Shown: in pieces, positions 1-64,000 of the stretch
Layout of the letters: every line of letters starts with the position of its first letter
How positions within the stretch are numbered: position 1 is the first letter of the stretch
NCBI RefSeq assembly: GCF_002835935.1
Contig: NZ_PJCF01000006.1
Coordinates: 1-64,000, forward strand
From: Paraglaciecola sp. MB-3u-78
GTDB lineage: Bacteria; Pseudomonadota; Gammaproteobacteria; Enterobacterales; Alteromonadaceae
Reading direction: 5' to 3'
Length of the DNA: 64,000 bases
The notes under the pieces: model-generated
Told to the model about the DNA's origin: nothing
Databases searched by the model: none
The model's input: only the letters and a program-made list of their open reading frames with translations
Program-made: the position numbers and the translations under genes

Positions 1-196
1 GCATGCAACCCCTAATTTACAATTATCGTTTAAGTGCTTATTAATCACTCAAAAACAATAAAAACAGTGTGCTTTATAAAGGAATCAAGAAAAGGATTGC
101 TGATACTTAGTCTTACTATTTGCGAAAACCTTATAAATGAGTAACATGAGGGCGCTTTTATTCTTATAACCATAAAATCTTTTTAGGTAGAGCCAT
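1..196. other. AT-rich upstream region
   Basis: No gene is recognised here. The stretch is AT-rich and leads into the RRM gene; a good ribosome binding site (AGGTAGAG, about 185-192) lies just before that gene's ATG at 197. I could not place a convincing -35/-10 pair with normal spacing. Confidence 0.5.
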
Positions 197-655
197 ATGA
201 ATCCATCTTTTGTTTTGAATATTTTTGTCACCGTTATTTTCGCTATTGTTCTGTATTTCATTTTACCCATCTTAGCTTCTGATATGCCAAACCAATTGTC
301 AGCAGCTATAGGCGTTTTAGTTGGTGGCTTATTAGTACCAGCCTTATCGAAGTTATTTTCGTCTTCTAATTTATCTAACGACAAAGACGAGTCCTCAGAG
401 GTATCCACACTATATGTAGGTAATCTTCCTTATCGTGCAGATGAAGAAGCCGTTCAAGAACATTTTGAGCAACAAGGTAGTGTTGTGTCAGTCCGGTTAA
501 TGAAAGACCGACGTACTGGAAAAAGGAAAGGGTACGGCTTCGTTGAAATGCATCCTAAAGGTGCAGATAAGGCAATCAAAAATTTGAACGACTCAACATT
601 CCAAGAACGCACTTTGAAAGTGAGATTAGCCAAAGAAAAAATTGAAGAAGAGTGA
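197..655 (+). CDS. Membrane-anchored RNA-recognition-motif (RRM) protein
   Basis: A 152-residue protein with two hydrophobic segments at about residues 5-27 and 34-54, a short charged linker, then one RRM domain from about residue 70 to 147. The two RNA-contact motifs are clear: RNP2 as LYVGNL (72-77) and RNP1 as KGYGFVEM (111-118). The family binds single-stranded RNA. The two N-terminal segments predict an inner-membrane anchor with the RRM in the cytoplasm. The tail is basic, then acidic. The start is set by a strong AGGTAGAG site six bases before the ATG. The gene stands alone and ends at a bidirectional terminator. Its RNA target cannot be read from the sequence; a role in localising RNA at the membrane is inference. 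Confidence 0.85.
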   Translation: MNPSFVLNIFVTVIFAIVLYFILPILASDMPNQLSAAIGVLVGGLLVPALSKLFSSSNLSNDKDESSEVSTLYVGNLPYRADEEAVQEHFEQQGSVVSVRLMKDRRTGKRKGYGFVEMHPKGADKAIKNLNDSTFQERTLKVRLAKEKIEEE

Positions 656-670
656 TATCAATTCAATTAT

Positions 671-701
671 AAAAAAGGCCAGCTTCAAGCTGGCCTTTTT
701 T
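671..701. terminator. Bidirectional intrinsic terminator
   Basis: A 9-bp GC-rich stem (GGCCAGCTT at 677-685, AAGCTGGCC at 687-695) is flanked by an A-run on the left and a T-run on the right. It can therefore terminate both the RRM gene (+) and the converging DUF5610-like gene (-), which ends at 722. Confidence 0.85.
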
Positions 702-721
702 ATTTATCCATCACACCGATA

Positions 722-2125
722 CTAACGCTGGTTTTCTGGTTGATATCCTACTGGTAAGTTGTTCACGAGATTCTGATTAAATTTGTTGAAGCGATTAATA
801 GCAGAAATCAAATCTGGCGTTGCCACATCTTTGCCTAATTTATTGATCAGTTCATTCACAAGATTTTCATAAGACTTACTATCTTCAAGTTGCAGTCTGG
901 AGCCATCGAGCACATTCAATAGTTTATCAAGATAATCAGCAACTGGCTTAACAGCTTTCGCAGGATCACTGTCAACGCTATCCTTATCAAATCTGGAAAT
1001 TGTTTCATACGCTTTGATAACTGCAGTATTTTCAACTTTTGTTAGCTGTAAGGCAAAACTAGATAATTCTTGCTCGTCAAAACCTAATTCTAATGCTTGA
1101 TTAAAAGCGGTCTCAATATCACCGTTGAAGAATTCTTCAGCCAACTCATTAGTGTCCGCTACTAATTGGCCAATAGCTTTTAGTTCGTCTTCATCTAACT
1201 CACCCTTAACTGAAAACGAAAATGTGTTCTCCTGGTAAAAAATGGTGTTTTGTTCAGTTGATTGAGTGTTGGGTTTTACCTCTTCCTCTTCTTTAACAGA
1301 TAAAGTTGATTCATTCACTTCATCAGTGACTGGTGTTTCAGTTTGAATTGCGGCTGTCAAAGCACTCGGAGTTTTAACTGGCTCAGAAACTACTGCCTTT
1401 TTTTCTGACTCTGTCTCTTCGGAAAATCGCTGCACCTGTCTTTGACTAGATTCAAACTGCTCAAGATTTTCAAAAGTAATATTAACTCTGTCACCATCTC
1501 TGGTTCGAATACTCAGTTCACCTGATACTTGCTTTTCGTAAGATACACTGGTGGATTTCACTGTAGATTGAGTGGCTTTTTCCAAGTCTAAAGATTGGGG
1601 ATTAAAAATATTACGCTTTAGTTTAGCTATGCCGTCTTCAATTAGGTTTTTACTTTGACTGATGCCATTTGTAATTTCTTCATTTAAGAAACCTGCTAAG
1701 TCCCGCTCTGCTAACTTTATGCCTTTAAGCACACCAGATGAAGCTTGTTCAAACAAATCATTTAACTTATCTTCGTCTGCGCCTTTGCTTTGAGCATTCT
1801 TAATTGCTCCACCCACAAAATTGAGCACATTCTTCGCTATTTTTTCGAAATCAAATAACGATGCTTCAGATTGCTCTGTCTCAGGTGCAGCAAAATCAGG
1901 CTTACGTTTGTCAACTTCCAACGTATTGTTTAATGCATTCGAATATACTCGCACACCCAAGGAGGTACTGGAACTAAATTGCTCCACTCTTTGTGACGTT
2001 TGGCTATTTTGCCCACTAATGGCTTGCTTTAAACCAGTATCACGCAATTGATTTTGAATACTGTTTTCGTTACCCAAATGCTGGGGCTTATCACCTAGAA
2101 ATGCTTTTAATTGACTAATGTTCAT
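722..2125 (-). CDS. DUF5610-like hypothetical protein
   Basis: A 467-residue cytoplasmic protein without signal peptide or membrane segment. The N-terminal part is polar and low in complexity, rich in Ser, Gln, Glu and Lys. The C-terminal third, from about residue 310, carries an acidic helical block (GELDEDELKAIG, then EEFFNGDIETAFNQALELGF). I associate that block with the DUF5610 family of Shewanella/Alteromonas relatives; this name is tentative. I chose the ATG at 2125 because a GAGGT ribosome site lies about eight bases upstream, although the frame stays open to 2167. No function can be given. It converges on the RRM gene and is divergent from trmA. Confidence 0.7.
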   Translation of the reverse strand: MNISQLKAFLGDKPQHLGNENSIQNQLRDTGLKQAISGQNSQTSQRVEQFSSSTSLGVRVYSNALNNTLEVDKRKPDFAAPETEQSEASLFDFEKIAKNVLNFVGGAIKNAQSKGADEDKLNDLFEQASSGVLKGIKLAERDLAGFLNEEITNGISQSKNLIEDGIAKLKRNIFNPQSLDLEKATQSTVKSTSVSYEKQVSGELSIRTRDGDRVNITFENLEQFESSQRQVQRFSEETESEKKAVVSEPVKTPSALTAAIQTETPVTDEVNESTLSVKEEEEVKPNTQSTEQNTIFYQENTFSFSVKGELDEDELKAIGQLVADTNELAEEFFNGDIETAFNQALELGFDEQELSSFALQLTKVENTAVIKAYETISRFDKDSVDSDPAKAVKPVADYLDKLLNVLDGSRLQLEDSKSYENLVNELINKLGKDVATPDLISAINRFNKFNQNLVNNLPVGYQPENQR

Positions 2126-2299
2126 GGCAGATACCTCACTATCCTTAACTAATCTTATCGGCCACACCTATCTAATACTTTAACTTGATTTGCATAAAAA
2201 TTATTCAAGCATAAATATTTAACTTTCTCAAAATATTGCAGAATGACTAAAAACACTTTAACTTGCGCGCTTTTATGAACCAAACAATTGAGGCAATAC

Positions 2300-3397
2300 A
2301 TGCGGCCAACAGAGATTCAGGCAGACAATTATGTTGAAGAACTTAACGTCAAAACAAAGGTTCTTATAGACAGTTTTGCCCAACATCCTATGCCTGAATT
2401 GGAAGTATTTGCTTCACAGCCATTGCATTATAGGTTACGAGCCGAATTTCGGATATGGCATGATGGTGATGATCTTCATCATGTTATGTTCGACCAAGCG
2501 ACAAAACAAAAGTACCAGGTCCATCATTTCCCACCTGCCAGCCAACTTATTAATGATGTCATGGCTGATCTGCTGTTATTACTAAAACCAAACGAAACTG
2601 CGCGCAGAAAGCTGTTCCAAATTGACTATTTAGCCACACTCAGCGGAGAAATCATTGCATCTTTGCTTTATCACAAAGAATTGGATGAAGCATGGACAGA
2701 TGAAATGAAGAAAATTCGATTTTCGTTAAGGAAAAAATACCAGATAGATATTATTGGTCGGGCTAAGAAACAAAAAGTCCTATTAGATAAGGATTATGTA
2801 ACCGAAGAATTGACAATCAACCAACACAAATTCACCTTTAAACAAATCGAAAATAGTTTTACCCAACCCAATGCACTAGTCAACATTAAAATGATTGAAT
2901 GGGCATTGGATATTACTCAAAATAGTCAAGGAGACTTACTTGAGCTCTATTGCGGATCTGGTAACTTTTCAGTTCCCTTAGCGCAGAATTTTGAAAAAGT
3001 ATTGGCAACTGAAATATCCAAAACCTCGGTTGCAGCTGCGCAAGATAACATTGAGCAAAATAACATAGACAATTTAAAGATTATTCGTATGTCGAGTGAA
3101 GAATTTGTTCAGGCTCAACAAGGTGTAAGAAAATTTCGACGTTTAGAAGGCATTAACTTAGCCGAATACCACTGCAAAACAGTATTAGTCGATCCACCTC
3201 GTTCTGGCTTAGACGAGAGCACGGTGAATATGATTAGTCAGTATGAAAATATTGTGTATATTTCATGTAATCCAGACACACTTAAACTCAATTTAGATAC
3301 ATTGTTAAGTACACACGTCATCTCTCGATTTGCGCTATTTGATCAATTCCCCTACACGCACCACACAGAATGTGGGGTTTATTTACAAAAAAAGTAA
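2300..3397 (+). CDS. trmA: tRNA (uracil(54)-C5)-methyltransferase TrmA
   Basis: TrmA uses S-adenosylmethionine to make 5-methyluridine (ribothymidine) at position 54 in the T-loop of tRNAs. The protein is 365 residues, as usual for the family, and follows E. coli TrmA closely along its length. It shows an N-terminal RAEFRIWHDGDD block, the SAM loop LELYCGSGNFS, the VDPPRSGLD motif and the catalytic-cysteine motif YISCNPDTL. It ends in the family signature DQFPYTHHTECGV. The ATG at 2300 is preferred over an in-frame TTG at 2288, since AGG at 2291-2293 then acts as ribosome site. It stands alone, divergent from the DUF5610-like gene and convergent with fabR. Confidence 0.97.
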   Translation: MRPTEIQADNYVEELNVKTKVLIDSFAQHPMPELEVFASQPLHYRLRAEFRIWHDGDDLHHVMFDQATKQKYQVHHFPPASQLINDVMADLLLLLKPNETARRKLFQIDYLATLSGEIIASLLYHKELDEAWTDEMKKIRFSLRKKYQIDIIGRAKKQKVLLDKDYVTEELTINQHKFTFKQIENSFTQPNALVNIKMIEWALDITQNSQGDLLELYCGSGNFSVPLAQNFEKVLATEISKTSVAAAQDNIEQNNIDNLKIIRMSSEEFVQAQQGVRKFRRLEGINLAEYHCKTVLVDPPRSGLDESTVNMISQYENIVYISCNPDTLKLNLDTLLSTHVISRFALFDQFPYTHHTECGVYLQKK

Positions 3398-3418
3398 CTA
3401 ATCTCTGGTTGCAGGCAG

Positions 3419-4030
3419 TTAACTCGAAGCTTGTTCAGCTTTAGCTTGCAATGCACCATTAACAACAAACCTTAATTGCAGTTTTACTCGCTCTGCTACA
3501 TTGAGCTTTTGCTCATCAGATGCATCCAGTGCTTCCGCTCCAGCACTAAAGACCAATTTGACCATCGCTTCGGCTTGTAAGTTAGCAATATTATATGGCA
3601 AGCCAGTAGTAGATATAGTGTAATCAGTCAGTTCTACATTAAAGTGTTTGATTTCTCGAAGAACTGCAGCTCTAAAAGCCATTGACGTCCCTGTGTGCTC
3701 ACGCAATAACAAACGGAAAACATTATTATTAGCAGTTATAAATTCCATAAAAGTATCCACCGAGGTATTGATCACACCACCACCAGAAGCAATCCTTACT
3801 CTGGCTTGACGCATTAACTGACGCAAAGCTAAACCTGCTTCGTCAACTAAAGTTAAGCCTAATTCGTCGATATCTTTAAAGTGGCGATAGAAAGAAGTGG
3901 GCGCGATACCAGCTGCCCGAGCAACTTCTCTAAGGCTAATACTCGACAAACTTCGCTGTTCATCTAATAGTGAAAATGCAGCTTCAATAATAGATCGGCG
4001 AGTGCGTAATTTTTGTTCTTGACGGTTCAA
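3419..4030 (-). CDS. fabR: FabR, TetR-family repressor of unsaturated fatty acid synthesis
   Basis: FabR is a TetR-type DNA-binding repressor that senses acyl-ACP/acyl-CoA pools and lowers expression of unsaturated-fatty-acid genes. This 203-residue protein has the N-terminal helix-turn-helix [19 protein letters not shown] (about residues 33-51). It also has the family blocks [30 protein letters not shown]-like text and [10 protein letters not shown]. Codon choice and a stop just upstream leave the TTG at 4030 as the only reasonable start. The gene is divergent from a fatty-acid desaturase, and a FabR-like operator lies over that gene's promoter, so it very probably controls its neighbour. 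Confidence 0.95.
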
Positions 4031-4133
4031 AAGCTAAACCCAATGTCGGTGGCGAGATCAATATAAATAGAATTCTAACGTGAAAAAAGTAAAACACATA
4101 CCGAAGAAATATCACACTATATACATATAGGGC

Positions 4134-4179
4134 TTGCGAAACGCAAAAGGCAACGTAAAATAGCGCACACATGTAAGCT
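4134..4179 (+). promoter_or_regulatory. Desaturase promoter with FabR-type operator
   Basis: A sigma-70-like pair TTGCGA (4134-4139) and TAAAAT (4156-4161) is spaced by 16 bases. Immediately downstream, at 4162-4179, lies the near-palindrome AGCGCACACATGTAAGCT. It closely matches the E. coli FabR operator AGCGTACACGTGTTCGCT as I remember it. Its position over the predicted transcription start, 16 bases before the desaturase ATG, fits direct repression by the product of the divergent fabR gene. Confidence 0.75.
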
Positions 4180-4195
4180 GAACTTAATATTTTAA

Positions 4196-5332
4196 ATGAA
4201 AAAACCACGCCTACTGCTCACCAATATATTAATCTTTACCATTACAGGCCTTATAGCTACTGTGTTGGTTCCCTTTGAAGCGCTGACAAATGGCTTTGAT
4301 GCTGTTGAAATTATTGCGTGCGTCGCTTTAATTTACTTTTCAGGTATGTCAATTACTGCCGGTTATCATCGTTTATGGTCACATAAGGCATTCGAAGCCA
4401 ACGCGTTTGTAAGAGTAGTGCTGGCGATAGGTGGTGCCATGTCGCTGCAAAATAGCATTTTGCATTGGTGTTCAGATCATCGTATTCACCACAGACATGT
4501 TGACGATAACGAACATGACCCGTACTCAGCCAAAAAAGGCTTTTGGTATTCTCATATTGGTTGGATGTTAAGAGAGTATCAAATTCATCGTTATGCTGAT
4601 TATAGTAACTGCCGCGATCTTCAAAAGGATGCTGTAGTGATGTGGCAACATAACCACTATTTAAAGATCATGTTTGGCGCAAATTTTGGTGTTCCAATTT
4701 TATTAGGTTGGCTGAATGGTGATATTTGGGGCATGTTATTATTAGCCGGTGTTTTCCGCTTGGTAGTAGTTCATCACGTTACTTTTTTCATAAACTCTCT
4801 GGCTCATATATGGGGTAAGCAACCTTACACGGATAAAAATTCTGCTCGGGATAACGATATCTTAGCTTTTTTCACTTTCGGAGAGGGTTATCATAATTTT
4901 CATCATATATTTGAATATGATTACAGAAATGGCATCAAGTGGTGGCAATTTGATCCTACAAAATGGTTAATCAAAGGCTTATCTCTTATTGGCTGGACCA
5001 GTAACCTTAGGCGTTGCCCAGAAGAAAGAATTGAAAAAGCGAAGGTCGCGATGCAACTAAAATTAGCTCAGGAAAAAGTATCTAAATTAGCCAACGCAGA
5101 TGAGATATTAGCCAAAGTGCAGGTTGAATACGAACTCTTAGCACAGCGAATGACCGACTATTACGCAGCCAAGAAACAACTAGTGGCAATCAAGAAGCAA
5201 AACTTGAAACGCAGCTATGAAAATCTTGAAGTTCATTATAAGTATAAAGAGTTAAAACAAAGTTTGGCCATACAAAAACAAAAATGGTTACACATCAATC
5301 AATTCGACTTTTTACCTGCCATGGCTGAGTAA
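4196..5332 (+). CDS. Acyl-CoA/acyl-lipid delta-9 fatty acid desaturase
   Basis: An integral-membrane di-iron desaturase that would introduce a cis double bond into membrane acyl chains. All three histidine boxes are present: HRLWSH (H58, H63), HRIHH (H95, H98, H99) and HNFHH (H233, H236, H237), with the usual NxxxH-type SLAHIWG segment near 201. Hydrophobic pairs flank the boxes. The 378-residue length exceeds the core because of a charged, probably coiled-coil C-terminal tail from about residue 275, seen in related marine desaturases. It is divergent from fabR with a FabR operator at its promoter, and a strong terminator follows it. DesA-type is the nearest name; the exact acyl carrier and position are inferred. 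Confidence 0.93.
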   Translation: MKKPRLLLTNILIFTITGLIATVLVPFEALTNGFDAVEIIACVALIYFSGMSITAGYHRLWSHKAFEANAFVRVVLAIGGAMSLQNSILHWCSDHRIHHRHVDDNEHDPYSAKKGFWYSHIGWMLREYQIHRYADYSNCRDLQKDAVVMWQHNHYLKIMFGANFGVPILLGWLNGDIWGMLLLAGVFRLVVVHHVTFFINSLAHIWGKQPYTDKNSARDNDILAFFTFGEGYHNFHHIFEYDYRNGIKWWQFDPTKWLIKGLSLIGWTSNLRRCPEERIEKAKVAMQLKLAQEKVSKLANADEILAKVQVEYELLAQRMTDYYAAKKQLVAIKKQNLKRSYENLEVHYKYKELKQSLAIQKQKWLHINQFDFLPAMAE

Positions 5333-5352
5333 CAAGAAGATATTATAATGAT

Positions 5353-5380
5353 AAGGCCTCATTTAGAGGCCTTTTTTTTG
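5353..5380 (+). terminator. Intrinsic terminator of the desaturase gene
   Basis: An 8-bp stem AAGGCCTC (5353-5360) / GAGGCCTT (5366-5373) with a 5-base loop is followed by a T-run to 5379. It lies 20 bases past the stop codon. Confidence 0.9.
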
Positions 5381-5486
5381 GCTACAAACTGACTTGAAGC
5401 ATGGGATGAACAGCAAAATGGACATTATATCTAAAATCTATAATTGCACTGAGTGTGCCCATTATTTACCTAAACCCATATTACAA

Positions 5487-7234
5487 CTGTCGTTCCGCAC
5501 TTAAATTAACCATTAATTTTGGTCAATAAACAGACGATTTAAAGAATAATGAAAAAAAACTTGACGTAGATCTCAGATCTTGATCTATTACTCTCTTTTG
5601 AGAGCTAGAATTATGTCCTCACCTTTTACTAAAACATTAGAACACCACGGTCTGGTTGCCGGTTTTTGCAAAGAAATCCGCTTAGCCCAAATTATTGATC
5701 AAGCTCTTGGCGTCTCAGACAAGAGAAATATCAGCTTTGGACAGCTCTTTGTCGCCATGATTATCAATGGCCTGGGCTTTACTGGCCGTACCCTGCATAT
5801 GTACAGCGAATATTTCGAGGACAAACCTCTTGAGCGACTGATTGCACCCGGGATCGAGCCTGAGCATATCAACGATGATGCCCTAGGTCGCTGTCTGGAT
5901 GCGCTGTATGAAAAAGGCGTTTCAGCCCTTTATCAAACCCTTGGTGAAGCCGTAGTTAAACACCTAGACTTGCCTTGTGACTCTGTTCATCTCGACTCCA
6001 CGAGTTTCCATTATGACGGCCAAGGTAGGCCAGCAGAGGATGAGTTCAACTGCATCCAGGTCGCCAAAGGCTACTCCAGAGAGCATCGACCTGAGCTCAA
6101 TCAGGTGATCTTAAATCTTATTTGCGAAAACCAGTCGGGCATTCCGGTATATATGAAGCCGTCCAGCGGCAACACTAATGATATGGAAGGTTTCAAAAAA
6201 ATTGTTAAGTCTCATATCCAAAGCTTAAAAGCCGCACAAGCGAGCCGCTATCTGGTGGCCGATGCGGCGCTGTATGTCAAAGAAAGTATTGTTCATCTTG
6301 ATGCAATCAATCAGTTGTTTATTACCCGTGTTCCTCAAACATTGAACGAGGCGAAAAGTTTAATCGCTCAAGCCCATCAACTGGACTTTGTTGATATAAG
6401 CGACGGTTATCAAGGCGTGTGGCACGAAACGAGCTATGGTGATGTGGCGCAAAAATGGTTGCTGGTATGCAGTGAGCAAGCCAGAAAACGTGAAGGCCAT
6501 AATCTGGATAAGCGGATGCTCAAACAGTTTGAACAAGGCCGTAAGTCCTTCAAGAAATTGGGTCAACAGGAGTTTGCATGCCAAGAGGATGCCAAACAAG
6601 CTTTAGCGCAGTGGGAAGTCAAACAGCCTTATCTGATGGTCGACAGCCAGATCAACAAGGTGCCTGTTTACGCGGGTGCAGGGCGCCCTTCCCAGGACAA
6701 ACAGCCTAAACGTGAGTATTATCACATCACAGGGAGCCTCTATACTGGTCTTGCAAAACGACAGGATGCGTTGAAGCAGCTGGGCTTATTTATCATCGCT
6801 AGTAATGATTTAGCGGATGATTTAAGCATGGAAAAGATACTCAGTACCTACAAATCCCAGCAGTCCGTAGAAAAAGGCTTTCGATTCTTAAAGAGCCCCG
6901 ACTTTTTAACCAGTGCTATTTACCTTAAAAAACCAGAGCGTATTGAAGCACTACTGATGGTGATGACCAGCTGCTTAATGGTTTACGCTTCGTTAGAACA
7001 TCAAATACGTAAACAGTTAAAAGTCCAAAACCGTTACTTCCCAGACATGAAGAAGAAACCCAGTCAAAACCCCACCGCCCGTTGGGTATTTTCAGTGTTT
7101 TCAAGGGGTGACCCTCTTGAATATTGAGGGGAAAGAGTTAGTGGTAAACCTAAAAGAACGACAAAAAATAATCATTGATTGTCTGGGCAGTGAATACCAG
7201 CATATTTATTATTAAAAGTGGTGCGGAAGATCGG
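5487..7234 (+). mobile_element. IS1634-family insertion sequence, copy 1
   Basis: Copy 1 of a roughly 1.75-kb element; copy 2 lies inverted at 16783-18529. Comparing both copies fixes the ends. The left end begins CTGTCGTTCCGCAC and the right end, read inward, begins CCGATCTTCCGCAC, giving imperfect inverted repeats with the core TTCCGCAC. The flanks (ATTACAA to the left, CCTTATG to the right) do not form a target duplication, unlike copy 2. The transposase is frameshifted. Family assignment rests on the DUF4277/IS1634-type transposase. Confidence 0.9.
5613..7215 (+). pseudogene. IS1634-family transposase, frameshifted copy
   Basis: DDE-type transposase (residues VHLDSTSFHYD give one catalytic Asp region) identical in translation to the intact copy 2 up to RWVF near residue 492. 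There copy 1 has TTTT at 7089-7092 where copy 2 has TTT. The extra base shifts the frame and ends translation at 7127 instead of about 7215, replacing the last 40 or so residues with a short wrong tail. A second difference (A at 7120 versus T) lies 28 bases further. The start is the ATG at 5613, after a GAGAG site. The missing tail probably inactivates it, though copy 2 could act in trans. Confidence 0.88.
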
Positions 7235-7654
7235 CCTTATGATACTAATCTGTAAAAAGAGTTACCCTCTCAGAAAGCCCCAGTCGTATTTGAGCAAGGC
7301 GTCGCAAAAAGAAATGGCCAATTCACTTTCACTTAGCGAGAACGCAGTACAAAACCGACTGGGGCTTTTCCGAAGGACGAGGTTTAAAGTAGCTAACTCT
7401 GCGTTGCATGAATTTGGAGGAGTCATTCCCTAAGGTAGTTGCACTATTCTTACATTCAAGCGCCTTGTTCGGGCGCCGAGCGTTACGCTCCTTTTAAACT
7501 CGCTGAGAGGTCACTTCTATATACGGATTGGTATTAGTTGTCTATCGCCTCCTATATGGCGAAGGTGGTTTGTGGGTAAGACCAGTGGAGATGTTTGTAG
7601 AAAGGGTAAAAATTGACGGCCAAAGTCTGCCGCGTTTTGCATATACAGGTGAAT
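7235..7654. other. Gene-free stretch with a 13-bp long-range inverted repeat
   Basis: No convincing gene between the IS and the receptor terminator. The main structure is a perfect 13-bp inverted repeat, AAAGCCCCAGTCG (7274-7286) and CGACTGGGGCTTT (7356-7368), enclosing about 69 bases. Small hairpins follow, such as GCGCC/GGGCGC and GAGCG/CGCTC near 7470-7490. A readable frame on + (ending LHEFGGVIP at about 7430) begins inside the IS and may be the tail of a lost gene; I do not recognise it. Confidence 0.5.
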
Positions 7655-7691
7655 AAAAAAAGCAGGGCTAAGTTTGTTAACTTAACCCTGC
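7655..7691 (-). terminator. Intrinsic terminator of the TonB-dependent receptor gene
   Basis: On the minus strand a 13-bp stem with one G-T wobble (7679-7691 with 7662-7674, loop of 4) is followed by a run of seven T (7655-7661 complement). It lies 24 bases past the receptor stop codon. Confidence 0.85.
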
Positions 7692-7714
7692 ATTACTAAC
7701 TTAAAAGTCATAAA

Positions 7715-10690
7715 TTAGAAGGTAAATCTAACCCCCATTTTATACATACGTCCAAGATTGTCATAAGTACTTGGGAAAGTATTACCACTGTTAAATGCAG
7801 TTGAACCGACTTCGCCACCCAGTACAGGCGCATCTTTTTCGAAGATGTTATCTATACCAAAGGTAAATTTAGTATGCTTACCGTATTGATAGCTCGCAAA
7901 CAAATCTACATAGTCGTAACTTTCAATACTTTGAAACTGGGCAAATGTGTCAACAATTTGGTCACTTTGAATATCAACACCGCTCATGTGACGCCATAGA
8001 GCAGAAACTGTGAAGTCATTCAACTGCCATGTTGTACGCTGAACCCAACGTAAATCAGATGTTGGACTACAAGTTGTACCAAACTGACCTTTACAATCAA
8101 TTAGTGCAGATTCATTTGAGCTTTGTTGTTCATGAGTTAAGTATTTGTTTACGTTAGCATTAAAGAATACCTGACCCATTTCACCGAAATCAACACTAAA
8201 GTCTACGTTTACTTCGATACCTTCAACCTGACGAGACTTAAGGTTAGTAGTAAACAACTCAACACCAGAACCAGAAATGGTTAAATCACCACCGATACGT
8301 TTAATTTTTGAACATGCAACAGTATCACCGCCTATATAACATCCATCAAGCACTTCTTGAGGAGAGAATTCACCAATATAATCATCAACTTGAATGTCGT
8401 AATAATCAACTGAAAGTACAAAGTCATCTAAGAAATCAGCAGAGTAAACAAAACCAGCAGTAAATGTTTCAGCATCTTCTGCGCCAGGTGCATTATCGGG
8501 ATCACTACCATTGAAGGCGTTGACTTGACCAGAGATAATATCTTGTACCGCACCTACTTGCGCTGGAAGCATACCTGTTGATAAACAAAGAGCCGTTAAC
8601 GCTGCATCAATGTTACCCACGTTAGCAATTGAACATGGATCTAGCGTAGCATTATCTAAACCTGTAACGACAGGAGAAGAAAGCTCACCAACGTTTGGAG
8701 CACGTGTTGCCGATTGCTGCATTACACGGATTAATACTTGATCTGTTGGTTGCCATGTAGCACCCAATTTCCAGGTATCTACAGAGCCAACAGAGCTATA
8801 ATCTGCACCACGATAACCAAATTCAATATCGACCCGTTCAGCAAAAGAAACATCTTCTAATACCGGAAAAACACCTTCAATGAAAAGTTCTTCAGAAGAG
8901 AAACCACCATTAATGGCAAGTAAGTTACCACCTGCACCACCTTGACAACTGGCCGGAGCTTCTTTTAAACATTCATCAGGCTCTAATGAACCGGTCTCTT
9001 TACGATGTTCGTAACCAACACTGATAGAAAGTTCTTCTGCAGACCATGGAGATTTTATCGCTTCTACAGGACCATTAGCCGTAATAAGTATAATTTCTTG
9101 CGTGTAGGCTTGCGTTTGCAGAGCGGTTGCCGTTGAATAAGCCGCCATTTCAGGCGTAATCGTTCCTAAACCACCAAATAAATTAATTGGCACACAAGAA
9201 GAAACACCATTTTTACAGTTAACACCATCGGTAGTATCTAATGCGTTTTGAATGTTAGTTAGGTTAGTGTAGCCACCACGTGTAGTAACACGGTTTGTTT
9301 CACCATATTGATATGAGGCGTCATACATCCAATCGCCATACAATTCACCTTCAACACCAGTTAACAATGAAAATTGGTCTGTGTTGAAAAGTTCTGAGCG
9401 TGCACCAAACTCAACTGTACGACGACGTAATTGCACATTTAAGTAATCAGCAGCATCAACGTCTCCGCTACCATTACTATCAATCCAGTTAGTTAAGCCT
9501 GGAGTATTTAACAAGCCCGCAGCAAGAGCACTATTACCTGCATCAATCATATATTGGCGAGCTTGGTCAGCAATAAATGGGTTCGCAAGAGGTAGGTTAA
9601 ATGCGGCACCAAACGTACCTGAAGGGGCAACTTGTGCTGAAACCGACTGATGATTATAGTTAAATGTACTGTAAACAGTGGCATTGTCATTAATTTCATA
9701 ATGACCAATAGCGGTTGCAGAGTAACGTTCAGCCGGAGTTTGATAGAAGTTAAACGGGTTAAAGTTAAAACGACTGCAATCTGAGCCAATGCTACCGTCA
9801 TTTCTGAATTGTCCATTAGCAGGAGCATAACCCACTAGTGCAAAACGTGTTGGGATAGCGGTAGTTGAACCACTACCGTTTACAAAGTCAACAACATTAG
9901 GTCCGTCACAACCTGCTGGGCCTGAAACCGGTGGAAGACCGTTATTAAATTCATTAAGACCCGCACCTGTTTCACTGTCGATACCCAGTAAACCTAATGG
10001 ACGGTCGCCTAATAGTACTTGGTCACGATTCATCCAGCTTACCGATAAAGCAACGTTACCTTTACCGTCAGCAGAGTTTGAACCTATCGTTAAAGAGATG
10101 TTGTCTTTATCACCGTCATTATCACCTGTTACAGCATGATTGTATTGTAATTCAACACCTTCAAAATCTTTTTTCATGATGAAGTTAACCGCTCCTGATA
10201 TGGCATCAGAACCATATACCGCTGAAGCCCCACCAGTGACAATATCAACACTTTGTATTAATGCTGTAGGTATAGCAGCAGTATCAACTTCACCATTGTA
10301 GTTGAACGGTGTCATACGACGGCCATCCATCAAAATCAATGTACGCTCAGTTCCTAAACCACGTAAGTCAACTGTTGCAGCACCCGCACTACCATTGTTT
10401 ACGTTGGCGCCATCACCTGGAATAGTACTAGGCAGTACTTTAAGCATTCTTTCCACTTCAGGCTCTTGAAAAAAGCTTATTTCTTCAGCACTCATTGAAA
10501 AAATTGGGCTGGTAGATATCGCACCAGGTCGACGAATACGACTACCTGTAATTGAAATCTTTTCAACCTCAGCAGCTTCTGTCTCCATAGCTGCTTCTTG
10601 TGCGGTTGCAGCTATTGATGTTAAAGCTGCAACCGCACCAAAGGCCAAAGACAAACTAATTGACTTTGCCAGTATTTTTTTATTAAACAT
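7715..10690 (-). CDS. TonB-dependent outer-membrane receptor
   Basis: A 991-residue gated outer-membrane channel powered by TonB/ExbBD that would import a bulky nutrient. It begins with a signal peptide (to about TAQEA, residue 32). A plug domain follows, with EVERMLKVLPST, VDLRGLGTERTLILMDGRR and SGAVNFIMKKDFEG at about residues 75-170. The long 22-strand barrel ends in an aromatic residue, VRFTF. Several cysteine-containing loops are visible. The plug style belongs to the marine Alteromonadales group often linked to peptides or oligosaccharides, but the substrate cannot be read. The ATG follows a GAGGT site. It is divergent from a LytS/LytT system; regulation by that system is possible but unproven. 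Confidence 0.93.
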   Translation of the reverse strand: MFNKKILAKSISLSLAFGAVAALTSIAATAQEAAMETEAAEVEKISITGSRIRRPGAISTSPIFSMSAEEISFFQEPEVERMLKVLPSTIPGDGANVNNGSAGAATVDLRGLGTERTLILMDGRRMTPFNYNGEVDTAAIPTALIQSVDIVTGGASAVYGSDAISGAVNFIMKKDFEGVELQYNHAVTGDNDGDKDNISLTIGSNSADGKGNVALSVSWMNRDQVLLGDRPLGLLGIDSETGAGLNEFNNGLPPVSGPAGCDGPNVVDFVNGSGSTTAIPTRFALVGYAPANGQFRNDGSIGSDCSRFNFNPFNFYQTPAERYSATAIGHYEINDNATVYSTFNYNHQSVSAQVAPSGTFGAAFNLPLANPFIADQARQYMIDAGNSALAAGLLNTPGLTNWIDSNGSGDVDAADYLNVQLRRRTVEFGARSELFNTDQFSLLTGVEGELYGDWMYDASYQYGETNRVTTRGGYTNLTNIQNALDTTDGVNCKNGVSSCVPINLFGGLGTITPEMAAYSTATALQTQAYTQEIILITANGPVEAIKSPWSAEELSISVGYEHRKETGSLEPDECLKEAPASCQGGAGGNLLAINGGFSSEELFIEGVFPVLEDVSFAERVDIEFGYRGADYSSVGSVDTWKLGATWQPTDQVLIRVMQQSATRAPNVGELSSPVVTGLDNATLDPCSIANVGNIDAALTALCLSTGMLPAQVGAVQDIISGQVNAFNGSDPDNAPGAEDAETFTAGFVYSADFLDDFVLSVDYYDIQVDDYIGEFSPQEVLDGCYIGGDTVACSKIKRIGGDLTISGSGVELFTTNLKSRQVEGIEVNVDFSVDFGEMGQVFFNANVNKYLTHEQQSSNESALIDCKGQFGTTCSPTSDLRWVQRTTWQLNDFTVSALWRHMSGVDIQSDQIVDTFAQFQSIESYDYVDLFASYQYGKHTKFTFGIDNIFEKDAPVLGGEVGSTAFNSGNTFPSTYDNLGRMYKMGVRFTF

Positions 10691-11432
10691 GTGTATACCT
10701 CTGGACGCTCAAAGTAGCCTTCGAGCAAAAATTATTATGATTATTAAGAGATAACTTGAGTTACCTAACTCAACGTTATGCTTAAGCCGTGCTCATCACT
10801 ACCTACTTTCCGCCAATGGATATAACGGGGTGATGAATGGTCGAAATCAAGACGCCAGAGGCGGAAATTAATATGCGTACAGATATAGTTATCCAGCTTG
10901 TGATGAGTAAATATCCAGAGGTATAAGGTGAGTGCTAGTAGCCGCAGTTTCCCCGATGCCACCAGTCGTTAGCGACCTTGATAGCACCGGAAATTTCAAT
11001 TTATACCTCACTAATAATGTTAATGGGCGAGCTGAATATCTATTCGGTTCTTCTGAGCCAATGCCCAGTAACAGAAATTTTATCCTCACTGGTATTTTCT
11101 TGAGATAGAGCAATATGAGGATTGATAACAAACGTTGAGGCTGTACCTTAAGCAATAGTTAGCCTATGGGACTTAGTCAGTTTTGGGATGACAAATATTC
11201 ATTTTTCTTGGTCTGCCTAAAGATGAATGTTGAATAAATAGGTCAAAAACTCTATTAGAGTGACGAAAGAAGCGTAATCAGTGCTTAACGGTATGATTTA
11301 AATGGAATACCATCGACATAAAGGTCTTTTAGCTTACCGAAAGCCTATATTATGGCTTGTTTTTTATACCGTCAGTTGCAATGCTGGACACAAACTACGG
11401 ATAATCCATACCCAGGTCGAGATTATTTAACT
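10691..11432. other. Long intergenic region between receptor and kinase genes
   Basis: About 740 bases separating divergent genes, presumably holding both promoters. No confident gene is seen. On the plus strand two adjacent open stretches read like protein, one near 10836-10924 (MVEIKTPEAEINMRT...) and one in another frame near 10930-11105 (...NGRAEYLFGSSEPM...). They may be remnants of a decayed gene, but I recognise no family. Confidence 0.4.
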
Positions 11433-12533
11433 ATGTTCAAAAAACGTCTTATTTATTTCCCTTCACTGTTATTTTTGTTATTTAATCTCATTTTGTGGTT
11501 GCTACTCAATTCTGTGGCCGCAGATAATGCCCATCGGATGCGCCTATATTATGGTCAGGACTCCGACTATTGGTCAGTTTGGCTTGAATATCTTCCCTGG
11601 TGGATCAATTGGGCTGTAGTTGCCCCAATCGTAATCGCTTTAGTGAGGCACATTAATATTGAGAAGGATCTTACCTATAAGTTTGTCGCAGCTAACCTGC
11701 TGGTACTCACTGTTTCAATGAGCTTGTATTGGGGCTTGACTTTGATTCTAATTACCCTGATGCTTAATAACTATCACTTTGATATGGAAGCCTTTTTTGT
11801 TGCTTATGAACGTTTATTCACGGGTCTCTTACATATGGATTTACTGGTTTACGCGGCCATTGCCAGTTTAGGTTTCACCATGAGTTATTATACCCGGGCA
11901 AAAATTCAAGCAACCTATAATCAACGACTTAGCAATCAGCTACTTAAGGTGGAGTTGCAATCACTCAAGGCTCAACTGAGTCCCCATTTTCTGTTTAATA
12001 CCCTAAACACTATTTCAGGACTCATCCGCCTAGAGCACAAAGATAATGCAGTAAAAGCAATCAGCGAATTAAGTCTCATGTTTCGAAAAGTACTGGAGAG
12101 TCAGGGCATTCAGCTTACTTCCCTACGTAATGAAATTGAGTTTATTAACAGTTATCTGGCAATTCAAAAAATGCGATTTGAGAACAAACTTGACGTTGAT
12201 ATGGATATCAGTGAGCAGAGTTTAGATGTGCAAGTACCTTTTATGTTGCTGCATACTCTGGTCGAAAACGCAGTACAACATGGCTCTCAGTTAGAAAGTG
12301 ATCAAAACTTGCTTAAGTTAGTGATCACTATAGATGATCAGGTCTTATCAATCCATTTGATAAATAAAGTCGCGCAACACGAAACTCATCAGGGCTTTGG
12401 GATAGGATTAACCAATTGTAAAAAACGCCTGCAGAATATATACGGAGGCAACTACACTTTAATTTGTAATAAAACAGACGATAGTCATTTTGAAACCATT
12501 TTAATATTACCTACAGGTGGATTGCATGCTTAA
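11433..12533 (+). CDS. LytS/YehU-type sensor histidine kinase
   Basis: A 366-residue inner-membrane kinase of the His_kinase (LytS-like) family. About four transmembrane segments in the first 150 residues form the sensor. After them come the phospho-acceptor motif LSPHFLFNTLNT (His about residue 185), the N-box LVENAVQHG (near 279) and the ATP-lid GFGIGLTNCKKRL. The family phosphorylates LytTR response regulators. I chose the ATG at 11433, giving MFKKRL directly before the first membrane helix; the frame is open further up to 11352. Its stop overlaps the start of the partner regulator by 8 bases, so the two are translationally coupled. The signal sensed is unknown. Confidence 0.9.
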   Translation: MFKKRLIYFPSLLFLLFNLILWLLLNSVAADNAHRMRLYYGQDSDYWSVWLEYLPWWINWAVVAPIVIALVRHINIEKDLTYKFVAANLLVLTVSMSLYWGLTLILITLMLNNYHFDMEAFFVAYERLFTGLLHMDLLVYAAIASLGFTMSYYTRAKIQATYNQRLSNQLLKVELQSLKAQLSPHFLFNTLNTISGLIRLEHKDNAVKAISELSLMFRKVLESQGIQLTSLRNEIEFINSYLAIQKMRFENKLDVDMDISEQSLDVQVPFMLLHTLVENAVQHGSQLESDQNLLKLVITIDDQVLSIHLINKVAQHETHQGFGIGLTNCKKRLQNIYGGNYTLICNKTDDSHFETILILPTGGLHA

Positions 12534-13353
12534 AGTATTGATTGCAGATGATGAGCGAATTGCCCGCGATATCATTGCCCTGCTGCTATCAAGTCAAACA
12601 GGGATTGAAACGATTGAAGAAGCTAGGGATGGGGCGCAAGTGCTAGAAAAGGTGCAGCAGAGTCGACCAGATATCATTTTTATGGATATTCAAATGCCAG
12701 GCACAACGGGTATTCAATTAGCAAAAATGCTTGATCCCAGTATCGTGATCGTTTTTGTTACGGCCTACGATAAGTACGCTGTAGCAGCCTTTGAGTTAAA
12801 TGCGACCGATTATCTGTTAAAGCCCTTTGAAGATAAGCGCTTTTTTACCGCATGGGAACGGGCTAAAAAGAAAGTATTAGAGAAGGTAAAAACCGATTAC
12901 GTAAAGCTTGCTGAGCTGGTAAGTCTTATAAAAGACGGCATCCAAAAAAATCACAAGTCTCGACTGTTGATTAAAGAGCCGGGCAGGATACGACTCATTG
13001 ATGTGGAGCAAATAAACTTTATCTCAGGAGCGGGGAATTACGCGGAATTACATCTGTTTGACGGCAAAGTGATCTTGCATCGAGAGACTCTTACAGTGCT
13101 GGAAGAGCAACTCGATCCGGCCTTATTTATGCGCATTCACCGTTCATCCATTATCAGGCTCGCAAGTTTGCAGGAGCTTCAGTCTAATGACAACGGAGAC
13201 TACACTGTTGTGCTAAAAAGCGGAGATGCTTTGACGTTATCCAGGAGTAATAAAACAAAACTGAATGAGCTTCTTAATGAAACCAATAGCAGTACCGCTG
13301 AGGTCCATAAACCGGCCGCTAGCAAAGCTGCGAGGCTCAGAGGAATAAGTTGA
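12526..13353 (+). CDS. LytTR-family response regulator
   Basis: A two-domain transcription regulator paired with the preceding kinase. The receiver domain (about residues 1-120) shows the acidic pair DD at 8-9, the phosphorylated Asp in IIFMDIQMPG (about residue 54), Thr in FVTAYD and Lys in LLKPFED. The C-terminal LytTR DNA-binding domain (about 148-248) shows FISGAGNYAELHL and MRIHRSSIIRL. LytTR proteins bind short direct repeats at promoters. The ATG at 12526 follows a strong AGGTGG site and overlaps the kinase stop codon. The basic tail (AASKAARLRG) is unusual but unremarkable. Likely targets are local: the cytochrome fusion downstream or the receptor upstream. Confidence 0.92.
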   Translation: MLKVLIADDERIARDIIALLLSSQTGIETIEEARDGAQVLEKVQQSRPDIIFMDIQMPGTTGIQLAKMLDPSIVIVFVTAYDKYAVAAFELNATDYLLKPFEDKRFFTAWERAKKKVLEKVKTDYVKLAELVSLIKDGIQKNHKSRLLIKEPGRIRLIDVEQINFISGAGNYAELHLFDGKVILHRETLTVLEEQLDPALFMRIHRSSIIRLASLQELQSNDNGDYTVVLKSGDALTLSRSNKTKLNELLNETNSSTAEVHKPAASKAARLRGIS

Positions 13354-13537
13354 GTTTTCACATGGTCCATTATAAGTCGCAGCCGGTGGTCATCCGCGTG
13401 ATATATTGCCAGATTTGACACCCTTTATGCGTGCGGCCTCCTTTTAAGAACCTCAAGAGTGGCTTTTAACAAAAAGTCCATTTCGAACAGGGCTTAGACG
13501 GCTAAAGGTTGAATGGAATAACAATGAGATAGTCCTA

Positions 13538-14626
13538 ATGAAAAAAACACTAATGGCTTGCGTCATTTTGCTCGGCGCTTCAATGGCCAGTGTGGCTGAC
13601 AGTATCAAATCGAAAACGCTGCTCACTATTGCTGATGCAAAAACATCACCGGCAGTTGCACTGGATTTAGGTGAACCGGGTGATACGATTGGTGATCAAT
13701 GGTTGTTTGACCAACCTTTGCTGGATGCAGAACGCAACAAAATTGGCAATAACAGTGGTGTGTGTACCCGCACTCAGGTGGGCAACAGTTCTCAATGTCG
13801 TTGGACCCTGACGTTGATAAACGGCACTATTGAAGTAGCAGGCAGAGAGTTTGATCAGGGCAGTTCAGCCATCGGCATTGTTGGCGGAACAGGTGAATAT
13901 CAGCATATATCAGGTGAATTGATATCGTTCAAAAACAGTGATGGTACTTACACGCAAACCCTTACCTATACTCTGGCAAATACTATCAACTCAAAACAGC
14001 CAGCGGATGCCAAATCGTTGATCACCGGTGTGCGTGAAAATGGCCACTATTCCTGCTCTGAATGCCATGGCGTAACGGGTAATCCGCCGATAACCGATAA
14101 ATACGATAAACAATCCCCTATCCTTGCGGGACAAAATTATCAGTATTTGCGCACCCAACTCAATCATTTTAAATTCGCCCGGCGAGACACAAAAGAGATG
14201 GCCAATACGTTACAAGATTACAACGCTGAAGAAATTAATCAGATTGCCTTTTATTTTTCCCAGCAAACCCAAACAATCCTGCCTTTCGATCCGACCATAG
14301 ATACCTTAATACACAGTGCTACCGAAGATAACTTATGGGCAGACAAAGGCCGTGTATTGTATCAACAAGGTGATCAATCCAGAGGTATTGTAGCTTGTCA
14401 ATCTTGCCATGGTGCATCTGGAGAGGGCGACAGCCACCAGTCAATCCCCAAACTGCTGGCACAACATGCCCGTTATGTTCGCATGACCTTAGCTGCCTAT
14501 AAAACAGGGAAACGAACCACTGACCAAACCCTTGATAAGGTTATGAGACAGTCTGTTAAAAACTTAAACGATGACGATATCAAATATTTAAGCGCTTATA
14601 TTCAATCCATGGTTGTTGCGCCATAA
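13538..14626 (+). CDS. Allene-oxide-cyclase-like barrel fused to a dihaem cytochrome c
   Basis: A 362-residue secreted protein. A signal peptide (to about ASVA, residue 20) is followed by a domain of about 130 residues that resembles the allene oxide cyclase/dirigent barrel. Its motifs are GDTIGDQWLFDQPLLD, SQCRWTLTL, GREFDQGSS, IVGGTGEY and DGTYTQTL. Two class I cytochrome c domains follow, with haem sites CSECH (173-177) and CQSCH (287-291) and candidate axial Met at 221 and 335, as in cytochrome c4. It would be periplasmic and carry electrons; the barrel may bind or shape a small hydrophobic substrate. The order barrel-haem-haem is seen directly; function is inference. It lies 184 bases downstream of the LytT-type regulator. 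Confidence 0.8.
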   Translation: MKKTLMACVILLGASMASVADSIKSKTLLTIADAKTSPAVALDLGEPGDTIGDQWLFDQPLLDAERNKIGNNSGVCTRTQVGNSSQCRWTLTLINGTIEVAGREFDQGSSAIGIVGGTGEYQHISGELISFKNSDGTYTQTLTYTLANTINSKQPADAKSLITGVRENGHYSCSECHGVTGNPPITDKYDKQSPILAGQNYQYLRTQLNHFKFARRDTKEMANTLQDYNAEEINQIAFYFSQQTQTILPFDPTIDTLIHSATEDNLWADKGRVLYQQGDQSRGIVACQSCHGASGEGDSHQSIPKLLAQHARYVRMTLAAYKTGKRTTDQTLDKVMRQSVKNLNDDDIKYLSAYIQSMVVAP

Positions 14627-14693
14627 CCAAAGAAAAAGATGCCGCTGCGGGATCAGGTTCGTTGAAACCTATCATTTGTCATCAAGTTGACCG

Positions 14694-14732
14694 TTATGAC
14701 TAATTATCAAAGTGACTGTGAATTAGTCATAA
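14694..14732. repeat. Perfect 12-bp inverted repeat between convergent genes
   Basis: TTATGACTAATT (14694-14705) and AATTAGTCATAA (14721-14732) form perfect arms with a 15-base loop. It sits between the converging cytochrome and hydrolase genes. It lacks a clean T-run, so it may be a weak bidirectional terminator or a protein-binding palindrome. Confidence 0.7.
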
Positions 14733-14871
14733 TGCAAAGATATAATTTCAATTGTAAATACCCCTTTGCTAGTGGAGCCAATCTTTAACGAAGGCAAGTT
14801 GAAAATCCGATTATCACTCATTCCAGACTATGGAGATTGGGTCTGAACTAGCACAAATTAAAGATGTTTTA

Positions 14872-16200
14872 TTACTCGCCCTTTGCTAACTTCTCAAATC
14901 TTAAGCCCTTGGCAGTGCGGTTTTTAAAGCCTGCCCAATGGTTGTGATCGGCTTTAGGCTGGCCTTTGTCATCTTTGCTCCAAACACCATTATTTGAATT
15001 GGGTTCTAAGTCGAGATAATTGTCCATATCGGCATTGTCTTTTAAGTATTTTTCTAACCATGCAGTTACAAAGTGCTGGGATATGTTATTCATGCGAACA
15101 GTGTCCCAAACGGCATCTGTGTAGTGTTCGCTGATATTAAACCCAAGTGCTTCATCATAGACATAAGACTCCTCAGGAGCAGGCATAGGGGCTCCAGCAC
15201 CATGATTAGCATTATCAAAGGTTAATAATGCTCGGTCTACCATGGTTGTACCCTGCCAGATAGCACGTACACCTTTTTCGTAACCTGATACATCATCAAC
15301 TGAGCCTGCTACAAACAACATAGGTACCATTACCCCTTTTAGTGTTGTTTGGTCCCATACGCCATAATTCATGCCCCAAGGTGCAAAGGCTATGACGGTT
15401 TTGAGTCTTGGATCAGGATGATGCTGGGTTGCATTAAGGTTTTGGTGTATGGCTAATGCGTCCCTTGGTAATCCCCATGGGTAATCTACCGCTTGCTGGG
15501 TAACCCCTCCACCAGCAGCAATGACCGCTCCATAGCCACCCATAGAATAACCAATCAAAGCAGTATTTTGGGTGTTGACTAGGCCATACAAAAATGTGGC
15601 ATTATCCTTTGCCATAAGCTCTATTTGATCAAGGGTAAATAGTTGGTCGATTGGACGATTGACCAAAGTCGAACCGAAGGCCGCTTTGGTTCGATAGGTA
15701 GAGTCTGTGTGATCGATAGACACCACAACATAACCTTTTGAAGCAATATTTTCGGCTAAATGAGACATTAAAAAACGATTGCCTGGATAACCATGGGAGA
15801 TTAATACCAGAGGAAATTTTTGACTGCTAACTACTGGTTTGGCGTCGCGTATTGCCTTGCCCTGTATACTGACTGTCGTTTTGCCATCACGTAAATAAAC
15901 ATCGAGGGTGGTGCTGCCTTGGCTATTCTTTATAGCTGGATACCAAACTTCGAGAGTCAAAGGGCGGTCATATTTAGGTTGGTTTGTTAGCTTAGGCTTA
16001 GCGATATCAATTTTAGCAATATTAATTTGCTGAGGATGAGTGATTTCTAAGGTTTTTACACCTATGGCATACTGGCCGTAAGCGGCTAATTTTGGCGCAT
16101 CAGGTCGTTGAGTATCAATTCTATTTTGAGCTAGGCAAGTTAGGTTAAACCCAGCTAATATAACCACCACAAACACTCTATTTATAACCGGATAAAACAT
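14872..16200 (-). CDS. Secreted alpha/beta hydrolase (dienelactone hydrolase / PAF-acetylhydrolase-like)
   Basis: A 442-residue exported serine hydrolase. A signal peptide ends near CLAQ (residue 25). The core begins with LVLISHGYPGNR (about 131-142, the HG oxyanion region). The nucleophile elbow is GYSMGGYG (Ser at 219). A later segment, FVAGSVDD, would supply the acid, and NANHGAG near the C-terminus the catalytic His. This arrangement resembles platelet-activating-factor acetylhydrolase/dienelactone hydrolase relatives that cleave short esters. The natural substrate is unknown. It is transcribed away from the cupin-like gene and towards the cytochrome gene. Confidence 0.85.
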   Translation of the reverse strand: MFYPVINRVFVVVILAGFNLTCLAQNRIDTQRPDAPKLAAYGQYAIGVKTLEITHPQQINIAKIDIAKPKLTNQPKYDRPLTLEVWYPAIKNSQGSTTLDVYLRDGKTTVSIQGKAIRDAKPVVSSQKFPLVLISHGYPGNRFLMSHLAENIASKGYVVVSIDHTDSTYRTKAAFGSTLVNRPIDQLFTLDQIELMAKDNATFLYGLVNTQNTALIGYSMGGYGAVIAAGGGVTQQAVDYPWGLPRDALAIHQNLNATQHHPDPRLKTVIAFAPWGMNYGVWDQTTLKGVMVPMLFVAGSVDDVSGYEKGVRAIWQGTTMVDRALLTFDNANHGAGAPMPAPEESYVYDEALGFNISEHYTDAVWDTVRMNNISQHFVTAWLEKYLKDNADMDNYLDLEPNSNNGVWSKDDKGQPKADHNHWAGFKNRTAKGLRFEKLAKGE

Positions 16201-16387
16201 AATTCTGCTCTTGCTAACAATATTAAATACAGTGTAATGGATAAAGTGCGAGGTTTTACGACATTCTGCTAGTTACAGAGCATAAAATGCTAATGACAAA
16301 TCCATAAGATGGTTTTTCAGAGAGGACATTGAGATTAATTTTCTTTAATTAGTATGTATGCCATTACCCCAATAACCAGTGAAGTTA

Positions 16388-16780
16388 ATGATGCCAAATG
16401 TAAGTATTCCAATGTTATGTAATATGGAAACCATAGAGTCATACTTTATCGAGCAGCAGTATTGTCTTGATGACTACAATGGTTTGTTTATTTCATCCCG
16501 CCAATCGGCATTAAACTTTCGTCATAGAATGAGTAAACCTGGTTATTTTAGTGACTGGCATGTGGCTGGTGACGCTACTCTTATTCTTATTCGTTCAGGT
16601 ATTTTACGCATTGGGTTAAGGGATAACAGTTACCGTGACTTCGCCGCTGGCGATGTGTTTATTGCTCAAGATAAACTTCCCGCTAATACCCATTTTAATC
16701 ACAACATTCATGGCCACACAGCACAAGTCATAGGTGACCAACAAGTAATAGCCCTTCATCTAAAGCTTTCGTCTGTTTGA
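16388..16780 (+). CDS. Small cupin-like protein
   Basis: A protein of about 130 residues without signal peptide. Its second half looks like a cupin beta-barrel: DATLILIRSGILRIG, then DFAAGDVFIAQ, then HFNHNIHGHTAQVI and a final strand ALHLKLSSV. The His cluster near residue 105 could bind a metal. Cupins of this size are often sensors or N-terminal halves of AraC regulators, so a shortened regulator is an alternative. Starts at GTG 16379, ATG 16388 and ATG 16391 are all possible. The stop codon lies inside the 7-bp target duplication of IS copy 2, which ends two bases further on, so the gene is intact. Confidence 0.6.
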   Translation: MMPNVSIPMLCNMETIESYFIEQQYCLDDYNGLFISSRQSALNFRHRMSKPGYFSDWHVAGDATLILIRSGILRIGLRDNSYRDFAAGDVFIAQDKLPANTHFNHNIHGHTAQVIGDQQVIALHLKLSSV

Positions 16781-16782
16781 AT
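16776..16782. repeat. Target-site duplication of IS copy 2, left copy
   Basis: TTTGAAT directly before the IS end; the same heptamer follows the other end at 18530-18536. The TGA inside it is the stop codon of the cupin-like gene. Confidence 0.9.
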
Positions 16783-18529
16783 CCGATCTTCCGCACCACT
16801 TTTAATAATAAATATGCTGGTATTCACTGCCCAGACAATCAATGATTATTTTTTGTCGTTCTTTTAGGTTTACCACTAACTCTTTCCCCTCAATATACAA
16901 GAGGGTCACCCCTTGAAAACACTGAAATACCCAACGGGCGGTGGGGTTTTGACTGGGTTTCTTCTTCATGTCTGGGAAGTAACGGTTTTGGACTTTTAAC
17001 TGTTTACGTATTTGATGTTCTAACGAAGCGTAAACCATTAAGCAGCTGGTCATCACCATCAGTAGTGCTTCAATACGCTCTGGTTTTTTAAGGTAAATAG
17101 CACTGGTTAAAAAGTCGGGGCTCTTTAAGAATCGAAAGCCTTTTTCTACGGACTGCTGGGATTTGTAGGTACTGAGTATCTTTTCCATGCTTAAATCATC
17201 CGCTAAATCATTACTAGCGATGATAAATAAGCCCAGCTGCTTCAACGCATCCTGTCGTTTTGCAAGACCAGTATAGAGGCTCCCTGTGATGTGATAATAC
17301 TCACGTTTAGGCTGTTTGTCCTGGGAAGGGCGCCCTGCACCCGCGTAAACAGGCACCTTGTTGATCTGGCTGTCGACCATCAGATAAGGCTGTTTGACTT
17401 CCCACTGCGCTAAAGCTTGTTTGGCATCCTCTTGGCATGCAAACTCCTGTTGACCCAATTTCTTGAAGGACTTACGGCCTTGTTCAAACTGTTTGAGCAT
17501 CCGCTTATCCAGATTATGGCCTTCACGTTTTCTGGCTTGCTCACTGCATACCAGCAACCATTTTTGCGCCACATCACCATAGCTCGTTTCGTGCCACACG
17601 CCTTGATAACCGTCGCTTATATCAACAAAGTCCAGTTGATGGGCTTGAGCGATTAAACTTTTCGCCTCGTTCAATGTTTGAGGAACACGGGTAATAAACA
17701 ACTGATTGATTGCATCAAGATGAACAATACTTTCTTTGACATACAGCGCCGCATCGGCCACCAGATAGCGGCTCGCTTGTGCGGCTTTTAAGCTTTGGAT
17801 ATGAGACTTAACAATTTTTTTGAAACCTTCCATATCATTAGTGTTGCCGCTGGACGGCTTCATATATACCGGAATGCCCGACTGGTTTTCGCAAATAAGA
17901 TTTAAGATCACCTGATTGAGCTCAGGTCGATGCTCTCTGGAGTAGCCTTTGGCGACCTGGATGCAGTTGAACTCATCCTCTGCTGGCCTACCTTGGCCGT
18001 CATAATGGAAACTCGTGGAGTCGAGATGAACAGAGTCACAAGGCAAGTCTAGGTGTTTAACTACGGCTTCACCAAGGGTTTGATAAAGGGCTGAAACGCC
18101 TTTTTCATACAGCGCATCCAGACAGCGACCTAGGGCATCATCGTTGATATGCTCAGGCTCGATCCCGGGTGCAATCAGTCGCTCAAGAGGTTTGTCCTCG
18201 AAATATTCGCTGTACATATGCAGGGTACGGCCAGTAAAGCCCAGGCCATTGATAATCATGGCGACAAAGAGCTGTCCAAAGCTGATATTTCTCTTGTCTG
18301 AGACGCCAAGAGCTTGATCAATAATTTGGGCTAAGCGGATTTCTTTGCAAAAACCGGCAACCAGACCGTGGTGTTCTAATGTTTTAGTAAAAGGTGAGGA
18401 CATAATTCTAGCTCTCAAAAGAGAGTAATAGATCAAGATCTGAGATCTACGTCAAGTTTTTTTTCATTATTCTTTAAATCGTCTGTTTATTGACCAAAAT
18501 TAATGGTTAATTTAAGTGCGGAACGACAG
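16783..18529 (-). mobile_element. IS1634-family insertion sequence, copy 2
   Basis: An intact 1,747-bp copy in the opposite orientation to copy 1. Ends CCGATCTTCCGCAC and, inward from the other side, CTGTCGTTCCGCAC. A 7-bp target duplication TTTGAAT flanks it at 16776-16782 and 18530-18536, showing a simple transposition event into the very end of the cupin-like gene. Confidence 0.95.
16802..18403 (-). CDS. IS1634-family transposase, intact
   Basis: A 533-residue DDE transposase. The N-terminal DUF4277-type region (FTKTLEHHGLVAGF...) precedes the catalytic core with VHLDSTSFHYDG and SRYLVADAALYV. A C-terminal YKSQQSVEKGFRFLK segment is typical of IS4/IS1634 enzymes and would supply the catalytic Glu. 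It cuts and rejoins the element's ends. The ATG at 18403 follows a GAGAG site; the frame is open to 18436. Compared with copy 1 it lacks one T in a short T-run, so the C-terminus reads through to ...YQHIYY. It is presumably the active source for both copies. Confidence 0.95.
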   Translation of the reverse strand: MSSPFTKTLEHHGLVAGFCKEIRLAQIIDQALGVSDKRNISFGQLFVAMIINGLGFTGRTLHMYSEYFEDKPLERLIAPGIEPEHINDDALGRCLDALYEKGVSALYQTLGEAVVKHLDLPCDSVHLDSTSFHYDGQGRPAEDEFNCIQVAKGYSREHRPELNQVILNLICENQSGIPVYMKPSSGNTNDMEGFKKIVKSHIQSLKAAQASRYLVADAALYVKESIVHLDAINQLFITRVPQTLNEAKSLIAQAHQLDFVDISDGYQGVWHETSYGDVAQKWLLVCSEQARKREGHNLDKRMLKQFEQGRKSFKKLGQQEFACQEDAKQALAQWEVKQPYLMVDSQINKVPVYAGAGRPSQDKQPKREYYHITGSLYTGLAKRQDALKQLGLFIIASNDLADDLSMEKILSTYKSQQSVEKGFRFLKSPDFLTSAIYLKKPERIEALLMVMTSCLMVYASLEHQIRKQLKVQNRYFPDMKKKPSQNPTARWVFQCFQGVTLLYIEGKELVVNLKERQKIIIDCLGSEYQHIYY

Positions 18530-18536
18530 TTTGAAT
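18530..18536. repeat. Target-site duplication of IS copy 2, right copy
   Basis: TTTGAAT directly after the right IS end, matching 16776-16782. Confidence 0.9.
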
Positions 18537-18672
18537 TGGCAGAATGTAGTATATGGAAAGTATTATAAAAACCACTGTTTGCATGACTTTAGACCCGCTA
18601 TTAACTATGGCTTTTGAGAGAATTACCGAGTAACGCATTACAATAGACACATCAATACTATTCAGATAAGGA

Positions 18673-21600
18673 CTAGATTTGGTTCATTAAGCTGGGTTGT
18701 AATGCTTCACTTAGTTCCGAAAAATGTATTTGGATAATATCCAGTTGCAGAGAATATTGTTCAGGTTCAAGTTTACCTTGTTTAATAATATCTTCTAAGG
18801 CTTTAAATGCCGATTCAGACTGGACTAATGCACAATCATAGCTGGAAGGGAAAAACTTGTATAAATGCACTAAGGCGCTGTTAATTTCATTGTTGTCCAG
18901 GGCTGAAGTTAAGTCTTTAATCGTTTGCTGTGAATGTTCGACTAACTCAAAAATGGCACTTAAAAATTGCTTGGCACTATTATGATGTCTCACTATACCT
19001 TGTGGGATATCTATACCCGGCAAGTCAATACACTGTTTTGTTAAGGCCAGTAATTTAGGTAACTCATAAGTCACTGCAATTTCATCATCTTGCAGGGCAG
19101 AGTGTTCCATATCAGCAAATTTTTGACCAATTATATCGAAGCCGAAAGAGCCCGCAGAGCCTCTTATTCTATGGGAAATTTCGCTAATGATAGTCAAATC
19201 CCGTTGTTCTAGGGCATTTTGCAGATTACCGATTTGTTCTCGCAAATATTGCTGATAGTCTTTTTTTAACTTCAACATATCGCCATAATGAAGTGGGCTA
19301 TCTATCTCACCTTGTTTATTAAGGTACAGGGACAGTTTACTAATAAAGTGATGACGAGAAATAGGCTTGGCTAAATAGTCAGAAAATCCAAGGCGCATAT
19401 AATGTTCGATTTCATGTTTCATGTTATTGGCAGTGAGGGCTATCACGGGTGTGAAGTTGCCTGCGGCTCTGATTTGCTTAAGTGCTTCAGTACCATCCAT
19501 TTGAGGCATGTGAATATCAAGTAAAATTAAATCAAACTTTTGATAAAAAACCGTTTCCAACGCTTGTTTACCGTTTTCTACTTCAGTAACGATAATATTC
19601 ATCCGTTTTAAGAGTATGGAGATCAATTCGCGATTATTAGGGTGATCGTCTGCCAGTAATACTTTATTACCTTCAAAGTTTGGTAATGCCGCAGTATGCA
19701 CAGATTTAATTGGGGTCGACTGCCATATTTGACCGACATTATTTATCCAAGGAGAATCTTGAACCACAGATAAGTCAATATTTAAAGTAAAGGTTGAGCC
19801 CTTTCTTGGGGTACTGTGCACATTAATATCGCCCCCTAAACCCTTAGCTAATCGCCGTGAAATACTCAGCCCTAAGCCCGTCCCACCAAATCGCCTGTTG
19901 ATTGAACTGTCAGCTTGAGTGAAGGGTTGGAATAAATGCTCTTGCTGCTGCGTCGAAATGCCTTCACCAGAGTCTGTTACTTTTATCTGTAATCTATTGT
20001 CGACCACACTCACCGATAAACCTACATAACCTTGTTCAGTAAACTTAATAGCATTATTCGTTAGGTTAAATAAAATTTGTTTCAAACGTGTTGGGTCGAT
20101 ATTGATTTGAGCAGGCAGTGGATACTCGTATTCCAAGTGAAAAGCCAAACCTTTATCTCTGGCTCGTTTACCTACAACTGATTCGATTTCAGCCAAGACT
20201 GAAAACAAAGGTGTAGGTATTGATTCGAAGTCGAGTTTGTTGGCTTCTATTTTACTGATATCCAAAATGTCATTAATGACACTCAATAAATGAATACCAT
20301 TTTCTGCGATGATTTTTGTCACACGTTCTTGTTCAGCTTTGTCTATATCTCCTAATAAAATACCATCGGCATAACCAATGATAGAGGTCAAAGGAGTACG
20401 AATTTCATGACTCATAGTCGCTAAAAACCGACCTTTTGCGTTACTTGCTTCGATTAGGTCGCTATTGGTTTGTTCTAACTGATAATTCACTTTTCTAAGT
20501 TCGAAAGTGCGCTGTTGCACGGTATTTTCTAGAGTGGCAGTCAGCTTTTTATTTTGTAGTGTTAACAGCCGTAATTGAGCTGCCAAGGCAAAAGCTAATA
20601 ACAAGCTGTCTAAGCTGTTACCGATTAACCCTAATAAATAAATATTAACGTTTAACCCAGGTAATACCCCAAAATTCATCAGATTTCCTACCATGTTTGG
20701 TAGTACCACTGACAACAATGCAAATACAAAATATTTGGCCGGCGAGTAACCGTTCATCCAGCACCGAATGCCAGAGTAGACACCCAAAATGCACACTACA
20801 GAGGTAAACAACGAGGCTAGATATAAACCTATGCCTTGGCTGTAGAAGGCAAAGGGTAATGAAATAACTGCAAATAAGACAATAACTTTAAATGCTTTAG
20901 CTATTTTAGGTGCTGATTCTTCTAGGCGCAAAAATTGAATGCTAAATAAACTAGTAAAAATAGCCCCTATTATATACGCGGGCATTAACCAATGGTCTGA
21001 GCTTTTAATCCCTACGTATTCCGGCACAGCAAATACACTTAACCACCCAAAGGCATAAGCTAAAGTGGCCAATGCATAAGTTAAATATTGGATATTTCGG
21101 GTGCTGAAAAAAATGAATAAGTTGTATATACCCAGAGCCAAACACATACCTAGGCTGATAAGTAATATGACATTTTCTAATTGAAACTGCTGCTCAGCTT
21201 GCCCATGAGTCTTTACTAAAATCTTGATAGGTGCAAAAAAATATTCACTTTCAAATATCATGAGTAAGGTTTTTCGCTGACCGGGTAATAGGTCGATTTT
21301 GCTACCGTAATGAAAATCTTGTTGGTTCTTTAAACCGTGTCCTGTTTTAAATGAGCTAGCCTGATTATTGAGATCAAAACTCAGTATTTCTATGTTTTGT
21401 ACTACTGATCCATAAGGATAAACAAACCATTCAGTGAGCTGTGTGTCATTGTATATTTCAAATGCCACAGCATATTTGTCACCAAATACATTGGTGGTCT
21501 GGTGCGAAGCTAAGGTGTGTAACCAAGTGTCTAGCTGACTCAACTTATTGGGAGGATTTGTGGCGTTGTCACTAAGTGAAAAATAGCTGACTTTGTCACT

Positions 21601-21753
21601 AATATTTTGATTGTTAATGTTGCTCAAACTGAAGCTAACAATAGTATCGGTAGGTGCAGCTAAAGCATTTGCCGCGATATAAATACACAGAGTTAAAAGA
21701 CCAACCAGTAATTTGACTTGTTTCAAACTATTACCACACACTTTGCATTTCAC
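18673..21753 (-). CDS. Hybrid sensor histidine kinase with 7TMR-DISM sensor, receiver and Hpt domains
   Basis: A 1,026-residue multi-domain phosphorelay protein. Order: signal/anchor (about 12-32), extracytoplasmic 7TMR-DISMED2-type domain (about 45-190), seven-helix 7TMR-DISM region (about 195-395) and a coiled linker. Then come HisKA with MSHEIRTPLTS (His 449), HATPase with NLTNNAIKF, DSGEGIS and GGTGLGLSIS, a receiver with LLLDIHMPQMDG (Asp 746), and an Hpt domain with SHRIRGSAGSFG (His 861). Phosphate can thus pass His-Asp-His within one chain, as in BarA-type kinases. The DISM sensor family is thought to bind carbohydrate-like ligands. The start is a GTG at 21753. No output regulator lies beside it. 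Confidence 0.92.
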   Translation of the reverse strand: MKCKVCGNSLKQVKLLVGLLTLCIYIAANALAAPTDTIVSFSLSNINNQNISDKVSYFSLSDNATNPPNKLSQLDTWLHTLASHQTTNVFGDKYAVAFEIYNDTQLTEWFVYPYGSVVQNIEILSFDLNNQASSFKTGHGLKNQQDFHYGSKIDLLPGQRKTLLMIFESEYFFAPIKILVKTHGQAEQQFQLENVILLISLGMCLALGIYNLFIFFSTRNIQYLTYALATLAYAFGWLSVFAVPEYVGIKSSDHWLMPAYIIGAIFTSLFSIQFLRLEESAPKIAKAFKVIVLFAVISLPFAFYSQGIGLYLASLFTSVVCILGVYSGIRCWMNGYSPAKYFVFALLSVVLPNMVGNLMNFGVLPGLNVNIYLLGLIGNSLDSLLLAFALAAQLRLLTLQNKKLTATLENTVQQRTFELRKVNYQLEQTNSDLIEASNAKGRFLATMSHEIRTPLTSIIGYADGILLGDIDKAEQERVTKIIAENGIHLLSVINDILDISKIEANKLDFESIPTPLFSVLAEIESVVGKRARDKGLAFHLEYEYPLPAQINIDPTRLKQILFNLTNNAIKFTEQGYVGLSVSVVDNRLQIKVTDSGEGISTQQQEHLFQPFTQADSSINRRFGGTGLGLSISRRLAKGLGGDINVHSTPRKGSTFTLNIDLSVVQDSPWINNVGQIWQSTPIKSVHTAALPNFEGNKVLLADDHPNNRELISILLKRMNIIVTEVENGKQALETVFYQKFDLILLDIHMPQMDGTEALKQIRAAGNFTPVIALTANNMKHEIEHYMRLGFSDYLAKPISRHHFISKLSLYLNKQGEIDSPLHYGDMLKLKKDYQQYLREQIGNLQNALEQRDLTIISEISHRIRGSAGSFGFDIIGQKFADMEHSALQDDEIAVTYELPKLLALTKQCIDLPGIDIPQGIVRHHNSAKQFLSAIFELVEHSQQTIKDLTSALDNNEINSALVHLYKFFPSSYDCALVQSESAFKALEDIIKQGKLEPEQYSLQLDIIQIHFSELSEALQPSLMNQI

Positions 21754-21800
21754 TTTATTAAATATACACGGCTAGGCGTGTCGTTGTTTGATTAACTAAA

Positions 21801-22845
21801 CTAAAACTCATAACGAACATCAAGGCCGACTTGCCTTGCTTCACCTTTAAAATCTTGCAACATACCAAATAGGTTAACTAAGTCAAATTTCAGATGACTA
21901 TACTCTTCATTTGTTAGGTTTTTAACCCAAGCACCCAAAGTGCAATTAGCACTTTCCCAAGCCATATGGGTATTCCAAAGAATGTAACCCTTTTGAATAG
22001 CAAAGGGGCTTTGGTCTTGATCAAAATAAAATTCTGACTGATAATCGGCATCAAGGTGAAAGTTTAATTGGCCTGAGCTGCTATGTTCCACTTAGATGTG
22101 AAAGGTAAGCGGTTATCTTGTATTTCAACTCCTTCCGTATCGACAAAAGATGCAAGATCTGCCTTGGGTAGATATCCGATTGAAAATTTAGTTGCTAAGG
22201 CTGATGTCACTAGCGCGTTCAAAACCAATTCTACCCCATAAATGGTTGATTCATAAACTCTTGTTGGTCATGATAGTCGTAATAAAAAGCAGCTGAATAC
22301 AAAATCACTTGAAATCGGTTGTTCACCATTTTCTGGCATATGACCAAAACCTAGCCCCGAATAATCAACATCCGCCCATACTTGAAAAGCCTGAGTGGCG
22401 ACGGTTTTAATTTCTTCACTACAGGTTTTTAATCCCGAGTTGTTGGCTAACTGTTGGGGGCAAATATGTTCTAACCCACCAACAGAGGTACACAAGATAA
22501 TCTGATCAAAATCTATCCCTAAGACTAACGTTTTTTGTGGAAGTGGTTGCTTAAACTGTTTCTGATAAACCTCTAGCCAGTTGCTCCAGTGAGATAGATA
22601 ATAATATCGGTTTCCTGCATTGACTCTTGCGCCGCAAAACCGTACGCCAAAGACGCTATATTTTGGATATCAGTAAAAGTTAACAGCACCTATGGCGACA
22701 GGCATTCATAATTGCACTGAGAAGCATCAGGGTACTGACCATCAGGGTACTGACCATCAGGCACACTATTTAATGTTTCATCTAGATAAGCTTGAATTGT
22801 CGAAGCTTCTCCATTAACAAAAAACCGAGGACTGTTGTTAGGTCA
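21801..22845 (-). pseudogene. Composite decayed locus: TonB-dependent receptor end joined to amine-oxidase fragment
   Basis: Reading across frames on the minus strand gives pieces of at least two genes. From about 22330 down to 21801 the text is a TonB-receptor C-terminal barrel: VILYSAAFYYDYHDQQ, YGVELVLNAL, NRLPFTSKWN, then an open final 96 codons with GAWVKNLTNEEY and terminal VRYEF. Stops and frameshifts interrupt it. From about 22583 to 22310 the text is an internal piece of a FAD-dependent amine oxidase/phytoene-desaturase-like protein (LPQKTLVLGIDFDQ, then EIKTVATQAFQVWAD). Further up are readable but unidentified stretches and a 15-bp tandem duplication (22726-22740, 22741-22755). No intact product is possible. 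Confidence 0.75.
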
Positions 22846-22847
22846 TT

Positions 22848-23462
22848 TTATTCCTTGGGGTGATCTAAGAAACACTTCTGCTGCATTTTTAAGAACAACG
22901 TTCGTAGCCCCACACAATTAATCTTGCGAGTATGCTCAAGTACATATACCACCGACTCCAGAGTTGATAGACTATCTTGTCGAGTTGTATGTCTAATCTG
23001 GTATTGGTTTTCAGGTGGATGACTAAAGTGCCAGTTATTGCATAGTTTTAACCAAGGATTAAGGTGCCAAATTTTCAGGGCTTTGCGCCATGATGCATCA
23101 ATGAATAGCATATTGTGATTGACTGGGAAATAGCTTTGTTTTTGTTGTGGTGAGGAAATAGATTCAAGGGAGGTGCTGTGTTCATGAGGGTAAATCAAGG
23201 AATAATTTTGGGGCTGGTTAGCTACCCTTTCGGCTAGTTCTGCCCAGTCATCGAGTCTCTCACCTTGTAAAACAGTCACGTTTTTTAATCCCAGGGTTAA
23301 TAACTTGACGGTATTTTTTGCGTGTTTTGCTTCTTTAGGATGTTGTAAAATAATGATGTTGAAAGGTGTTGTGATGGGATTTACCCAAACACAGACACAT
23401 GTGCTTTGCGGGTAGCCACATTTTGCACATACTGGTCTTTTATTCGTTTTTAACGTTGTCAT
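22848..23462 (-). CDS. DTW-domain protein (tRNA-uridine aminocarboxypropyltransferase type)
   Basis: A 204-residue DTW-domain protein. The family (E. coli TapT/YfiP and relatives) transfers the 3-amino-3-carboxypropyl group of SAM to uridine in tRNA, giving acp3U. Visible features are the N-terminal zinc-type motif RPVCAKCGYPQSTCVC, the segment IILQHPKEAKHAKNT, and FIDASWRKALKI, where the name-giving DTW triad appears as DASW. RHTTRQDSLSTLESV follows. I prefer the ATG at 23462 over TTG 23471. The gene is next to a decayed locus but looks intact. Which tRNA position it modifies, and whether it is the TapT orthologue or a second paralogue, is open. Confidence 0.85.
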   Translation of the reverse strand: MTTLKTNKRPVCAKCGYPQSTCVCVWVNPITTPFNIIILQHPKEAKHAKNTVKLLTLGLKNVTVLQGERLDDWAELAERVANQPQNYSLIYPHEHSTSLESISSPQQKQSYFPVNHNMLFIDASWRKALKIWHLNPWLKLCNNWHFSHPPENQYQIRHTTRQDSLSTLESVVYVLEHTRKINCVGLRTLFLKMQQKCFLDHPKE

Positions 23463-23648
23463 ATTTTTCAAGTTTTTAAACTTACTATAACTTATGCTTG
23501 GTGTTTGTGATCAGGCTTGTTAAATTTGATAGATAAAGTCAAACCGACTGCCTCTAATATAAAAAATATAAAGCCAAATGGATGTATATGCTCATCGGAA
23601 ATTGTTTAATTAAATTAGCTAGTTATTTATTTACCTTGGGTGTTATTC

Positions 23649-25640
23649 ATGTCATTTGATAACAGCGTTGATTATATGCCAAACCAACCCTTTTCCAATG
23701 CCGGTATAGATCCATCAGACTCCCAGCATAAAATCTTTCAAAAACTTAAGTGGCAAGTTTTGATTGGCACATTTTTGTTGATCCTGATCACTGCCAATGC
23801 TGTGATTTGGAGTCAATCGCCAATATATCAAAGCCAAGCTATCTTACATTTTTCATATGCATCTCAGACTGAACAAGAGTTTTCTGAATTAGCACAAAGG
23901 CAAATTATCCTGCATCAGCAAAGGATGAAAAGCAACAATGTGCTTAGCCTTGTTGCAGAAGAGCTTGAACAAAGTCAGATGTTAATCATTAACGTACAAA
24001 CACTTTTTGATGCACTGGCAGCAGAAGTGAATTTAACTGGGCGTATTATTACTCTAAAAGCCAACGGTAGCGACCCACAAATACTTAAACCAATAATAGA
24101 TGCATGGATAAAAGTGTATCTGCAGTTATTTGCGTCTGAAACGCAAATAAACAACACTGATGATCTATTGGTTGCAGACCAGCAATTGCAGCTGCTGGAA
24201 TTAAAAATCAATGACCAAGAACAACAGTTAAAATTTTTTGCCAGTGAAAATAATATCACCTCGCTAGAAAGAGATGAAAATCGAGTCCTAAGTCAGACCA
24301 AAAACTTGGGTGCTAACCTTGACCAAGCGTTGGCCGAACAGGCACAAACACAAGCGTTGCTTGATAGTTTGGTTGAGTCCATTAATAATGGACAAGTCAT
24401 TATTAGACCAGCGGACAAGGCTCAAATTGATGCGACAAAGCTTAGCCTGCAAGAGGTTAATGTCAATTTGTCTGCTTTATCTGAAAAATATACGCAAGCC
24501 TATTTGGAGCGTGACCCAGCTATTGTGGCTCAACAGCAAAAATCTCAGCAACTTCATATTTTGCTTGAAGAACAAATACAGATTAGCCAAGCGGACTATT
24601 TACTCGATGTAAAACGCGAACTCAGTGCTGCTAAAAGTAAAGTGGAGCAGATGAATACCCAGCTAATTGAGCAAAACAAACTAGCACAAGTATTTAGCCA
24701 AAACCTTGAACAATATAAAAGACTAGACGACGAATTAAAGGCCCTGCAAACTCAAGCCCAAACTCTAAAAAATCAACAAGTAGCGCAAGAGGTATCGAAA
24801 CCTTTCGATGCTAAGATTTCTTTGCTTGAGCCTGCCTTTATTCCTGATTTTGCAATTGGACCCGACTACTCACTTAATAGCCTTATCAGTTTAATCGCGG
24901 CCGTCATTGTGGCCGTATTAGCTTTGTTGTTGTTTAGTTTTATCTTCAACCAGAAAGTATCAGCTACATCTACTCACTTTGTTGTGATACCTGGGCAAGC
25001 CGGAGCCAATAACTATTCAAACATTGGCCATGCTCAAAATGGCCAACTTCCAGCACCCGATCCTCGCCTATCATCAGAACCAGCTAAGTTGCCACCCGTC
25101 CCCCAAGCTATACGTTTATTAAGTATTGATGAATGCCAGTTGCTTTTTTCTGTTGCAAATAACCAAGGCAAGGCATTAATAGGCTTAGTATTAAGTGGTG
25201 TCAATATTGATGAATTATTAGTGATAGAGAAAGCGAATTTCAGTCAACAATATTTGTTTTTACAGATAGACAACCAATTTTCTCGCAGCATAAGTATTCA
25301 AAAGGAACTCGCTGAAGCTCTGCAAGTCATATTCAACAAGGTAACTGATGGACAAACAATTTGGTCAAATATGCAAAGCCATGAAGACTTTGTACAGCTG
25401 TTGGTCAATATAGGCCATGATGCTCAGATGGCCTTTCCTGAACAGATTTCCCTCGACGTATTAAGGCATACTTATTTAACGTATTTGGCTAGTCAAGGAG
25501 CTAGGCTCAATGATATAGAACAGGTTGCTGGATATACCTCGCCAAGTGACTTAGCACTTTATCGAAATGTTAACCAACAAGGCAAGTTACTGGATTTAGA
25601 GCAAATTCAAACACAATATGCTTTTGTTGTGACAGGCTGA
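23649..25640 (+). CDS. Wzz/GumC-like membrane protein fused to a degenerate tyrosine-recombinase-like domain
   Basis: A 663-residue protein. The first two thirds look like a polysaccharide co-polymerase: a first membrane helix (about 36-54), a Wzz-like region, a long periplasmic coiled coil (about 180-385, with YLERDPAIVAQQQ) and a second helix (about 412-433). After a Pro-rich linker the cytoplasmic end (about 487-655) reads as a tyrosine-recombinase catalytic domain. Evidence is LVLSGVNIDELLVIE where integrases have xGLRxSEL, SLDVLRHTYLTYLASQG where they have HxLRHTxATxLL, and QVAGYTSPSDLALYR where they have LGHxxxxTTxxYxH. The first catalytic Arg is Asn and both His are replaced; the second Arg and the Tyr remain. 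It occupies the place where BY-kinases are fused. Numbering counts from ATG 23649; a GTG at 23640 is possible. Confidence 0.8.
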   Translation: MSFDNSVDYMPNQPFSNAGIDPSDSQHKIFQKLKWQVLIGTFLLILITANAVIWSQSPIYQSQAILHFSYASQTEQEFSELAQRQIILHQQRMKSNNVLSLVAEELEQSQMLIINVQTLFDALAAEVNLTGRIITLKANGSDPQILKPIIDAWIKVYLQLFASETQINNTDDLLVADQQLQLLELKINDQEQQLKFFASENNITSLERDENRVLSQTKNLGANLDQALAEQAQTQALLDSLVESINNGQVIIRPADKAQIDATKLSLQEVNVNLSALSEKYTQAYLERDPAIVAQQQKSQQLHILLEEQIQISQADYLLDVKRELSAAKSKVEQMNTQLIEQNKLAQVFSQNLEQYKRLDDELKALQTQAQTLKNQQVAQEVSKPFDAKISLLEPAFIPDFAIGPDYSLNSLISLIAAVIVAVLALLLFSFIFNQKVSATSTHFVVIPGQAGANNYSNIGHAQNGQLPAPDPRLSSEPAKLPPVPQAIRLLSIDECQLLFSVANNQGKALIGLVLSGVNIDELLVIEKANFSQQYLFLQIDNQFSRSISIQKELAEALQVIFNKVTDGQTIWSNMQSHEDFVQLLVNIGHDAQMAFPEQISLDVLRHTYLTYLASQGARLNDIEQVAGYTSPSDLALYRNVNQQGKLLDLEQIQTQYAFVVTG

Positions 25641-25649
25641 TTTGTTGCC

Positions 25650-25994
25650 ATGTGTGGGCACCCTCAATACGCCAAAATTTGGCGCACAGTGCAGCTTATT
25701 CCTTTAGGTAAAGTGGCCAGTTATGGCCAAATTGCGGATCTGGCTGGGTTACCAAGTCGGGCAAGGTTAGTGGGTAAGTCACTTGGTTACGTGCCAAAAG
25801 ATATGGACGTACCTTGGCATAGAGTTTTGCGTTCTAATGGACAAATTGCCTTCCCCACAGGCTCTGAGCAATCACAAAAACAAACAGGTTTATTACAACA
25901 AGAAGACGTCGCTATTTTTAACAACAGAGTCAAGCTTAGCCTTTTTCAATGGCAACCTGATTTAGCAGAAATGCTGTGGAAATTAGAGTATTAG
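25650..25994 (+). CDS. Alkyltransferase-like protein (ATL)
   Basis: A 114-residue member of the MGMT DNA-binding family. It has the helix-turn-helix text GKVASYGQIADLAGLPSRARLVG and the active-site block PWHRVLRSNGQI, where Trp replaces the acceptor Cys of true O6-alkylguanine transferases. ATL proteins therefore do not remove alkyl groups; they bind O6-alkylguanine, flip it out and recruit nucleotide excision repair. The ATG at 25650 lies 9 bases past the Wzz-like gene, so the two are probably cotranscribed, although the stop-start spacing may reflect only gene packing. The C-terminal SLFQWQPD text is usual for the family. Confidence 0.93.
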   Translation: MCGHPQYAKIWRTVQLIPLGKVASYGQIADLAGLPSRARLVGKSLGYVPKDMDVPWHRVLRSNGQIAFPTGSEQSQKQTGLLQQEDVAIFNNRVKLSLFQWQPDLAEMLWKLEY

Positions 25995-26085
25995 CCTTTA
26001 TCAATAAATAGTAAATGTTGCCCTTAAAGTGTAAATCATATATTTTTATGTTCCCTTTTTTGATTTGACTTAACCGAGATAAACT

Positions 26086-27264
26086 GTGTTAAAAACCTTT
26101 GATATAGACGACGTTGAAGAAGGAATGTTCGTTGACTCTATAGCAAAACAACAAGGCAAATTTAAGATCACCAGTCGTGGTAGGGTCACCTCTTTTGCCG
26201 TTATAAAACAATTAAAACAGAAAGGGATTTTGGCTGTTGTGGTTGATATGAGCAAACAAATCAAGGCAGACGTTGTTGAACTAGAAGAACCTGCCCTCAT
26301 CCCTGAACTACCTGAAGAAGTGTCCTTTGAAGCAGAACTTGGAGTGGCGAGCAAACTTCACCTAAAAGGTAAACACTTACAAAAAACAATGTTAGAGAGT
26401 ATAAGTAAAAATTTACCCATCGACATTACCATCCCAGAAGCATTCACCAAAAATCTTGTATCCTCGATTGATCGCAATCCTAATGCCTTGATGTGCCTGA
26501 CAAAAATACGAGAAAAAGACACCTATCTTTTAGAACATTCGTTAAATGTGGCTATTTTGTTAGCCAACTTTGGTACTTATATAGACTTGGATGAAGAACA
26601 AATACAAGAATTGGCGCTGTCAGGTTTTCTTCATGACTTAGGGAAAATTAAAATTCCTGAAGAAATATTGCATAAACCTGGTTTTTTGACTGATCAAGAA
26701 ATGACGGTTATGAAAGATCACGTGTATTACGGCACCAAAGTACTCATTGAAATGGGGATTCCCAATTCAATTGTTAAAACAATAGGCCAACATCACGAGA
26801 GGCTCGATGGTTATAGTTATCCAGAAGGTTTGCGAGGTGATGAGATTACTCACTTTGGTCGAATGATTGCAATAGTTGATACTTATGATGCGATAACGGC
26901 CGACAGATGTTACAAAGTTGGGAGGTCGTCTAGGAAAGCACTACAAATTTTGTTGCAAGATGCGCCTGAAAAGTATGATGAAGTGTTAGTAACACAATTT
27001 GTGCAATGTATCGGAATTTTCCCCGCGGGCAGTTTAGTCAAATTAAACAACCAAAAAATTGCCATGGTGCTCAGGCAAAACCCAGTACATGCCACTAAAC
27101 CCGTTGTGAAAGTGTTTTATTCAGTTCGAGGCGGTCATTATTTGGAGCCCAAGGAATTGGACTTAGCTGCGGCTAGTAATGGCGTAAAAATTGTTGATGC
27201 TGTGATCGCAAGCGACTTAAAGCTCGATTTCAATAAGTACTTTAATGAATCAATCGTCGTCTAA
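26086..27264 (+). CDS. DUF3391 / HD-GYP-domain protein, probable cyclic-di-GMP phosphodiesterase
   Basis: A 392-residue cytoplasmic protein with an N-terminal DUF3391 region (about 1-110) and an HD-GYP domain (about 140-320). Metal-site residues are visible: H151, the HD pair at 183-184 in FLHDLGKIKIP, H212, and HH at 236-237. The signature reads HHERLDGYSYPEGL, so the Gly of GYP is Ser here; the following Tyr-Pro is kept. The family hydrolyses the second messenger cyclic di-GMP. The start is a GTG after a GAGAT site. The 92-base gap after the ATL gene leaves cotranscription possible. Next to a Wzz-like protein, a role in switching surface polysaccharide is an attractive inference only. Confidence 0.9.
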   Translation: MLKTFDIDDVEEGMFVDSIAKQQGKFKITSRGRVTSFAVIKQLKQKGILAVVVDMSKQIKADVVELEEPALIPELPEEVSFEAELGVASKLHLKGKHLQKTMLESISKNLPIDITIPEAFTKNLVSSIDRNPNALMCLTKIREKDTYLLEHSLNVAILLANFGTYIDLDEEQIQELALSGFLHDLGKIKIPEEILHKPGFLTDQEMTVMKDHVYYGTKVLIEMGIPNSIVKTIGQHHERLDGYSYPEGLRGDEITHFGRMIAIVDTYDAITADRCYKVGRSSRKALQILLQDAPEKYDEVLVTQFVQCIGIFPAGSLVKLNNQKIAMVLRQNPVHATKPVVKVFYSVRGGHYLEPKELDLAAASNGVKIVDAVIASDLKLDFNKYFNESIVV

Positions 27265-27294
27265 ATCAAGCAACTTTAAGTTTCGAAACGCATT

Positions 27295-27477
27295 TTAACT
27301 ATTCTTCACTTCTTTTAATATGATCCGCAGTTGGTCAGTAGTGACATCAGAAGGGCACATGCCTTTATGGACCAATTCTTCACGAATACATTCAGGATCA
27401 TTAGTCGAAAAACGAGAACTGTTTTTTTGGACATAACGGGTTAGTTTTTGCTGCAATTTTCGAGTTAAACAAGACAT
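27295..27477 (-). CDS. Small hypothetical protein
   Basis: A 60-residue, basic, Cys-poor frame beginning MSCLTRKLQQKLTRYVQKN and ending LRIILKEVKNS. It has an ATG start with only a weak GAGAT-like ribosome site. The composition (balanced charged and aliphatic residues, helical pattern) looks protein-like, but I recognise no family. It converges on the HD-GYP gene. Confidence 0.4.
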   Translation of the reverse strand: MSCLTRKLQQKLTRYVQKNSSRFSTNDPECIREELVHKGMCPSDVTTDQLRIILKEVKNS

Positions 27478-28220
27478 CTGTACATCTCAACCAGTAATAC
27501 ATTAAAATTACCCCAACACAAATTGCGGTGGGCTTGCTAATATAAGTAATATGCATAACGCATTTATGTATAGGCACTTTAGAACATATACAAAAACTAA
27601 GCCAACAAACTTTTAATGATATAATTCAATAAGATAGATGAAGCTTAAAAAAATGCAATTTGGCACTTGTAAAAATAGTTGACAAAAAAGTGCCAATTAC
27701 TTTTGTGTCAAGGCAAGGTTGTCTGTAATTTTGAATTATGTTTTACGATGACAATAACCATTTTGGCACCAAAACGGGCAAAACGTTTCTATCAGTTCTC
27801 ATGCTTGCTGAATTCATATTCTCTATCTGGATAATTACATGAACCAAAGATGCATCAAAATTCAGTTTAGACTTAGTTCATATAGACGTTGCTCGAAACG
27901 CTACCGACGATTTCAATTTATTTCATGTGCGTTGTTAGAAAGGGGCAAAGGCTAACGGGATAGATTTTAAACGTAATCCCATGGTGTATACATCCCATAA
28001 AATATCTGTGCATAGTGAAAACTTAGCTAAATTAAGAAGCGATCAGCAATTGCATATTCTGGTGGGGCCGCCTATCAATAAACTTGCATCTGTTAAAGAC
28101 CAAGAAACAGCCTTAGTAACACACCATTGCGTCGGCTTGAATCAAGATAAAAGTATTTTGTTCCAAGGCTAGATTGAATTCGCCCCCTTATCCTATATTT
28201 TGAAAAAGCAGCTTGGTTTT
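27478..28220. other. Intergenic region without recognised gene
   Basis: About 740 AT-rich bases. One plus-strand frame at 27981-28172 (63 codons, MVYTSHKISVHSENL...) reads like protein and is preceded by further readable codons, so it could be a gene remnant. I recognise no family and do not call it. No strong terminator or RNA structure was seen. Confidence 0.4.
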
Positions 28221-29084
28221 CTACTCTATATTCGCGATCTGCTCACGCATCTGTTCAATCAAGACTTTCAATTCCACTGCAGATTGTGTGATATCGGTGT
28301 TGATAGATTTGGAGCCTAGGGTATTCGACTCGCGATTAAATTCTTGCATCATAAAATCAAGTCTGCGACCGACTGCGCCGCCTTTTTTGAGGATTTTTTG
28401 GGTTTCACTAATGTGAGATAACAAGCGGTCTAGCTCTTCGGCTACGTCTACTTTTTGTGCCAGCATCACCATTTCTTGTTCTACGCGGGCGGGGTCTAGC
28501 TCAATTTTGGCTTCTTCGAAACGCCCTAGGATTTTTTCACGTTGCCATTTGATCACGTCTGGCATGTGGGCTGTGACTTTTTCAACTTCGCCGCTAATGC
28601 CATCTAAACGTTGTTCTATCATCGCTTTGAGGTTGCTGCCTTCGGTGGCGCGTGAGGCAACAAAATCTGTCAGTGTTAAGTCAAATTCAGCCAGTACATC
28701 GGCTTGAATACCATCCATGTCAGTTTCTTCGGCAGAAATCACACCAGGCCAGCGTAATACATCAAGAGGGTTAACACCGGCAGATTGGCCATGTGATTGC
28801 ACCCAGTCCGCAGCCTTCATCACTTGTTTGGCTAAACTTTCGTTTAGGTTGAGGTTGCCTACTGCCGCATCGTTCGCTACAAAGCGTAATGAACATTCCA
28901 CTTTACCTCGTTGTAATTGTTTGCGAAAACGTTCACGTAACACGGGCTCCATGCTTTTAAATTGTTCAGGTAGACGGAAATAGGTTTCAAGAAATCGTTG
29001 GTTAACGGAGCGCACTTCCCACACGGCTTTGCCCCAATCGGCTTTAAGTTCGCGGCGGGCAAAAGCAGTCATACTGTAAATCAT
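28221..29084 (-). CDS. yicC: YicC-family endoribonuclease
   Basis: A 287-residue protein with the conserved start MIYSMTAFARRE, the YicC N-terminal domain and the C-terminal DUF1732 domain. Family blocks seen are FRLPEQFKSMEP, RGKVECSLR, DVAEELDRLLSHI, GRRLDFMMQEFNRESNTLGSK and a helical end. E. coli YicC is an endoribonuclease that acts on small RNAs such as RyhB. It is divergent from rph with 144 bases between, an arrangement conserved in many gammaproteobacteria. Confidence 0.95.
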   Translation of the reverse strand: MIYSMTAFARRELKADWGKAVWEVRSVNQRFLETYFRLPEQFKSMEPVLRERFRKQLQRGKVECSLRFVANDAAVGNLNLNESLAKQVMKAADWVQSHGQSAGVNPLDVLRWPGVISAEETDMDGIQADVLAEFDLTLTDFVASRATEGSNLKAMIEQRLDGISGEVEKVTAHMPDVIKWQREKILGRFEEAKIELDPARVEQEMVMLAQKVDVAEELDRLLSHISETQKILKKGGAVGRRLDFMMQEFNRESNTLGSKSINTDITQSAVELKVLIEQMREQIANIE

Positions 29085-29228
29085 TGAATTCTTCCTATGT
29101 CTTAGTTGCCTGCATTATACCTCTGTTGTGTCTTGGGGCGAGGACCTATGGCAATTAATTGCTTAAAACTTAAGATAATTTGCACGGAAGCCTTTATAAT
29201 TCTGCTCACTATTATTTAGGAGAGCATC

Positions 29229-29942
29229 ATGCGTCCAAGTGGAAGAACCGCCAGTCAAATTCGCCCCGTTACTATTACCCGCAATTTTACCTGCCATGCA
29301 GAAGGCTCAGTATTGATTGAGTTTGGTAACACTAAAGTGTTGTGTAATGCCTCAGTAACCGAAGGTGTGCCACGTTTTATGAAAGGCCAGGGTAAAGGCT
29401 GGGTGACGGCAGAATACAGTATGTTGCCAAGGGCCACGCATACTCGTTCTGATCGTGAAGCTGCTCGTGGTAAACAAGGTGGACGTACTCTTGAAATTCA
29501 ACGTTTAATCGCACGTTCATTGCGCGCAGCGGTTGATTTAAAATTATTGGGTGAAAACACTATTATAGTGGATTGCGATGTTATCCAAGCTGATGGTGGT
29601 ACACGTACCGCTTCGATTACGGGTGCTTGCGTGGCTTTGGCCGATGCACTTAGTTGGATGCGTGCTAAAGGCATTCTCAAAACAAATCCAATCAAACATA
29701 TGATTGCCGCTTTGTCTGTCGGTGTTTATAAAGGTATCGCTATTGCCGATTTAGAATATCTTGAAGATTCTGATGCTGAAACTGACATGAACGTAGTGAT
29801 GACAGATACCGGTAAATTTATCGAAGTGCAAGGTACTGCTGAGGGCGAACCTTTTGATTTTAACGAGCTAAATGAAATGTTGGAATTGGCGAAAAATGGT
29901 ATTCGTGAATTGTTCGACGAGCAAAAATTGGCTTTGAACTAG
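29229..29942 (+). CDS. rph: Ribonuclease PH
   Basis: A 237-residue phosphorolytic 3'-5' exoribonuclease that trims tRNA 3' ends using inorganic phosphate. The protein follows the family throughout: [45 protein letters not shown], the phosphate-binding Arg-rich [11 protein letters not shown] and [18 protein letters not shown]. The DTD-type motif is in [14 protein letters not shown]. The ATG is preceded by an AGGAG site. It is nine bases upstream of pyrE, the classical rph-pyrE operon, and it looks intact, unlike the frameshifted K-12 gene. Confidence 0.97.
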
Positions 29943-29951
29943 GACGTTAAA

Positions 29952-30593
29952 ATGCAAGATTATCAACGCAATTTTATTGAGTTTGCCTTAGCTCGCAATG
30001 TATTGAAATTTGGTCAGTTTACCCTTAAATCAGGTCGAATTAGCCCCTATTTTTTTAACGCGGGTTTATTCAATACGGGTGGCGACTTGGCCAAACTTGG
30101 ACAGTTTTACGCGCAAACGTTGCAAACATCAGGTATTGATTATGATGTATTATTTGGCCCTGCGTACAAAGGCATTCCTATCGCCACTACCACTGCTGTG
30201 GCGTTAGCAGATAAACATAACGTAGATAAGCCTTATTGTTTTAACCGCAAAGAAGTGAAAGCCCATGGCGAAGGTGGCAATCTAGTCGGTAGTCCTCTTG
30301 CAGGTAAAATTATGCTGGTGGATGACGTGATCACCGCCGGTACGGCTATTCGTGAGTCTATGCAGTTGATTGCAGCGAATAATGCTCAACTCGCAGGTGT
30401 GTTGATTGCTCTAGATAGGCAAGAAAAAGGTCAAGGTGAGCTGTCGGCCATTCAAGAAGTTGAGCGTGATTTTGATACTAAAGTGGTTTCTATTGTTAGT
30501 TTGGCTGATTTGGTTGATTATTTGAGTGACAAAGCAGACATGGCTGAGCACTTAGCTAATATCAAACAATATCGTTTGGATTACGGGATCTAG
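29952..30593 (+). CDS. pyrE: Orotate phosphoribosyltransferase
   Basis: A 213-residue enzyme that joins orotate to PRPP to make OMP, the fifth step of pyrimidine synthesis. Clear features are [21 protein letters not shown] near the N-terminus, [10 protein letters not shown], the flexible loop [10 protein letters not shown], and the PRPP motif [10 protein letters not shown] (about 123-132). It is full length and lies directly behind rph with a short gap, so is probably cotranscribed; tusA follows it by seven bases. Confidence 0.97.
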
Positions 30594-30600
30594 TTAGCAC

Positions 30601-30852
30601 GTGAAAGATTTATCACCATACGAATCTGCTGACTATCAATTAGATGCTTTAGGTTTGCGATGTCCAGAGCCAGTGATGATGGTGCGCTTAAAAATTCGTG
30701 AGATGCAAATCGGCGAAACTTTGGCCGTGACCGCCGACGATCACTCGACTACTCGCGATATCCCCAGCTTTTGCCGATTTATGGAGCATGAGTTGCTGGA
30801 TTTTCAGAGCGTCAAATCGCCTTATCAATATGTGATCAAAAAAGGTCGCTGA
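30601..30852 (+). CDS. tusA: Sulfur carrier protein TusA
   Basis: An 83-residue TusA/SirA-fold protein. TusA accepts persulfide sulfur from IscS and passes it to TusBCD for tRNA thiouridine and other sulfur pathways. The active-site block [19 protein letters not shown] contains the conserved CPxP with the carrier Cys near residue 21. [22 protein letters not shown] is also family-like. It starts with GTG seven bases after pyrE, suggesting cotranscription. Its stop lies inside a hairpin that serves as a terminator for the opposite strand. A second YedF-type carrier role cannot be excluded. Confidence 0.88.
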
Positions 30853-30865
30853 CTTAGCGACCTTT
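30838..30865 (-). terminator. Intrinsic terminator overlapping the tusA stop codon
   Basis: The stem AAAGGTCGC (30841-30849) / GCGACCTTT (30857-30865) is followed, on the minus strand, by a T-run (complement of the A-run from 30838). It would end transcription of the methyltransferase gene; on the plus strand it has no T-run. Confidence 0.75.
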
Positions 30866-30888
30866 GAACTTAATCTATTTCGAATTGT

Positions 30889-31641
30889 TTAATTGGGTTT
30901 GCGGAACTTCATGGTCCAGCGATCTGTATTACCTGAGACAGATTTAACCCCTACTTCGTAACGTAATTCGTCATCAGCACGGTAATGTAGGTCGGTATAA
31001 TCAACAAATTCAAAGCCTGCTTCTTGGATTTCTTTGATCGCAAGTACCGGATCAATACGGCGACGGTTAGCTGGAGTTTGCTCTTCCATATGGCGGGCTG
31101 TGTGATCTACTACGGCATAAACACCACCTGGCTTCAGCGCTTCAAAAGCTAACTTATTCATATTGCGGCGGCCTTCTTCACCAAAGTTATGGTAGTTACG
31201 AAACGTCAACACCATATCAAGATCTTTTACTCCAAGAGAATCTGCTTCTAAAGAATAAAAGCGCTCACCATCTTTACGATAAAGTTTAGCGTCTTGTGCA
31301 ACGATTTTTATTTTTTCGAAACCAGACTCTTTAATTAATGTTTCAATACGCCCTGTACCAATAGCAGCATAATATTCACCTTTATCACTGACTACGGGTG
31401 CTAAGATTTTGGTATACCAGCCGCCGCCAGGAATAAGCTCGATAATTTTCATATCGTCCCGTAAATCAAAAAACTCCAATGTTTGTAGTGCTTTACGGTT
31501 TCTGTCTCGGTCGGTTTCAGCTTCGGTTCTGATTTCAGCGTTTAGCGCCGATTTGATTTTTTCTGCTGTAGCATCAAAGCTATCTGCCGCTATTGAGTTG
31601 ACACTCGCAGCTAGTAGCAATAGGGATAGAAATTTTTTCAC
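30889..31641 (-). CDS. Exported class I SAM-dependent methyltransferase-like protein
   Basis: A 250-residue protein with a typical signal peptide (MKKFLSLLLLAASVNSIAA, cleavage near residue 19). A Rossmann methyltransferase fold follows: motif I KIIELIPGGGWYTKILAP (about 65-82), DMVLTFRNYHNF and ALKPGGVYAVVDH. Such proteins are annotated as methyltransferases in related marine bacteria, but their location outside the cytoplasm, where SAM is not expected, leaves the real activity unclear. It has a terminator behind it. The upstream amidohydrolase gene lies 91 bases away on the same strand. Confidence 0.8.
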   Translation of the reverse strand: MKKFLSLLLLAASVNSIAADSFDATAEKIKSALNAEIRTEAETDRDRNRKALQTLEFFDLRDDMKIIELIPGGGWYTKILAPVVSDKGEYYAAIGTGRIETLIKESGFEKIKIVAQDAKLYRKDGERFYSLEADSLGVKDLDMVLTFRNYHNFGEEGRRNMNKLAFEALKPGGVYAVVDHTARHMEEQTPANRRRIDPVLAIKEIQEAGFEFVDYTDLHYRADDELRYEVGVKSVSGNTDRWTMKFRKPN

Positions 31642-31732
31642 AGGTATATATCTCCACTTATAGTTTTAAAATTGTGAAAGTCACTTGTTTTAACTCGATA
31701 AAAGACCGTTGTAATAAGGTTTTAGTTTCACC

Positions 31733-33052
31733 CTACTGATGTTTGTAAATTACACCGTCTTTCATCACAAATTGAACCTCTTTTAATAGTGATATTTGCT
31801 TTAAAGGATCACCTTTTACCGCAACTAAATCCGCCAGTTTACCTACTTCTATGGTACCAACTGTGTCGCTTATCTTGAGCAAGTCTGCTGCACTTTGAGT
31901 GGCACTGCGTATTGCTTCAATGGGCTTCATGCCAGCTTCAACCATTAATACAAACTCTAAGGCATTGTCACCGTGAGCCGAAACGCCAGAGTCGGTACCA
32001 AAGGCAATTTTGATACCTGCTTTATAGGCCTTGGCAAAAGTCTGTTGAATAAGTGGCCCAATAGCGGCTGCTTTAGGTCTAACAAGTTCTGGAAAAAAGC
32101 CATCAATCTTGGCTTTCTCTGCCACCCAGTTACCGGCCATAATGGTTGGCACATAATACGTGCCATATTTTTTCATTTGTTTAAACACCTCTTCATCCAT
32201 ATAGGTGCCGTGTTCAATAGATGTCACACCTGCTTTAATCGCGCGCAACATGCCTTCTTTGCCGTGAGCATGCACTGCGACTGTCATAGCATAATCTTTT
32301 GCCGTTTCAACAATGGCATTTAATTCATCATCCATAAACTGTGGATTTTGACCACTTTTAGCCACACTTAAAACGCCGCCCGTAGCTGTGATTTTAATTA
32401 GGTCTGCTCCATCTTTATAACGTTGGCGAACTGCCTTGCGCGCTTCGGCTACGCCATTTATTACGCCGTCGATAGGCCCAGGATCGCCCATAATTAATTT
32501 ACTGCGACCATTGGTTGGGTCGGCGTGGCCGCCGGTTGTGGCTATTGATTTTGCGGCGGTGTAAATCCGTGGACCTTTTACCATGCCATTATTGATCGCG
32601 TTTCTCAGAGCAACTGTTTCGTTGTGACTATCACCTAAATTTCGAACTGTTGTAAAACCTGCCATCAAGGTTTTTTCAGCGTACATCACGCCTTTAATGG
32701 CATAGTCTGCTTCGTTCAGAGTAAAGCCTTCCATGTAGCTTGCTGGGCCGTTATGTTGGCTAGATATATGGGTATGCATATCCATAAATCCTGGCATCAA
32801 GGTATAGTCTGATAAATCAATGACGGTATCTTCGCTACTGCCCTCAGTAAATCCTTTGTTTATAGCTGTTATTTTATTATCGGTGATAATTACCGTCGCG
32901 TTTTGTATCACTTTATCTGAGGTGCCATCGATTAGACTACCTGCATGGATAATTGTGACCGGTACTACGGTGGCGGCTATGACGGTACTAGCGATAAAAG
33001 GTTGGGCTAATGTTGCCAAAACTAAGGTGGATTTTAAGATACTGTTTTTCAT
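31733..33052 (-). CDS. Exported amidohydrolase (Xaa-Pro dipeptidase / imidazolonepropionase-like)
   Basis: A 439-residue secreted metal-dependent hydrolase. After a signal peptide (to about STVIAA), the amidohydrolase motifs appear in order: [10 protein letters not shown] (first His pair), a Lys in [28 protein letters not shown] and the final Asp in [11 protein letters not shown]. It ends in [19 protein letters not shown], the usual closing strand. This subgroup contains secreted prolidase-like enzymes that cleave modified dipeptides; the substrate here is inferred only. It is 14 bases downstream of the DUF1285 gene and probably shares its transcript. Confidence 0.88.
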
Positions 33053-33066
33053 ATTAAAACGTCCTG

Positions 33067-33624
33067 TTATAACTCGCCAAGGCTAAAGCGGTAGTCACCA
33101 CTTTCAAGCATGAGATGGCGCTTACCCTCTAACTCTTGCTCTTCTCCATGATCTACTGCTAACTCTGCGAGTTGGTAAAATACATTTTGATGTAAACGTG
33201 CCCATAAGTTTCTGCGAACTAAAGCGTAAGGTAGCAATGCACCTGTTTTTTTGTCTGCAAATATTTGTATGGGATTTTCTGAACTAACAATTAAATCTTG
33301 GCCTGTATTGGTTGTAAGTGCCAACTTACTACCTTGTTTCTGCCATTGCGTAATGATAAAAGGTACGTCTTCTACTTGAATGCCTACCTTTTCGACAGGT
33401 GTGACTAAGAAGTAATGATCGTCTTCACGTTTTAAAACACTGGAAAAAAGCTTAACTAAGGGTTTACGGCCAATAGGTGTGCCCATGTAAAACCAGCTTC
33501 CGTCATGTTTTATTTGTATATCTATGTCACCACAAAATTCAGGATCCCACTTATCAACTGGCGGCAATGCCGCGTTTTGTGAACTGATTTGTTTTTGAAA
33601 TGCACCTAAGTCGAAGGTTGTCAT
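33067..33624 (-). CDS. DUF1285 domain protein
   Basis: A 185-residue cytoplasmic protein matching the DUF1285 family: [54 protein letters not shown] and [16 protein letters not shown]. No function is established. Its ATG overlaps the DUF3014 stop by one base (TAATG), so the two are translationally coupled; this pairing of DUF3014 and DUF1285 is common in Alteromonadales. Confidence 0.88.
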
Positions 33625-34433
33625 TACAGTGTTTCTTTTATCTCACGTAATTTAGCTTTGATACGGCGCATGTTTTCAGGCCCTGTGCGTAACAATTGTT
33701 TTTGTGGAGCGGGTAAAGACTCAAGTTGCCTATCTGCAAACTTATACATGACGCTATCGGTAAATACTTCAACAGGGAAAGGCACTTCAGGGGTATCTAG
33801 CAATACATCAATTGCTTCTTCAAGTTTCTCGTCAAAACTGTCAGATGGATTACCTATTTCAGAATATATTTTTTCAATAGCGGGTTTGTATTCTTGATAT
33901 AGCTGCAATAATGATTCTATTTCAAGGGACTCAAATATATCTACGTAAGGGGCATAACGTTTATAACTAGCAGGATCTATCCATTCTTTATCGGCTTGTC
34001 TGTAGGTGCGAAATAGCTGTTCTGGCTGAACTAATACTCTATTGTTATCCGCTAAATTCTCCTCAGCTAAGGTATTGGTCATGATTACAAAGCGCTCTAG
34101 TAGTGCTTCATTAATCAGTAAACGTGCGAATTCATCGTAGTCCGATAACGCTAATAATTTAGTTTTTACTGTGCCATCACTTACATCTAATGGCAGCGGT
34201 TCGGGGATAATTTCGGGTTCAGGTTTTTCTGCTACTGGTTCAGGAATAAGAATAGTCGGCGGTTCTTCAATAATAGGTTCGACTGTCGGCTCGATAGCAG
34301 GAGGAACAGGTGCTACTATGACAGGTTCAGGCTCAGGTTCGCGGGGCCAAAGTACAACTGCCAAAACAATAGCCAATACAATTGCACCTATAGTGAAATG
34401 TGGTACTAACGATTTTTTCGATTCTTCACTCAT
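33624..34433 (-). CDS. DUF3014 domain membrane protein
   Basis: A 269-residue protein with one N-terminal transmembrane helix (about 12-30, IGAIVLAIVLAVVLW), a Pro/Glu-rich spacer of about 50 residues, and a DUF3014 domain. That domain has YDEFARLLINEALLERFVI, YRQADKEWIDPASYKRY and LLRTGPENMRRIKAKLREI. I place the start at the ATG at 34433, directly before the helix, though the frame is open to 34553. Function is unknown; it is coupled to DUF1285. Confidence 0.87.
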   Translation of the reverse strand: MSEESKKSLVPHFTIGAIVLAIVLAVVLWPREPEPEPVIVAPVPPAIEPTVEPIIEEPPTILIPEPVAEKPEPEIIPEPLPLDVSDGTVKTKLLALSDYDEFARLLINEALLERFVIMTNTLAEENLADNNRVLVQPEQLFRTYRQADKEWIDPASYKRYAPYVDIFESLEIESLLQLYQEYKPAIEKIYSEIGNPSDSFDEKLEEAIDVLLDTPEVPFPVEVFTDSVMYKFADRQLESLPAPQKQLLRTGPENMRRIKAKLREIKETL

Positions 34434-34610
34434 GATTTCCCCGTTATGCGTACTTCTGTAATTAACAAGACAATTTAGCCTACTTAAAATTCCATCTAAA
34501 TGATATGTGTAGATTGAAAATACTGTAATTGTATTCTTATCTGGACTGACCATTAAGAGGCAATTAGACTAACCATGTGACTTACCTTCTTTAAGACGAG
34601 TTGGATCAGT

Positions 34611-35843
34611 ATGAATCTTATTTTATATGCAGTGCCGATTTTTTTCCTATTAATTTTTATCGAGTTATTCTTAGAAAAAAATAAAGGGACTGACTATTAT
34701 CGTGTTAACGACAGTATTAATAGCTTAACTGCTGGTGTGTTGAGCAGAATGACTGGCATTGTTAAGCAGTTATTCCCTCTGACTATTTACATTGTGGCTT
34801 ATGAGCATCTGGCCTTGTTTCAAATGGAATCGAGTTGGTGGATGTGGGTGACTGCGTTTGTGCTTTATGATTTTTGCTACTACTGGAATCACCGCTTGGG
34901 CCACGAGATGAACATCTTATGGGCTGCTCATGTGGTACACCATTCAAGTGAAGAATATAATTTAACGACAGCATTACGACAAAGTGGCAGTAGCTTTTTC
35001 AGTTGGATTTTTTACTTACCCATGGCGATATTGGGTTTTGAACCCCTGGTATTAATTACTGTAGGCTCGTTAAATCTCATCTATCAATTTTGGGTACACA
35101 CTCGGCATATTCCTAAGTTGGGCTGGTATGAATGGGTGTTTGTGACGCCTTCAAATCACCGGGTACATCATGCGCAAAATCAAATCTATATAGATCGAAA
35201 TTATGGTGGTGTGTTTATTATTTGGGATCGGCTGTTTGGTTCTTTCCAAGAAGAATTAGAAGCAGAAAAGCCCATTTATGGTATCCGAAAAGCATTAAAA
35301 AGCTGGAATCCGCTTTGGGCCAATGTACATGTTTATGCGCAATTAGGTAAAGACTGTTGGCATGCAAAACGTTGGCAAGACAAGCTACTTATTTGGTTCA
35401 AACGCACAGGTTGGCGACCCGCAGATGTAGAACAAAATTATCCTTTGAGTAAGGTTGATCTTACACAATTTAGGAAATTTGATGTTCCGCTGTCGCTAAT
35501 CAACAAATGGTATAGCCTGATACAGTATTCATTGTTGGTCTTTGTTGGTTTGTTACTAATAATGAACGTTTCAGCTTTTACTCTAACAGAGCAAGTTTTG
35601 GTGGTACTGTTTGTACTTTATGGCAGCATTTCTGCTGGTTTGGTTTTGGAAAACAACCCCCTGGCTATTTATTTAGAATGGATAAAATACTCTCTCATTA
35701 TGGTATCGCTAATGATTTATACGTTACCGCTATGGATTGAATGGACATTAGGGGTAAGCATATTGATTAACGGCACATTGTTGTTATGTAAAAAGGCTGA
35801 CATTATTACTACAACCGTACCAATGGTAGAGGCTAATAATTGA
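34611..35843 (+). CDS. Sterol desaturase / fatty acid hydroxylase family protein
   Basis: A 410-residue membrane di-iron protein. Hydrophobic helices surround the histidine clusters HRLGHE (H94, H98), HVVHH (107-111), HTRH and HRVHH, the metal ligands of this hydroxylase/desaturase family. Family members hydroxylate or cleave lipids such as alkylglycerols, sterols and carotenoids. Several further helices fill the C-terminal third, as in AGMO-like proteins. The lipid substrate is unknown. The gene is divergent from the DUF3014 gene. Confidence 0.88.
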   Translation: MNLILYAVPIFFLLIFIELFLEKNKGTDYYRVNDSINSLTAGVLSRMTGIVKQLFPLTIYIVAYEHLALFQMESSWWMWVTAFVLYDFCYYWNHRLGHEMNILWAAHVVHHSSEEYNLTTALRQSGSSFFSWIFYLPMAILGFEPLVLITVGSLNLIYQFWVHTRHIPKLGWYEWVFVTPSNHRVHHAQNQIYIDRNYGGVFIIWDRLFGSFQEELEAEKPIYGIRKALKSWNPLWANVHVYAQLGKDCWHAKRWQDKLLIWFKRTGWRPADVEQNYPLSKVDLTQFRKFDVPLSLINKWYSLIQYSLLVFVGLLLIMNVSAFTLTEQVLVVLFVLYGSISAGLVLENNPLAIYLEWIKYSLIMVSLMIYTLPLWIEWTLGVSILINGTLLLCKKADIITTTVPMVEANN

Positions 35844-35924
35844 AACCATTATTATGTCGTGTTGGGTTTATGCGCATATGCACACCCTATTAATAGTCAA
35901 AACATCAATAAGAAGAATACTAAA

Positions 35925-36518
35925 ATGAATATACAAAACCGGCTCTTAATTTTTTTGATTCTTGGCAGCAGTGCGGCCTTTGCCAAGCCAGCCCCGTTGG
36001 TGTCTATACCTACCCATGATGCTTTTTTCTCTAACATTGCACAGTACTGTGGCAAAGCCTTTGAGGGAAAAGTTGTGGTTGATAACCAGCCTAGCCCCGC
36101 ATTCGATGCAAAATTAGTGATGTTTGTGCGCAAGTGTGACCAAGCTGAATTACAGATCCCATTCTATGTGGGAGACAATGCGTCCCGTACTTGGATAATT
36201 AAAAAAACGGGTAGTGGTTTAAGTCTAAAACATGATCACCGACATCAAGATGGGACTGATGATCCTGTGACTATGTATGGTGGGCATACACTGGGCGCGG
36301 GTTACAACCAAATCCAATCCTTCCCTGCTGACCAATACTCAAAAGAATTGTTCGCTCAGCAAGGACTGCCGCAATCTATCACCAACACTTGGCAAATCTA
36401 TATTTATCCAGATAAGTTTTCATATCGTCTAGTACGAGAAGGCAGAGAGTTCAGAGTGGATTTTGATTTAACCAAGCCGGTATCACCTCCCCCTGCGCCT
36501 TGGGGTTATGAGGATTAG
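35925..36518 (+). CDS. Secreted conserved hypothetical protein
   Basis: A 197-residue protein with a signal peptide (MNIQNRLLIFLILGSSAAFA). The mature part has two Cys (QYCGKAFEG and FVRKCDQAE) that could form a disulfide, a His-rich loop (LKHDHRHQDGTDD) and a Pro-rich end (PVSPPPAPWGYED). I recognise it as a recurring exported protein of marine gammaproteobacteria, without known function. The ATG at 35925 is chosen because it begins the signal peptide; the frame is open to 35859. An attC-like site follows it, so it may be, or have been, an integron cassette. Confidence 0.75.
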   Translation: MNIQNRLLIFLILGSSAAFAKPAPLVSIPTHDAFFSNIAQYCGKAFEGKVVVDNQPSPAFDAKLVMFVRKCDQAELQIPFYVGDNASRTWIIKKTGSGLSLKHDHRHQDGTDDPVTMYGGHTLGAGYNQIQSFPADQYSKELFAQQGLPQSITNTWQIYIYPDKFSYRLVREGREFRVDFDLTKPVSPPPAPWGYED

Positions 36519-36548
36519 CCCAGAGGTTTGATTTTGTATTTTGGACCT

Positions 36549-36629
36549 TGCTAACGTTTCAAATATGGGGCACGTGCTGTTTGCGTGTACCGCTCCCCTT
36601 GCTGGCTTTTAATTATTTGGCTGTTAGGT
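36549..36629 (+). repeat. attC-like (integron recombination) site
   Basis: An 81-bp palindromic segment starts TGCTAAC and ends GTTAGGT, the latter a perfect match to the GTTRRRY core of attC sites. Inner complementary pieces support folding: CTAAC/GTTAG at the ends, AAATA/TATTT next, and GGGG (36567-36570)/CCCC near the middle. Position just after a short secreted-protein gene fits a cassette. The left core (TGCTAAC) deviates from RYYYAAC at two positions, so confidence is moderate. Confidence 0.5.
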
Positions 36630-36969
36630 CACTTTATCAATGGAAATGACTCCAATAGAAAAAGTAAAAGTGAAATAGAACATTGGGAATATATCCCAGT
36701 AGCCAAAATCGTTTGTCTTTTTGTACCTAACTTGCAATTAACCAGGGCAAATTTGATGGACATCACTAAAACATAGGCCCCAAAACATATTCAATTAAAG
36801 TGTCATGTGGGATCGTCTGAAAACCCAAGGCCAAGCTCTAACGTCATGAGTGTCTTACCTTTTAGTAAAACCCATATTGAGGGCTACAAGTCTAAAACTT
36901 ATGGCTGAACCAATTCACTAATGATGACGTATCAATCCTACATTCATTGATTTGCCTAGAGCAAGATTT
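36630..36969. other. Gene-free stretch after the attC-like site
   Basis: About 340 bases. Directly after the attC-like site a short frame starts at an ATG near 36640 (MEMTPIEKVKVK) but stops after 12 codons, as a decayed cassette gene might. Nothing else is recognised. Confidence 0.4.
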
Positions 36970-37281
36970 ATGCAACATACTAAATTTTGGATTAAGGATC
37001 TTAAATCGAAATCTATCACTGTGGATATGCTAACTGTGTGTTCATACGAGATGAACGTATACCTCGTTAAGCTTACCGTCGGTGACAACACAGGTTTGGT
37101 ATATGAAGGTCAGAGCCCTAAGCGTTTTCAAAGCTCACAGTTTATCCGCGATGCGTTTGATGGCTGTAATGTGTTAGCCGCGCAAATGTTACACGAATCG
37201 CCCTACGACGAGATGATAGGTAATCCTGAGTCTGTGCAACGGGCGTGTACCTTGCCTTTTTCTATGGGGCAGCCGTACTAA
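36970..37281 (+). CDS. DUF6482 family protein
   Basis: A 103-residue cytoplasmic protein starting MQHTKFWIKDLKSK. Text such as EMNVYLVKLTVGDNTGLVYEG and FQSSQFIRDAFDGCNV fits a small conserved family (DUF6482) of gammaproteobacteria, function unknown. I choose the ATG at 36970 over an in-frame TTG at 36952. Confidence 0.75.
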   Translation: MQHTKFWIKDLKSKSITVDMLTVCSYEMNVYLVKLTVGDNTGLVYEGQSPKRFQSSQFIRDAFDGCNVLAAQMLHESPYDEMIGNPESVQRACTLPFSMGQPY

Positions 37282-37310
37282 ATGGGTGTGCTAGATAATA
37301 CTTTAAGGGT

Positions 37311-37433
37311 TCAAAGATCATCTTTTGTATTGTGGATAAATAAGTAGGCATAATATGCGCCCATAACCACCATTATACCTATGCCAAGAATTGAGCCCCA
37401 AGCCACTGGGTCGTGTAGTATTAGATCCCACAT
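37311..37433 (-). CDS. DUF3149-type small membrane protein
   Basis: A 40-residue protein, MWDLILHDPVAWGSILGIG..., with one transmembrane helix (about 13-34) and a short polar tail NTKDDL. The MW-LL-DP start followed by a single helix matches the small DUF3149 family. Start choice is firm: an AGAGGTG ribosome site lies seven bases before the ATG. That site is itself inside a hairpin. Function unknown. Confidence 0.78.
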   Translation of the reverse strand: MWDLILHDPVAWGSILGIGIMVVMGAYYAYLFIHNTKDDL

Positions 37434-37440
37434 AATGATT

Positions 37441-37472
37441 CACCTCTGTTTTAAAATTTTTTTACAGAGGTG
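37441..37472 (-). promoter_or_regulatory. 5'-leader hairpin that would hide a ribosome binding site
   Basis: CACCTCTGT (37441-37449) and ACAGAGGTG (37464-37472) form a perfect 9-bp stem with a 14-base AT-only loop. In the minus-strand transcript the 3' arm contains the AGAGGTG ribosome site of the DUF3149-type gene, so the folded leader would block translation. Confidence 0.6.
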
Positions 37473-37533
37473 ATTTTAGACAATTATTCATAGCCAATAT
37501 TGATCTAAATCAGCTTTGCTGCAAGGTCATTAT

Positions 37534-38034
37534 TTAGTGTTCAAATGTGAGTGTTAACAGCTCGACTGAATCAGCAAAAATCAGGGTTTGCAATTTGCCT
37601 TTACCTTCAATATTAATGGTATTGACCTGCTCTGGCCAAAGATCCCGCAGGGCGTTATGACGGATTGTCATATTATCCAATTTAGTTGGTTGTGTGGTTT
37701 CTTGGTAAACCCAGAAAAATTTGCCATCTAGTTCAACTCCCACCATTTTTAGTGGGAGCGGCTGCTCATCACTATCAAACAAATTAAAGCGCTGATTAAC
37801 ATAGTCGCCGAACTGATTTTGAGTCTTTTTTGAGTCAATGATATCCGCGTCTTTACCAAATATTTCTTTTACTGCATGTTCCGCGTCGTGCACCTTAAAG
37901 CGGTGCATGATTTCGATATTTTCGGTACGTGCATTAAATAAAACAGTGCTAATAGCGGTCTTTTGCTGGTGGGCCGAAAGAGAGAACGCTGCAAATAGCA
38001 GCGTTCCTATTAACCAATTCGATATTTTATTCAT
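37534..38034 (-). CDS. DUF6702 family exported protein
   Basis: A 166-residue protein with a signal peptide (to about LSAHQQ). It shows AISTVLFNARTENIEIMHRF, FNLFDSDEQPLPLKMVGVELDG and a long beta-rich remainder, matching DUF6702, a family often found beside M1 peptidases. Its ATG (38034) overlaps the peptidase stop codon by eight bases, so translation is coupled. Function is unknown. Confidence 0.82.
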   Translation of the reverse strand: MNKISNWLIGTLLFAAFSLSAHQQKTAISTVLFNARTENIEIMHRFKVHDAEHAVKEIFGKDADIIDSKKTQNQFGDYVNQRFNLFDSDEQPLPLKMVGVELDGKFFWVYQETTQPTKLDNMTIRHNALRDLWPEQVNTINIEGKGKLQTLIFADSVELLTLTFEH

Positions 38035-40489
38035 CGTTGTCTTGGTTGTCTTCATCGTCACCGTCTGTTTTCAGCTCTGTTTTTATATCTTGCATGATAT
38101 CGCGAGATACTTTTTGGGTGCTCTTCTTCTTTTTATAAGCTTCGATACGTGACGGGATAATTTGACGTGGGTAATGGTTGTTATCCACATTTACATCAGC
38201 CGTTTCCCAACGTGGATCTACAGTGACACTGACCAACTCTTTATCTTTGTCAGTGATTATCATCTTATTCACTGCCTTGGGTGTGCGGCGCCATATTTCA
38301 GCTGGAATATATTGATTTTCTTTAGTGCCGTCAGCAAAAGTAAGCTCTAAGATGATTGGCATAACCAAGCCACCTTTGTTTGAAAACTCTAACACGTAGT
38401 AATTTTTATCTTCTTTTACTGCTCGCTCCAAGGCTGTCTTTTCCCATGGGTCTAACTTCTTTAAGAACTTCTGGTACTTGTTGCGCTCTTTGTTAGTAAC
38501 AGTAAACCTGTCATTTTCGTCGTAGAAGTCAGTGATGTCTGGGAAACGTTCAACCCATAGTTTTTTGCCTTCGGCTTTATTACGCTCGTCTGTTAAAGAC
38601 ATGGGTTTGTCTAATTCTTCCTGACGTAAACGGTTAAAATCAATATCAGGATCTTTAGTATCCAAGCGCAACTTAGAAATTTTATCTAATGAAATATCAA
38701 CGTGATCTGTACTGTAAAACCAACCGCGCCAGAACCAATCTAAATCAACACCTGAGGCTTCTTCCATAGTGCGGAAAAAATCTGAAGGTGTAGGGCGTTT
38801 ATATTTCCAGCGCTGTGCGTATTCTTTAAAGGCAAAATCAAATAATTCCCTTCCTAAAATAGTTTCGCGCAAAATATTTAATGCAGCAGCAGGTTTGGTG
38901 TAAGCATTCGGGCCTAAACGTAATACGCTATCTGACTGAGTCATAATAGGTACTTGATTAGAGGATTTCATGTAGCTCACAACATCGCGAGGCTCTACGC
39001 CCCAAGGGATAGTCGGATCCCATTCACGACCCGCTACACCATCTAAAAAGCTGTTAAGGCCTTCATCCATCCAAGTCCATTGGCGTTCATCTGAGTTGAC
39101 TATCATAGGAAAATAAATATGCCCCACTTCGTGGATAACCACCCCAACTAAGAACCGCTTTTCTGCTTGTGAATAGGTACGGGTACCATCGTCTTGCAAT
39201 TCAGTACGAGGTCCATTGAAGGTGATCATCGGATATTCCATGCCACCTACAGGGCCGTTGACTGATTGCGCCACTGGGTAAGGATAATCAAAAGAAAAAC
39301 GGCTATACACTTCTAAAGTTTGAATAACGGCTTCAGTAGAATATTTTTTCCATAAATCACCGCCTTCTTTAGGATAAAACGACATGGCCATAACCAAAGG
39401 TTGGTCGTTACCGTCTTGTTGATGGCCTCGCGCATCCCACATGAATTTACGTGATGAGGCCCAAGCGACGTCACGTACGTTTTTAGCACTAAACTTCCAT
39501 GTTTTGAATGAATCGGTGCCTTCTTTTTCGTTTGCTAATGCTTCTTCTTCAGTCACAACAAATACTACACGATCCGCTTTTTCTGCTTCTTTTAAACGTT
39601 TACGTTGGGTAGACGTTAATACGTCTTTAGGATTTTGTAATGCACCAGTAGAGCTAACAATATGGTCGGCAGGTACTGTTAATTCAACGTCGTAGTTACC
39701 GAATTCCAAGGTAAACTCACCGCGGCCGATAAACTCTTTGTTGGTCCAAGCTTCGTAGTCGGTGTAAGCATGTAAACGTGGGTACCACTGAGCTAGCAAG
39801 AATATATCGTTGCCACCTTTGCGATCGTCATCAGGAAAATGTTCATAACCTGAACGAGCCGAAACCGCATCTTCTTCTACTATGTTGAAAGCATAATCGA
39901 TATTAAATTCTACTTTTTTGCCGGGCTTAAGATGAGTTGGCAAGTCGATACGCATATTGGTACCCACAATAGTATGTTTCAGTGTTTGACCATTTGAATC
40001 TTTAACCGATTGTATGTCGTAACCCAAGACATTATCTTCAGTAAATTGTTGGCGACGTAAGGCGCCTAAACTGAGTTGTGCTGGTTTGCTGCTAGAGGCT
40101 GTAGATGTTGCTGGCCCGCGATTACCAATGCCGCCAAAGGTAGTTGTCATGGCAGACATGGAATCGTTGCGAAATTTATTTTGATCTAATTGCATCCACA
40201 GATACTTAAGGGTATCGGGTGAATTATTGTGGTAAGTAATGGTTTGGCTTGCGTCTATTCGACGTTTTTCTTCATCCAGCTTGGCCTTGATTTTATAATC
40301 TACCTGCTGCTGCCAATATTCATGACCGGGTTCGCCCGCAGCGTTACGGTATACGTTCGGGGTTGGTAATGACTCGTCTAATTGGCGAAACTTGTCTTCA
40401 AAGTCGCCCTTAGTTTGATTGATCGCTGCGTTTGCCGAACCAATAGTCGCAAACGACAGCACTGCTATCGTAATGAGTTTATTAAACAT
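38027..40489 (-). CDS. Exported M1-family metallopeptidase
   Basis: An 820-residue zinc aminopeptidase-like protein with a signal peptide (MFNKLITIAVLSFATIGSANA). The exopeptidase motif appears as GPVGGMEYPM and the zinc site as HEVGH, 18 residues, then E in WMDEGLN. A catalytic Tyr may lie in the following helical region. The C-terminal part is long and acidic (DGDDEDNQDNDE end). M1 enzymes remove N-terminal amino acids; here the location would be periplasmic or surface. The ATG at 40489 follows an AGGGA site. It forms a coupled pair with the DUF6702 gene. Confidence 0.93.
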   Translation of the reverse strand: MFNKLITIAVLSFATIGSANAAINQTKGDFEDKFRQLDESLPTPNVYRNAAGEPGHEYWQQQVDYKIKAKLDEEKRRIDASQTITYHNNSPDTLKYLWMQLDQNKFRNDSMSAMTTTFGGIGNRGPATSTASSSKPAQLSLGALRRQQFTEDNVLGYDIQSVKDSNGQTLKHTIVGTNMRIDLPTHLKPGKKVEFNIDYAFNIVEEDAVSARSGYEHFPDDDRKGGNDIFLLAQWYPRLHAYTDYEAWTNKEFIGRGEFTLEFGNYDVELTVPADHIVSSTGALQNPKDVLTSTQRKRLKEAEKADRVVFVVTEEEALANEKEGTDSFKTWKFSAKNVRDVAWASSRKFMWDARGHQQDGNDQPLVMAMSFYPKEGGDLWKKYSTEAVIQTLEVYSRFSFDYPYPVAQSVNGPVGGMEYPMITFNGPRTELQDDGTRTYSQAEKRFLVGVVIHEVGHIYFPMIVNSDERQWTWMDEGLNSFLDGVAGREWDPTIPWGVEPRDVVSYMKSSNQVPIMTQSDSVLRLGPNAYTKPAAALNILRETILGRELFDFAFKEYAQRWKYKRPTPSDFFRTMEEASGVDLDWFWRGWFYSTDHVDISLDKISKLRLDTKDPDIDFNRLRQEELDKPMSLTDERNKAEGKKLWVERFPDITDFYDENDRFTVTNKERNKYQKFLKKLDPWEKTALERAVKEDKNYYVLEFSNKGGLVMPIILELTFADGTKENQYIPAEIWRRTPKAVNKMIITDKDKELVSVTVDPRWETADVNVDNNHYPRQIIPSRIEAYKKKKSTQKVSRDIMQDIKTELKTDGDDEDNQDNDE

Positions 40490-40758
40490 TATATTCCCTG
40501 TTTGTCGTAAATAGTGATATACGGGCAATTATTAGTATTGTTTTAATCCGCGGGAGTATTTTAATACAAACTGTAAGAAAATTCTTCCCTAACTAACCTG
40601 TAATAAGACCGGATTGTTCGCGTTGTTGGTTCATAACCTTTGTTTTTAAATGAATTTGTTCCTAAATAGATAATTTTTAGATCATAGCTTATAACTACAA
40701 TCGCTTGTTTCTCCTTGATTTTCTCGTACTCTAAACACATAAGTTCGCGAGGTAGAGT

Positions 40759-41856
40759 ATGTTAAAGGTCAATTGGAAACGAGCCGTAATTAAAGTGGGT
40801 AGCAGCTTGATTGCGCCTAATAATAATCAATGCAGTCAGGAGTATCTTAGGCCTATTGCCCGATTTATTAGCGATAGCCGCAAACAAGGAAAAGAAGTGA
40901 TTTTGGTGTCTTCAGGCAGTGTTGCCGCGGGAAAGGGTAAAATTGCTTTTAAACATCACCCCTCAATTGTAGAAAAGCAGGCCATGGCAGCGATTGGGCA
41001 AACCCAAATGATGGCTAATTGGGCAAGTTTATTTGATTTTGATTGTGCACAAATATTGCTTACTTCTGATGATTTACATAATCGTACCCGTTACGTTAAT
41101 ATCAAAAATACTTTGCGAGAATTGCTAAAAAATAATGCGCTACCCATAGTGAACGAAAATGACACTGTGGCAATTAACGAGCTAAAAGTGGGCGATAATG
41201 ATAACCTAGCGGCATATACCGCGTTGGTTTCAGAAGCAGATACATTAATTATTTGTTCTGATATTAATGGTTTATATGACGCTGATCCTAGACATAATTC
41301 AACAGCTAAACTAATACCTGAAGTGAACATTATTGATGACAGTATTTATCAATTAGCGGGTGGTGCTGGAAGTGATGTGGGCACGGGAGGTATGCACACT
41401 AAACTTCAAGCTGCACAAAAATGTGTGGATTCGGGCATTCAGACTTTGATAGTCAATGGCCGTGACCCAGTTGTCTTTGATGAGTTGGCGAAAGGACATT
41501 CTCCCGGTACCTTATTCAAACCGAATAAGAGTTTAGACAACGCTCGCGACAACTGGTTAAGGCATACCTTAAAAGTGAAAGGGTCTATCGAGATTGACCA
41601 AGGTGCTCAACAAGCATTGTTAGAAAAAGGTGCATCACTGTTACCCTCAGGTATTATCGGTGTCAGTGGTCGATTTTTGTCTGGTGAAGCGGTTAATATT
41701 ATTTATAAGGACAACGCTATAGCCAAAGGTATCGTTTTGTATAGTTCAACTGACCTAACATCAATAAAGGGTTTAAACAGCCAAAAGATTGAAGCAACTA
41801 TAGGCTACTCTTTGGGTGAAACAGTCATCCATCGTAATGACTTAGTGCTGCTTTAA
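40759..41856 (+). CDS. proB: Glutamate 5-kinase
   Basis: First enzyme of proline synthesis: phosphorylates glutamate with ATP. The 365-residue protein has the amino-acid-kinase domain (VIKVGSSLI, LVSSGSVAAGK, PIVNENDTVA, GDNDNLAAYTALVSEAD, GTGGMHTKLQAAQ) and a C-terminal PUA domain (about 275-360, LLPSGIIGVSGRFLSGEAV). Full length. The ATG follows a GAGGT site. It lies 53 bases ahead of proA. Proline feedback on this enzyme is usual in the family. Confidence 0.97.
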   Translation: MLKVNWKRAVIKVGSSLIAPNNNQCSQEYLRPIARFISDSRKQGKEVILVSSGSVAAGKGKIAFKHHPSIVEKQAMAAIGQTQMMANWASLFDFDCAQILLTSDDLHNRTRYVNIKNTLRELLKNNALPIVNENDTVAINELKVGDNDNLAAYTALVSEADTLIICSDINGLYDADPRHNSTAKLIPEVNIIDDSIYQLAGGAGSDVGTGGMHTKLQAAQKCVDSGIQTLIVNGRDPVVFDELAKGHSPGTLFKPNKSLDNARDNWLRHTLKVKGSIEIDQGAQQALLEKGASLLPSGIIGVSGRFLSGEAVNIIYKDNAIAKGIVLYSSTDLTSIKGLNSQKIEATIGYSLGETVIHRNDLVLL

Positions 41857-41909
41857 TTATCTCAGTTTTAGCAGTTTTAGAATATATTTTTTACATAAGG
41901 ATCAACAAC

Positions 41910-43160
41910 ATGAGTTTCTCAATTGCCGACGCGGCACTAAAAGCCAAAAAGGCAGCTCGTCAAGTCGCTAATTTAACAGCGCAGCAAAAAAATCAGTTAT
42001 TAGCGGATATCGCCGCAGCACTTTTAGCAAATACCGATAACATCTTGACTGCCAATATTAAGGACCTAAACGCAGCTAAAGAAAACAACTTAGACGCTGC
42101 CATGCTGGACCGGTTAGCCCTTGACCCTGAGCGTATTCAAAGCATTGCAGATGCGGTGATTGAGATAGCAGCTCAAGCTGATCCGGTAGGCAATATTGCT
42201 AATATCCAACGTATGCCAAGTGGTATTCAAGTTGGCAAAATGCGTATCCCATTAGGTGTTATAGCGATGATTTATGAATCGCGCCCTAACGTAACCATAG
42301 ATGCCGCCGCTTTATGTTTAAAAGCGGGTAATGCTGTTATTTTACGTGGTGGTAAAGAAGCGATACATTCAAATTTAGCCTTAGCCACATGTATTGAAAT
42401 TGCCTTGGCCAAACAGCAACTTGACCCTGCCGCAGTGGTAGTTGTGCCTGATACAGATCGTGGGGTTATGAATGAGTTGATGTCACTCGACGAATCTATT
42501 GATTTAATTATTCCCAGAGGCGGTGAAGGGCTAATTCGTTTTGTATGCGAAAATAGCCGTATCCCGGTTATCCAGCATTACAAAGGGGTGTGCCATTTAT
42601 ATGTAGACAGCGCAGCTGACGAAGTTAAGGCGTTGAATATACTTAAAAACGGTAAAACCCAGCGCACCGGCGTATGTAATTCTTTAGAAACATTATTAGT
42701 ACACCAAGATGTTGCTGCGACATTTTTACCTAAAGCAGCAGCGTTATTAGCTGAGTACAACACTGTTATTCATGCTTGTGAAAACAGCATCGAATATTTT
42801 AGCGGCGCACAAATAGCGACCGAAGAAGATTGGCACGCAGAATACTTAGCGATGGAAATAGCCGTTAAAGTAGTTGCTGATTTTGAGAAAGCAATTGAAC
42901 ATATTGAAGAATATAGTTCAGGCCATACAGAAGTGATTGTCAGCCAAGATTATTCTAAAACCCAAGCCTTTATTCGCCGAGTCAATTCCGCAGTCGTCAT
43001 GGCCAATGCTTCATCTCGTTTCTCTGACGGTGGCCAGTTAGGATTAGGCGCGGAAATTGGTATTTCCACCAGCAAACTCCATGCATACGGGCCTATGGGC
43101 GCAGAATCTCTTACCACAGAAAAATTTATTGTGATGGGCGACGGTGAAGTGCGTGCTTAG
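41910..43160 (+). CDS. proA: Gamma-glutamyl phosphate reductase
   Basis: Second step of proline synthesis: NADPH reduction of glutamyl-5-phosphate to the semialdehyde. The 416-residue aldehyde-dehydrogenase-fold protein shows PLGVIAMIYESRPNVTIDAA, ILRGGKEA, IPRGGEGLIRFV and the catalytic Cys in RTGVCNSLET (about residue 257). It ends EKFIVMGDGEVRA. It is full length and transcribed with proB. The last 42 bases are echoed, in diverged form, 550 bases downstream. Confidence 0.97.
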   Translation: MSFSIADAALKAKKAARQVANLTAQQKNQLLADIAAALLANTDNILTANIKDLNAAKENNLDAAMLDRLALDPERIQSIADAVIEIAAQADPVGNIANIQRMPSGIQVGKMRIPLGVIAMIYESRPNVTIDAAALCLKAGNAVILRGGKEAIHSNLALATCIEIALAKQQLDPAAVVVVPDTDRGVMNELMSLDESIDLIIPRGGEGLIRFVCENSRIPVIQHYKGVCHLYVDSAADEVKALNILKNGKTQRTGVCNSLETLLVHQDVAATFLPKAAALLAEYNTVIHACENSIEYFSGAQIATEEDWHAEYLAMEIAVKVVADFEKAIEHIEEYSSGHTEVIVSQDYSKTQAFIRRVNSAVVMANASSRFSDGGQLGLGAEIGISTSKLHAYGPMGAESLTTEKFIVMGDGEVRA

Positions 43161-43163
43161 TTT

Positions 43164-43637
43164 ATGGAGGTAAATACGCAACACTACTTGTTTGATTTGG
43201 GAGACACCTTAATGGTTGATTTGCCCAATCAAACTGGACCTATGTGTGATTGGCCTGAGGTGCAAGTAGTAGATGGGGCTTTGGATTGTCTAAAGCGCCT
43301 TTCACTAAACGCTGAGTGTCATTTAGCGACAAACGCCGCAGAGTCTAGCGAAGCGCAAATTTGGTTAGCTTTAAAAAGAGCGGGGTTATGTGACTATATT
43401 GGTCATGTTTTTTGTCGTGAAAATCTCGGTGTGGGCAAGACATACATTAACTATTACCCTCAAATAGTCAATAAGTTAGCTGTTAGCTCAGAGCAGGTTA
43501 CTATGGTTGGTGATTCTTTAGAACGTGATGTTTTACCTGCTTTAAAAAGTGGCCTAAAGGGTATTTGGTTTAACCCTAAGAAAATTTTTACAGACTTAAA
43601 CATTGATTCAGTCGATCAGCTAATAACTGTTCGCTGA
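43164..43637 (+). CDS. HAD-superfamily hydrolase-like protein
   Basis: A 157-residue protein with HAD motifs: FDLGDTL (motif I), ATNAAES (motif II region), and MVGDSLERDVLPALKSGLKGIWFNP (motif IV). The Lys of motif III may lie in ENLGVGKTYIN. Motif I normally reads DxDxT; here the second Asp position is Gly, which usually lowers or changes phosphatase activity. It begins three bases after proA and is flanked by a diverged repeat of the proA 3' end, suggesting arrival by insertion or duplication. Confidence 0.8.
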   Translation: MEVNTQHYLFDLGDTLMVDLPNQTGPMCDWPEVQVVDGALDCLKRLSLNAECHLATNAAESSEAQIWLALKRAGLCDYIGHVFCRENLGVGKTYINYYPQIVNKLAVSSEQVTMVGDSLERDVLPALKSGLKGIWFNPKKIFTDLNIDSVDQLITVR

Positions 43638-43668
43638 TTATTGGGTGAGTCCTATAATTCTGGCATCG

Positions 43669-43710
43669 GAAAAATTTATTGTGATGGTGGTCGCCGAAGT
43701 ATGTACCTAA
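43669..43710 (+). repeat. Diverged duplicate of the proA 3' end
   Basis: Translates as EKFIVMVVAEVCT then stop, against EKFIVMGDGEVRA then stop at the proA end (43119-43160). The first 19 bases (GAAAAATTTATTGTGATGG) are identical and the stop position is the same. The HAD gene lies between the two copies. Confidence 0.8.
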
Positions 43711-43771
43711 CTAGGGAGCAGTTAACCCATTACTTTTGATATCGAGTAACGGGTATTGCCTTGCAGGACGT

Positions 43772-44461
43772 CTATATACTTACGTCAAACAGACTACCCA
43801 CTCCCATTGATACCGCCATGGCTAAACTTCCCCATAACAGAACTCGTATAGCGCCTTTGGTTTTAGAGGCACCGCCTGCGTGAGCTGATATGCAACCTAA
43901 TACAACAAGGGATAAGAGTGAAATACAGATAACTGCGGGTATTAAGGCTGTCTGACTCACCAACAATATCATCAATAATGGCAATGAAGAGCCTGCTGAG
44001 AAAGACAGTGCAGAATATATTGCGGCCTGTAAAGGGTTGCCTTGGGATAAGTCGGTTATTCCTAGTTCGTCTCTAGCGTGGCTACCTATGGCATCTTTTT
44101 CCATTAATTGTACAGCAACTTGTTTGGCTAATGGTAACTCGACACCTCTTTCGTGGTAGATGTTCGCTAGCTCTTCTACTTCTAATGCCCAGTTATTTTG
44201 AATATGGTCTTTTTCTAACGCCAGTTCCGCTTTTTCAATATCGGTTTGAGAACTCACTGATACATATTCACCAGCGGCCATCGACATTGCACCAGCCACT
44301 AATCCGGCCATACCAACGGTGAATAAGTTATCGCCGGCTGCCTGGGAGGCGGCTACGGCAATAATTAAGCTCGCCGTAGACACTATGCCGTCGTTGGCAC
44401 CTAATACTACGGCTCGTATCCAACTTATACGCTCCGATTTGTGTTCATGGTTGTATTCCAC
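43772..44461 (-). CDS. VIT1/CCC1-family membrane transporter
   Basis: A 229-residue integral-membrane protein of the VIT family, which moves Fe2+ or Mn2+ out of the cytoplasm. It has about five helices, with VVLGANDGIVSTASLIIAVA and GLVAGAMSMAAGEYVSVSSQTD in the conserved N-terminal half. A charged cytosolic metal-binding stretch (IEKAELALEKDHIQNN...) and paired helices at the end follow. The ion cannot be settled from sequence. The gene stands alone beside a decayed region. Confidence 0.9.
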   Translation of the reverse strand: MEYNHEHKSERISWIRAVVLGANDGIVSTASLIIAVAASQAAGDNLFTVGMAGLVAGAMSMAAGEYVSVSSQTDIEKAELALEKDHIQNNWALEVEELANIYHERGVELPLAKQVAVQLMEKDAIGSHARDELGITDLSQGNPLQAAIYSALSFSAGSSLPLLMILLVSQTALIPAVICISLLSLVVLGCISAHAGGASKTKGAIRVLLWGSLAMAVSMGVGSLFDVSI

Positions 44462-44684
44462 TGTGCTCCTTAAACTGCAACATATGTTTTAGGGTGTCAT
44501 GTTTTAAAAAAGTGATGACCAAGAGCATGCTAAGGCATGCAGGGCAATTAAATCGTAGTCGACTGAACCCATGCAACCAAACCGAAACAACAGCAAAGTT
44601 GTTTGCATTATCATCTAGTCTGAATTGTGCGCTTTATCATACTTTGACTCGCTACTTTCTGCTTGCATATTATTCCAATATTCA

Positions 44685-44759
44685 ATGATAAGAGTGAATG
44701 ATGTTGAGGACATCCTTCACTGTGATTTGGTCATTGATACTGTGGCGTTATTTCAACAT
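44685..44759 (-). pseudogene. Fragment of an M20-peptidase C-terminus
   Basis: The minus strand reads SINDQITVKDVLNIIHSYH, closely matching GLNEQITVKDYLNAIQFYY at the end of the intact M20 peptidase at 45590-47053, and the DNA also aligns. Stop codons lie within and after the fragment. It is too short to function and marks either a deletion or an old duplication. Confidence 0.6.
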
Positions 44760-44829
44760 TTTTTGGATAAAAAGAGGTTCTCATAAAAATATAAATATTG
44801 TTAGATCGACTATGAAAATGTGTATTCTT

Positions 44830-45071
44830 TGCATATTGCTTAGGTGTAACACCCAGACATTCATTAAAATTTCTAATCAGATGTGATTGATCTGCATAGT
44901 CCAAATTTGTTGCCAATTCAGCTAACGTAAACTCCTGACTCTCTAACATCTCTAAAGCATGATAAGGCACTTCTGGTTACCTGACATTAAGGCATTTAGG
45001 CCGATTTGTTGATGGTGTTGCGAGTCGTCAATTTGTGGTGATCCAAAGCTCAATTGAGGATAAGCTAATTG
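44830..45071 (-). pseudogene. Remnant of an AraC-family regulator
   Basis: On the minus strand QLAYPQLSFGSPQID... runs in one frame and then, after a one-base shift near 44973, continues as VPYHALEMLESQEFTLAEL and YADQSHLIRNFNECLGVTPKQYAK. This is the second helix-turn-helix of an AraC-type DNA-binding domain. The N-terminal sensor domain is missing, and the C-terminus runs on into unrelated text. It looks decayed; a short expressed peptide is unlikely. Confidence 0.65.
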
Positions 45072-45157
45072 GCGCAAAGGGTGACTTTACTTCAGGTGAA
45101 AATGGGTAGGCTCATTTCACTGTCGATCTAATCCAATAGACACAATTAGGAGAATAT

Positions 45158-45565
45158 ATGAGCGACAAAATTAGCGGTAGTTGCCTTTGTGGCGCGGTCA
45201 CTTATGAAGTACAGAATGACTTTAAACGTTTCTATTTTTGTCATTGTGGACAATGTCAAAAAATTACTGGATCGGCTCATGCGTCTAATTTAATGACTGA
45301 GCCTGACGCCATAAAATGGACGGCAGGCGAAGCACATAAAAAACAATTCAACTATCCAGACCGTGATTTTACCGTGGTGTTTTGCACTGAATGTGGTTCA
45401 GGCCTGCCTTTTGTGACTAAAAGTGGCAAAGCCTTGATTGTGCCGGCAGGCAGTTTAGATGCTCAGCCAAACATTCAACCCAATAATAATATTTTTTGGG
45501 CTGAACGAGCTAGTTGGTATGACGATGGGAAACTTGCTAACAAGTGCGAAGGGTTTCCGAGTTAA
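45158..45565 (+). CDS. GFA-family (Mss4-like) zinc protein
   Basis: A 135-residue protein of the glutathione-dependent formaldehyde-activating (GFA) family. The Zn-binding cysteines are plain: SCLCGAV, FCHCGQCQK and FCTECGSGLPF, on a beta-tent fold. Family members bind glutathione adducts; most, like this one, have no proven reaction. The ATG follows an AGGAG site. It stands beside a degraded region on its left and converges on an M20 peptidase gene. Confidence 0.9.
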   Translation: MSDKISGSCLCGAVTYEVQNDFKRFYFCHCGQCQKITGSAHASNLMTEPDAIKWTAGEAHKKQFNYPDRDFTVVFCTECGSGLPFVTKSGKALIVPAGSLDAQPNIQPNNNIFWAERASWYDDGKLANKCEGFPS

Positions 45566-45589
45566 CTCGAATTTAGCTTATTTTGTGGC

Positions 45590-47053
45590 TTAGATACCAC
45601 TGGCGGTTTGTTCTAACATCGCATAATAAAATTGGATGGCGTTGAGATAGTCTTTAACAGTGATTTGCTCATTCAGCCCGTGAAATTGTTTTAGTGTGTC
45701 CGGGTTGAGTGAGACCATCATAAAGCGATAAATATTATCTGAAAGCGCCTGAAAATGTCTTGAATCGGTTGCCCCTAATACCAGGTAGGGAGTCACAAGC
45801 ACATTGTCATTCAAACGTCTGATTGAGCTTTCAATTAACTTAAATCCAATATTATCGGTAGGTGATACTGCTGATGCTTCGTTGGCTAGTTCTGTGGAAA
45901 GTGTCACCCTAGGGTCGTCAATCACTCGTTCAAGGTGAGCTTGAATACTAGCAACGGTATCACCTGGTAAAATTCTAAAATTGACTACCGCAGTGGCAAT
46001 AGTGGGTAGTACGTTTGACTTAGTGCTGCCTTGTAACATAGTGACTGCTGTTGTAGTGCGTGCGCTGGCTGCTGAGCTGGGGCTTTTAAGCAGTTTGTTG
46101 AGTACTAATGGTTCAAATAACCATAAGTTAGCCAAAGGTAAACGTTGGGATAACGGCATCGAATAACCAATGTTATCGAACATTAAATCAAAAAATTCTA
46201 GTCTTGCATCAAACGGGTTGTTTTCTACATTCACTATGGCACTGGCTAAAATTCCCGCTGCAGTATGTGCTGGTGGTTGCGATGAATGTCCACCCTCAGC
46301 TTTCACGCTAAGCCTAAAATTCACAAAGCCTTTTTCGGCCACTCCAATTAGGGCTATGGGTTGAGTTGTACCGGGAATAATACCGTCGGTAATCACGCCC
46401 CCTTCGTCTAATATAAATTCAAACTGGATACCTTGCTCAACAAAATATTTGGCTATCGCTTTTGCACCTGCGCCGCCGGCCTCTTCATCGTGACCAAAGG
46501 CAAAATAGATATCTCTTTGTGGTATGTTATTGTTTGCTAAAAACCACTCTAGGGATTCCATTAGTGCCAGCACACTGACCTTATCGTCAATTGCACCTCT
46601 TCCCCAAATCACGCCGTCTAATACGTTGCCGCTAAATGGTGATTGGTGCCATTGGTCTTTAGTTTGTTCATCAACCGGAACCACATCCATATGCCCCATA
46701 AAAAGTGCGGGTTTGAGTTGCGAGCTTTGCCCTTTTAGAAGGTAAACCATGCTGTAATCATTGAACTTGGTGAGCTTTGTTTGTGCATGTACTAATGGAA
46801 AAGACTGGGATAAATGTTGGTGAAAAGCTTGAAATGCTGAGTGATCAAGCTTGCTGGATTCGTCATAGGAAATGGTGGGAATTTGTAGGGCTTGACTAAA
46901 CCTGTCTATTGCTGCGGTTTCATCTAATGTAATAGGTGTTAGAGGCTCTGTGACCTGATACTGACTATTTTCAAAAACAGTGGTCGCTCGAAAAATCACA
47001 ATAACCAATAACACAACCACAATGGCAGCGAGGGATAGCAGAATTTTTTTCAT
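45590..47053 (-). CDS. M20-family metallopeptidase (carboxypeptidase S-like)
   Basis: A 487-residue protein with an N-terminal membrane anchor (about 4-25) and an M20 di-zinc peptidase. Motifs: LFMGHMDVVPV (first His/Asp), VIWGRGAIDDKVSV (bridging Asp) and FAFGHDEEAGG (Glu-Glu). The dimerisation domain has EGGHSSQPPAHTA, and LGATDSRHFQALSD carries the last ligand. It probably removes C-terminal amino acids from peptides at the cell envelope. A fragment similar to its C-terminus lies at 44685-44759. Confidence 0.92.
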   Translation of the reverse strand: MKKILLSLAAIVVVLLVIVIFRATTVFENSQYQVTEPLTPITLDETAAIDRFSQALQIPTISYDESSKLDHSAFQAFHQHLSQSFPLVHAQTKLTKFNDYSMVYLLKGQSSQLKPALFMGHMDVVPVDEQTKDQWHQSPFSGNVLDGVIWGRGAIDDKVSVLALMESLEWFLANNNIPQRDIYFAFGHDEEAGGAGAKAIAKYFVEQGIQFEFILDEGGVITDGIIPGTTQPIALIGVAEKGFVNFRLSVKAEGGHSSQPPAHTAAGILASAIVNVENNPFDARLEFFDLMFDNIGYSMPLSQRLPLANLWLFEPLVLNKLLKSPSSAASARTTTAVTMLQGSTKSNVLPTIATAVVNFRILPGDTVASIQAHLERVIDDPRVTLSTELANEASAVSPTDNIGFKLIESSIRRLNDNVLVTPYLVLGATDSRHFQALSDNIYRFMMVSLNPDTLKQFHGLNEQITVKDYLNAIQFYYAMLEQTASGI

Positions 47054-47134
47054 AAATGAGTCACTTCTAGAGTATTACTGGGTAAACTTGTCACTAGTAT
47101 AACCTTTCACCAAGAGTAATAAACCGTTGTCTAA

Positions 47135-47400
47135 CCCCGTTCTGTTTTCTGTGGTGGTGCTTATTTGGGGTTTAACCTAGCTGGCTATTACCTATCAGTT
47201 TGGTGAAGTGGACCCTACACTTTCGGTTGCGTATCGCAATTTTTAATTGCCGCGACAATTCTATTTACCTACTGCAAAATAAGAAAATTATCCTTGAAGC
47301 TGCCTCGACACATCCATATTAAAATGGCATAGGTGGGCCTGTGTTTATACACCCTTGATTACACGCTTTTATATCAAAGCCAACAACGTCTACTGTTTGC
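47135..47400 (+). pseudogene. Remnant of an EamA/DMT-family transporter
   Basis: Reading across frames on the plus strand gives VVLIWG, then LAITYQFGEVDPTLSVAYR, then FLIAATILFTYCKIRKLSLK and VGLCLYTLDYTLLYQSQQ. This is the expected order for the first EamA repeat of a drug/metabolite transporter. At least two frameshifts and a TAG interrupt it, and nothing of the second repeat remains. The locus is dead. Confidence 0.7.
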
Positions 47401-47471
47401 TTCCCAAAAAGATCTTTTTATGAAAACTAAAAAGCGTAATGTTGACGGCGGTAAGCGACATTAATTTGGGT

Positions 47472-48110
47472 TTATCTAGTTAATAATTGAATGATGTTTT
47501 TGGCCTTTTTATTACCAATACCTTCTACTTCCTGTAGTTGTGCTTCAGTTGCTAACATCACAGTCCGCACGCTACCAAAATGCAACAATAGTGCTTTTGC
47601 TAAAATGGGACCAACGTTAGGTAGTCCTTGCAATATAAAAGACTGTTGTTTCTTAAACGATTTAGGACGATAGCCATGACGCCTTAGTTGTTTTTTCTCA
47701 GTGCGGGATTTTTGTTGCGATGCATAAAGCATTGTATTGACGGTTTCAATATTGTCTTTAGTGCGTAAAATGCAAATACCATATGTCAGACTGACGCAAG
47801 CCAATGCGCCTAATACAGCACGTCTATCCATCTTTGTATTTTGAATATCACTACCTAGGCCTTCGATAATGAGTAGAGATTGATAAGGCGACTGACATAT
47901 TTTTTCGGCTTGTTGAAATAAACGACCATCAATAATGGAGACTAGTAAATCGTTGATTTTCTTACGTTCAATAATTAGCCAGTTATCAACAAGATAATCG
48001 CCATAAATCAAACGTTTTATATCGAGAATAACTTTGGGATGATTTTGTAGTAAGCTCAAAATCCCGCTGTTACTTTCCCTATCATCTGCTTGGATGTGTA
48101 GAATATTCAT
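47472..48110 (-). CDS. ERCC4/XPF-type nuclease with helix-hairpin-helix
   Basis: A 212-residue protein with an N-terminal XPF-like nuclease domain: ADDRES (9-14), YGDYL (36-40) and the catalytic IIERKKINDL with E48, R49, K50, D54. A C-terminal pair of helix-hairpin-helix motifs (PNVGPILAKALLLHFGS and VEGIGNKKAKNIIQLL) follows. This is the archaeal/eukaryotic XPF-Mus81 layout without helicase. Such enzymes cut branched or flap DNA. The start at 48110 follows an AGG site; the frame is open to 48131. In bacteria these genes are patchy and often mobile. Confidence 0.85.
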   Translation of the reverse strand: MNILHIQADDRESNSGILSLLQNHPKVILDIKRLIYGDYLVDNWLIIERKKINDLLVSIIDGRLFQQAEKICQSPYQSLLIIEGLGSDIQNTKMDRRAVLGALACVSLTYGICILRTKDNIETVNTMLYASQQKSRTEKKQLRRHGYRPKSFKKQQSFILQGLPNVGPILAKALLLHFGSVRTVMLATEAQLQEVEGIGNKKAKNIIQLLTR

Positions 48111-48131
48111 TTCATAGCCTTTCCCTAGCAT

Positions 48132-48456
48132 ATCAAAGTTAGTTTAGTTCATCCTTTATTGAGCAACTACAAAAATGCGCATTTACTACTGCTCAGTGAT
48201 CCGATAAAAAGACAATAATAGAAGAGACTGAATTATTTAGAAACATAGTTAAGCCCTAACAAAATCATCGTAAGTAAGTGAAAATCTAAAGTTCACCTCA
48301 AAAAATAAAAATATAAGTATTTTATTTGATTTGTAAGTGTAAATTCAATATTGTAAGTATTTTATAGGAAATGAATGTTTCTTGATGGGATAAATACATA
48401 TTTGAGTACTTTATGCAAAAAGTATTGAATAATTCACTGAATAAGTAAAGTTTAAT
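48132..48456. other. AT-rich intergenic region before the Fic gene
   Basis: About 325 very AT-rich bases between divergent genes, presumably with both promoters. No gene, terminator or well-spaced promoter is recognised. Repeated TAAGTATTTTAT-like words near 48310-48370 are noticeable. Confidence 0.5.
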
Positions 48457-50016
48457 ATGACACCACTTGGCTACACCTACTTAAATCAACACTACAATTT
48501 ATTACTACCAAAGCTAGATGTTGAAGTATATCAAGACCCACAAGCCGATACTGAAAAGTTGATCTCCTATGGCGCGTCAAAAAGAAAAATTATACCGGGT
48601 TCGCGTAAACAAGCAGAAACGTCGTATGAACATATGGTATCAGCGATCAAATATCAGGGCATTCGACTTCATTTTTTTGCCGCTATTTTTCAGAAAGTAG
48701 ATGTAAAAGCATTAACTGCTTTTATCGCCGATAAGCCAAACTCAAAATACAACAGAGTTATATGGTATTTATACGAATGGTTAACCGAAAAAAAGCTCGA
48801 TCTTCATGATTTAACCAAAGGTAATTATATTCAACTTTTTGAAGATGAATTTTATTACACGTTAACTAACGGCGATAAAGACAAACGTACTCGTGTTGTT
48901 AATAATGCTATCGGCACAAAAGATTTCTGCCCTACCATCCGAAAAACGAAAGAAGTAAAAGCATTAGAAAATATAAACGTTTATCAAACAGCATATGCTG
49001 AGATGCAAAAAGTTGGCGACCCGCTTACCGCCGATGTATTAGGTCGTTCGATAAATTATCTATATACAAAAGAAACAAAATCATCAAATGAGATTGAACG
49101 TGAAACGCCAGATAAACACAAAATGAAGCGTTTTTTAAATGCCATTAAAAATGTCGGTTTGTTTGAATTAACAAAAGAAAAACTCATTGATTTACAAAAT
49201 AAAATAGTAGAAGAAAATAAACGAACTAATGACTATCGAGCAGATGAAATCTATGTAGGTAGCACTATACATCGCTTAGGAGGAATAGACGAAGACATAC
49301 ATTATATTGGTGCACTTGCCAAGCATGTCCCTAGTATGATGCAAGGTTTGCTAAAAACTCATGAACGGCTAATGATAGATTCAGCGGTACCAGCATTAAT
49401 ACATGCAACAGTTATATCATTTGGTGAAGTATATATACATCCACTGGAGGATGGTAATGGTCGAATTCACCGTTACTTAATTCATGATGTGATGAAGCAA
49501 AGAGAACCTGAACATAAATTTATAATCCCAATTTCAGCAGCTATATTGAAAAATCAAAAGCAGTACGATGCGGTTCTTGAAACAATTTCACGCCCTACCT
49601 TAGCAATGCTGGATTGGGAGCTTGATAGCGAAAATAGTAATAAATTAATCGTGTACAACGATATTGACTACATGTACCGGTACCCTGATTACACAGCACA
49701 CGTGAAATTTGTATACGACATGATGAACAAAGCTATTTCTAATGAATTAGTAGAAGAGATCGGTTTGCTCGTAGTCTTTGACGCTATCAAAGGTGCTATC
49801 AATGATCTAACAGACATACCAAATAACATGTTAGACAAAATAACCTCTATTCTCATAAATGGCGGTGGCAAAGTTTCAAAAGCTAAGCAAAAGTTAGTGC
49901 TATCTCATATCGATCAAGAAAAGCTGGTTTTGATTGAACAACTATCCGTTAATTTAATCCAAGCAATGAAAGAAAGAATCAATATAGACGTACAGCTATT
50001 AATGAAAAAGGAGTGA
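48457..50016 (+). CDS. Fic-domain protein (probable AMP-transferase)
   Basis: A 519-residue protein with the Fic core at about residues 190-350. The catalytic motif is HPLEDGNGRIHR (H328-R339 region), a match to HxFx(D/E)GNGRxxR. The family transfers AMP, or another nucleotide part, to Ser/Thr/Tyr of target proteins. Upstream of it S210-N-E-I-E214-R resembles the class II inhibitory helix (S/T)xxxE(G/N), but with Arg in the last position. The N-terminal 180 and C-terminal 170 residues are family extensions of unknown role. No antitoxin gene is adjacent. Low GC and isolation suggest acquisition. Confidence 0.88.
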   Translation: MTPLGYTYLNQHYNLLLPKLDVEVYQDPQADTEKLISYGASKRKIIPGSRKQAETSYEHMVSAIKYQGIRLHFFAAIFQKVDVKALTAFIADKPNSKYNRVIWYLYEWLTEKKLDLHDLTKGNYIQLFEDEFYYTLTNGDKDKRTRVVNNAIGTKDFCPTIRKTKEVKALENINVYQTAYAEMQKVGDPLTADVLGRSINYLYTKETKSSNEIERETPDKHKMKRFLNAIKNVGLFELTKEKLIDLQNKIVEENKRTNDYRADEIYVGSTIHRLGGIDEDIHYIGALAKHVPSMMQGLLKTHERLMIDSAVPALIHATVISFGEVYIHPLEDGNGRIHRYLIHDVMKQREPEHKFIIPISAAILKNQKQYDAVLETISRPTLAMLDWELDSENSNKLIVYNDIDYMYRYPDYTAHVKFVYDMMNKAISNELVEEIGLLVVFDAIKGAINDLTDIPNNMLDKITSILINGGGKVSKAKQKLVLSHIDQEKLVLIEQLSVNLIQAMKERINIDVQLLMKKE

Positions 50017-50547
50017 TCAAAATCGAATTTATGGGGATGTTGGCTTCGTTTGAGTTGACGTTTAATATGACAGTCGGCATCGGTTTTTAGCATAAAAATG
50101 CTGCTCGATGGCAATGCTATTCACCTAATTATTAGGAAAATTTAGCAGGTCGTTTGCACTTGCTCCCAGCAATGACAAACTCATTTAACATCCATGTTAA
50201 ATGCCCTCCTAAATTCACCTAATAATTGGCAAACCTAGAGTCGAGGGTAGAGCAACGGCATCGGCTTTGCCGATTAAGCGTTTTAGGTTGCGTTACTGCG
50301 AATTAACGAGCGTGCCCTTTTAATTCTCTCTTGCTGTAATAAAGTGTAATATTTTTCGCACCAATTTTCAGTTAAGATTTTAAATTGTATTTTAACTAAG
50401 TGATTTAGGCGGTTGTAACTATCCATGTCGCATTTGAGCGGTAGCCGTGAGGAACGCATTCTGATTTGAGAGAGCGATTTTGATGAGACCTCAAATGAGC
50501 TTAAACCGCAGAATTTTGAAATTTTAGTAATTAACCAGTCAACCATG
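50017..50547. other. Gene-poor stretch with palindromes before a truncated peptidase
   Basis: About 530 bases. A minus-strand frame at 50283-50546 (87 codons, MVDWLITKISKFCGL...) reads like a basic hypothetical protein, but I recognise nothing and leave it uncalled. Palindromes are present: ATTTAACAT (50183-50191) / ATGTTAAAT (50194-50202), and ATCGGC / GCCGAT (50260-50274). The motif TTCACCTAAT(T/A)ATT occurs twice near 50120 and 50212. It looks like inserted DNA that replaced the front of the peptidase gene. Confidence 0.4.
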
Positions 50548-51550
50548 ATATTTTGATGAAAAATTAAACGCACGGATTCATGGTATTAACAAGGTGTTAA
50601 AAGGTAGCTCAATCGCTATACAAGATTATACGCCAGACTGGTCTAATATTATTTTATATATTGATGGCGCAGGAAGTTCTGGGCAGTATCTTCGTTATCA
50701 AAATGGGCAATTAAGTTTACTTGCTCATGCTCGTCCTCACATTAAACCTGAGCAAGTTAGCGAAGTACAAGAAACAACGTATGAAGCGCGTGATGGTTTA
50801 AATATCCCGACATTGTTAACACTGCCAAACGATAAGGCATTAGTGAACCTCCCTGCCATAGTAATGCCTCATGGTGGGCCTGAATCATACGATACCATTG
50901 GTTTTGATTGGTTAGCTCAATATTTTTCTAGTCAAGGTTATTTAGTTATTCAGCCGCAATTTAGAGGTTCAAAAGGTTTTGGCACTGATCATTTACTTAA
51001 AGGGCGTGGTGAATGGGGTCGCAAGATGCAAGATGACCTAACTGATGCTGTCAATATGCTAGTTAAAGAAGGAAAGGTTGACTCTAAACGTGTTTGTATA
51101 GTTGGCGCGAGTTATGGTGGTTATGCAGCACTTGCTGGCGCAGCATTTACACCTGATATTTACCGATGTATTGTGTCAATTAATGGTGTTGCTGATATTC
51201 CTCGTATGTTGGAAGGTGACAGACGAAGATATGGCAGGGATCACTGGGTAGTATCGTATTGGGATAAAGTTATCTCAAACGGGAAGTTAGATGAAGATCA
51301 CCTTGAAAAAATTTCACCGATAAATGCAGTGCAGAACATTAAGGCACCTGTTCTGTTAATTCACGGCGAACGCGATTTAGTGGTACCATTTCATCAATCA
51401 GAAGATATGTTTGATGAAATGAAAGATGCAGATAAACAAGTGACTTTTGTTGAGTTAGAAGATGGAAATCATCATTTAAGTAACCCTAAGAATCGTGCTA
51501 AAGCATTAGAGGCTCTTGATAAATTTTTGAAAAAAACATATATGACTTAA
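50548..51550 (+). pseudogene. 5'-truncated S9-family prolyl oligopeptidase
   Basis: Only the C-terminal part of an S9 peptidase remains. Family-like text starts at YFDEKLNARIHGI near 50550, and the catalytic alpha/beta hydrolase domain is intact. It has the oxyanion region MPHGGPESYD, the nucleophile GASYGGYA, Asp in HGERDLVVP and His in DGNHHL. Normal members of about 650-700 residues also carry an N-terminal beta-propeller, and the preceding frame is closed by a TGA at the junction. Translation from GTG 50594 would give a propeller-less 318-residue protein, which could still be a small esterase-like enzyme. I judge it a truncated gene, not certainly dead. Confidence 0.75.
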
Positions 51551-51575
51551 TTAATCAAATTTACTAAGCCACCCA

Positions 51576-51850
51576 GTGAGCCGAGATAAATCGGAAGAAG
51601 ATCGGAGGTGCAAGTCCTCGAATCCAGAATTTGCGGGATCAGAGACGCTGATATATCGAATCGCGAACGTCCCCTTGATGACACAAAGGCGACAGTCGGC
51701 TTAGAGCGATCAACGCTCAGTCAACAATTTCAAGACATCGTGCGCTGTCAGTAACGACGACTTCTACTGCAAGTTTACTGAGTTATCCGACAGTTAAAGG
51801 GTTGGAGTTGAACTACAGTCCTTGTTCCAATTACAAACTTTTGTCAATCA
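51576..51850 (+). other. Possible 5' fragment of a group II intron
   Basis: After the peptidase stop the sequence begins GTGAG at 51576 and continues with short complementary blocks (CCGA/TCGG, GGAGG-TGCAAGT-CCTC). The GTGCAAGTCC style resembles domain I of bacterial group II introns. No reverse transcriptase or 3' end follows, so it would be a truncated copy. The first bases differ from the usual GTGYG. This is pattern memory only. Confidence 0.3.
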
Positions 51851-51913
51851 ACGTCACTGACCCCATCGATTGCAGTTGCTATAGGTAAACTGCCATTGCC
51901 TTTTAGCAAACGA

Positions 51914-51949
51914 GAACCAAAAGCTTAAAGTTGATTAAGCTTTTGGTTC
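51914..51949 (-). terminator. Perfect 15-bp hairpin at a gene end
   Basis: GAACCAAAAGCTTAA (51914-51928) pairs exactly with TTAAGCTTTTGGTTC (51935-51949), loop of six. It spans the stop codon of the 92-residue gene on the minus strand. The T-rich tract after it is poor, so it may terminate weakly or stabilise the transcript. Confidence 0.6.
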
Positions 51950-52203
51950 AACTCATAACTGGGCTCTGTGACAATTTTTTCCAGTACTTGGACTCTTTCA
52001 GTCAATTGTTGAATAAGCAGATCTTTATCATCCAGACTTTCGGTCGCTTTTTGTGTTTGGTCGTGCGTTTGGGTAAAAGGATTACTGCAACGGCCATTTA
52101 TCCAGGCTGCTAATTGCCAGTTATTTTTGTGATCTAACCAACAAACTGTCAAAGAAATCACAGCGACAATCGATAATATAAGAGTAATTTTGAGTGGGTC
52201 CAC
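51925..52203 (-). CDS. Small membrane protein with C-terminal coiled coil
   Basis: A 92-residue protein: one N-terminal helix in the membrane (about 5-23), a polar middle (HKNNWQLAAWINGRC...), and a coiled coil (about 60-88, LLIQQLTERVQVLEKIV). The layout recalls PspB-type envelope-stress proteins, but sequence identity is not obvious. The start is a GTG with a strong AGGAG site six bases before it. It is divergent from the ECF sigma gene across a region holding a perfect palindrome, so it may be coregulated. Confidence 0.75.
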   Translation of the reverse strand: MDPLKITLILSIVAVISLTVCWLDHKNNWQLAAWINGRCSNPFTQTHDQTQKATESLDDKDLLIQQLTERVQVLEKIVTEPSYELNQKLNQL

Positions 52204-52280
52204 AGGTTTCTCCTGAGTAGTTGAGTTGCAGAAAATGCACTATTTGCACTTGCCTTTAATTCAGTAGTCTTGCGTAACAA

Positions 52281-52311
52281 AAATTTATTACATAATATTT
52301 GTAATAAATTT
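52281..52311. repeat. Perfect 11-bp palindrome in a divergent promoter region
   Basis: AAATTTATTAC (52281-52291) and GTAATAAATTT (52301-52311), separated by nine bases, form an exact inverted repeat. It lies 60 bases before the sigma-factor start and 78 bases before the divergent gene, a natural place for a dimeric regulator. Confidence 0.65.
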
Positions 52312-52370
52312 ATTAAGCTAAAGACTATGTTATAAAACCTATGATTTTAATTGTCTGTTGTTAGGGAATA

Positions 52371-52877
52371 TTGAGCCACTTGAGTAAGGATTTTAGCCAC
52401 GTTTTAAAAGAACATGCCGCCTTATTAGGCCGCGTGGCTGCGACCTATGAAGCAAATTTTCATTTGCGCCAAGAGTTGTTGCAGGAGATTTCTTTGGCGG
52501 TGTGGCAGGCTTTAGAAAAGTTCAAAGGTGACAGCAGTGTTAAGACTTACGTATTACGCGTCGCTCACAATAAGGCGATTACTCATGTGGCTTATCATGC
52601 CAAGCAGCCTCGTAACGACTCTTATTGTGAAGTAGAAACACCGCAGCCAAGTCAGCAGCCGAGCTCTGATGTGCAAATAGCTCAACAACAGCAGATTCAA
52701 ACCATGCTTAAAGAAATTAGGAAAATGCCCATACAAACGCGCCAAGTAGTCACCATGTCGATGGAAGGATTGAGTTACAGCGAAATAGCTGAAGCTTGCG
52801 GTATAAGTAGCTCCAACGCTGGGGTGATTCTTAACAGAGCGAGAAAAGTATTGATGGAGAGCATTCAGCATGTCTGA
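52371..52877 (+). CDS. ECF-type RNA polymerase sigma factor
   Basis: A 168-residue sigma-70 family protein of the extracytoplasmic-function class. The region 2 part includes LRQELLQEISLAVWQALEKFKGDSSVKTYVLRVAHNKAI (about 31-69), and region 4 includes MPIQTRQVVTMSMEGLSYSEIAEACGISSSNAGVILNRARKVL (about 121-163, HTH for the -35). The start is a TTG preceded by AGGGA. The stop overlaps the next gene by eight bases, so the two are coupled. The membrane protein that follows is the likely partner or anti-sigma. The promoter set is unknown. Confidence 0.9.
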   Translation: MSHLSKDFSHVLKEHAALLGRVAATYEANFHLRQELLQEISLAVWQALEKFKGDSSVKTYVLRVAHNKAITHVAYHAKQPRNDSYCEVETPQPSQQPSSDVQIAQQQQIQTMLKEIRKMPIQTRQVVTMSMEGLSYSEIAEACGISSSNAGVILNRARKVLMESIQHV

Positions 52878-53463
52878 TATCCAAGACCCACTTAGCCAAC
52901 TTTGGCAGGGGCAAACAGCAGAGCAACCAGATATAAATGCTATTACTAAAAAGTGGCGCTGGACTAAGGTAAAGCAGCGTTTGTATGTGTGTCTTGATGT
53001 GCTGAGCGTGGTCATTCCCTTTGTATTGATATGGCAGTACATGGATGAGTTAGATATCGTGACTAAACGGATTGTTCTGGCAATTTTATTATTATCTATA
53101 CCTTTTGTTGTATATCTGACTTGGTTAAGAAGGTTTTCTCTTGGGTGGTCTAGCGAATCAACCGAAAAATATATTCAACAATTGCAAAAACAACTCGCTA
53201 ATAACAGCCAAATTGCCTTTATGACTAAACACTCAATTTGGCCGGTATTAGTGCTGATTGGTATTCAATACTTTGCTCTGTTTTATTACGATGTATTCCC
53301 TATAGAAAAACTCATACGTAAAGCGGTTATTTCAACATGTATTGTTGCCGTGGCGTTTATTGCCATTTGGATTTGGGCTGATAAACGTCAAAAACGCTTC
53401 GATAAAGAACTTCTTGAACTAAACAACTTACTTGATGGCACTATTACTAATCACCATAAGTGA
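52870..53463 (+). CDS. Membrane protein coupled to an ECF sigma factor (candidate anti-sigma)
   Basis: A 197-residue protein with a cytoplasmic N-terminus of about 35 residues and four predicted membrane helices (about 37-57, 62-82, 117-137, 143-163). The N-terminus has SQLWQGQTAEQPDINAITKKWRW. A loop between helices 2 and 3 contains a short amphipathic stretch (TEKYIQQLQKQLANN). It begins inside the sigma-factor stop (ATGTCTGA). It lacks the zinc (HxxxCxxC) anti-sigma signature, so it would be an atypical anti-sigma; a sensor role is inference from position. Confidence 0.75.
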   Translation: MSDIQDPLSQLWQGQTAEQPDINAITKKWRWTKVKQRLYVCLDVLSVVIPFVLIWQYMDELDIVTKRIVLAILLLSIPFVVYLTWLRRFSLGWSSESTEKYIQQLQKQLANNSQIAFMTKHSIWPVLVLIGIQYFALFYYDVFPIEKLIRKAVISTCIVAVAFIAIWIWADKRQKRFDKELLELNNLLDGTITNHHK

Positions 53464-53545
53464 TTGGTAATAGATCTGACGGTTTACAATAGCCGTTATG
53501 TGTTCTCTCAAAAAGAGAATCCCAACACAACCAGATTCCCCAAAG

Positions 53546-53728
53546 TTATCTTTTTTTGCTGCTATTTCTCGCCTTAAACCAAGCAAACCCTTTATACGCG
53601 ACTAGGGCACATAAGCTCCAAAAAACGATGTGATAGGCAAAATGTACACTTTCACCAAGGGCGTGATCTTCGTGAGCCATAGCGCTGCTAGTGACGATAA
53701 GACATATCAATGTGAATAAGTATTTCAT
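53546..53728 (-). CDS. Small exported membrane protein at the end of the urease operon
   Basis: A 60-residue protein with a signal peptide (MKYLFTLICLIVTSSAMA), a His-rich stretch (HEDHALGESVHFAYH, four His) and a membrane helix (VFWSLCALVAYKGFAWF) with a basic tail. An AAGGA site six bases before the ATG supports it. It lies 50 bases past ureG on the same strand. The His cluster suggests metal handling, possibly nickel for urease, but this is inference. Confidence 0.75.
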   Translation of the reverse strand: MKYLFTLICLIVTSSAMAHEDHALGESVHFAYHIVFWSLCALVAYKGFAWFKARNSSKKR

Positions 53729-53777
53729 GGAGGTTCCTTAATTAGTTAATTTTCAATTGGGTTAATCAAGACTGTTG

Positions 53778-54395
53778 TTAGATCTGCAACATGCCTTCCT
53801 TTTCAATAAACTGGATGATGTCGTCTAAGCCTTGTTTGGTTTTCATATTACTGAACACAAAGGGTTTGTCGCCACGCATTTTTTTTGCGTCTCGAGCCAT
53901 AACTTCTAACGACGCGCCGACCAAATCAGCCACATCGATTTTGTTGATGATCAGTAAGTCTGACTTAGTAATACCTGGGCCTCCCTTGCGAGGGATTTTA
54001 TCGCCAGCCGACACATCAATTACATATAGGGTTAAGTCTGATAGTTCAGGGCTAAAAGTGGCGCTTAGGTTATCACCGCCGCTTTCAATCAGTACAAAGT
54101 CTAAATTGGGGTGACGTTCTTGTAAGTCATCAATGGCCGCTAAGTTCATCGAGGCATCTTCGCGAATGGCTGTGTGAGGACAGCCACCGGTTTCTACGCC
54201 TAAAATGCGGTCAGCTGCTAATGCTCCATGGCGGGTTAAAAACTCGGCGTCTTCACGGGTATAAATATCGTTGGTGACCACTGCCATATCGTATTTGTCT
54301 CTGAGTGCAAGGCATATCATACGTAATAATGCTGTTTTGCCTGAACCCACTGGGCCACCTACCCCGATACGTAAAATTTGTTTGTTTTTTGTCAT
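53778..54395 (-). CDS. ureG: Urease accessory GTPase UreG
   Basis: A 205-residue SIMIBI GTPase that, with UreD, UreF and UreH-type partners, drives nickel insertion into urease. The P-loop is [14 protein letters not shown] (about 12-25). [15 protein letters not shown] carries the Cys-Pro-His metal motif, ESGGDNL the switch, and [11 protein letters not shown] the guanine recognition. Full length. It follows ureF by 44 bases in the ureDABCEFG order. Confidence 0.97.
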
Positions 54396-54439
54396 AATTC
54401 ACTTCTTCTTAAATAAAATTTATTGTTTACGTTCTTCGC

Positions 54440-55141
54440 TTAAGACCGAAACAAACGTGTGTATTGGGTTTCGTGCCAAGCGCTGGCCATAGCTAAGCGC
54501 GGTAAGCTGGCACCAATATTTTCATCATTTATTTGATTGGCCAGTACGATGGCTTGATCAACTTGTTCCGTTAACTCAAACAACAAGTTTTGCCCTTGTG
54601 TTTGGCCTAGAGGCACTAATTTAGTCGCCGCAGCAACTTGGTTGTCGATGTAAGCCCAGCAATAACCACTTTGCATCTCACTTAATTCAAGCCCAAACAG
54701 ATAGGCACTCAAAGCAAAAGCACTCACAAAACTGATGTGTTTTTCTCTGATTAACTGCACATAGTGCTGGCTATCAATGCCTTGTATGTCTTTAAGCAAA
54801 CGCATCAATGCTTTGCCCATAGCTACATCGGCTAAATATAATTCGTTACTTTCACGGCAGGCTAGAGCGTGTTGGTTCCATTTATGAAAATTAGCAAAAT
54901 CATCTTCTAACAAGGCTTTTTGCAGCCGGTTTAACAACACTAAGTCTGTATGCGCAATCGACTGATTTAAGTTGAAACTGATCCACTCTTTGGTGGATGT
55001 TGGGTTATTTACCCAGCCCATTTCCACCGCATACTCCAAACCTTGAGAAAACGAAAACCCCCCTACCGGTAAATTGGCACTGCATAATTGCAATAACCGA
55101 TTGAGCTTTAAGGGGCTTTGCTTAGTCGTGTTTTCATTCAT
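54440..55141 (-). CDS. ureF: Urease accessory protein UreF
   Basis: An all-helical chaperone (233 residues) of the UreDFG activation complex; it acts as adaptor and fidelity factor for UreG. Family text includes [28 protein letters not shown] and the helix block [21 protein letters not shown]. The chosen ATG (55141) overlaps the ureE stop (ATGAATGA), typical coupling. An upstream ATG at 55165 in the same frame is possible. Confidence 0.95.
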
Positions 55142-55595
55142 GGGAATGGGAATGACTGTGGCCATGATTTTGTCTTCCATATGCGCCGTTTTCTGGCTCA
55201 AATACCGCCGCTGTCCGATCAATAGATAAACCGAAGTTTTTAGCTAGTTCTTCTAAAACATGATCGGGTTTAAAGCGCACCCACAGCTCTCCAATTTGCA
55301 AAGAGGTGTGGCGATTGCCTAAGTGATAACAAATACGGCTGAAGTCCATCCAGTCTATGGCGATAGCGGTAGAAACCTCCTCGGCTTGGCCTTTTACTTC
55401 AATCAGTAAACCACACTCGGTTTTTAAAACCTCACCCACCAACAGCGGATGTCCCCGTTGCATAAAAATACCCAAGTCTTGTCCTTGGTCAGTCGTGATT
55501 TTTATCCGTGCCTTTTTACGGGTATCATGATCCAAAGTCACTGAATCATCAATGGGCTCATGACTATGAGAAAGGCGTTCAAATGCTTGTAACAT
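55134..55595 (-). CDS. ureE: Urease accessory nickel chaperone UreE
   Basis: A 153-residue nickel metallochaperone delivering Ni2+ to the urease complex. The N-terminal peptide-binding domain (about 1-75) is followed by the metal-binding domain ([33 protein letters not shown]). The C-terminal tail [11 protein letters not shown] provides many His ligands, as in Klebsiella UreE. It lies between ureC and ureF; a 162-base gap before it contains a repeated palindromic site. Confidence 0.96.
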
Positions 55596-55726
55596 ATTTT
55601 AATTAATTCCTAACTTTTTTAATTTCTAATGCATTGTGCGAAATAGAACGCTTTTAGGCAAAGCTGTCGAGTTTTTCTGGTGAGGAGTATATAAGTAATA
55701 TGTGACTCTCTAAAAAAACGAAAACA

Positions 55727-55757
55727 ATGCAGCATAAGAACGTTCTATGCAGCATAA
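55727..55757. repeat. Direct repeats flanking a palindrome in the ureC-ureE gap
   Basis: The word ATGCAGCATAA occurs at 55727-55737 and 55747-55757, with the perfect palindrome AGAACGTTCT (55737-55746) between. It abuts the ureC stop. It may be a protein-binding site or a processing structure in the operon mRNA. Confidence 0.6.
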
Positions 55758-57461
55758 CTAAAATAAACAGTAGCGCTGGGCTAATGGCAATACAGTAGCC
55801 GGTTCACAAGTGAGTAATTCGCCATTGGCACGCACTTCATAGGTTTGTGCATCCACTTCAATATCGGGTTGCCAGTTGTTGTGGATCATATCGTCCTTGC
55901 CGATGTTTCGGGTATTTTTGCACACGCCAACCATCCGTGTCATGCCTACTTGTTCTGGTACGCCTAGGTCGATAGAAACCTTAGACATAAAGGTCATCGA
56001 TATTTTAGCCGAGGCTAAACCATATGATCCAAACATAGGGCGATAATAAACCGGTTGAGGTGTGGGAATAGATGCATTGGCATCACCCATTGGTGCGGCG
56101 GCAATAAAGCCCGACTTGATGATCATCGCCGGTTTAATACCAAAAAAGGCCGGTTTCCATAATACTAAATCAGCCAGTTTACCAACTTCAATCGAGCCCA
56201 CTTCATGGCTAATGCCGTGGCTGATGGCAGGGTTGATAGTGTACTTGGCTATATAACGCTTGATCCTGAAATTATCATTCCGTTCAGTATCTGGGGCTAA
56301 AGGCCCTCTTTGTTGCTTCATTTTGTGGGCGGTTTGCCAAGTGCGGGTGATCATCTCGCCTACCCGGCCCATGGCTTGTGAGTCAGAGGCAATCATGCTG
56401 ATGGCGCCTAAATCATGCATGATGTCTTCGGCTGCGATGCTTTCTTTACGAATACGCGAATCGGCAAAAGCGATATCTTCAGGAATAGAAGGGTCTAAAT
56501 GGTGGCATACCATCAACATATCCAAATGTTCATCAATGGTATTGATGGTATACGGGCGAGTGGGATTAGTAGACGAAGGTAATACATTTGGCTCACCGCA
56601 AGCACGAATAATATCTGGAGAATGCCCACCACCTGCGCCTTCTGTGTGATAAGTGTGAATGGTGCGGCCTTTAAACGCGCCTATAGTGTCTTCCACAAAA
56701 CCCGATTCATTCAAGGTGTCGGTATGAATGGCGATTTGCACATCGTATCTTTCAGCCACCGATAGGCAGTTATCAATAGCTGCGGGTGTGGTGCCCCAAT
56801 CTTCATGGAGTTTTAAACCACATACACCGGCTTCGATTTGTTCTTCTAATGCCAAAGGTAAACTAGCATTGCCTTTACCTAAAAAACCAAAGTTCATGGG
56901 GAAATCGTTAGTGGCTTGCAACATTTTGTGAATATTCCAAGGACCTGGCGTACAAGTCGTGGCATTAGTACCTGTTGCAGGACCAGTACCGCCGCCTATC
57001 ATAGTAGTGACACCCGACATCAAGGCTTCGTCTATCTGTTGCGGACAAATAAAATGAATGTGAGCGTCAATGCCACCTGCCGTTAATATTTGACCTTCAC
57101 CGGCAATGATTTCAGTACCAGGGCCGATTTCGATATCAATGTTATCTTGAATATCGGGGTTACCTGCTTTGCCTATTATGGCTATACGGCCATCTTTGAT
57201 GCCAACGTCCGCTTTGACTATGCCCCAGTGGTCGACAATCAACGCATTGGTGATCACCAAATCGGGTGTTTCTTTACATGAAGCCTGGCTTTGACCCATA
57301 CCGTCACGGATAACTTTGCCACCGCCAAATTTGACTTCTTCGCCATAAGTCGTCGCGTCTTGTTCTACTTCGAGCCATAAATCGGTATCAGCTAAGCGCA
57401 CTCGGTCGCCCACTGTGGGGCCAAACATATGGGCGTAAGCGTGTTTATCTATACTGGCCAT
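55758..57461 (-). CDS. ureC: Urease subunit alpha
   Basis: The 567-residue catalytic subunit, hydrolysing urea to ammonia and carbamate. Key parts: [13 protein letters not shown] (two Ni-binding His), [12 protein letters not shown] (carbamylated Lys), [12 protein letters not shown] and [38 protein letters not shown] is the mobile-flap region, and [11 protein letters not shown] contains the last Asp ligand. Length and sequence are standard for bacterial UreC. It overlaps closely with ureB (two-base gap) and is followed by ureE. Confidence 0.98.
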
Positions 57462-57463
57462 TT

Positions 57464-57769
57464 TTATAATTCTCCTTGCACTAAGGCTCTAAATCCATAC
57501 ACCCGGCGTTTTCCAGCAAAAGGCACTAAAGTGACTTCACGTTGTTGGCCCGGCTCAAAACGTACCGCTGTACCCGACGTGATGTCGAGGCGATAACCTT
57601 TGCACTTTTCACGATCAAAGGTCAGTGCAGCGTTGGTTTCATAAAAATGATAATGGGAGCCCACCTGAATCGGTCTGTCGCCTGAGTTGGCAACGGTTAT
57701 CTTACGTTTTTCGCGACCCACATTGAGTATATGTTCGCCTGAGTCAGTTTTGATTTCGCCTAGGATCAT
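57464..57769 (-). CDS. ureB: Urease subunit beta
   Basis: A 101-residue structural subunit (beta) of urease, with the family text [31 protein letters not shown] and [18 protein letters not shown]. It packs against UreA and UreC in the (UreABC)3 complex. Separate ureA and ureB genes, as in Klebsiella, not fused. Full length. Confidence 0.97.
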
Positions 57770-57807
57770 TTTATGGGCTCTCTATTTTTTTGTTTCTTAA
57801 GCATTCT

Positions 57808-58110
57808 TTAAATAATCGGATTATGCACTGTGACTAATTTAGTGCCATCGGGGAAAGTAGCCTCAACTTGCACATCTGTGATCAGTTCTGCAATCCCTTC
57901 CATGACCTGATCACGGGTTAACAATGTGCGGCCATAATCCATCATTTCTGCCACGGTTCTGCCATCCCTTGCGCCTTCCATAATTTCCATGGAAATATAA
58001 GCCATGGCTTCTGGGTAGTTAAGCTTGACCCCACGTTTTAGGCGGCGTTCAGCTAATAACGCAGCAGTAAACAACAGCAGTTTGTCTTTTTCTCTTGGTA
58101 ATAAATCCAT
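57808..58110 (-). CDS. ureA: Urease subunit gamma
   Basis: A 100-residue gamma subunit: [20 protein letters not shown] start, [22 protein letters not shown] and the closing [16 protein letters not shown]. Full length, second gene of the operon after ureD with a 44-base gap. Confidence 0.97.
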
Positions 58111-58154
58111 ATTAATCTCTACATTTGTGACTTGGGCTCAATAAAACTGAACCT

Positions 58155-59045
58155 CTAGGTAAACCAAATTCTGGGCTGTACACCTTGTTTTTCCATATAC
58201 AAAGGGCGCACTAGTTTCCACAGTTCAATAAATAAAGTTTTGCATTGATGGGCTTGCTGTCCCAAATAACGCATCACTAATAGTTGCCGAATATCCGTAA
58301 TACTGATCAACGAGCTGGCGGAATGTTTCTCAATAACGTCTCTAAGCTGTGCAATCAATTGTGTTCTTTGTTCATGGCTCACTTGTTTTTCAGAAGCATA
58401 AGCTAAAAATGTGCCAAACACTGTATTTCCAGCCAAACCAGCGGCGTGTTGTTGAATATTACTACTGGGTTCAATTAATACTTTGTCATGATAAATTAAT
58501 ATATCATCTCGATATAACGTGTTGAGCTGAGTAAAACGACCATGGGAAAAGTCTTCAGATGAACTGGGCAAACCCAAACAGGTCATATCCCAGCCACAAT
58601 ACACACTGTTTTTATTGAGTCTGACCTCCACATTATTCACCCCATTGGCGCGGTTATACACTATGGTCTCGAGGGGGAAATGTTCACACTTCCCATTGGC
58701 ATCTAAGCTAATTTGAGTGATTTGAGTTTGTTTAGGATCGCCAATGGATAAATCAGTGCGAGCCCGATAAAAGCGGTTTGCACCCGGTGTTGTGACTAGC
58801 GTATGGGCGTTTTGCTGTACATCAATACTCACATGAAGTTCATCGCCAGACACTATGCCTGCTGGTGGATGTAACAAATACAAATGTGCACAATCTCTGC
58901 CTTCTGGATAAAAGGCTTTTTGAATGGTCAAAGGTCCACAGCGTTTGGTTTTAGTCAGTTGGGTACCATATGCTGAATGGCCCAACTGCAACTCTAAGCT
59001 GGCAAACCACTGACTTTTTACTATGTCTAATGCCGCTACTGTCAT
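58155..59045 (-). CDS. ureD: Urease accessory protein UreD
   Basis: A 296-residue beta-rich scaffold that binds apo-urease and recruits UreF/UreG for nickel delivery. Family text: LYLLHPPAGIVSGDELHVSIDVQ, VTTPGANRFYRAR and FSHGRFTQLNTLYRDDILIYHDK. ARIWFT-like ending (PRIWFT). It is the first gene of ureDABCEFG; the operon promoter must lie in the 59046-59720 region shared with the divergent carbonic anhydrase gene. Confidence 0.96.
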   Translation of the reverse strand: MTVAALDIVKSQWFASLELQLGHSAYGTQLTKTKRCGPLTIQKAFYPEGRDCAHLYLLHPPAGIVSGDELHVSIDVQQNAHTLVTTPGANRFYRARTDLSIGDPKQTQITQISLDANGKCEHFPLETIVYNRANGVNNVEVRLNKNSVYCGWDMTCLGLPSSSEDFSHGRFTQLNTLYRDDILIYHDKVLIEPSSNIQQHAAGLAGNTVFGTFLAYASEKQVSHEQRTQLIAQLRDVIEKHSASSLISITDIRQLLVMRYLGQQAHQCKTLFIELWKLVRPLYMEKQGVQPRIWFT

Positions 59046-59720
59046 CTGTTACCTAAGGTAAAGTGCCTATATTAAAAGTATACATTGTGTTAAATCGTTA
59101 AATACTCACCGACTAACTCATCCTTTAGCCCTATCATCGGGCCGGACGATATGACTTATCCACAACGGAGAATGTATATTTATTAGTCTTGTTGCTCATC
59201 TACATAAACAGAGATAACATCAACTTTGCTACAGAACCCCATTCCTATCGATTCCAATAAAAAAATTGTTTGAAACAGGGTCAACCACTACAGAGGCAAG
59301 TCCTCCCCCCCTATTTATTTTGTTGGTCAATACCATCAAAACTCTAACTTTGAAACTGATTACTATGCAGTAGTGATTCAACAAACACCCTCTTAATCGT
59401 TGCTTAATCTTAAGCACTATTCTTATTTTTTTATATTTTAGTTTGTATTGAAGAGAATAATGGTTTTGCAAGATCGTTGCCAATTGCTTACCACTGAGTA
59501 GAGGTGGTATACAATTGGCTGCAGCTATGGATTGTTGTGGTTAGCCTTAAAAGTTAATCGGAGACGCGTTTAAAAAGCGTTGCACTATAATGGTTCAATT
59601 GCTTTCATTTGGCTCATCTACTGAATATGCATTAGATTTTTAAAATTCTGACATTTATTGAAGTTAGCCTTGCTGCTACCTTTAGTTTCTCTATACTGCG
59701 CTGCAACAATGTGAGGGTTC
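59046..59720. other. Divergent intergenic region between ureD and carbonic anhydrase
   Basis: About 675 AT-rich bases, no gene recognised. It must hold the urease operon promoter and the carbonic anhydrase promoter. A homopolymer tract of C (about 59306-59312) and several AT-rich words are seen; I found no clear nitrogen- or nickel-regulator site. Confidence 0.5.
59670..59697 (+). promoter_or_regulatory. Candidate sigma-70 promoter of the carbonic anhydrase gene
   Basis: TTGCTG (59670-59675) and TATACT (59692-59697) are 16 bases apart. Transcription would start near 59704, giving a short leader before the ATG at 59721, which has a GAGGG ribosome site. Confidence 0.45.
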
Positions 59721-60311
59721 ATGAGCGACATTACACAACTTCTTGAAAACAATAGGCAATGGTCTGAAGATCAGAGAAATTCCGACCCTGAGTTCTTTAA
59801 TAAATTGTCAGAGCGTCAGAAACCTGAATATTTATGGATAGGATGCTCTGATAGCCGCGTACCGGCGAATCAAATTGTGGGGTTAATCCCCGGTGATATT
59901 TTTGTGCATCGGAATGTGGCTAATTTAGTAGTACATACCGATTTTAACTGTTTGTCTGTGCTGCAATATGCGGTTGATGTACTCAAAGTGAAACATGTGA
60001 TTATATGTGGCCATTATGGTTGTGGTGGAATTGAAGCCGCGCTTAAAGAAGAGCCACTTGGACTAATCGATAATTGGTTAGGGCATATTAAAGATATTGT
60101 GTATAAACATAGGGAAGAACTTTTAAATTTAAATGAACATGAAAAATCTGCTCGGCTTTGTGAGCTTAATGTGCTCGAACAGGCGGATAACGTCAAACGT
60201 AGCAGCATCGTAAAAGAGGCGCTCAAGCGTGGCCAGCCATTGCAGGTACACAGTTGGATATATAGTTTACGCAATGGGCGTTTGAAAGATTTGTCTGAGG
60301 TGACAGAATAG
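59721..60311 (+). CDS. can: Beta-class carbonic anhydrase
   Basis: A 196-residue zinc enzyme interconverting CO2 and bicarbonate. Zn ligands and the Asp-Arg dyad are visible: GCSDSR (C42, D44, R46), then HYGC (H98, C101). Other family blocks: PEYLWIGCSDSRVPANQI and DIFVHRNVANLVVHTD. Divergent from the urease operon, it may supply or remove bicarbonate around urea hydrolysis; proximity is suggestive only. It is followed by a histidine phosphatase gene 10 bases on. Confidence 0.96.
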   Translation: MSDITQLLENNRQWSEDQRNSDPEFFNKLSERQKPEYLWIGCSDSRVPANQIVGLIPGDIFVHRNVANLVVHTDFNCLSVLQYAVDVLKVKHVIICGHYGCGGIEAALKEEPLGLIDNWLGHIKDIVYKHREELLNLNEHEKSARLCELNVLEQADNVKRSSIVKEALKRGQPLQVHSWIYSLRNGRLKDLSEVTE

Positions 60312-60321
60312 GAGCGAGCTC

Positions 60322-60798
60322 ATGAGCAAGTATTTTCTAGGGCTGTGCCTTTTAGCCATATCTACATTTTGCCTTGCAGAACCACAAACATGGTATTTTG
60401 TGCGCCATTTCGAAAAGCAGTTGGGTGATAATCCAAGTTTGACTGAAGCAGGTAAAGCTAGGGCAGAAGCACTCGCCGCGTTTTTTTCTGATAAATCACT
60501 TAGTTCCGTTTATTCGACTGACTACAATCGGACCCTAGAAACAGCGACTCCCGTTGCAGAGCTAAAAAAGGTAGAAATACAATCTTACGATCCTCGGAAT
60601 TTAGCTGGATTCGCCATTCAGCTGAAAATCCAAGATCATGTTTTAGTCGTCGGTCACAGCAATACCACGCCTGAGTTATTGGCTTTAATGGGCGGTGCGA
60701 GTGTCACTATTGCAGAGTCTGAATATGGCACACTCTATGTGCTTAAAAGTAATGATTCGATCCTCAGTAATAAGCGTTTCCATATTCCCCTAAAATAG
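60322..60798 (+). CDS. Exported histidine phosphatase (SixA-like fold)
   Basis: A 158-residue protein with a signal peptide (MSKYFLGLCLLAISTFCLA) and a short histidine-phosphatase domain. The catalytic motif is VRHFEKQ (R28, H29 of the precursor), where most members have RHG. The second His is in VVGHSNTTPEL. Short members include SixA; this one is exported, so the natural substrate is unknown. It starts 10 bases after the carbonic anhydrase gene. Confidence 0.88.
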   Translation: MSKYFLGLCLLAISTFCLAEPQTWYFVRHFEKQLGDNPSLTEAGKARAEALAAFFSDKSLSSVYSTDYNRTLETATPVAELKKVEIQSYDPRNLAGFAIQLKIQDHVLVVGHSNTTPELLALMGGASVTIAESEYGTLYVLKSNDSILSNKRFHIPLK

Positions 60799-60953
60799 TC
60801 ATGGGGCTTTCAAGGCACTGGATTTGTTTTTAAAAACACACTTAGAAAAGTCGTTGTTTTTATAAGCACCTACTTAAAGAGTTCGCTAAAAATTCTAAGC
60901 ACTACCTTGCGGCAGTGCTAGACTCCGCAGCCTTAATTTTCACTGGCTTTACC

Positions 60954-62186
60954 ATGTCATCCAATCACAATTCATCTCCTAGTAACACAAATAGCATAAC
61001 AAAGGCCAATATTGGCTTAGTTGAGTTTGTGACGCTAATGGCAATGATGACGTCTTTGGTCGCTTTGAGTATAGATGCAGTCTTGCCTGCATTATCTCAA
61101 ATTGGTGCCGACTTAAACATTACAGACTCTAGACAAACCCACTTAATTGTGTCGCTATTTTTTATCGGTATGGCTTGTGGACAGCTGTATTATGGGCCTT
61201 TGTCTGATAGTAAGGGCAGACGTTACGCCATTATTTCTGGTTTAATTATTTTTGCTGTTGGGTCCCTAATTTGTATCTATGCAGAGTCGCTAGAAGTGAT
61301 GTTGGTTGGCCGTGTTATTCAAGCCTTTGGTGTCTCAGGGCCAAGAATTGCGACCTTAGCAGTGATCCGAGACAAGTATGAAGGTGAAGCCATGGCTAGG
61401 GTCATGTCTTTTATTATGATGGTGTTTATCTTAGTGCCTATGCTGGCACCTATTTTTGGTCAAACCATCTTATTTTGGTTCTCATGGCAGCATATTTTTT
61501 CATCATTTTTGATTTATGGCTCATTGATAGGTTTATGGTTTTTTATTCGCCAGCCAGAAACATTGCCTAAAGAAAAGCGTCTGCCTTTTAGTTGGTCGCA
61601 ATTATGGATTTCAAGTAAGTTTATCCTGACGCATAAATCAGTGATGTTCTATACACTTTCGTCTGGCACGATCTTTGGTTCGTTTTTGGCCTATATCAGC
61701 TCTTCTCAAACGCTGTTTCAACATATTTATGATACGGGGGAGTTGTTTCCCATGTATTTTGCTATGTTGGCATTTTCCATTGGGCTGGCATCTTTTATTA
61801 ATGGCACGTTAGTGATGCGCTTGGGTATGCGTAAATTATGCACTTGGGCGATGTTAGGGTGGTTGCTTTTCTCTACAGTGTTGACGGTTTTATGCTTACT
61901 TTCTGATGGCGTTCCGCCTTTGTGGCAATTTGTTTCTGTATTGTTTTGTGCGTTCTTTTGTATTGGCATTTTGTTTGGCAACATTAATGCTATGGCTATG
62001 CAACCTTTGGGGGCAATGGCCGGTTTAGGTGCGGCTATTATCGGCTCTATCAGTAGTATGATTTCGGTACCTACTGCGGTTTTTGTAGGCAGTTTTATTG
62101 ACTCTTCCATCACGCCAGTGGCAGTAGGTTTTTTAGGATTTGGTAGTGTGTCGTTTGTATTATATTGGAACGCAAATAAACCTTAG
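60954..62186 (+). CDS. MFS drug/efflux transporter, Bcr/CflA type
   Basis: A 410-residue, 12-helix major-facilitator transporter. The first helix region ends LPALSQIGADLNI and motif A is GPLSDSKGRRYAI, both typical of the Bcr/CflA proton-driven drug exporters. I use the ATG at 60954 (MSSNHN), giving a normal N-terminus; the frame is open to 60915. It is followed by a strong terminator. Substrate unknown. Confidence 0.9.
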   Translation: MSSNHNSSPSNTNSITKANIGLVEFVTLMAMMTSLVALSIDAVLPALSQIGADLNITDSRQTHLIVSLFFIGMACGQLYYGPLSDSKGRRYAIISGLIIFAVGSLICIYAESLEVMLVGRVIQAFGVSGPRIATLAVIRDKYEGEAMARVMSFIMMVFILVPMLAPIFGQTILFWFSWQHIFSSFLIYGSLIGLWFFIRQPETLPKEKRLPFSWSQLWISSKFILTHKSVMFYTLSSGTIFGSFLAYISSSQTLFQHIYDTGELFPMYFAMLAFSIGLASFINGTLVMRLGMRKLCTWAMLGWLLFSTVLTVLCLLSDGVPPLWQFVSVLFCAFFCIGILFGNINAMAMQPLGAMAGLGAAIIGSISSMISVPTAVFVGSFIDSSITPVAVGFLGFGSVSFVLYWNANKP

Positions 62187-62313
62187 TCTTGCTTACCTAG
62201 TTTTACATTCATAGGTTGTTCATCTTTTATTCAGTAAAATTTAGTTATGATGCAACTGAGTCTGTAGTTTGATTCTTATTCAATCCTTTCTGTTTGATTT
62301 TTGTTCAATTTTG

Positions 62314-62363
62314 AGCGCTGTGTATATGTTGTACCAAGTTTGGTGTATACATAGCGCTTTTTT
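62314..62363 (+). terminator. Intrinsic terminator after the MFS gene
   Basis: A 13-bp stem with one wobble (AGCGCTGTGTATA at 62314-62326, TATACATAGCGCT at 62346-62358) is followed by a T-run. The loop contains a further ACCAA/TTGGT pairing. It lies about 130 bases after the stop. Confidence 0.8.
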
Positions 62364-62382
62364 ATATCCTGCGGTTGCCCAA

Positions 62383-62709
62383 CTATTTTACTAAACGTAT
62401 ATTGGGTTGTTGGTTTTCCGAAATGTCTATATGTTTTGATGTTCGAAAGCCATTTTTAATTCTGTCATAACTAATGCCCTTCATCCCCATTGTCTGACAA
62501 AACTTGTAAATGGTCATAAAGTCATTTTTGCTGAGTTCTTCGTCTTTGACCGATAAATGAGAGTCTATGTGCATCTGCTCTCCACTGGCAGTCAGTTGTG
62601 CGATGGCTGAGTAGGGGTCGCCATAGTTTTTTGATTTTATTGCTCTAACCATCTTAACTTCAAAAAACCAATCATCCATTTTGGCAATACGTGTTATTGA
62701 TTTATTCAT
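62383..62709 (-). CDS. Conserved hypothetical protein
   Basis: A 108-residue, basic cytoplasmic protein starting MNKSITRIAKMDDWFFEV, with a mixed helical region (SKNDFMTIYKFCQTMGMKG). No domain is recognised and no signal peptide is present. The ATG has an AGGA site ten bases before it. It lies next to an IS66-type transposase gene, on the same strand. Confidence 0.6.
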   Translation of the reverse strand: MNKSITRIAKMDDWFFEVKMVRAIKSKNYGDPYSAIAQLTASGEQMHIDSHLSVKDEELSKNDFMTIYKFCQTMGMKGISYDRIKNGFRTSKHIDISENQQPNIRLVK

Positions 62710-62921
62710 GCTTAATCCTGTTGTTCGTCTATTGGAATGAATGACAGTGTTGTTGATGCGGCGTTTTATTGTCTGAGTGGTTTTAGCAAGTCATAGGCCA
62801 AGTCTGCCAGGTCTCTAAAATCAAGGGATCGCTACTTTTTTTTAGCTTGAAGTGTCTGTATTTGGCTACATAGAGGGGAGGTATTGCTGAAACATACTGA
62901 TAAGAGTTTGATTTTTGGTAA

Positions 62922-64000
62922 CTATTCAGGTCGCGCAGATGAAAAGATGTCAGGAAGCCTGCCCTTGAACAATAGTCGCAACGCCTCACTTGCTGAAACA
63001 TCTTGCTTGCGACAACTGGATATGTAACTGCGAAGCAAACAAAACATATCCGCACCGTTTTGACTTCTGAAACATCCCGATATTTTTTGATGTACTTTTG
63101 TCATTCGAATATCGTTTTCCCCTTGATTGTTAGTAAAGGGGACATCTTTTATTTCGATAAATCTAAGCGCATCATTTTCAAATTCTCTGAGCCGTTCAAG
63201 CAAGGCGCGCGCTTTGGTTCGTTTTAAACGACCCCGTTGTCCTGCTGGTCGGTCCTCCTCATTTGGTGGCGGACACTCCTTATCACCCTCAAAGAGTATT
63301 TCACGGTACTGTTCTCTGGCGACGCGGGCAGACTCTGGCGTTAACTTACCGTCATTATCCTTCACGTCCTGACAAAGCTTGGTCAGCAGTGCACGCATTT
63401 CATTGGCCCATTTCTGCTTGTCTTGCTCCCACGCTCTTTCCAATTCTCTCAAATGATGGGCATTGCACAGAGAATGTTCACATAGGATATATTTGTAGTA
63501 AGGTTTCCAGTGGTCATGGCACAGAATGCCCGTAAAGCATGGCAGTATCTCGGCCGCATCCATGGCCTCTTTCCCACGTTTATCGTGGGCATGGAAATAC
63601 GTCCAGGTAAGTGATGAGGCACAATGTAACCAACGCCGCTTGCCGTTAATGTTGACGCCTGTTTCATCAACATGCAGCACGGGTGATGCTCGTAGTGCGG
63701 CTTTGATCCGATCCGCGGCACCTGTTTGCTCAATTAAATCTGACGCTTTTTGATTGAAGTTAAACAAGGTTCCCGCACTGATCGGAATATTGAGTTGATC
63801 GGAAAAATACTCTTCAATACGTTTATAAGGCAGCAATTGATATTGTGACAGGTAAACCGCGTGCGCTTTAATGCCATCGCCATATTGGATAGCACTGTTA
63901 ACACCTTGTGGAAACTCAGCTGTGAATTTCTTGCCTGTTTCGTTGAGCAGTATTTGCGCTCTGTATTCGGTGACCATGCGTGATATTTCTATGTCAACCA
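62922..64000 (-). CDS. IS66-family transposase, partial (runs off the window)
   Basis: At least 359 residues of an IS66 TnpC-type transposase; the frame is still open at the window edge, so the N-terminus is missing here. The DDE residues are visible in VLHVDETGV (D), ILCHDHWKPY (D) and TNNQGENDIRM (E). The IS66 catalytic core and a C-terminal ISSCRKQDVSASEALRLLF block are present. TnpA/TnpB and the other IS end would be outside the window. The right IS end is not fixed; it should lie somewhere between 62710 and 62921. Confidence 0.92.
   Translation of the reverse strand, partial: VDIEISRMVTEYRAQILLNETGKKFTAEFPQGVNSAIQYGDGIKAHAVYLSQYQLLPYKRIEEYFSDQLNIPISAGTLFNFNQKASDLIEQTGAADRIKAALRASPVLHVDETGVNINGKRRWLHCASSLTWTYFHAHDKRGKEAMDAAEILPCFTGILCHDHWKPYYKYILCEHSLCNAHHLRELERAWEQDKQKWANEMRALLTKLCQDVKDNDGKLTPESARVAREQYREILFEGDKECPPPNEEDRPAGQRGRLKRTKARALLERLREFENDALRFIEIKDVPFTNNQGENDIRMTKVHQKISGCFRSQNGADMFCLLRSYISSCRKQDVSASEALRLLFKGRLPDIFSSARPE

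What the first reader, a model, noticed from the sequence alone, without database searches (positions are those of the whole stretch)
23649..25640. Wzz/GumC-like co-polymerase fused to a degenerate tyrosine-recombinase domain
The sequence shows two membrane helices with a long periplasmic coiled coil, as in polysaccharide co-polymerases. The cytoplasmic end, where a BY-kinase would be, instead reads as a tyrosine recombinase: LVLSGVNIDELLVIE, SLDVLRHTYLTYLASQG, QVAGYTSPSDLALYR. Of the usual Arg-His-Arg-His-Tyr set only the second Arg and Tyr remain. This suggests a fold reused for binding or sensing rather than recombination. It sits beside an ATL repair gene and an HD-GYP gene. I know of no described function for this architecture.
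Basis: partly seen in the sequence, partly recalled or inferred. Interest (0 to 1): 0.75.

Follow-up and report, generated by a model that had tools for sequence, protein, structure and literature searches.

The report
Sugar-polymer regulator wearing dead recombinase domain
A membrane protein that looks like those controlling the length of bacterial surface sugar chains carries, on its inner side, a worn-out relative of a DNA-cutting enzyme that has lost its chemistry and probably its grip on DNA, and was probably kept as a protein-to-protein control part.

Summary
One unbroken ORF (23649-25640, 663 aa) joins a Wzz/Wzc-type polysaccharide co-polymerase (PCP) half (two membrane helices, long periplasmic helical part, proline-rich TM2 entry) to a C-terminal tyrosine-recombinase fold: 26 members against 15 own-genome integrases, hhalign E 1.8e-13 over 154 columns, eight decoys 0.17 or worse. 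The fusion is a conserved, purifying-selected family in 25 genomes of six families of one class, plus two named contigs; it is not a frameshift. The active site is gone; Arg-II and Tyr remain in 24 of 26 members, so neither is invariant. The domain is acidic in 26 of 26 (mean pI 4.9) while 15 own-genome integrases are basic (mean pI 9.7), which argues against DNA binding. The ATL/HD-GYP neighbours are incidental: the site exists without the gene. All 25 fusion genomes have an exosortase hit, against 117 of 369 genomes of the class draw (6 of 6 fusion genomes there, Fisher p 9e-4, uncorrected for genome size or kinship), mostly unlinked. Best reading: a PCP whose cytoplasmic kinase is replaced by a phosphorylation-free, non-DNA-binding pseudo-recombinase scaffold. 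Function is untested; structure prediction failed with the three sequences I could give it.

The parts
23649..25640 (+). CDS of the fusion protein, 663 aa (ATG; alternative GTG at 23640)
23751..23816 (+). TM1 (residues 35-56); W35 and W54 invariant in 18 relatives
   Evidence: hydropathy; alignment
23817..24860 (+). periplasmic helical/coiled-coil part (residues 57-404), Wzc/TIGR03007-like
24801..24866 (+). proline-rich segment before TM2 (residues 385-406, with LEPAFIPDFAIGPD; P405 invariant in 18)
   Evidence: PCP hallmark per PMC7809406 passages
24873..24953 (+). TM2 core (about residues 409-435)
24963..25112 (+). variable cytoplasmic linker (residues 439-488)
25113..25637 (+). degenerate tyrosine-recombinase catalytic-domain fold (residues 489-663)
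25203..25205 (+). position of catalytic Arg-I: Asn519 here (R in 1 of 26 members)
25464..25466 (+). position of catalytic Arg-II: Arg606 (R in 24 of 26)
25533..25535 (+). position of catalytic His-III: Tyr629 (H in 0 of 26)
25560..25562 (+). position of the nucleophile Tyr: Tyr638 (Y in 24 of 26)
25563..25637 (+). C-terminal tail; an aromatic/His-Pro pair like the Xer 'HP' tail is present in 21 of 26 members (Tyr-Ala, without Pro, in this one)
22848..23471 (-). neighbour: DTW-domain gene (not part of the function)
25650..25994 (+). neighbour: ATL-type alkyltransferase-like gene (incidental)
26086..27264 (+). neighbour: HD-GYP gene with DUF3391 (incidental)

Best explanation
It is an inner-membrane PCP-2-like chain-length/co-polymerase protein whose cytoplasmic bacterial-tyrosine-kinase module is replaced by a catalytically dead tyrosine-recombinase domain acting as a non-DNA-binding protein-protein module. 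Shown: the fusion, its conservation and purifying selection, loss of the active site, acidity, and co-occurrence with exosortases. Inferred: protomers oligomerise through TMs and periplasmic helices as PCPs do; the pseudo-recombinase domains meet underneath, possibly through the cyclic C-terminal-tail exchange that real recombinases use, and set or reset the oligomeric state or dock a cytoplasmic partner without phosphorylation, as the pseudokinase EcpK is proposed to do for EpsV. The client is most likely a polysaccharide of bacteria that carry the XrtA/PEP-CTERM (exosortase) system. The broad part (PCP with a non-catalytic, non-DNA-binding control domain) I put near 0.5; the tail-exchange detail near 0.15-0.2.
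For: N half: TIGR03007 5.7e-8, Wzc structures 5e-4 with the 18-row profile, the own-genome PCP that lies beside the exosortase by hhalign 5.4e-8 over 367 columns, versus 7e-4, 3e-3 and 0.05 for three other own-genome PCPs (four of the six PF02706 hits compared). Proline-rich TM2 entry and two TMs. C half: hhalign 98%, 1.8e-13; XerA 5.9e-8 and XerD 0.005 in the PDB by profile. Active site: R-I 1/26, K 2/26, H-II 1/26, H-III 0/26. Net charge -1 to -12 in 26/26, against +2 to +13 in 15/15 own-genome integrases. dN/dS of the C domain 0.06-0.12 in six pairs, some with dS above 1. N and C halves co-diverge (r = 0.95 over all pairs of 26 members; family clade monophyletic against 15 integrases, support 0.77). 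Exosortase hit in 25/25 fusion genomes, against 117/369 in the class draw. In G163 the gene lies inside a region with Wzx-type, Wzy_C and acyltransferase genes, 21 kb from an exosortase. Tail [YHF]P in 21/26 against 18/284 other ORFs of the fetched stretches (the 26 are related, so not independent).
Against: No member has a tested function. Polysaccharide genes beside it are confirmed by Pfam in one locus only (G163), and that region already holds another PCP-like ORF (530 aa, by eye, L095). The window protein does not reach the curated cut-off of PF02706 or TIGR03007. TM2 has no Gly in 13 of 26 members, this one included. Only 4 of 10 other members match PF00589 singly at E up to 0.1. No sigma-54 site better than shuffles upstream. 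The two AlphaFold runs gave pLDDT 39 and 38, so no surface could be examined. In this protein the tail Pro is absent.
Confidence: 0.5

Rival explanations
1. Membrane-tethered DNA-binding protein: the recombinase fold still binds DNA and acts as a one-component regulator or chromosome tether, like a membrane-bound version of the SPbeta repressor MrpR.
For: MrpR is a dead tyrosine recombinase that became a DNA-binding repressor (PMC10516654 passages); the C domain is on the cytoplasmic side by topology. MrpR/YopR appears in the profile search only at chance level (E 0.56-0.61, below unrelated hits at 0.16).
Against: Domain acidic in 26 of 26, whereas MrpR has a positively charged groove; the N-terminal core-binding DNA clamp of recombinases is absent, a variable linker stands in its place; hairpin Lys and both His are lost in nearly all members.
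Confidence: 0.1
2. The retained Tyr (24 of 26) is a phosphorylation target of a separate BY-kinase, so the domain is a phospho-acceptor that replaces the C-terminal Tyr cluster of Wzc.
For: Tyr and the following Arg are strongly conserved in the 18-row set while most of the active site is lost; the own genome has other PCP genes, some of kinase-bearing length (the kinase part judged by eye).
Against: Tyr is Cys in 2 of 26; it lies in a structured position in recombinases (recalled); conservation could be packing only.
Confidence: 0.12
3. Not a co-polymerase: a PCP-derived inner-membrane coiled-coil protein with another envelope role, for example helping exosortase-dependent surface proteins.
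For: No conserved polysaccharide neighbourhood among 23 loci clustered; several ordinary PCPs already present in the genome; exosortase co-occurrence without linkage.
Against: Whole PCP topology and proline-rich TM2 entry retained; G163 copy sits in a polysaccharide region.
Confidence: 0.2
4. Artefact: frameshift or assembly error joining two genes.
For: None found; one relative (G141/L006) has an internal stop.
Against: Same one-frame fusion in 26 of 27 loci across six families, low dN/dS in both halves.
Confidence: 0.01

Closest known systems
PCP-2 polysaccharide co-polymerases / Wzc, and the XrtA-system chain-length determinant (TIGR03007)
   Same: Two TMs, long helical periplasmic part, proline-rich TM2 entry, detectable homology
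   Different: No BY-kinase in cis; recombinase-fold domain instead; no conserved polysaccharide cluster; below curated cut-offs
EpsV-EcpK of Myxococcus xanthus (PMC12004946, abstract and outline seen)
   Same: PCP lacking a kinase and served by a non-catalytic relative of an enzyme as scaffold (proposed there, inferred here)
   Different: There a separate pseudokinase; here a fused pseudo-recombinase of unrelated fold
Xer-type tyrosine recombinases (XerA, XerC, XerD)
   Same: Catalytic-domain fold by profile and an aromatic/His-Pro tail in 21 of 26
   Different: No core-binding domain, 4 of 6 catalytic positions lost, acidic, membrane-anchored
MrpR, SPbeta master repressor (PMC10516654, passages seen)
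   Same: Recombinase fold that lost catalysis and was reused
   Different: MrpR has a positively charged groove and binds DNA; this domain is acidic and fused to a membrane protein

Membership tests
PCP (Wzz/Wzc) polysaccharide co-polymerases | Two TM helices flanking a long helical periplasmic domain | tested here: met
   Hydropathy of 6 of 26 members (a third weak segment in the C domain of some); alignment; helices by sequence and low-confidence model only
PCP (Wzz/Wzc) polysaccharide co-polymerases | Proline-rich segment before TM2 | tested here: met
   LExPFxPxYPIGPNY consensus, P405 invariant in 18; hallmark per PMC7809406 passages
PCP (Wzz/Wzc) polysaccharide co-polymerases | Glycine-rich segment within TM2 | tested here: not met
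   No Gly in the TM2 core of 13 of 26 members including this one; 1 to 4 Gly in the other 13
PCP (Wzz/Wzc) polysaccharide co-polymerases | Score over the curated PF02706 or TIGR03007 cut-off | tested here: not met
   TIGR03007 31.4 of 278.85 bits; no PF02706 hit for the window protein; best of 10 other members 25.2 of 25.5 bits, L041
PCP (Wzz/Wzc) polysaccharide co-polymerases | Gene next to Wzx/Wzy pathway genes | tested here: inconclusive
   Confirmed by Pfam in G163. 23 loci were only clustered, chosen flanking ORFs of 12 of them looked at by eye (a glycosyltransferase-like ORF beside L059)
PCP (Wzz/Wzc) polysaccharide co-polymerases | Controls chain length or polymer output | not testable with these tools
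   Needs a mutant
Tyrosine recombinases | Catalytic-domain fold by homology | tested here: met
   hhalign 1.8e-13, eight decoys 0.17 or worse; PF00589 27.9 bits over 27.1 but 25.3 in the protein scan. Not shown by a structure model
Tyrosine recombinases | Catalytic R-K-H-R-H-Y set | tested here: not met
   R 1/26, K 2/26, H 1/26, R 24/26, H 0/26, Y 24/26
Tyrosine recombinases | N-terminal core-binding DNA clamp and basic DNA face | tested here: not met
   50-residue variable linker instead; net charge negative in 26/26
XrtA/PEP-CTERM system component | Phyletic match with exosortase | tested here: met
   25/25 fusion genomes, 23/25 over the XrtA cut-off; 6/6 against 111/363 in the class draw, p 9e-4; one-way only, since most exosortase genomes lack the fusion; confounded by size and kinship
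XrtA/PEP-CTERM system component | Location in the XrtA cluster or sigma-54/PrsR-type promoter | tested here: not met
   Near an exosortase only in G163, 21 kb; no sigma-54 site better than shuffles in 26 upstream regions

The most novel reading that the evidence does not exclude
A previously undescribed class of polysaccharide co-polymerase in exosortase-bearing Gammaproteobacteria, in which a dead recombinase domain, stripped of DNA binding, became the cytoplasmic ring-forming or docking switch. This would be a recombinase fold reused as a membrane-protein oligomerisation clamp through its ancestral cyclic tail exchange.
Probability: 0.35. Interest if true: 0.75.

Novelty: new variant of a known kind. 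Interest (0 to 1): 0.62.

Why it matters
Kinase-driven assembly and disassembly is the standard account of PCP-2 control. A conserved family that puts a dead recombinase in the kinase's place would show that an entirely different fold can do the cytoplasmic job, and would be a case of a recombinase fold reused with, it appears, no DNA at all. The exosortase co-occurrence gives a concrete, testable client system.

Tried and rejected
ATL/HD-GYP functional link: rejected after DTW-ATL sites without the gene were found. Sigma-54 promoter link to PEP-CTERM genes: tested in 26 upstream regions, no region below the 5% level against its shuffles (lowest 7%). Mobile-element origin: no relative in plasmids at E 1e-5 or phage records at E 1e-3, and none confirmed among 31 pattern matches in viral contigs. 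Spread outside the class: a phylum draw of 398 genomes gave three hits, all of the same class; how many of the 398 lie outside the class was not shown. In the profile searches at most three candidates per genome were scored, so misses are possible. Literature: four searches showed no paper describing a PCP-recombinase fusion; one search listed 10 of 1,034 papers and one search listed 10 of 26. Dropped rows: G141/L006 (internal stop) was left out of all alignments; ten further genomes match over the N half only and were not counted as fusions; alignments A1-A3 hold 18 sequences, the later family set 26.

Full report
What is there. The window holds one unbroken 663-codon gene at 23649-25640 on the + strand. 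The genome is probably a Paraglaciecola: the nearest named record, 85% identical in the C domain, is labelled Paraglaciecola arctica, which makes the class Gammaproteobacteria. The genome is 6.48 Mb and the protein search finds one copy.

The N half is of polysaccharide co-polymerase (PCP) type. TIGR03007 (XrtA-system chain-length determinant) matches at 5.7e-8, though far below its cut-off. A profile of 18 relatives finds Wzc structures at 5e-4. Of four own-genome PCPs compared (six PF02706 hits exist) it is closest to the one lying beside the exosortase gene (hhalign 5.4e-8, against 7e-4, 3e-3 and 0.05). Two strong hydrophobic segments and a proline-rich stretch entering TM2, with P405 invariant in 18 members, fit the PCP plan described for WzzB (PMC7809406, passages seen). 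The glycine-rich TM2 feature named there is missing: no Gly in 13 of 26 members.

The C half is a tyrosine-recombinase catalytic-domain fold. PF00589 scores 25.3 bits in the protein scan and 27.9 bits, over the 27.1 cut-off, in the genome scan. Taken singly, 4 of 10 other members match it at E up to 0.1 and none passes the cut-off. The 18-row C-domain profile finds XerA at 5.9e-8, an integrase at 9.3e-6, a XerC-like recombinase at 8.6e-5 and XerD at 0.005 in the PDB. In its own genome that profile finds two integrases next after itself (6.8e-4 and 0.006) and two non-significant hits. The strongest test is profile against profile: 26 C domains against 15 own-genome integrases, aligned separately, give 98% probability and 1.8e-13 over 154 columns. 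Eight column-shuffled decoys gave 0.17 to 0.98, and the eight most distant members alone gave 4e-13.

It is a family, not an accident. In the window's family 27 of 196 genomes have a match, 17 of them over both halves; the order draw gave 8 of 394 (five already seen, three new in one other family), the class draw 6 of 369 (five new, in four further families), and the phylum draw 3 of 398, all of the same class. With the two named contigs that is 27 loci, of which 26 are open throughout; G141/L006 has an internal TAA. N and C halves diverge together (r = 0.95 over all pairs of 26 members), and the 26 C domains form one clade apart from 15 integrases (support 0.77). The C domain is under purifying selection (dN/dS 0.06-0.12 in six pairs, N half 0.03-0.12; dS exceeds 1 in some pairs).

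The enzyme is dead and the domain is acidic. Over 26 members the six catalytic positions read: Arg-I 1/26, Lys 2/26, His-II 1/26, Arg-II 24/26, His-III 0/26, Tyr 24/26. The 15 integrases have Arg-I, Lys, Arg-II and His-III in all, His-II in 14, and Tyr in 13 at the aligned column. The C domain carries a net charge of -1 to -12 in all 26 (mean pI 4.9), against +2 to +13 in the 15 integrases (mean pI 9.7). The DNA-clamping core-binding domain is absent. DNA binding is therefore unlikely. This sets it apart from MrpR, the dead recombinase that became a DNA-binding repressor with a positively charged groove (PMC10516654, passages seen).

Neighbourhood. Next to this gene lie a DTW gene, an ATL gene and an HD-GYP gene. 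Among 23 stretches clustered, ATL recurs in 11, DTW in 10 and HD-GYP in 10, all within the window's family. Of 10 fusion-negative genomes probed with the ATL gene, nine have it, and four of these show DTW directly next to ATL with nothing between (G089, G067, G014, G024). The neighbours are thus an arrangement found with or without the fusion, and tell nothing about its work. I looked by eye at chosen flanking ORFs in 12 of the 23 stretches and ran Pfam on one (L050). There, in G163, the gene lies in a polysaccharide region with a Wzx-type flippase, a Wzy_C protein and acyltransferases, 21 kb from an exosortase. That region also holds another PCP-like ORF of 530 aa (by eye), so the fusion would not be its only PCP.

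Co-occurrence. Because the N half leans to the exosortase-associated PCP, I asked which genomes have an exosortase (TIGR03109). All 17 fusion genomes of the family draw have a hit, as do 133 of the other 179. All 8 fusion genomes outside the family have one. In the class draw 117 of 369 have one, including all 6 fusion genomes (Fisher p = 9e-4, or 1.4e-3 with the curated cut-off; family draw 8e-3 and 4e-4). Two of the 25 (G163, G802) stay below the XrtA cut-off. The relation is one-way: most exosortase genomes lack the fusion. Fusion genomes are also large and some are close kin, so these p values overstate the case. Apart from G163 the hits are not near each other. No sigma-54 promoter better than shuffles was seen in 26 upstream regions.

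How it probably works. PCP-2 proteins work by changing oligomeric state under control of a cytoplasmic tyrosine kinase, and in Myxococcus a dead kinase, EcpK, is proposed to do this as a scaffold without phosphorylation (PMC12004946, abstract and outline seen). Here a dead recombinase domain sits where the kinase would be. Recombinases form rings: in XerH the C-terminal helix enters the neighbouring subunit in a cyclic swap (PMC5241119, passages seen). The fusion family keeps a Xer-like tail ending in an aromatic or His followed by Pro in 21 of 26 members, against 18 of 284 other ORFs (family members are related, so this is no independent count), although this protein itself has Tyr-Ala there. 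My reading is that the domain is a reversible clamp or docking platform beneath the PCP ring. The PCP-like plan and the loss of catalysis are supported by sequence, the loss of DNA binding by charge; the clamp and the exosortase-linked client are inference. A rival worth testing is that the retained Tyr is a phosphorylation target of a separate kinase.

Limits. The structure tool was given only three close sequences and returned pLDDT 39 and 38. No experiment on any member is known to me; four literature searches listed nothing on such a fusion, but only part of two of those listings was seen.

Noticed in passing
G000:C2:92875-95305, C2:226369-228799, C16:836-3266, C78:125441-127871: Four copies with identical scores of a cassette of three consecutive tyrosine-recombinase genes, resembling 'recombinase in trio' elements (name recalled, from no call); further recombinase genes or pieces lie close together at C18 and C34.
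   Followed up: no
L094 (G000:C34:1-9000): A PF02706-matching gene that reads as two short pieces (213 and 106 aa ORFs) a little downstream of several tyrosine-recombinase ORFs; looks like a disrupted polysaccharide locus.
   Followed up: partly
L089:3587-5323 (G000:C45, 579 aa): A second weak integrase-like protein (PF00589 E 0.006) in a 579-aa frame beside ORFs that look like flagellar flgM/flgN by eye; a different architecture from the fusion.
   Followed up: partly
L006 (G141:C1): The only relative of the fusion with an internal stop (TAA), possibly a decaying copy; left as it is.
   Followed up: no
L044-L046 (G161, G054, G117): In three same-genus genomes the fusion gene has no DTW, ATL or HD-GYP relative in the 18 kb taken, so it sits elsewhere than the DTW-ATL junction; the gene has moved or been regained within the genus.
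   Followed up: partly
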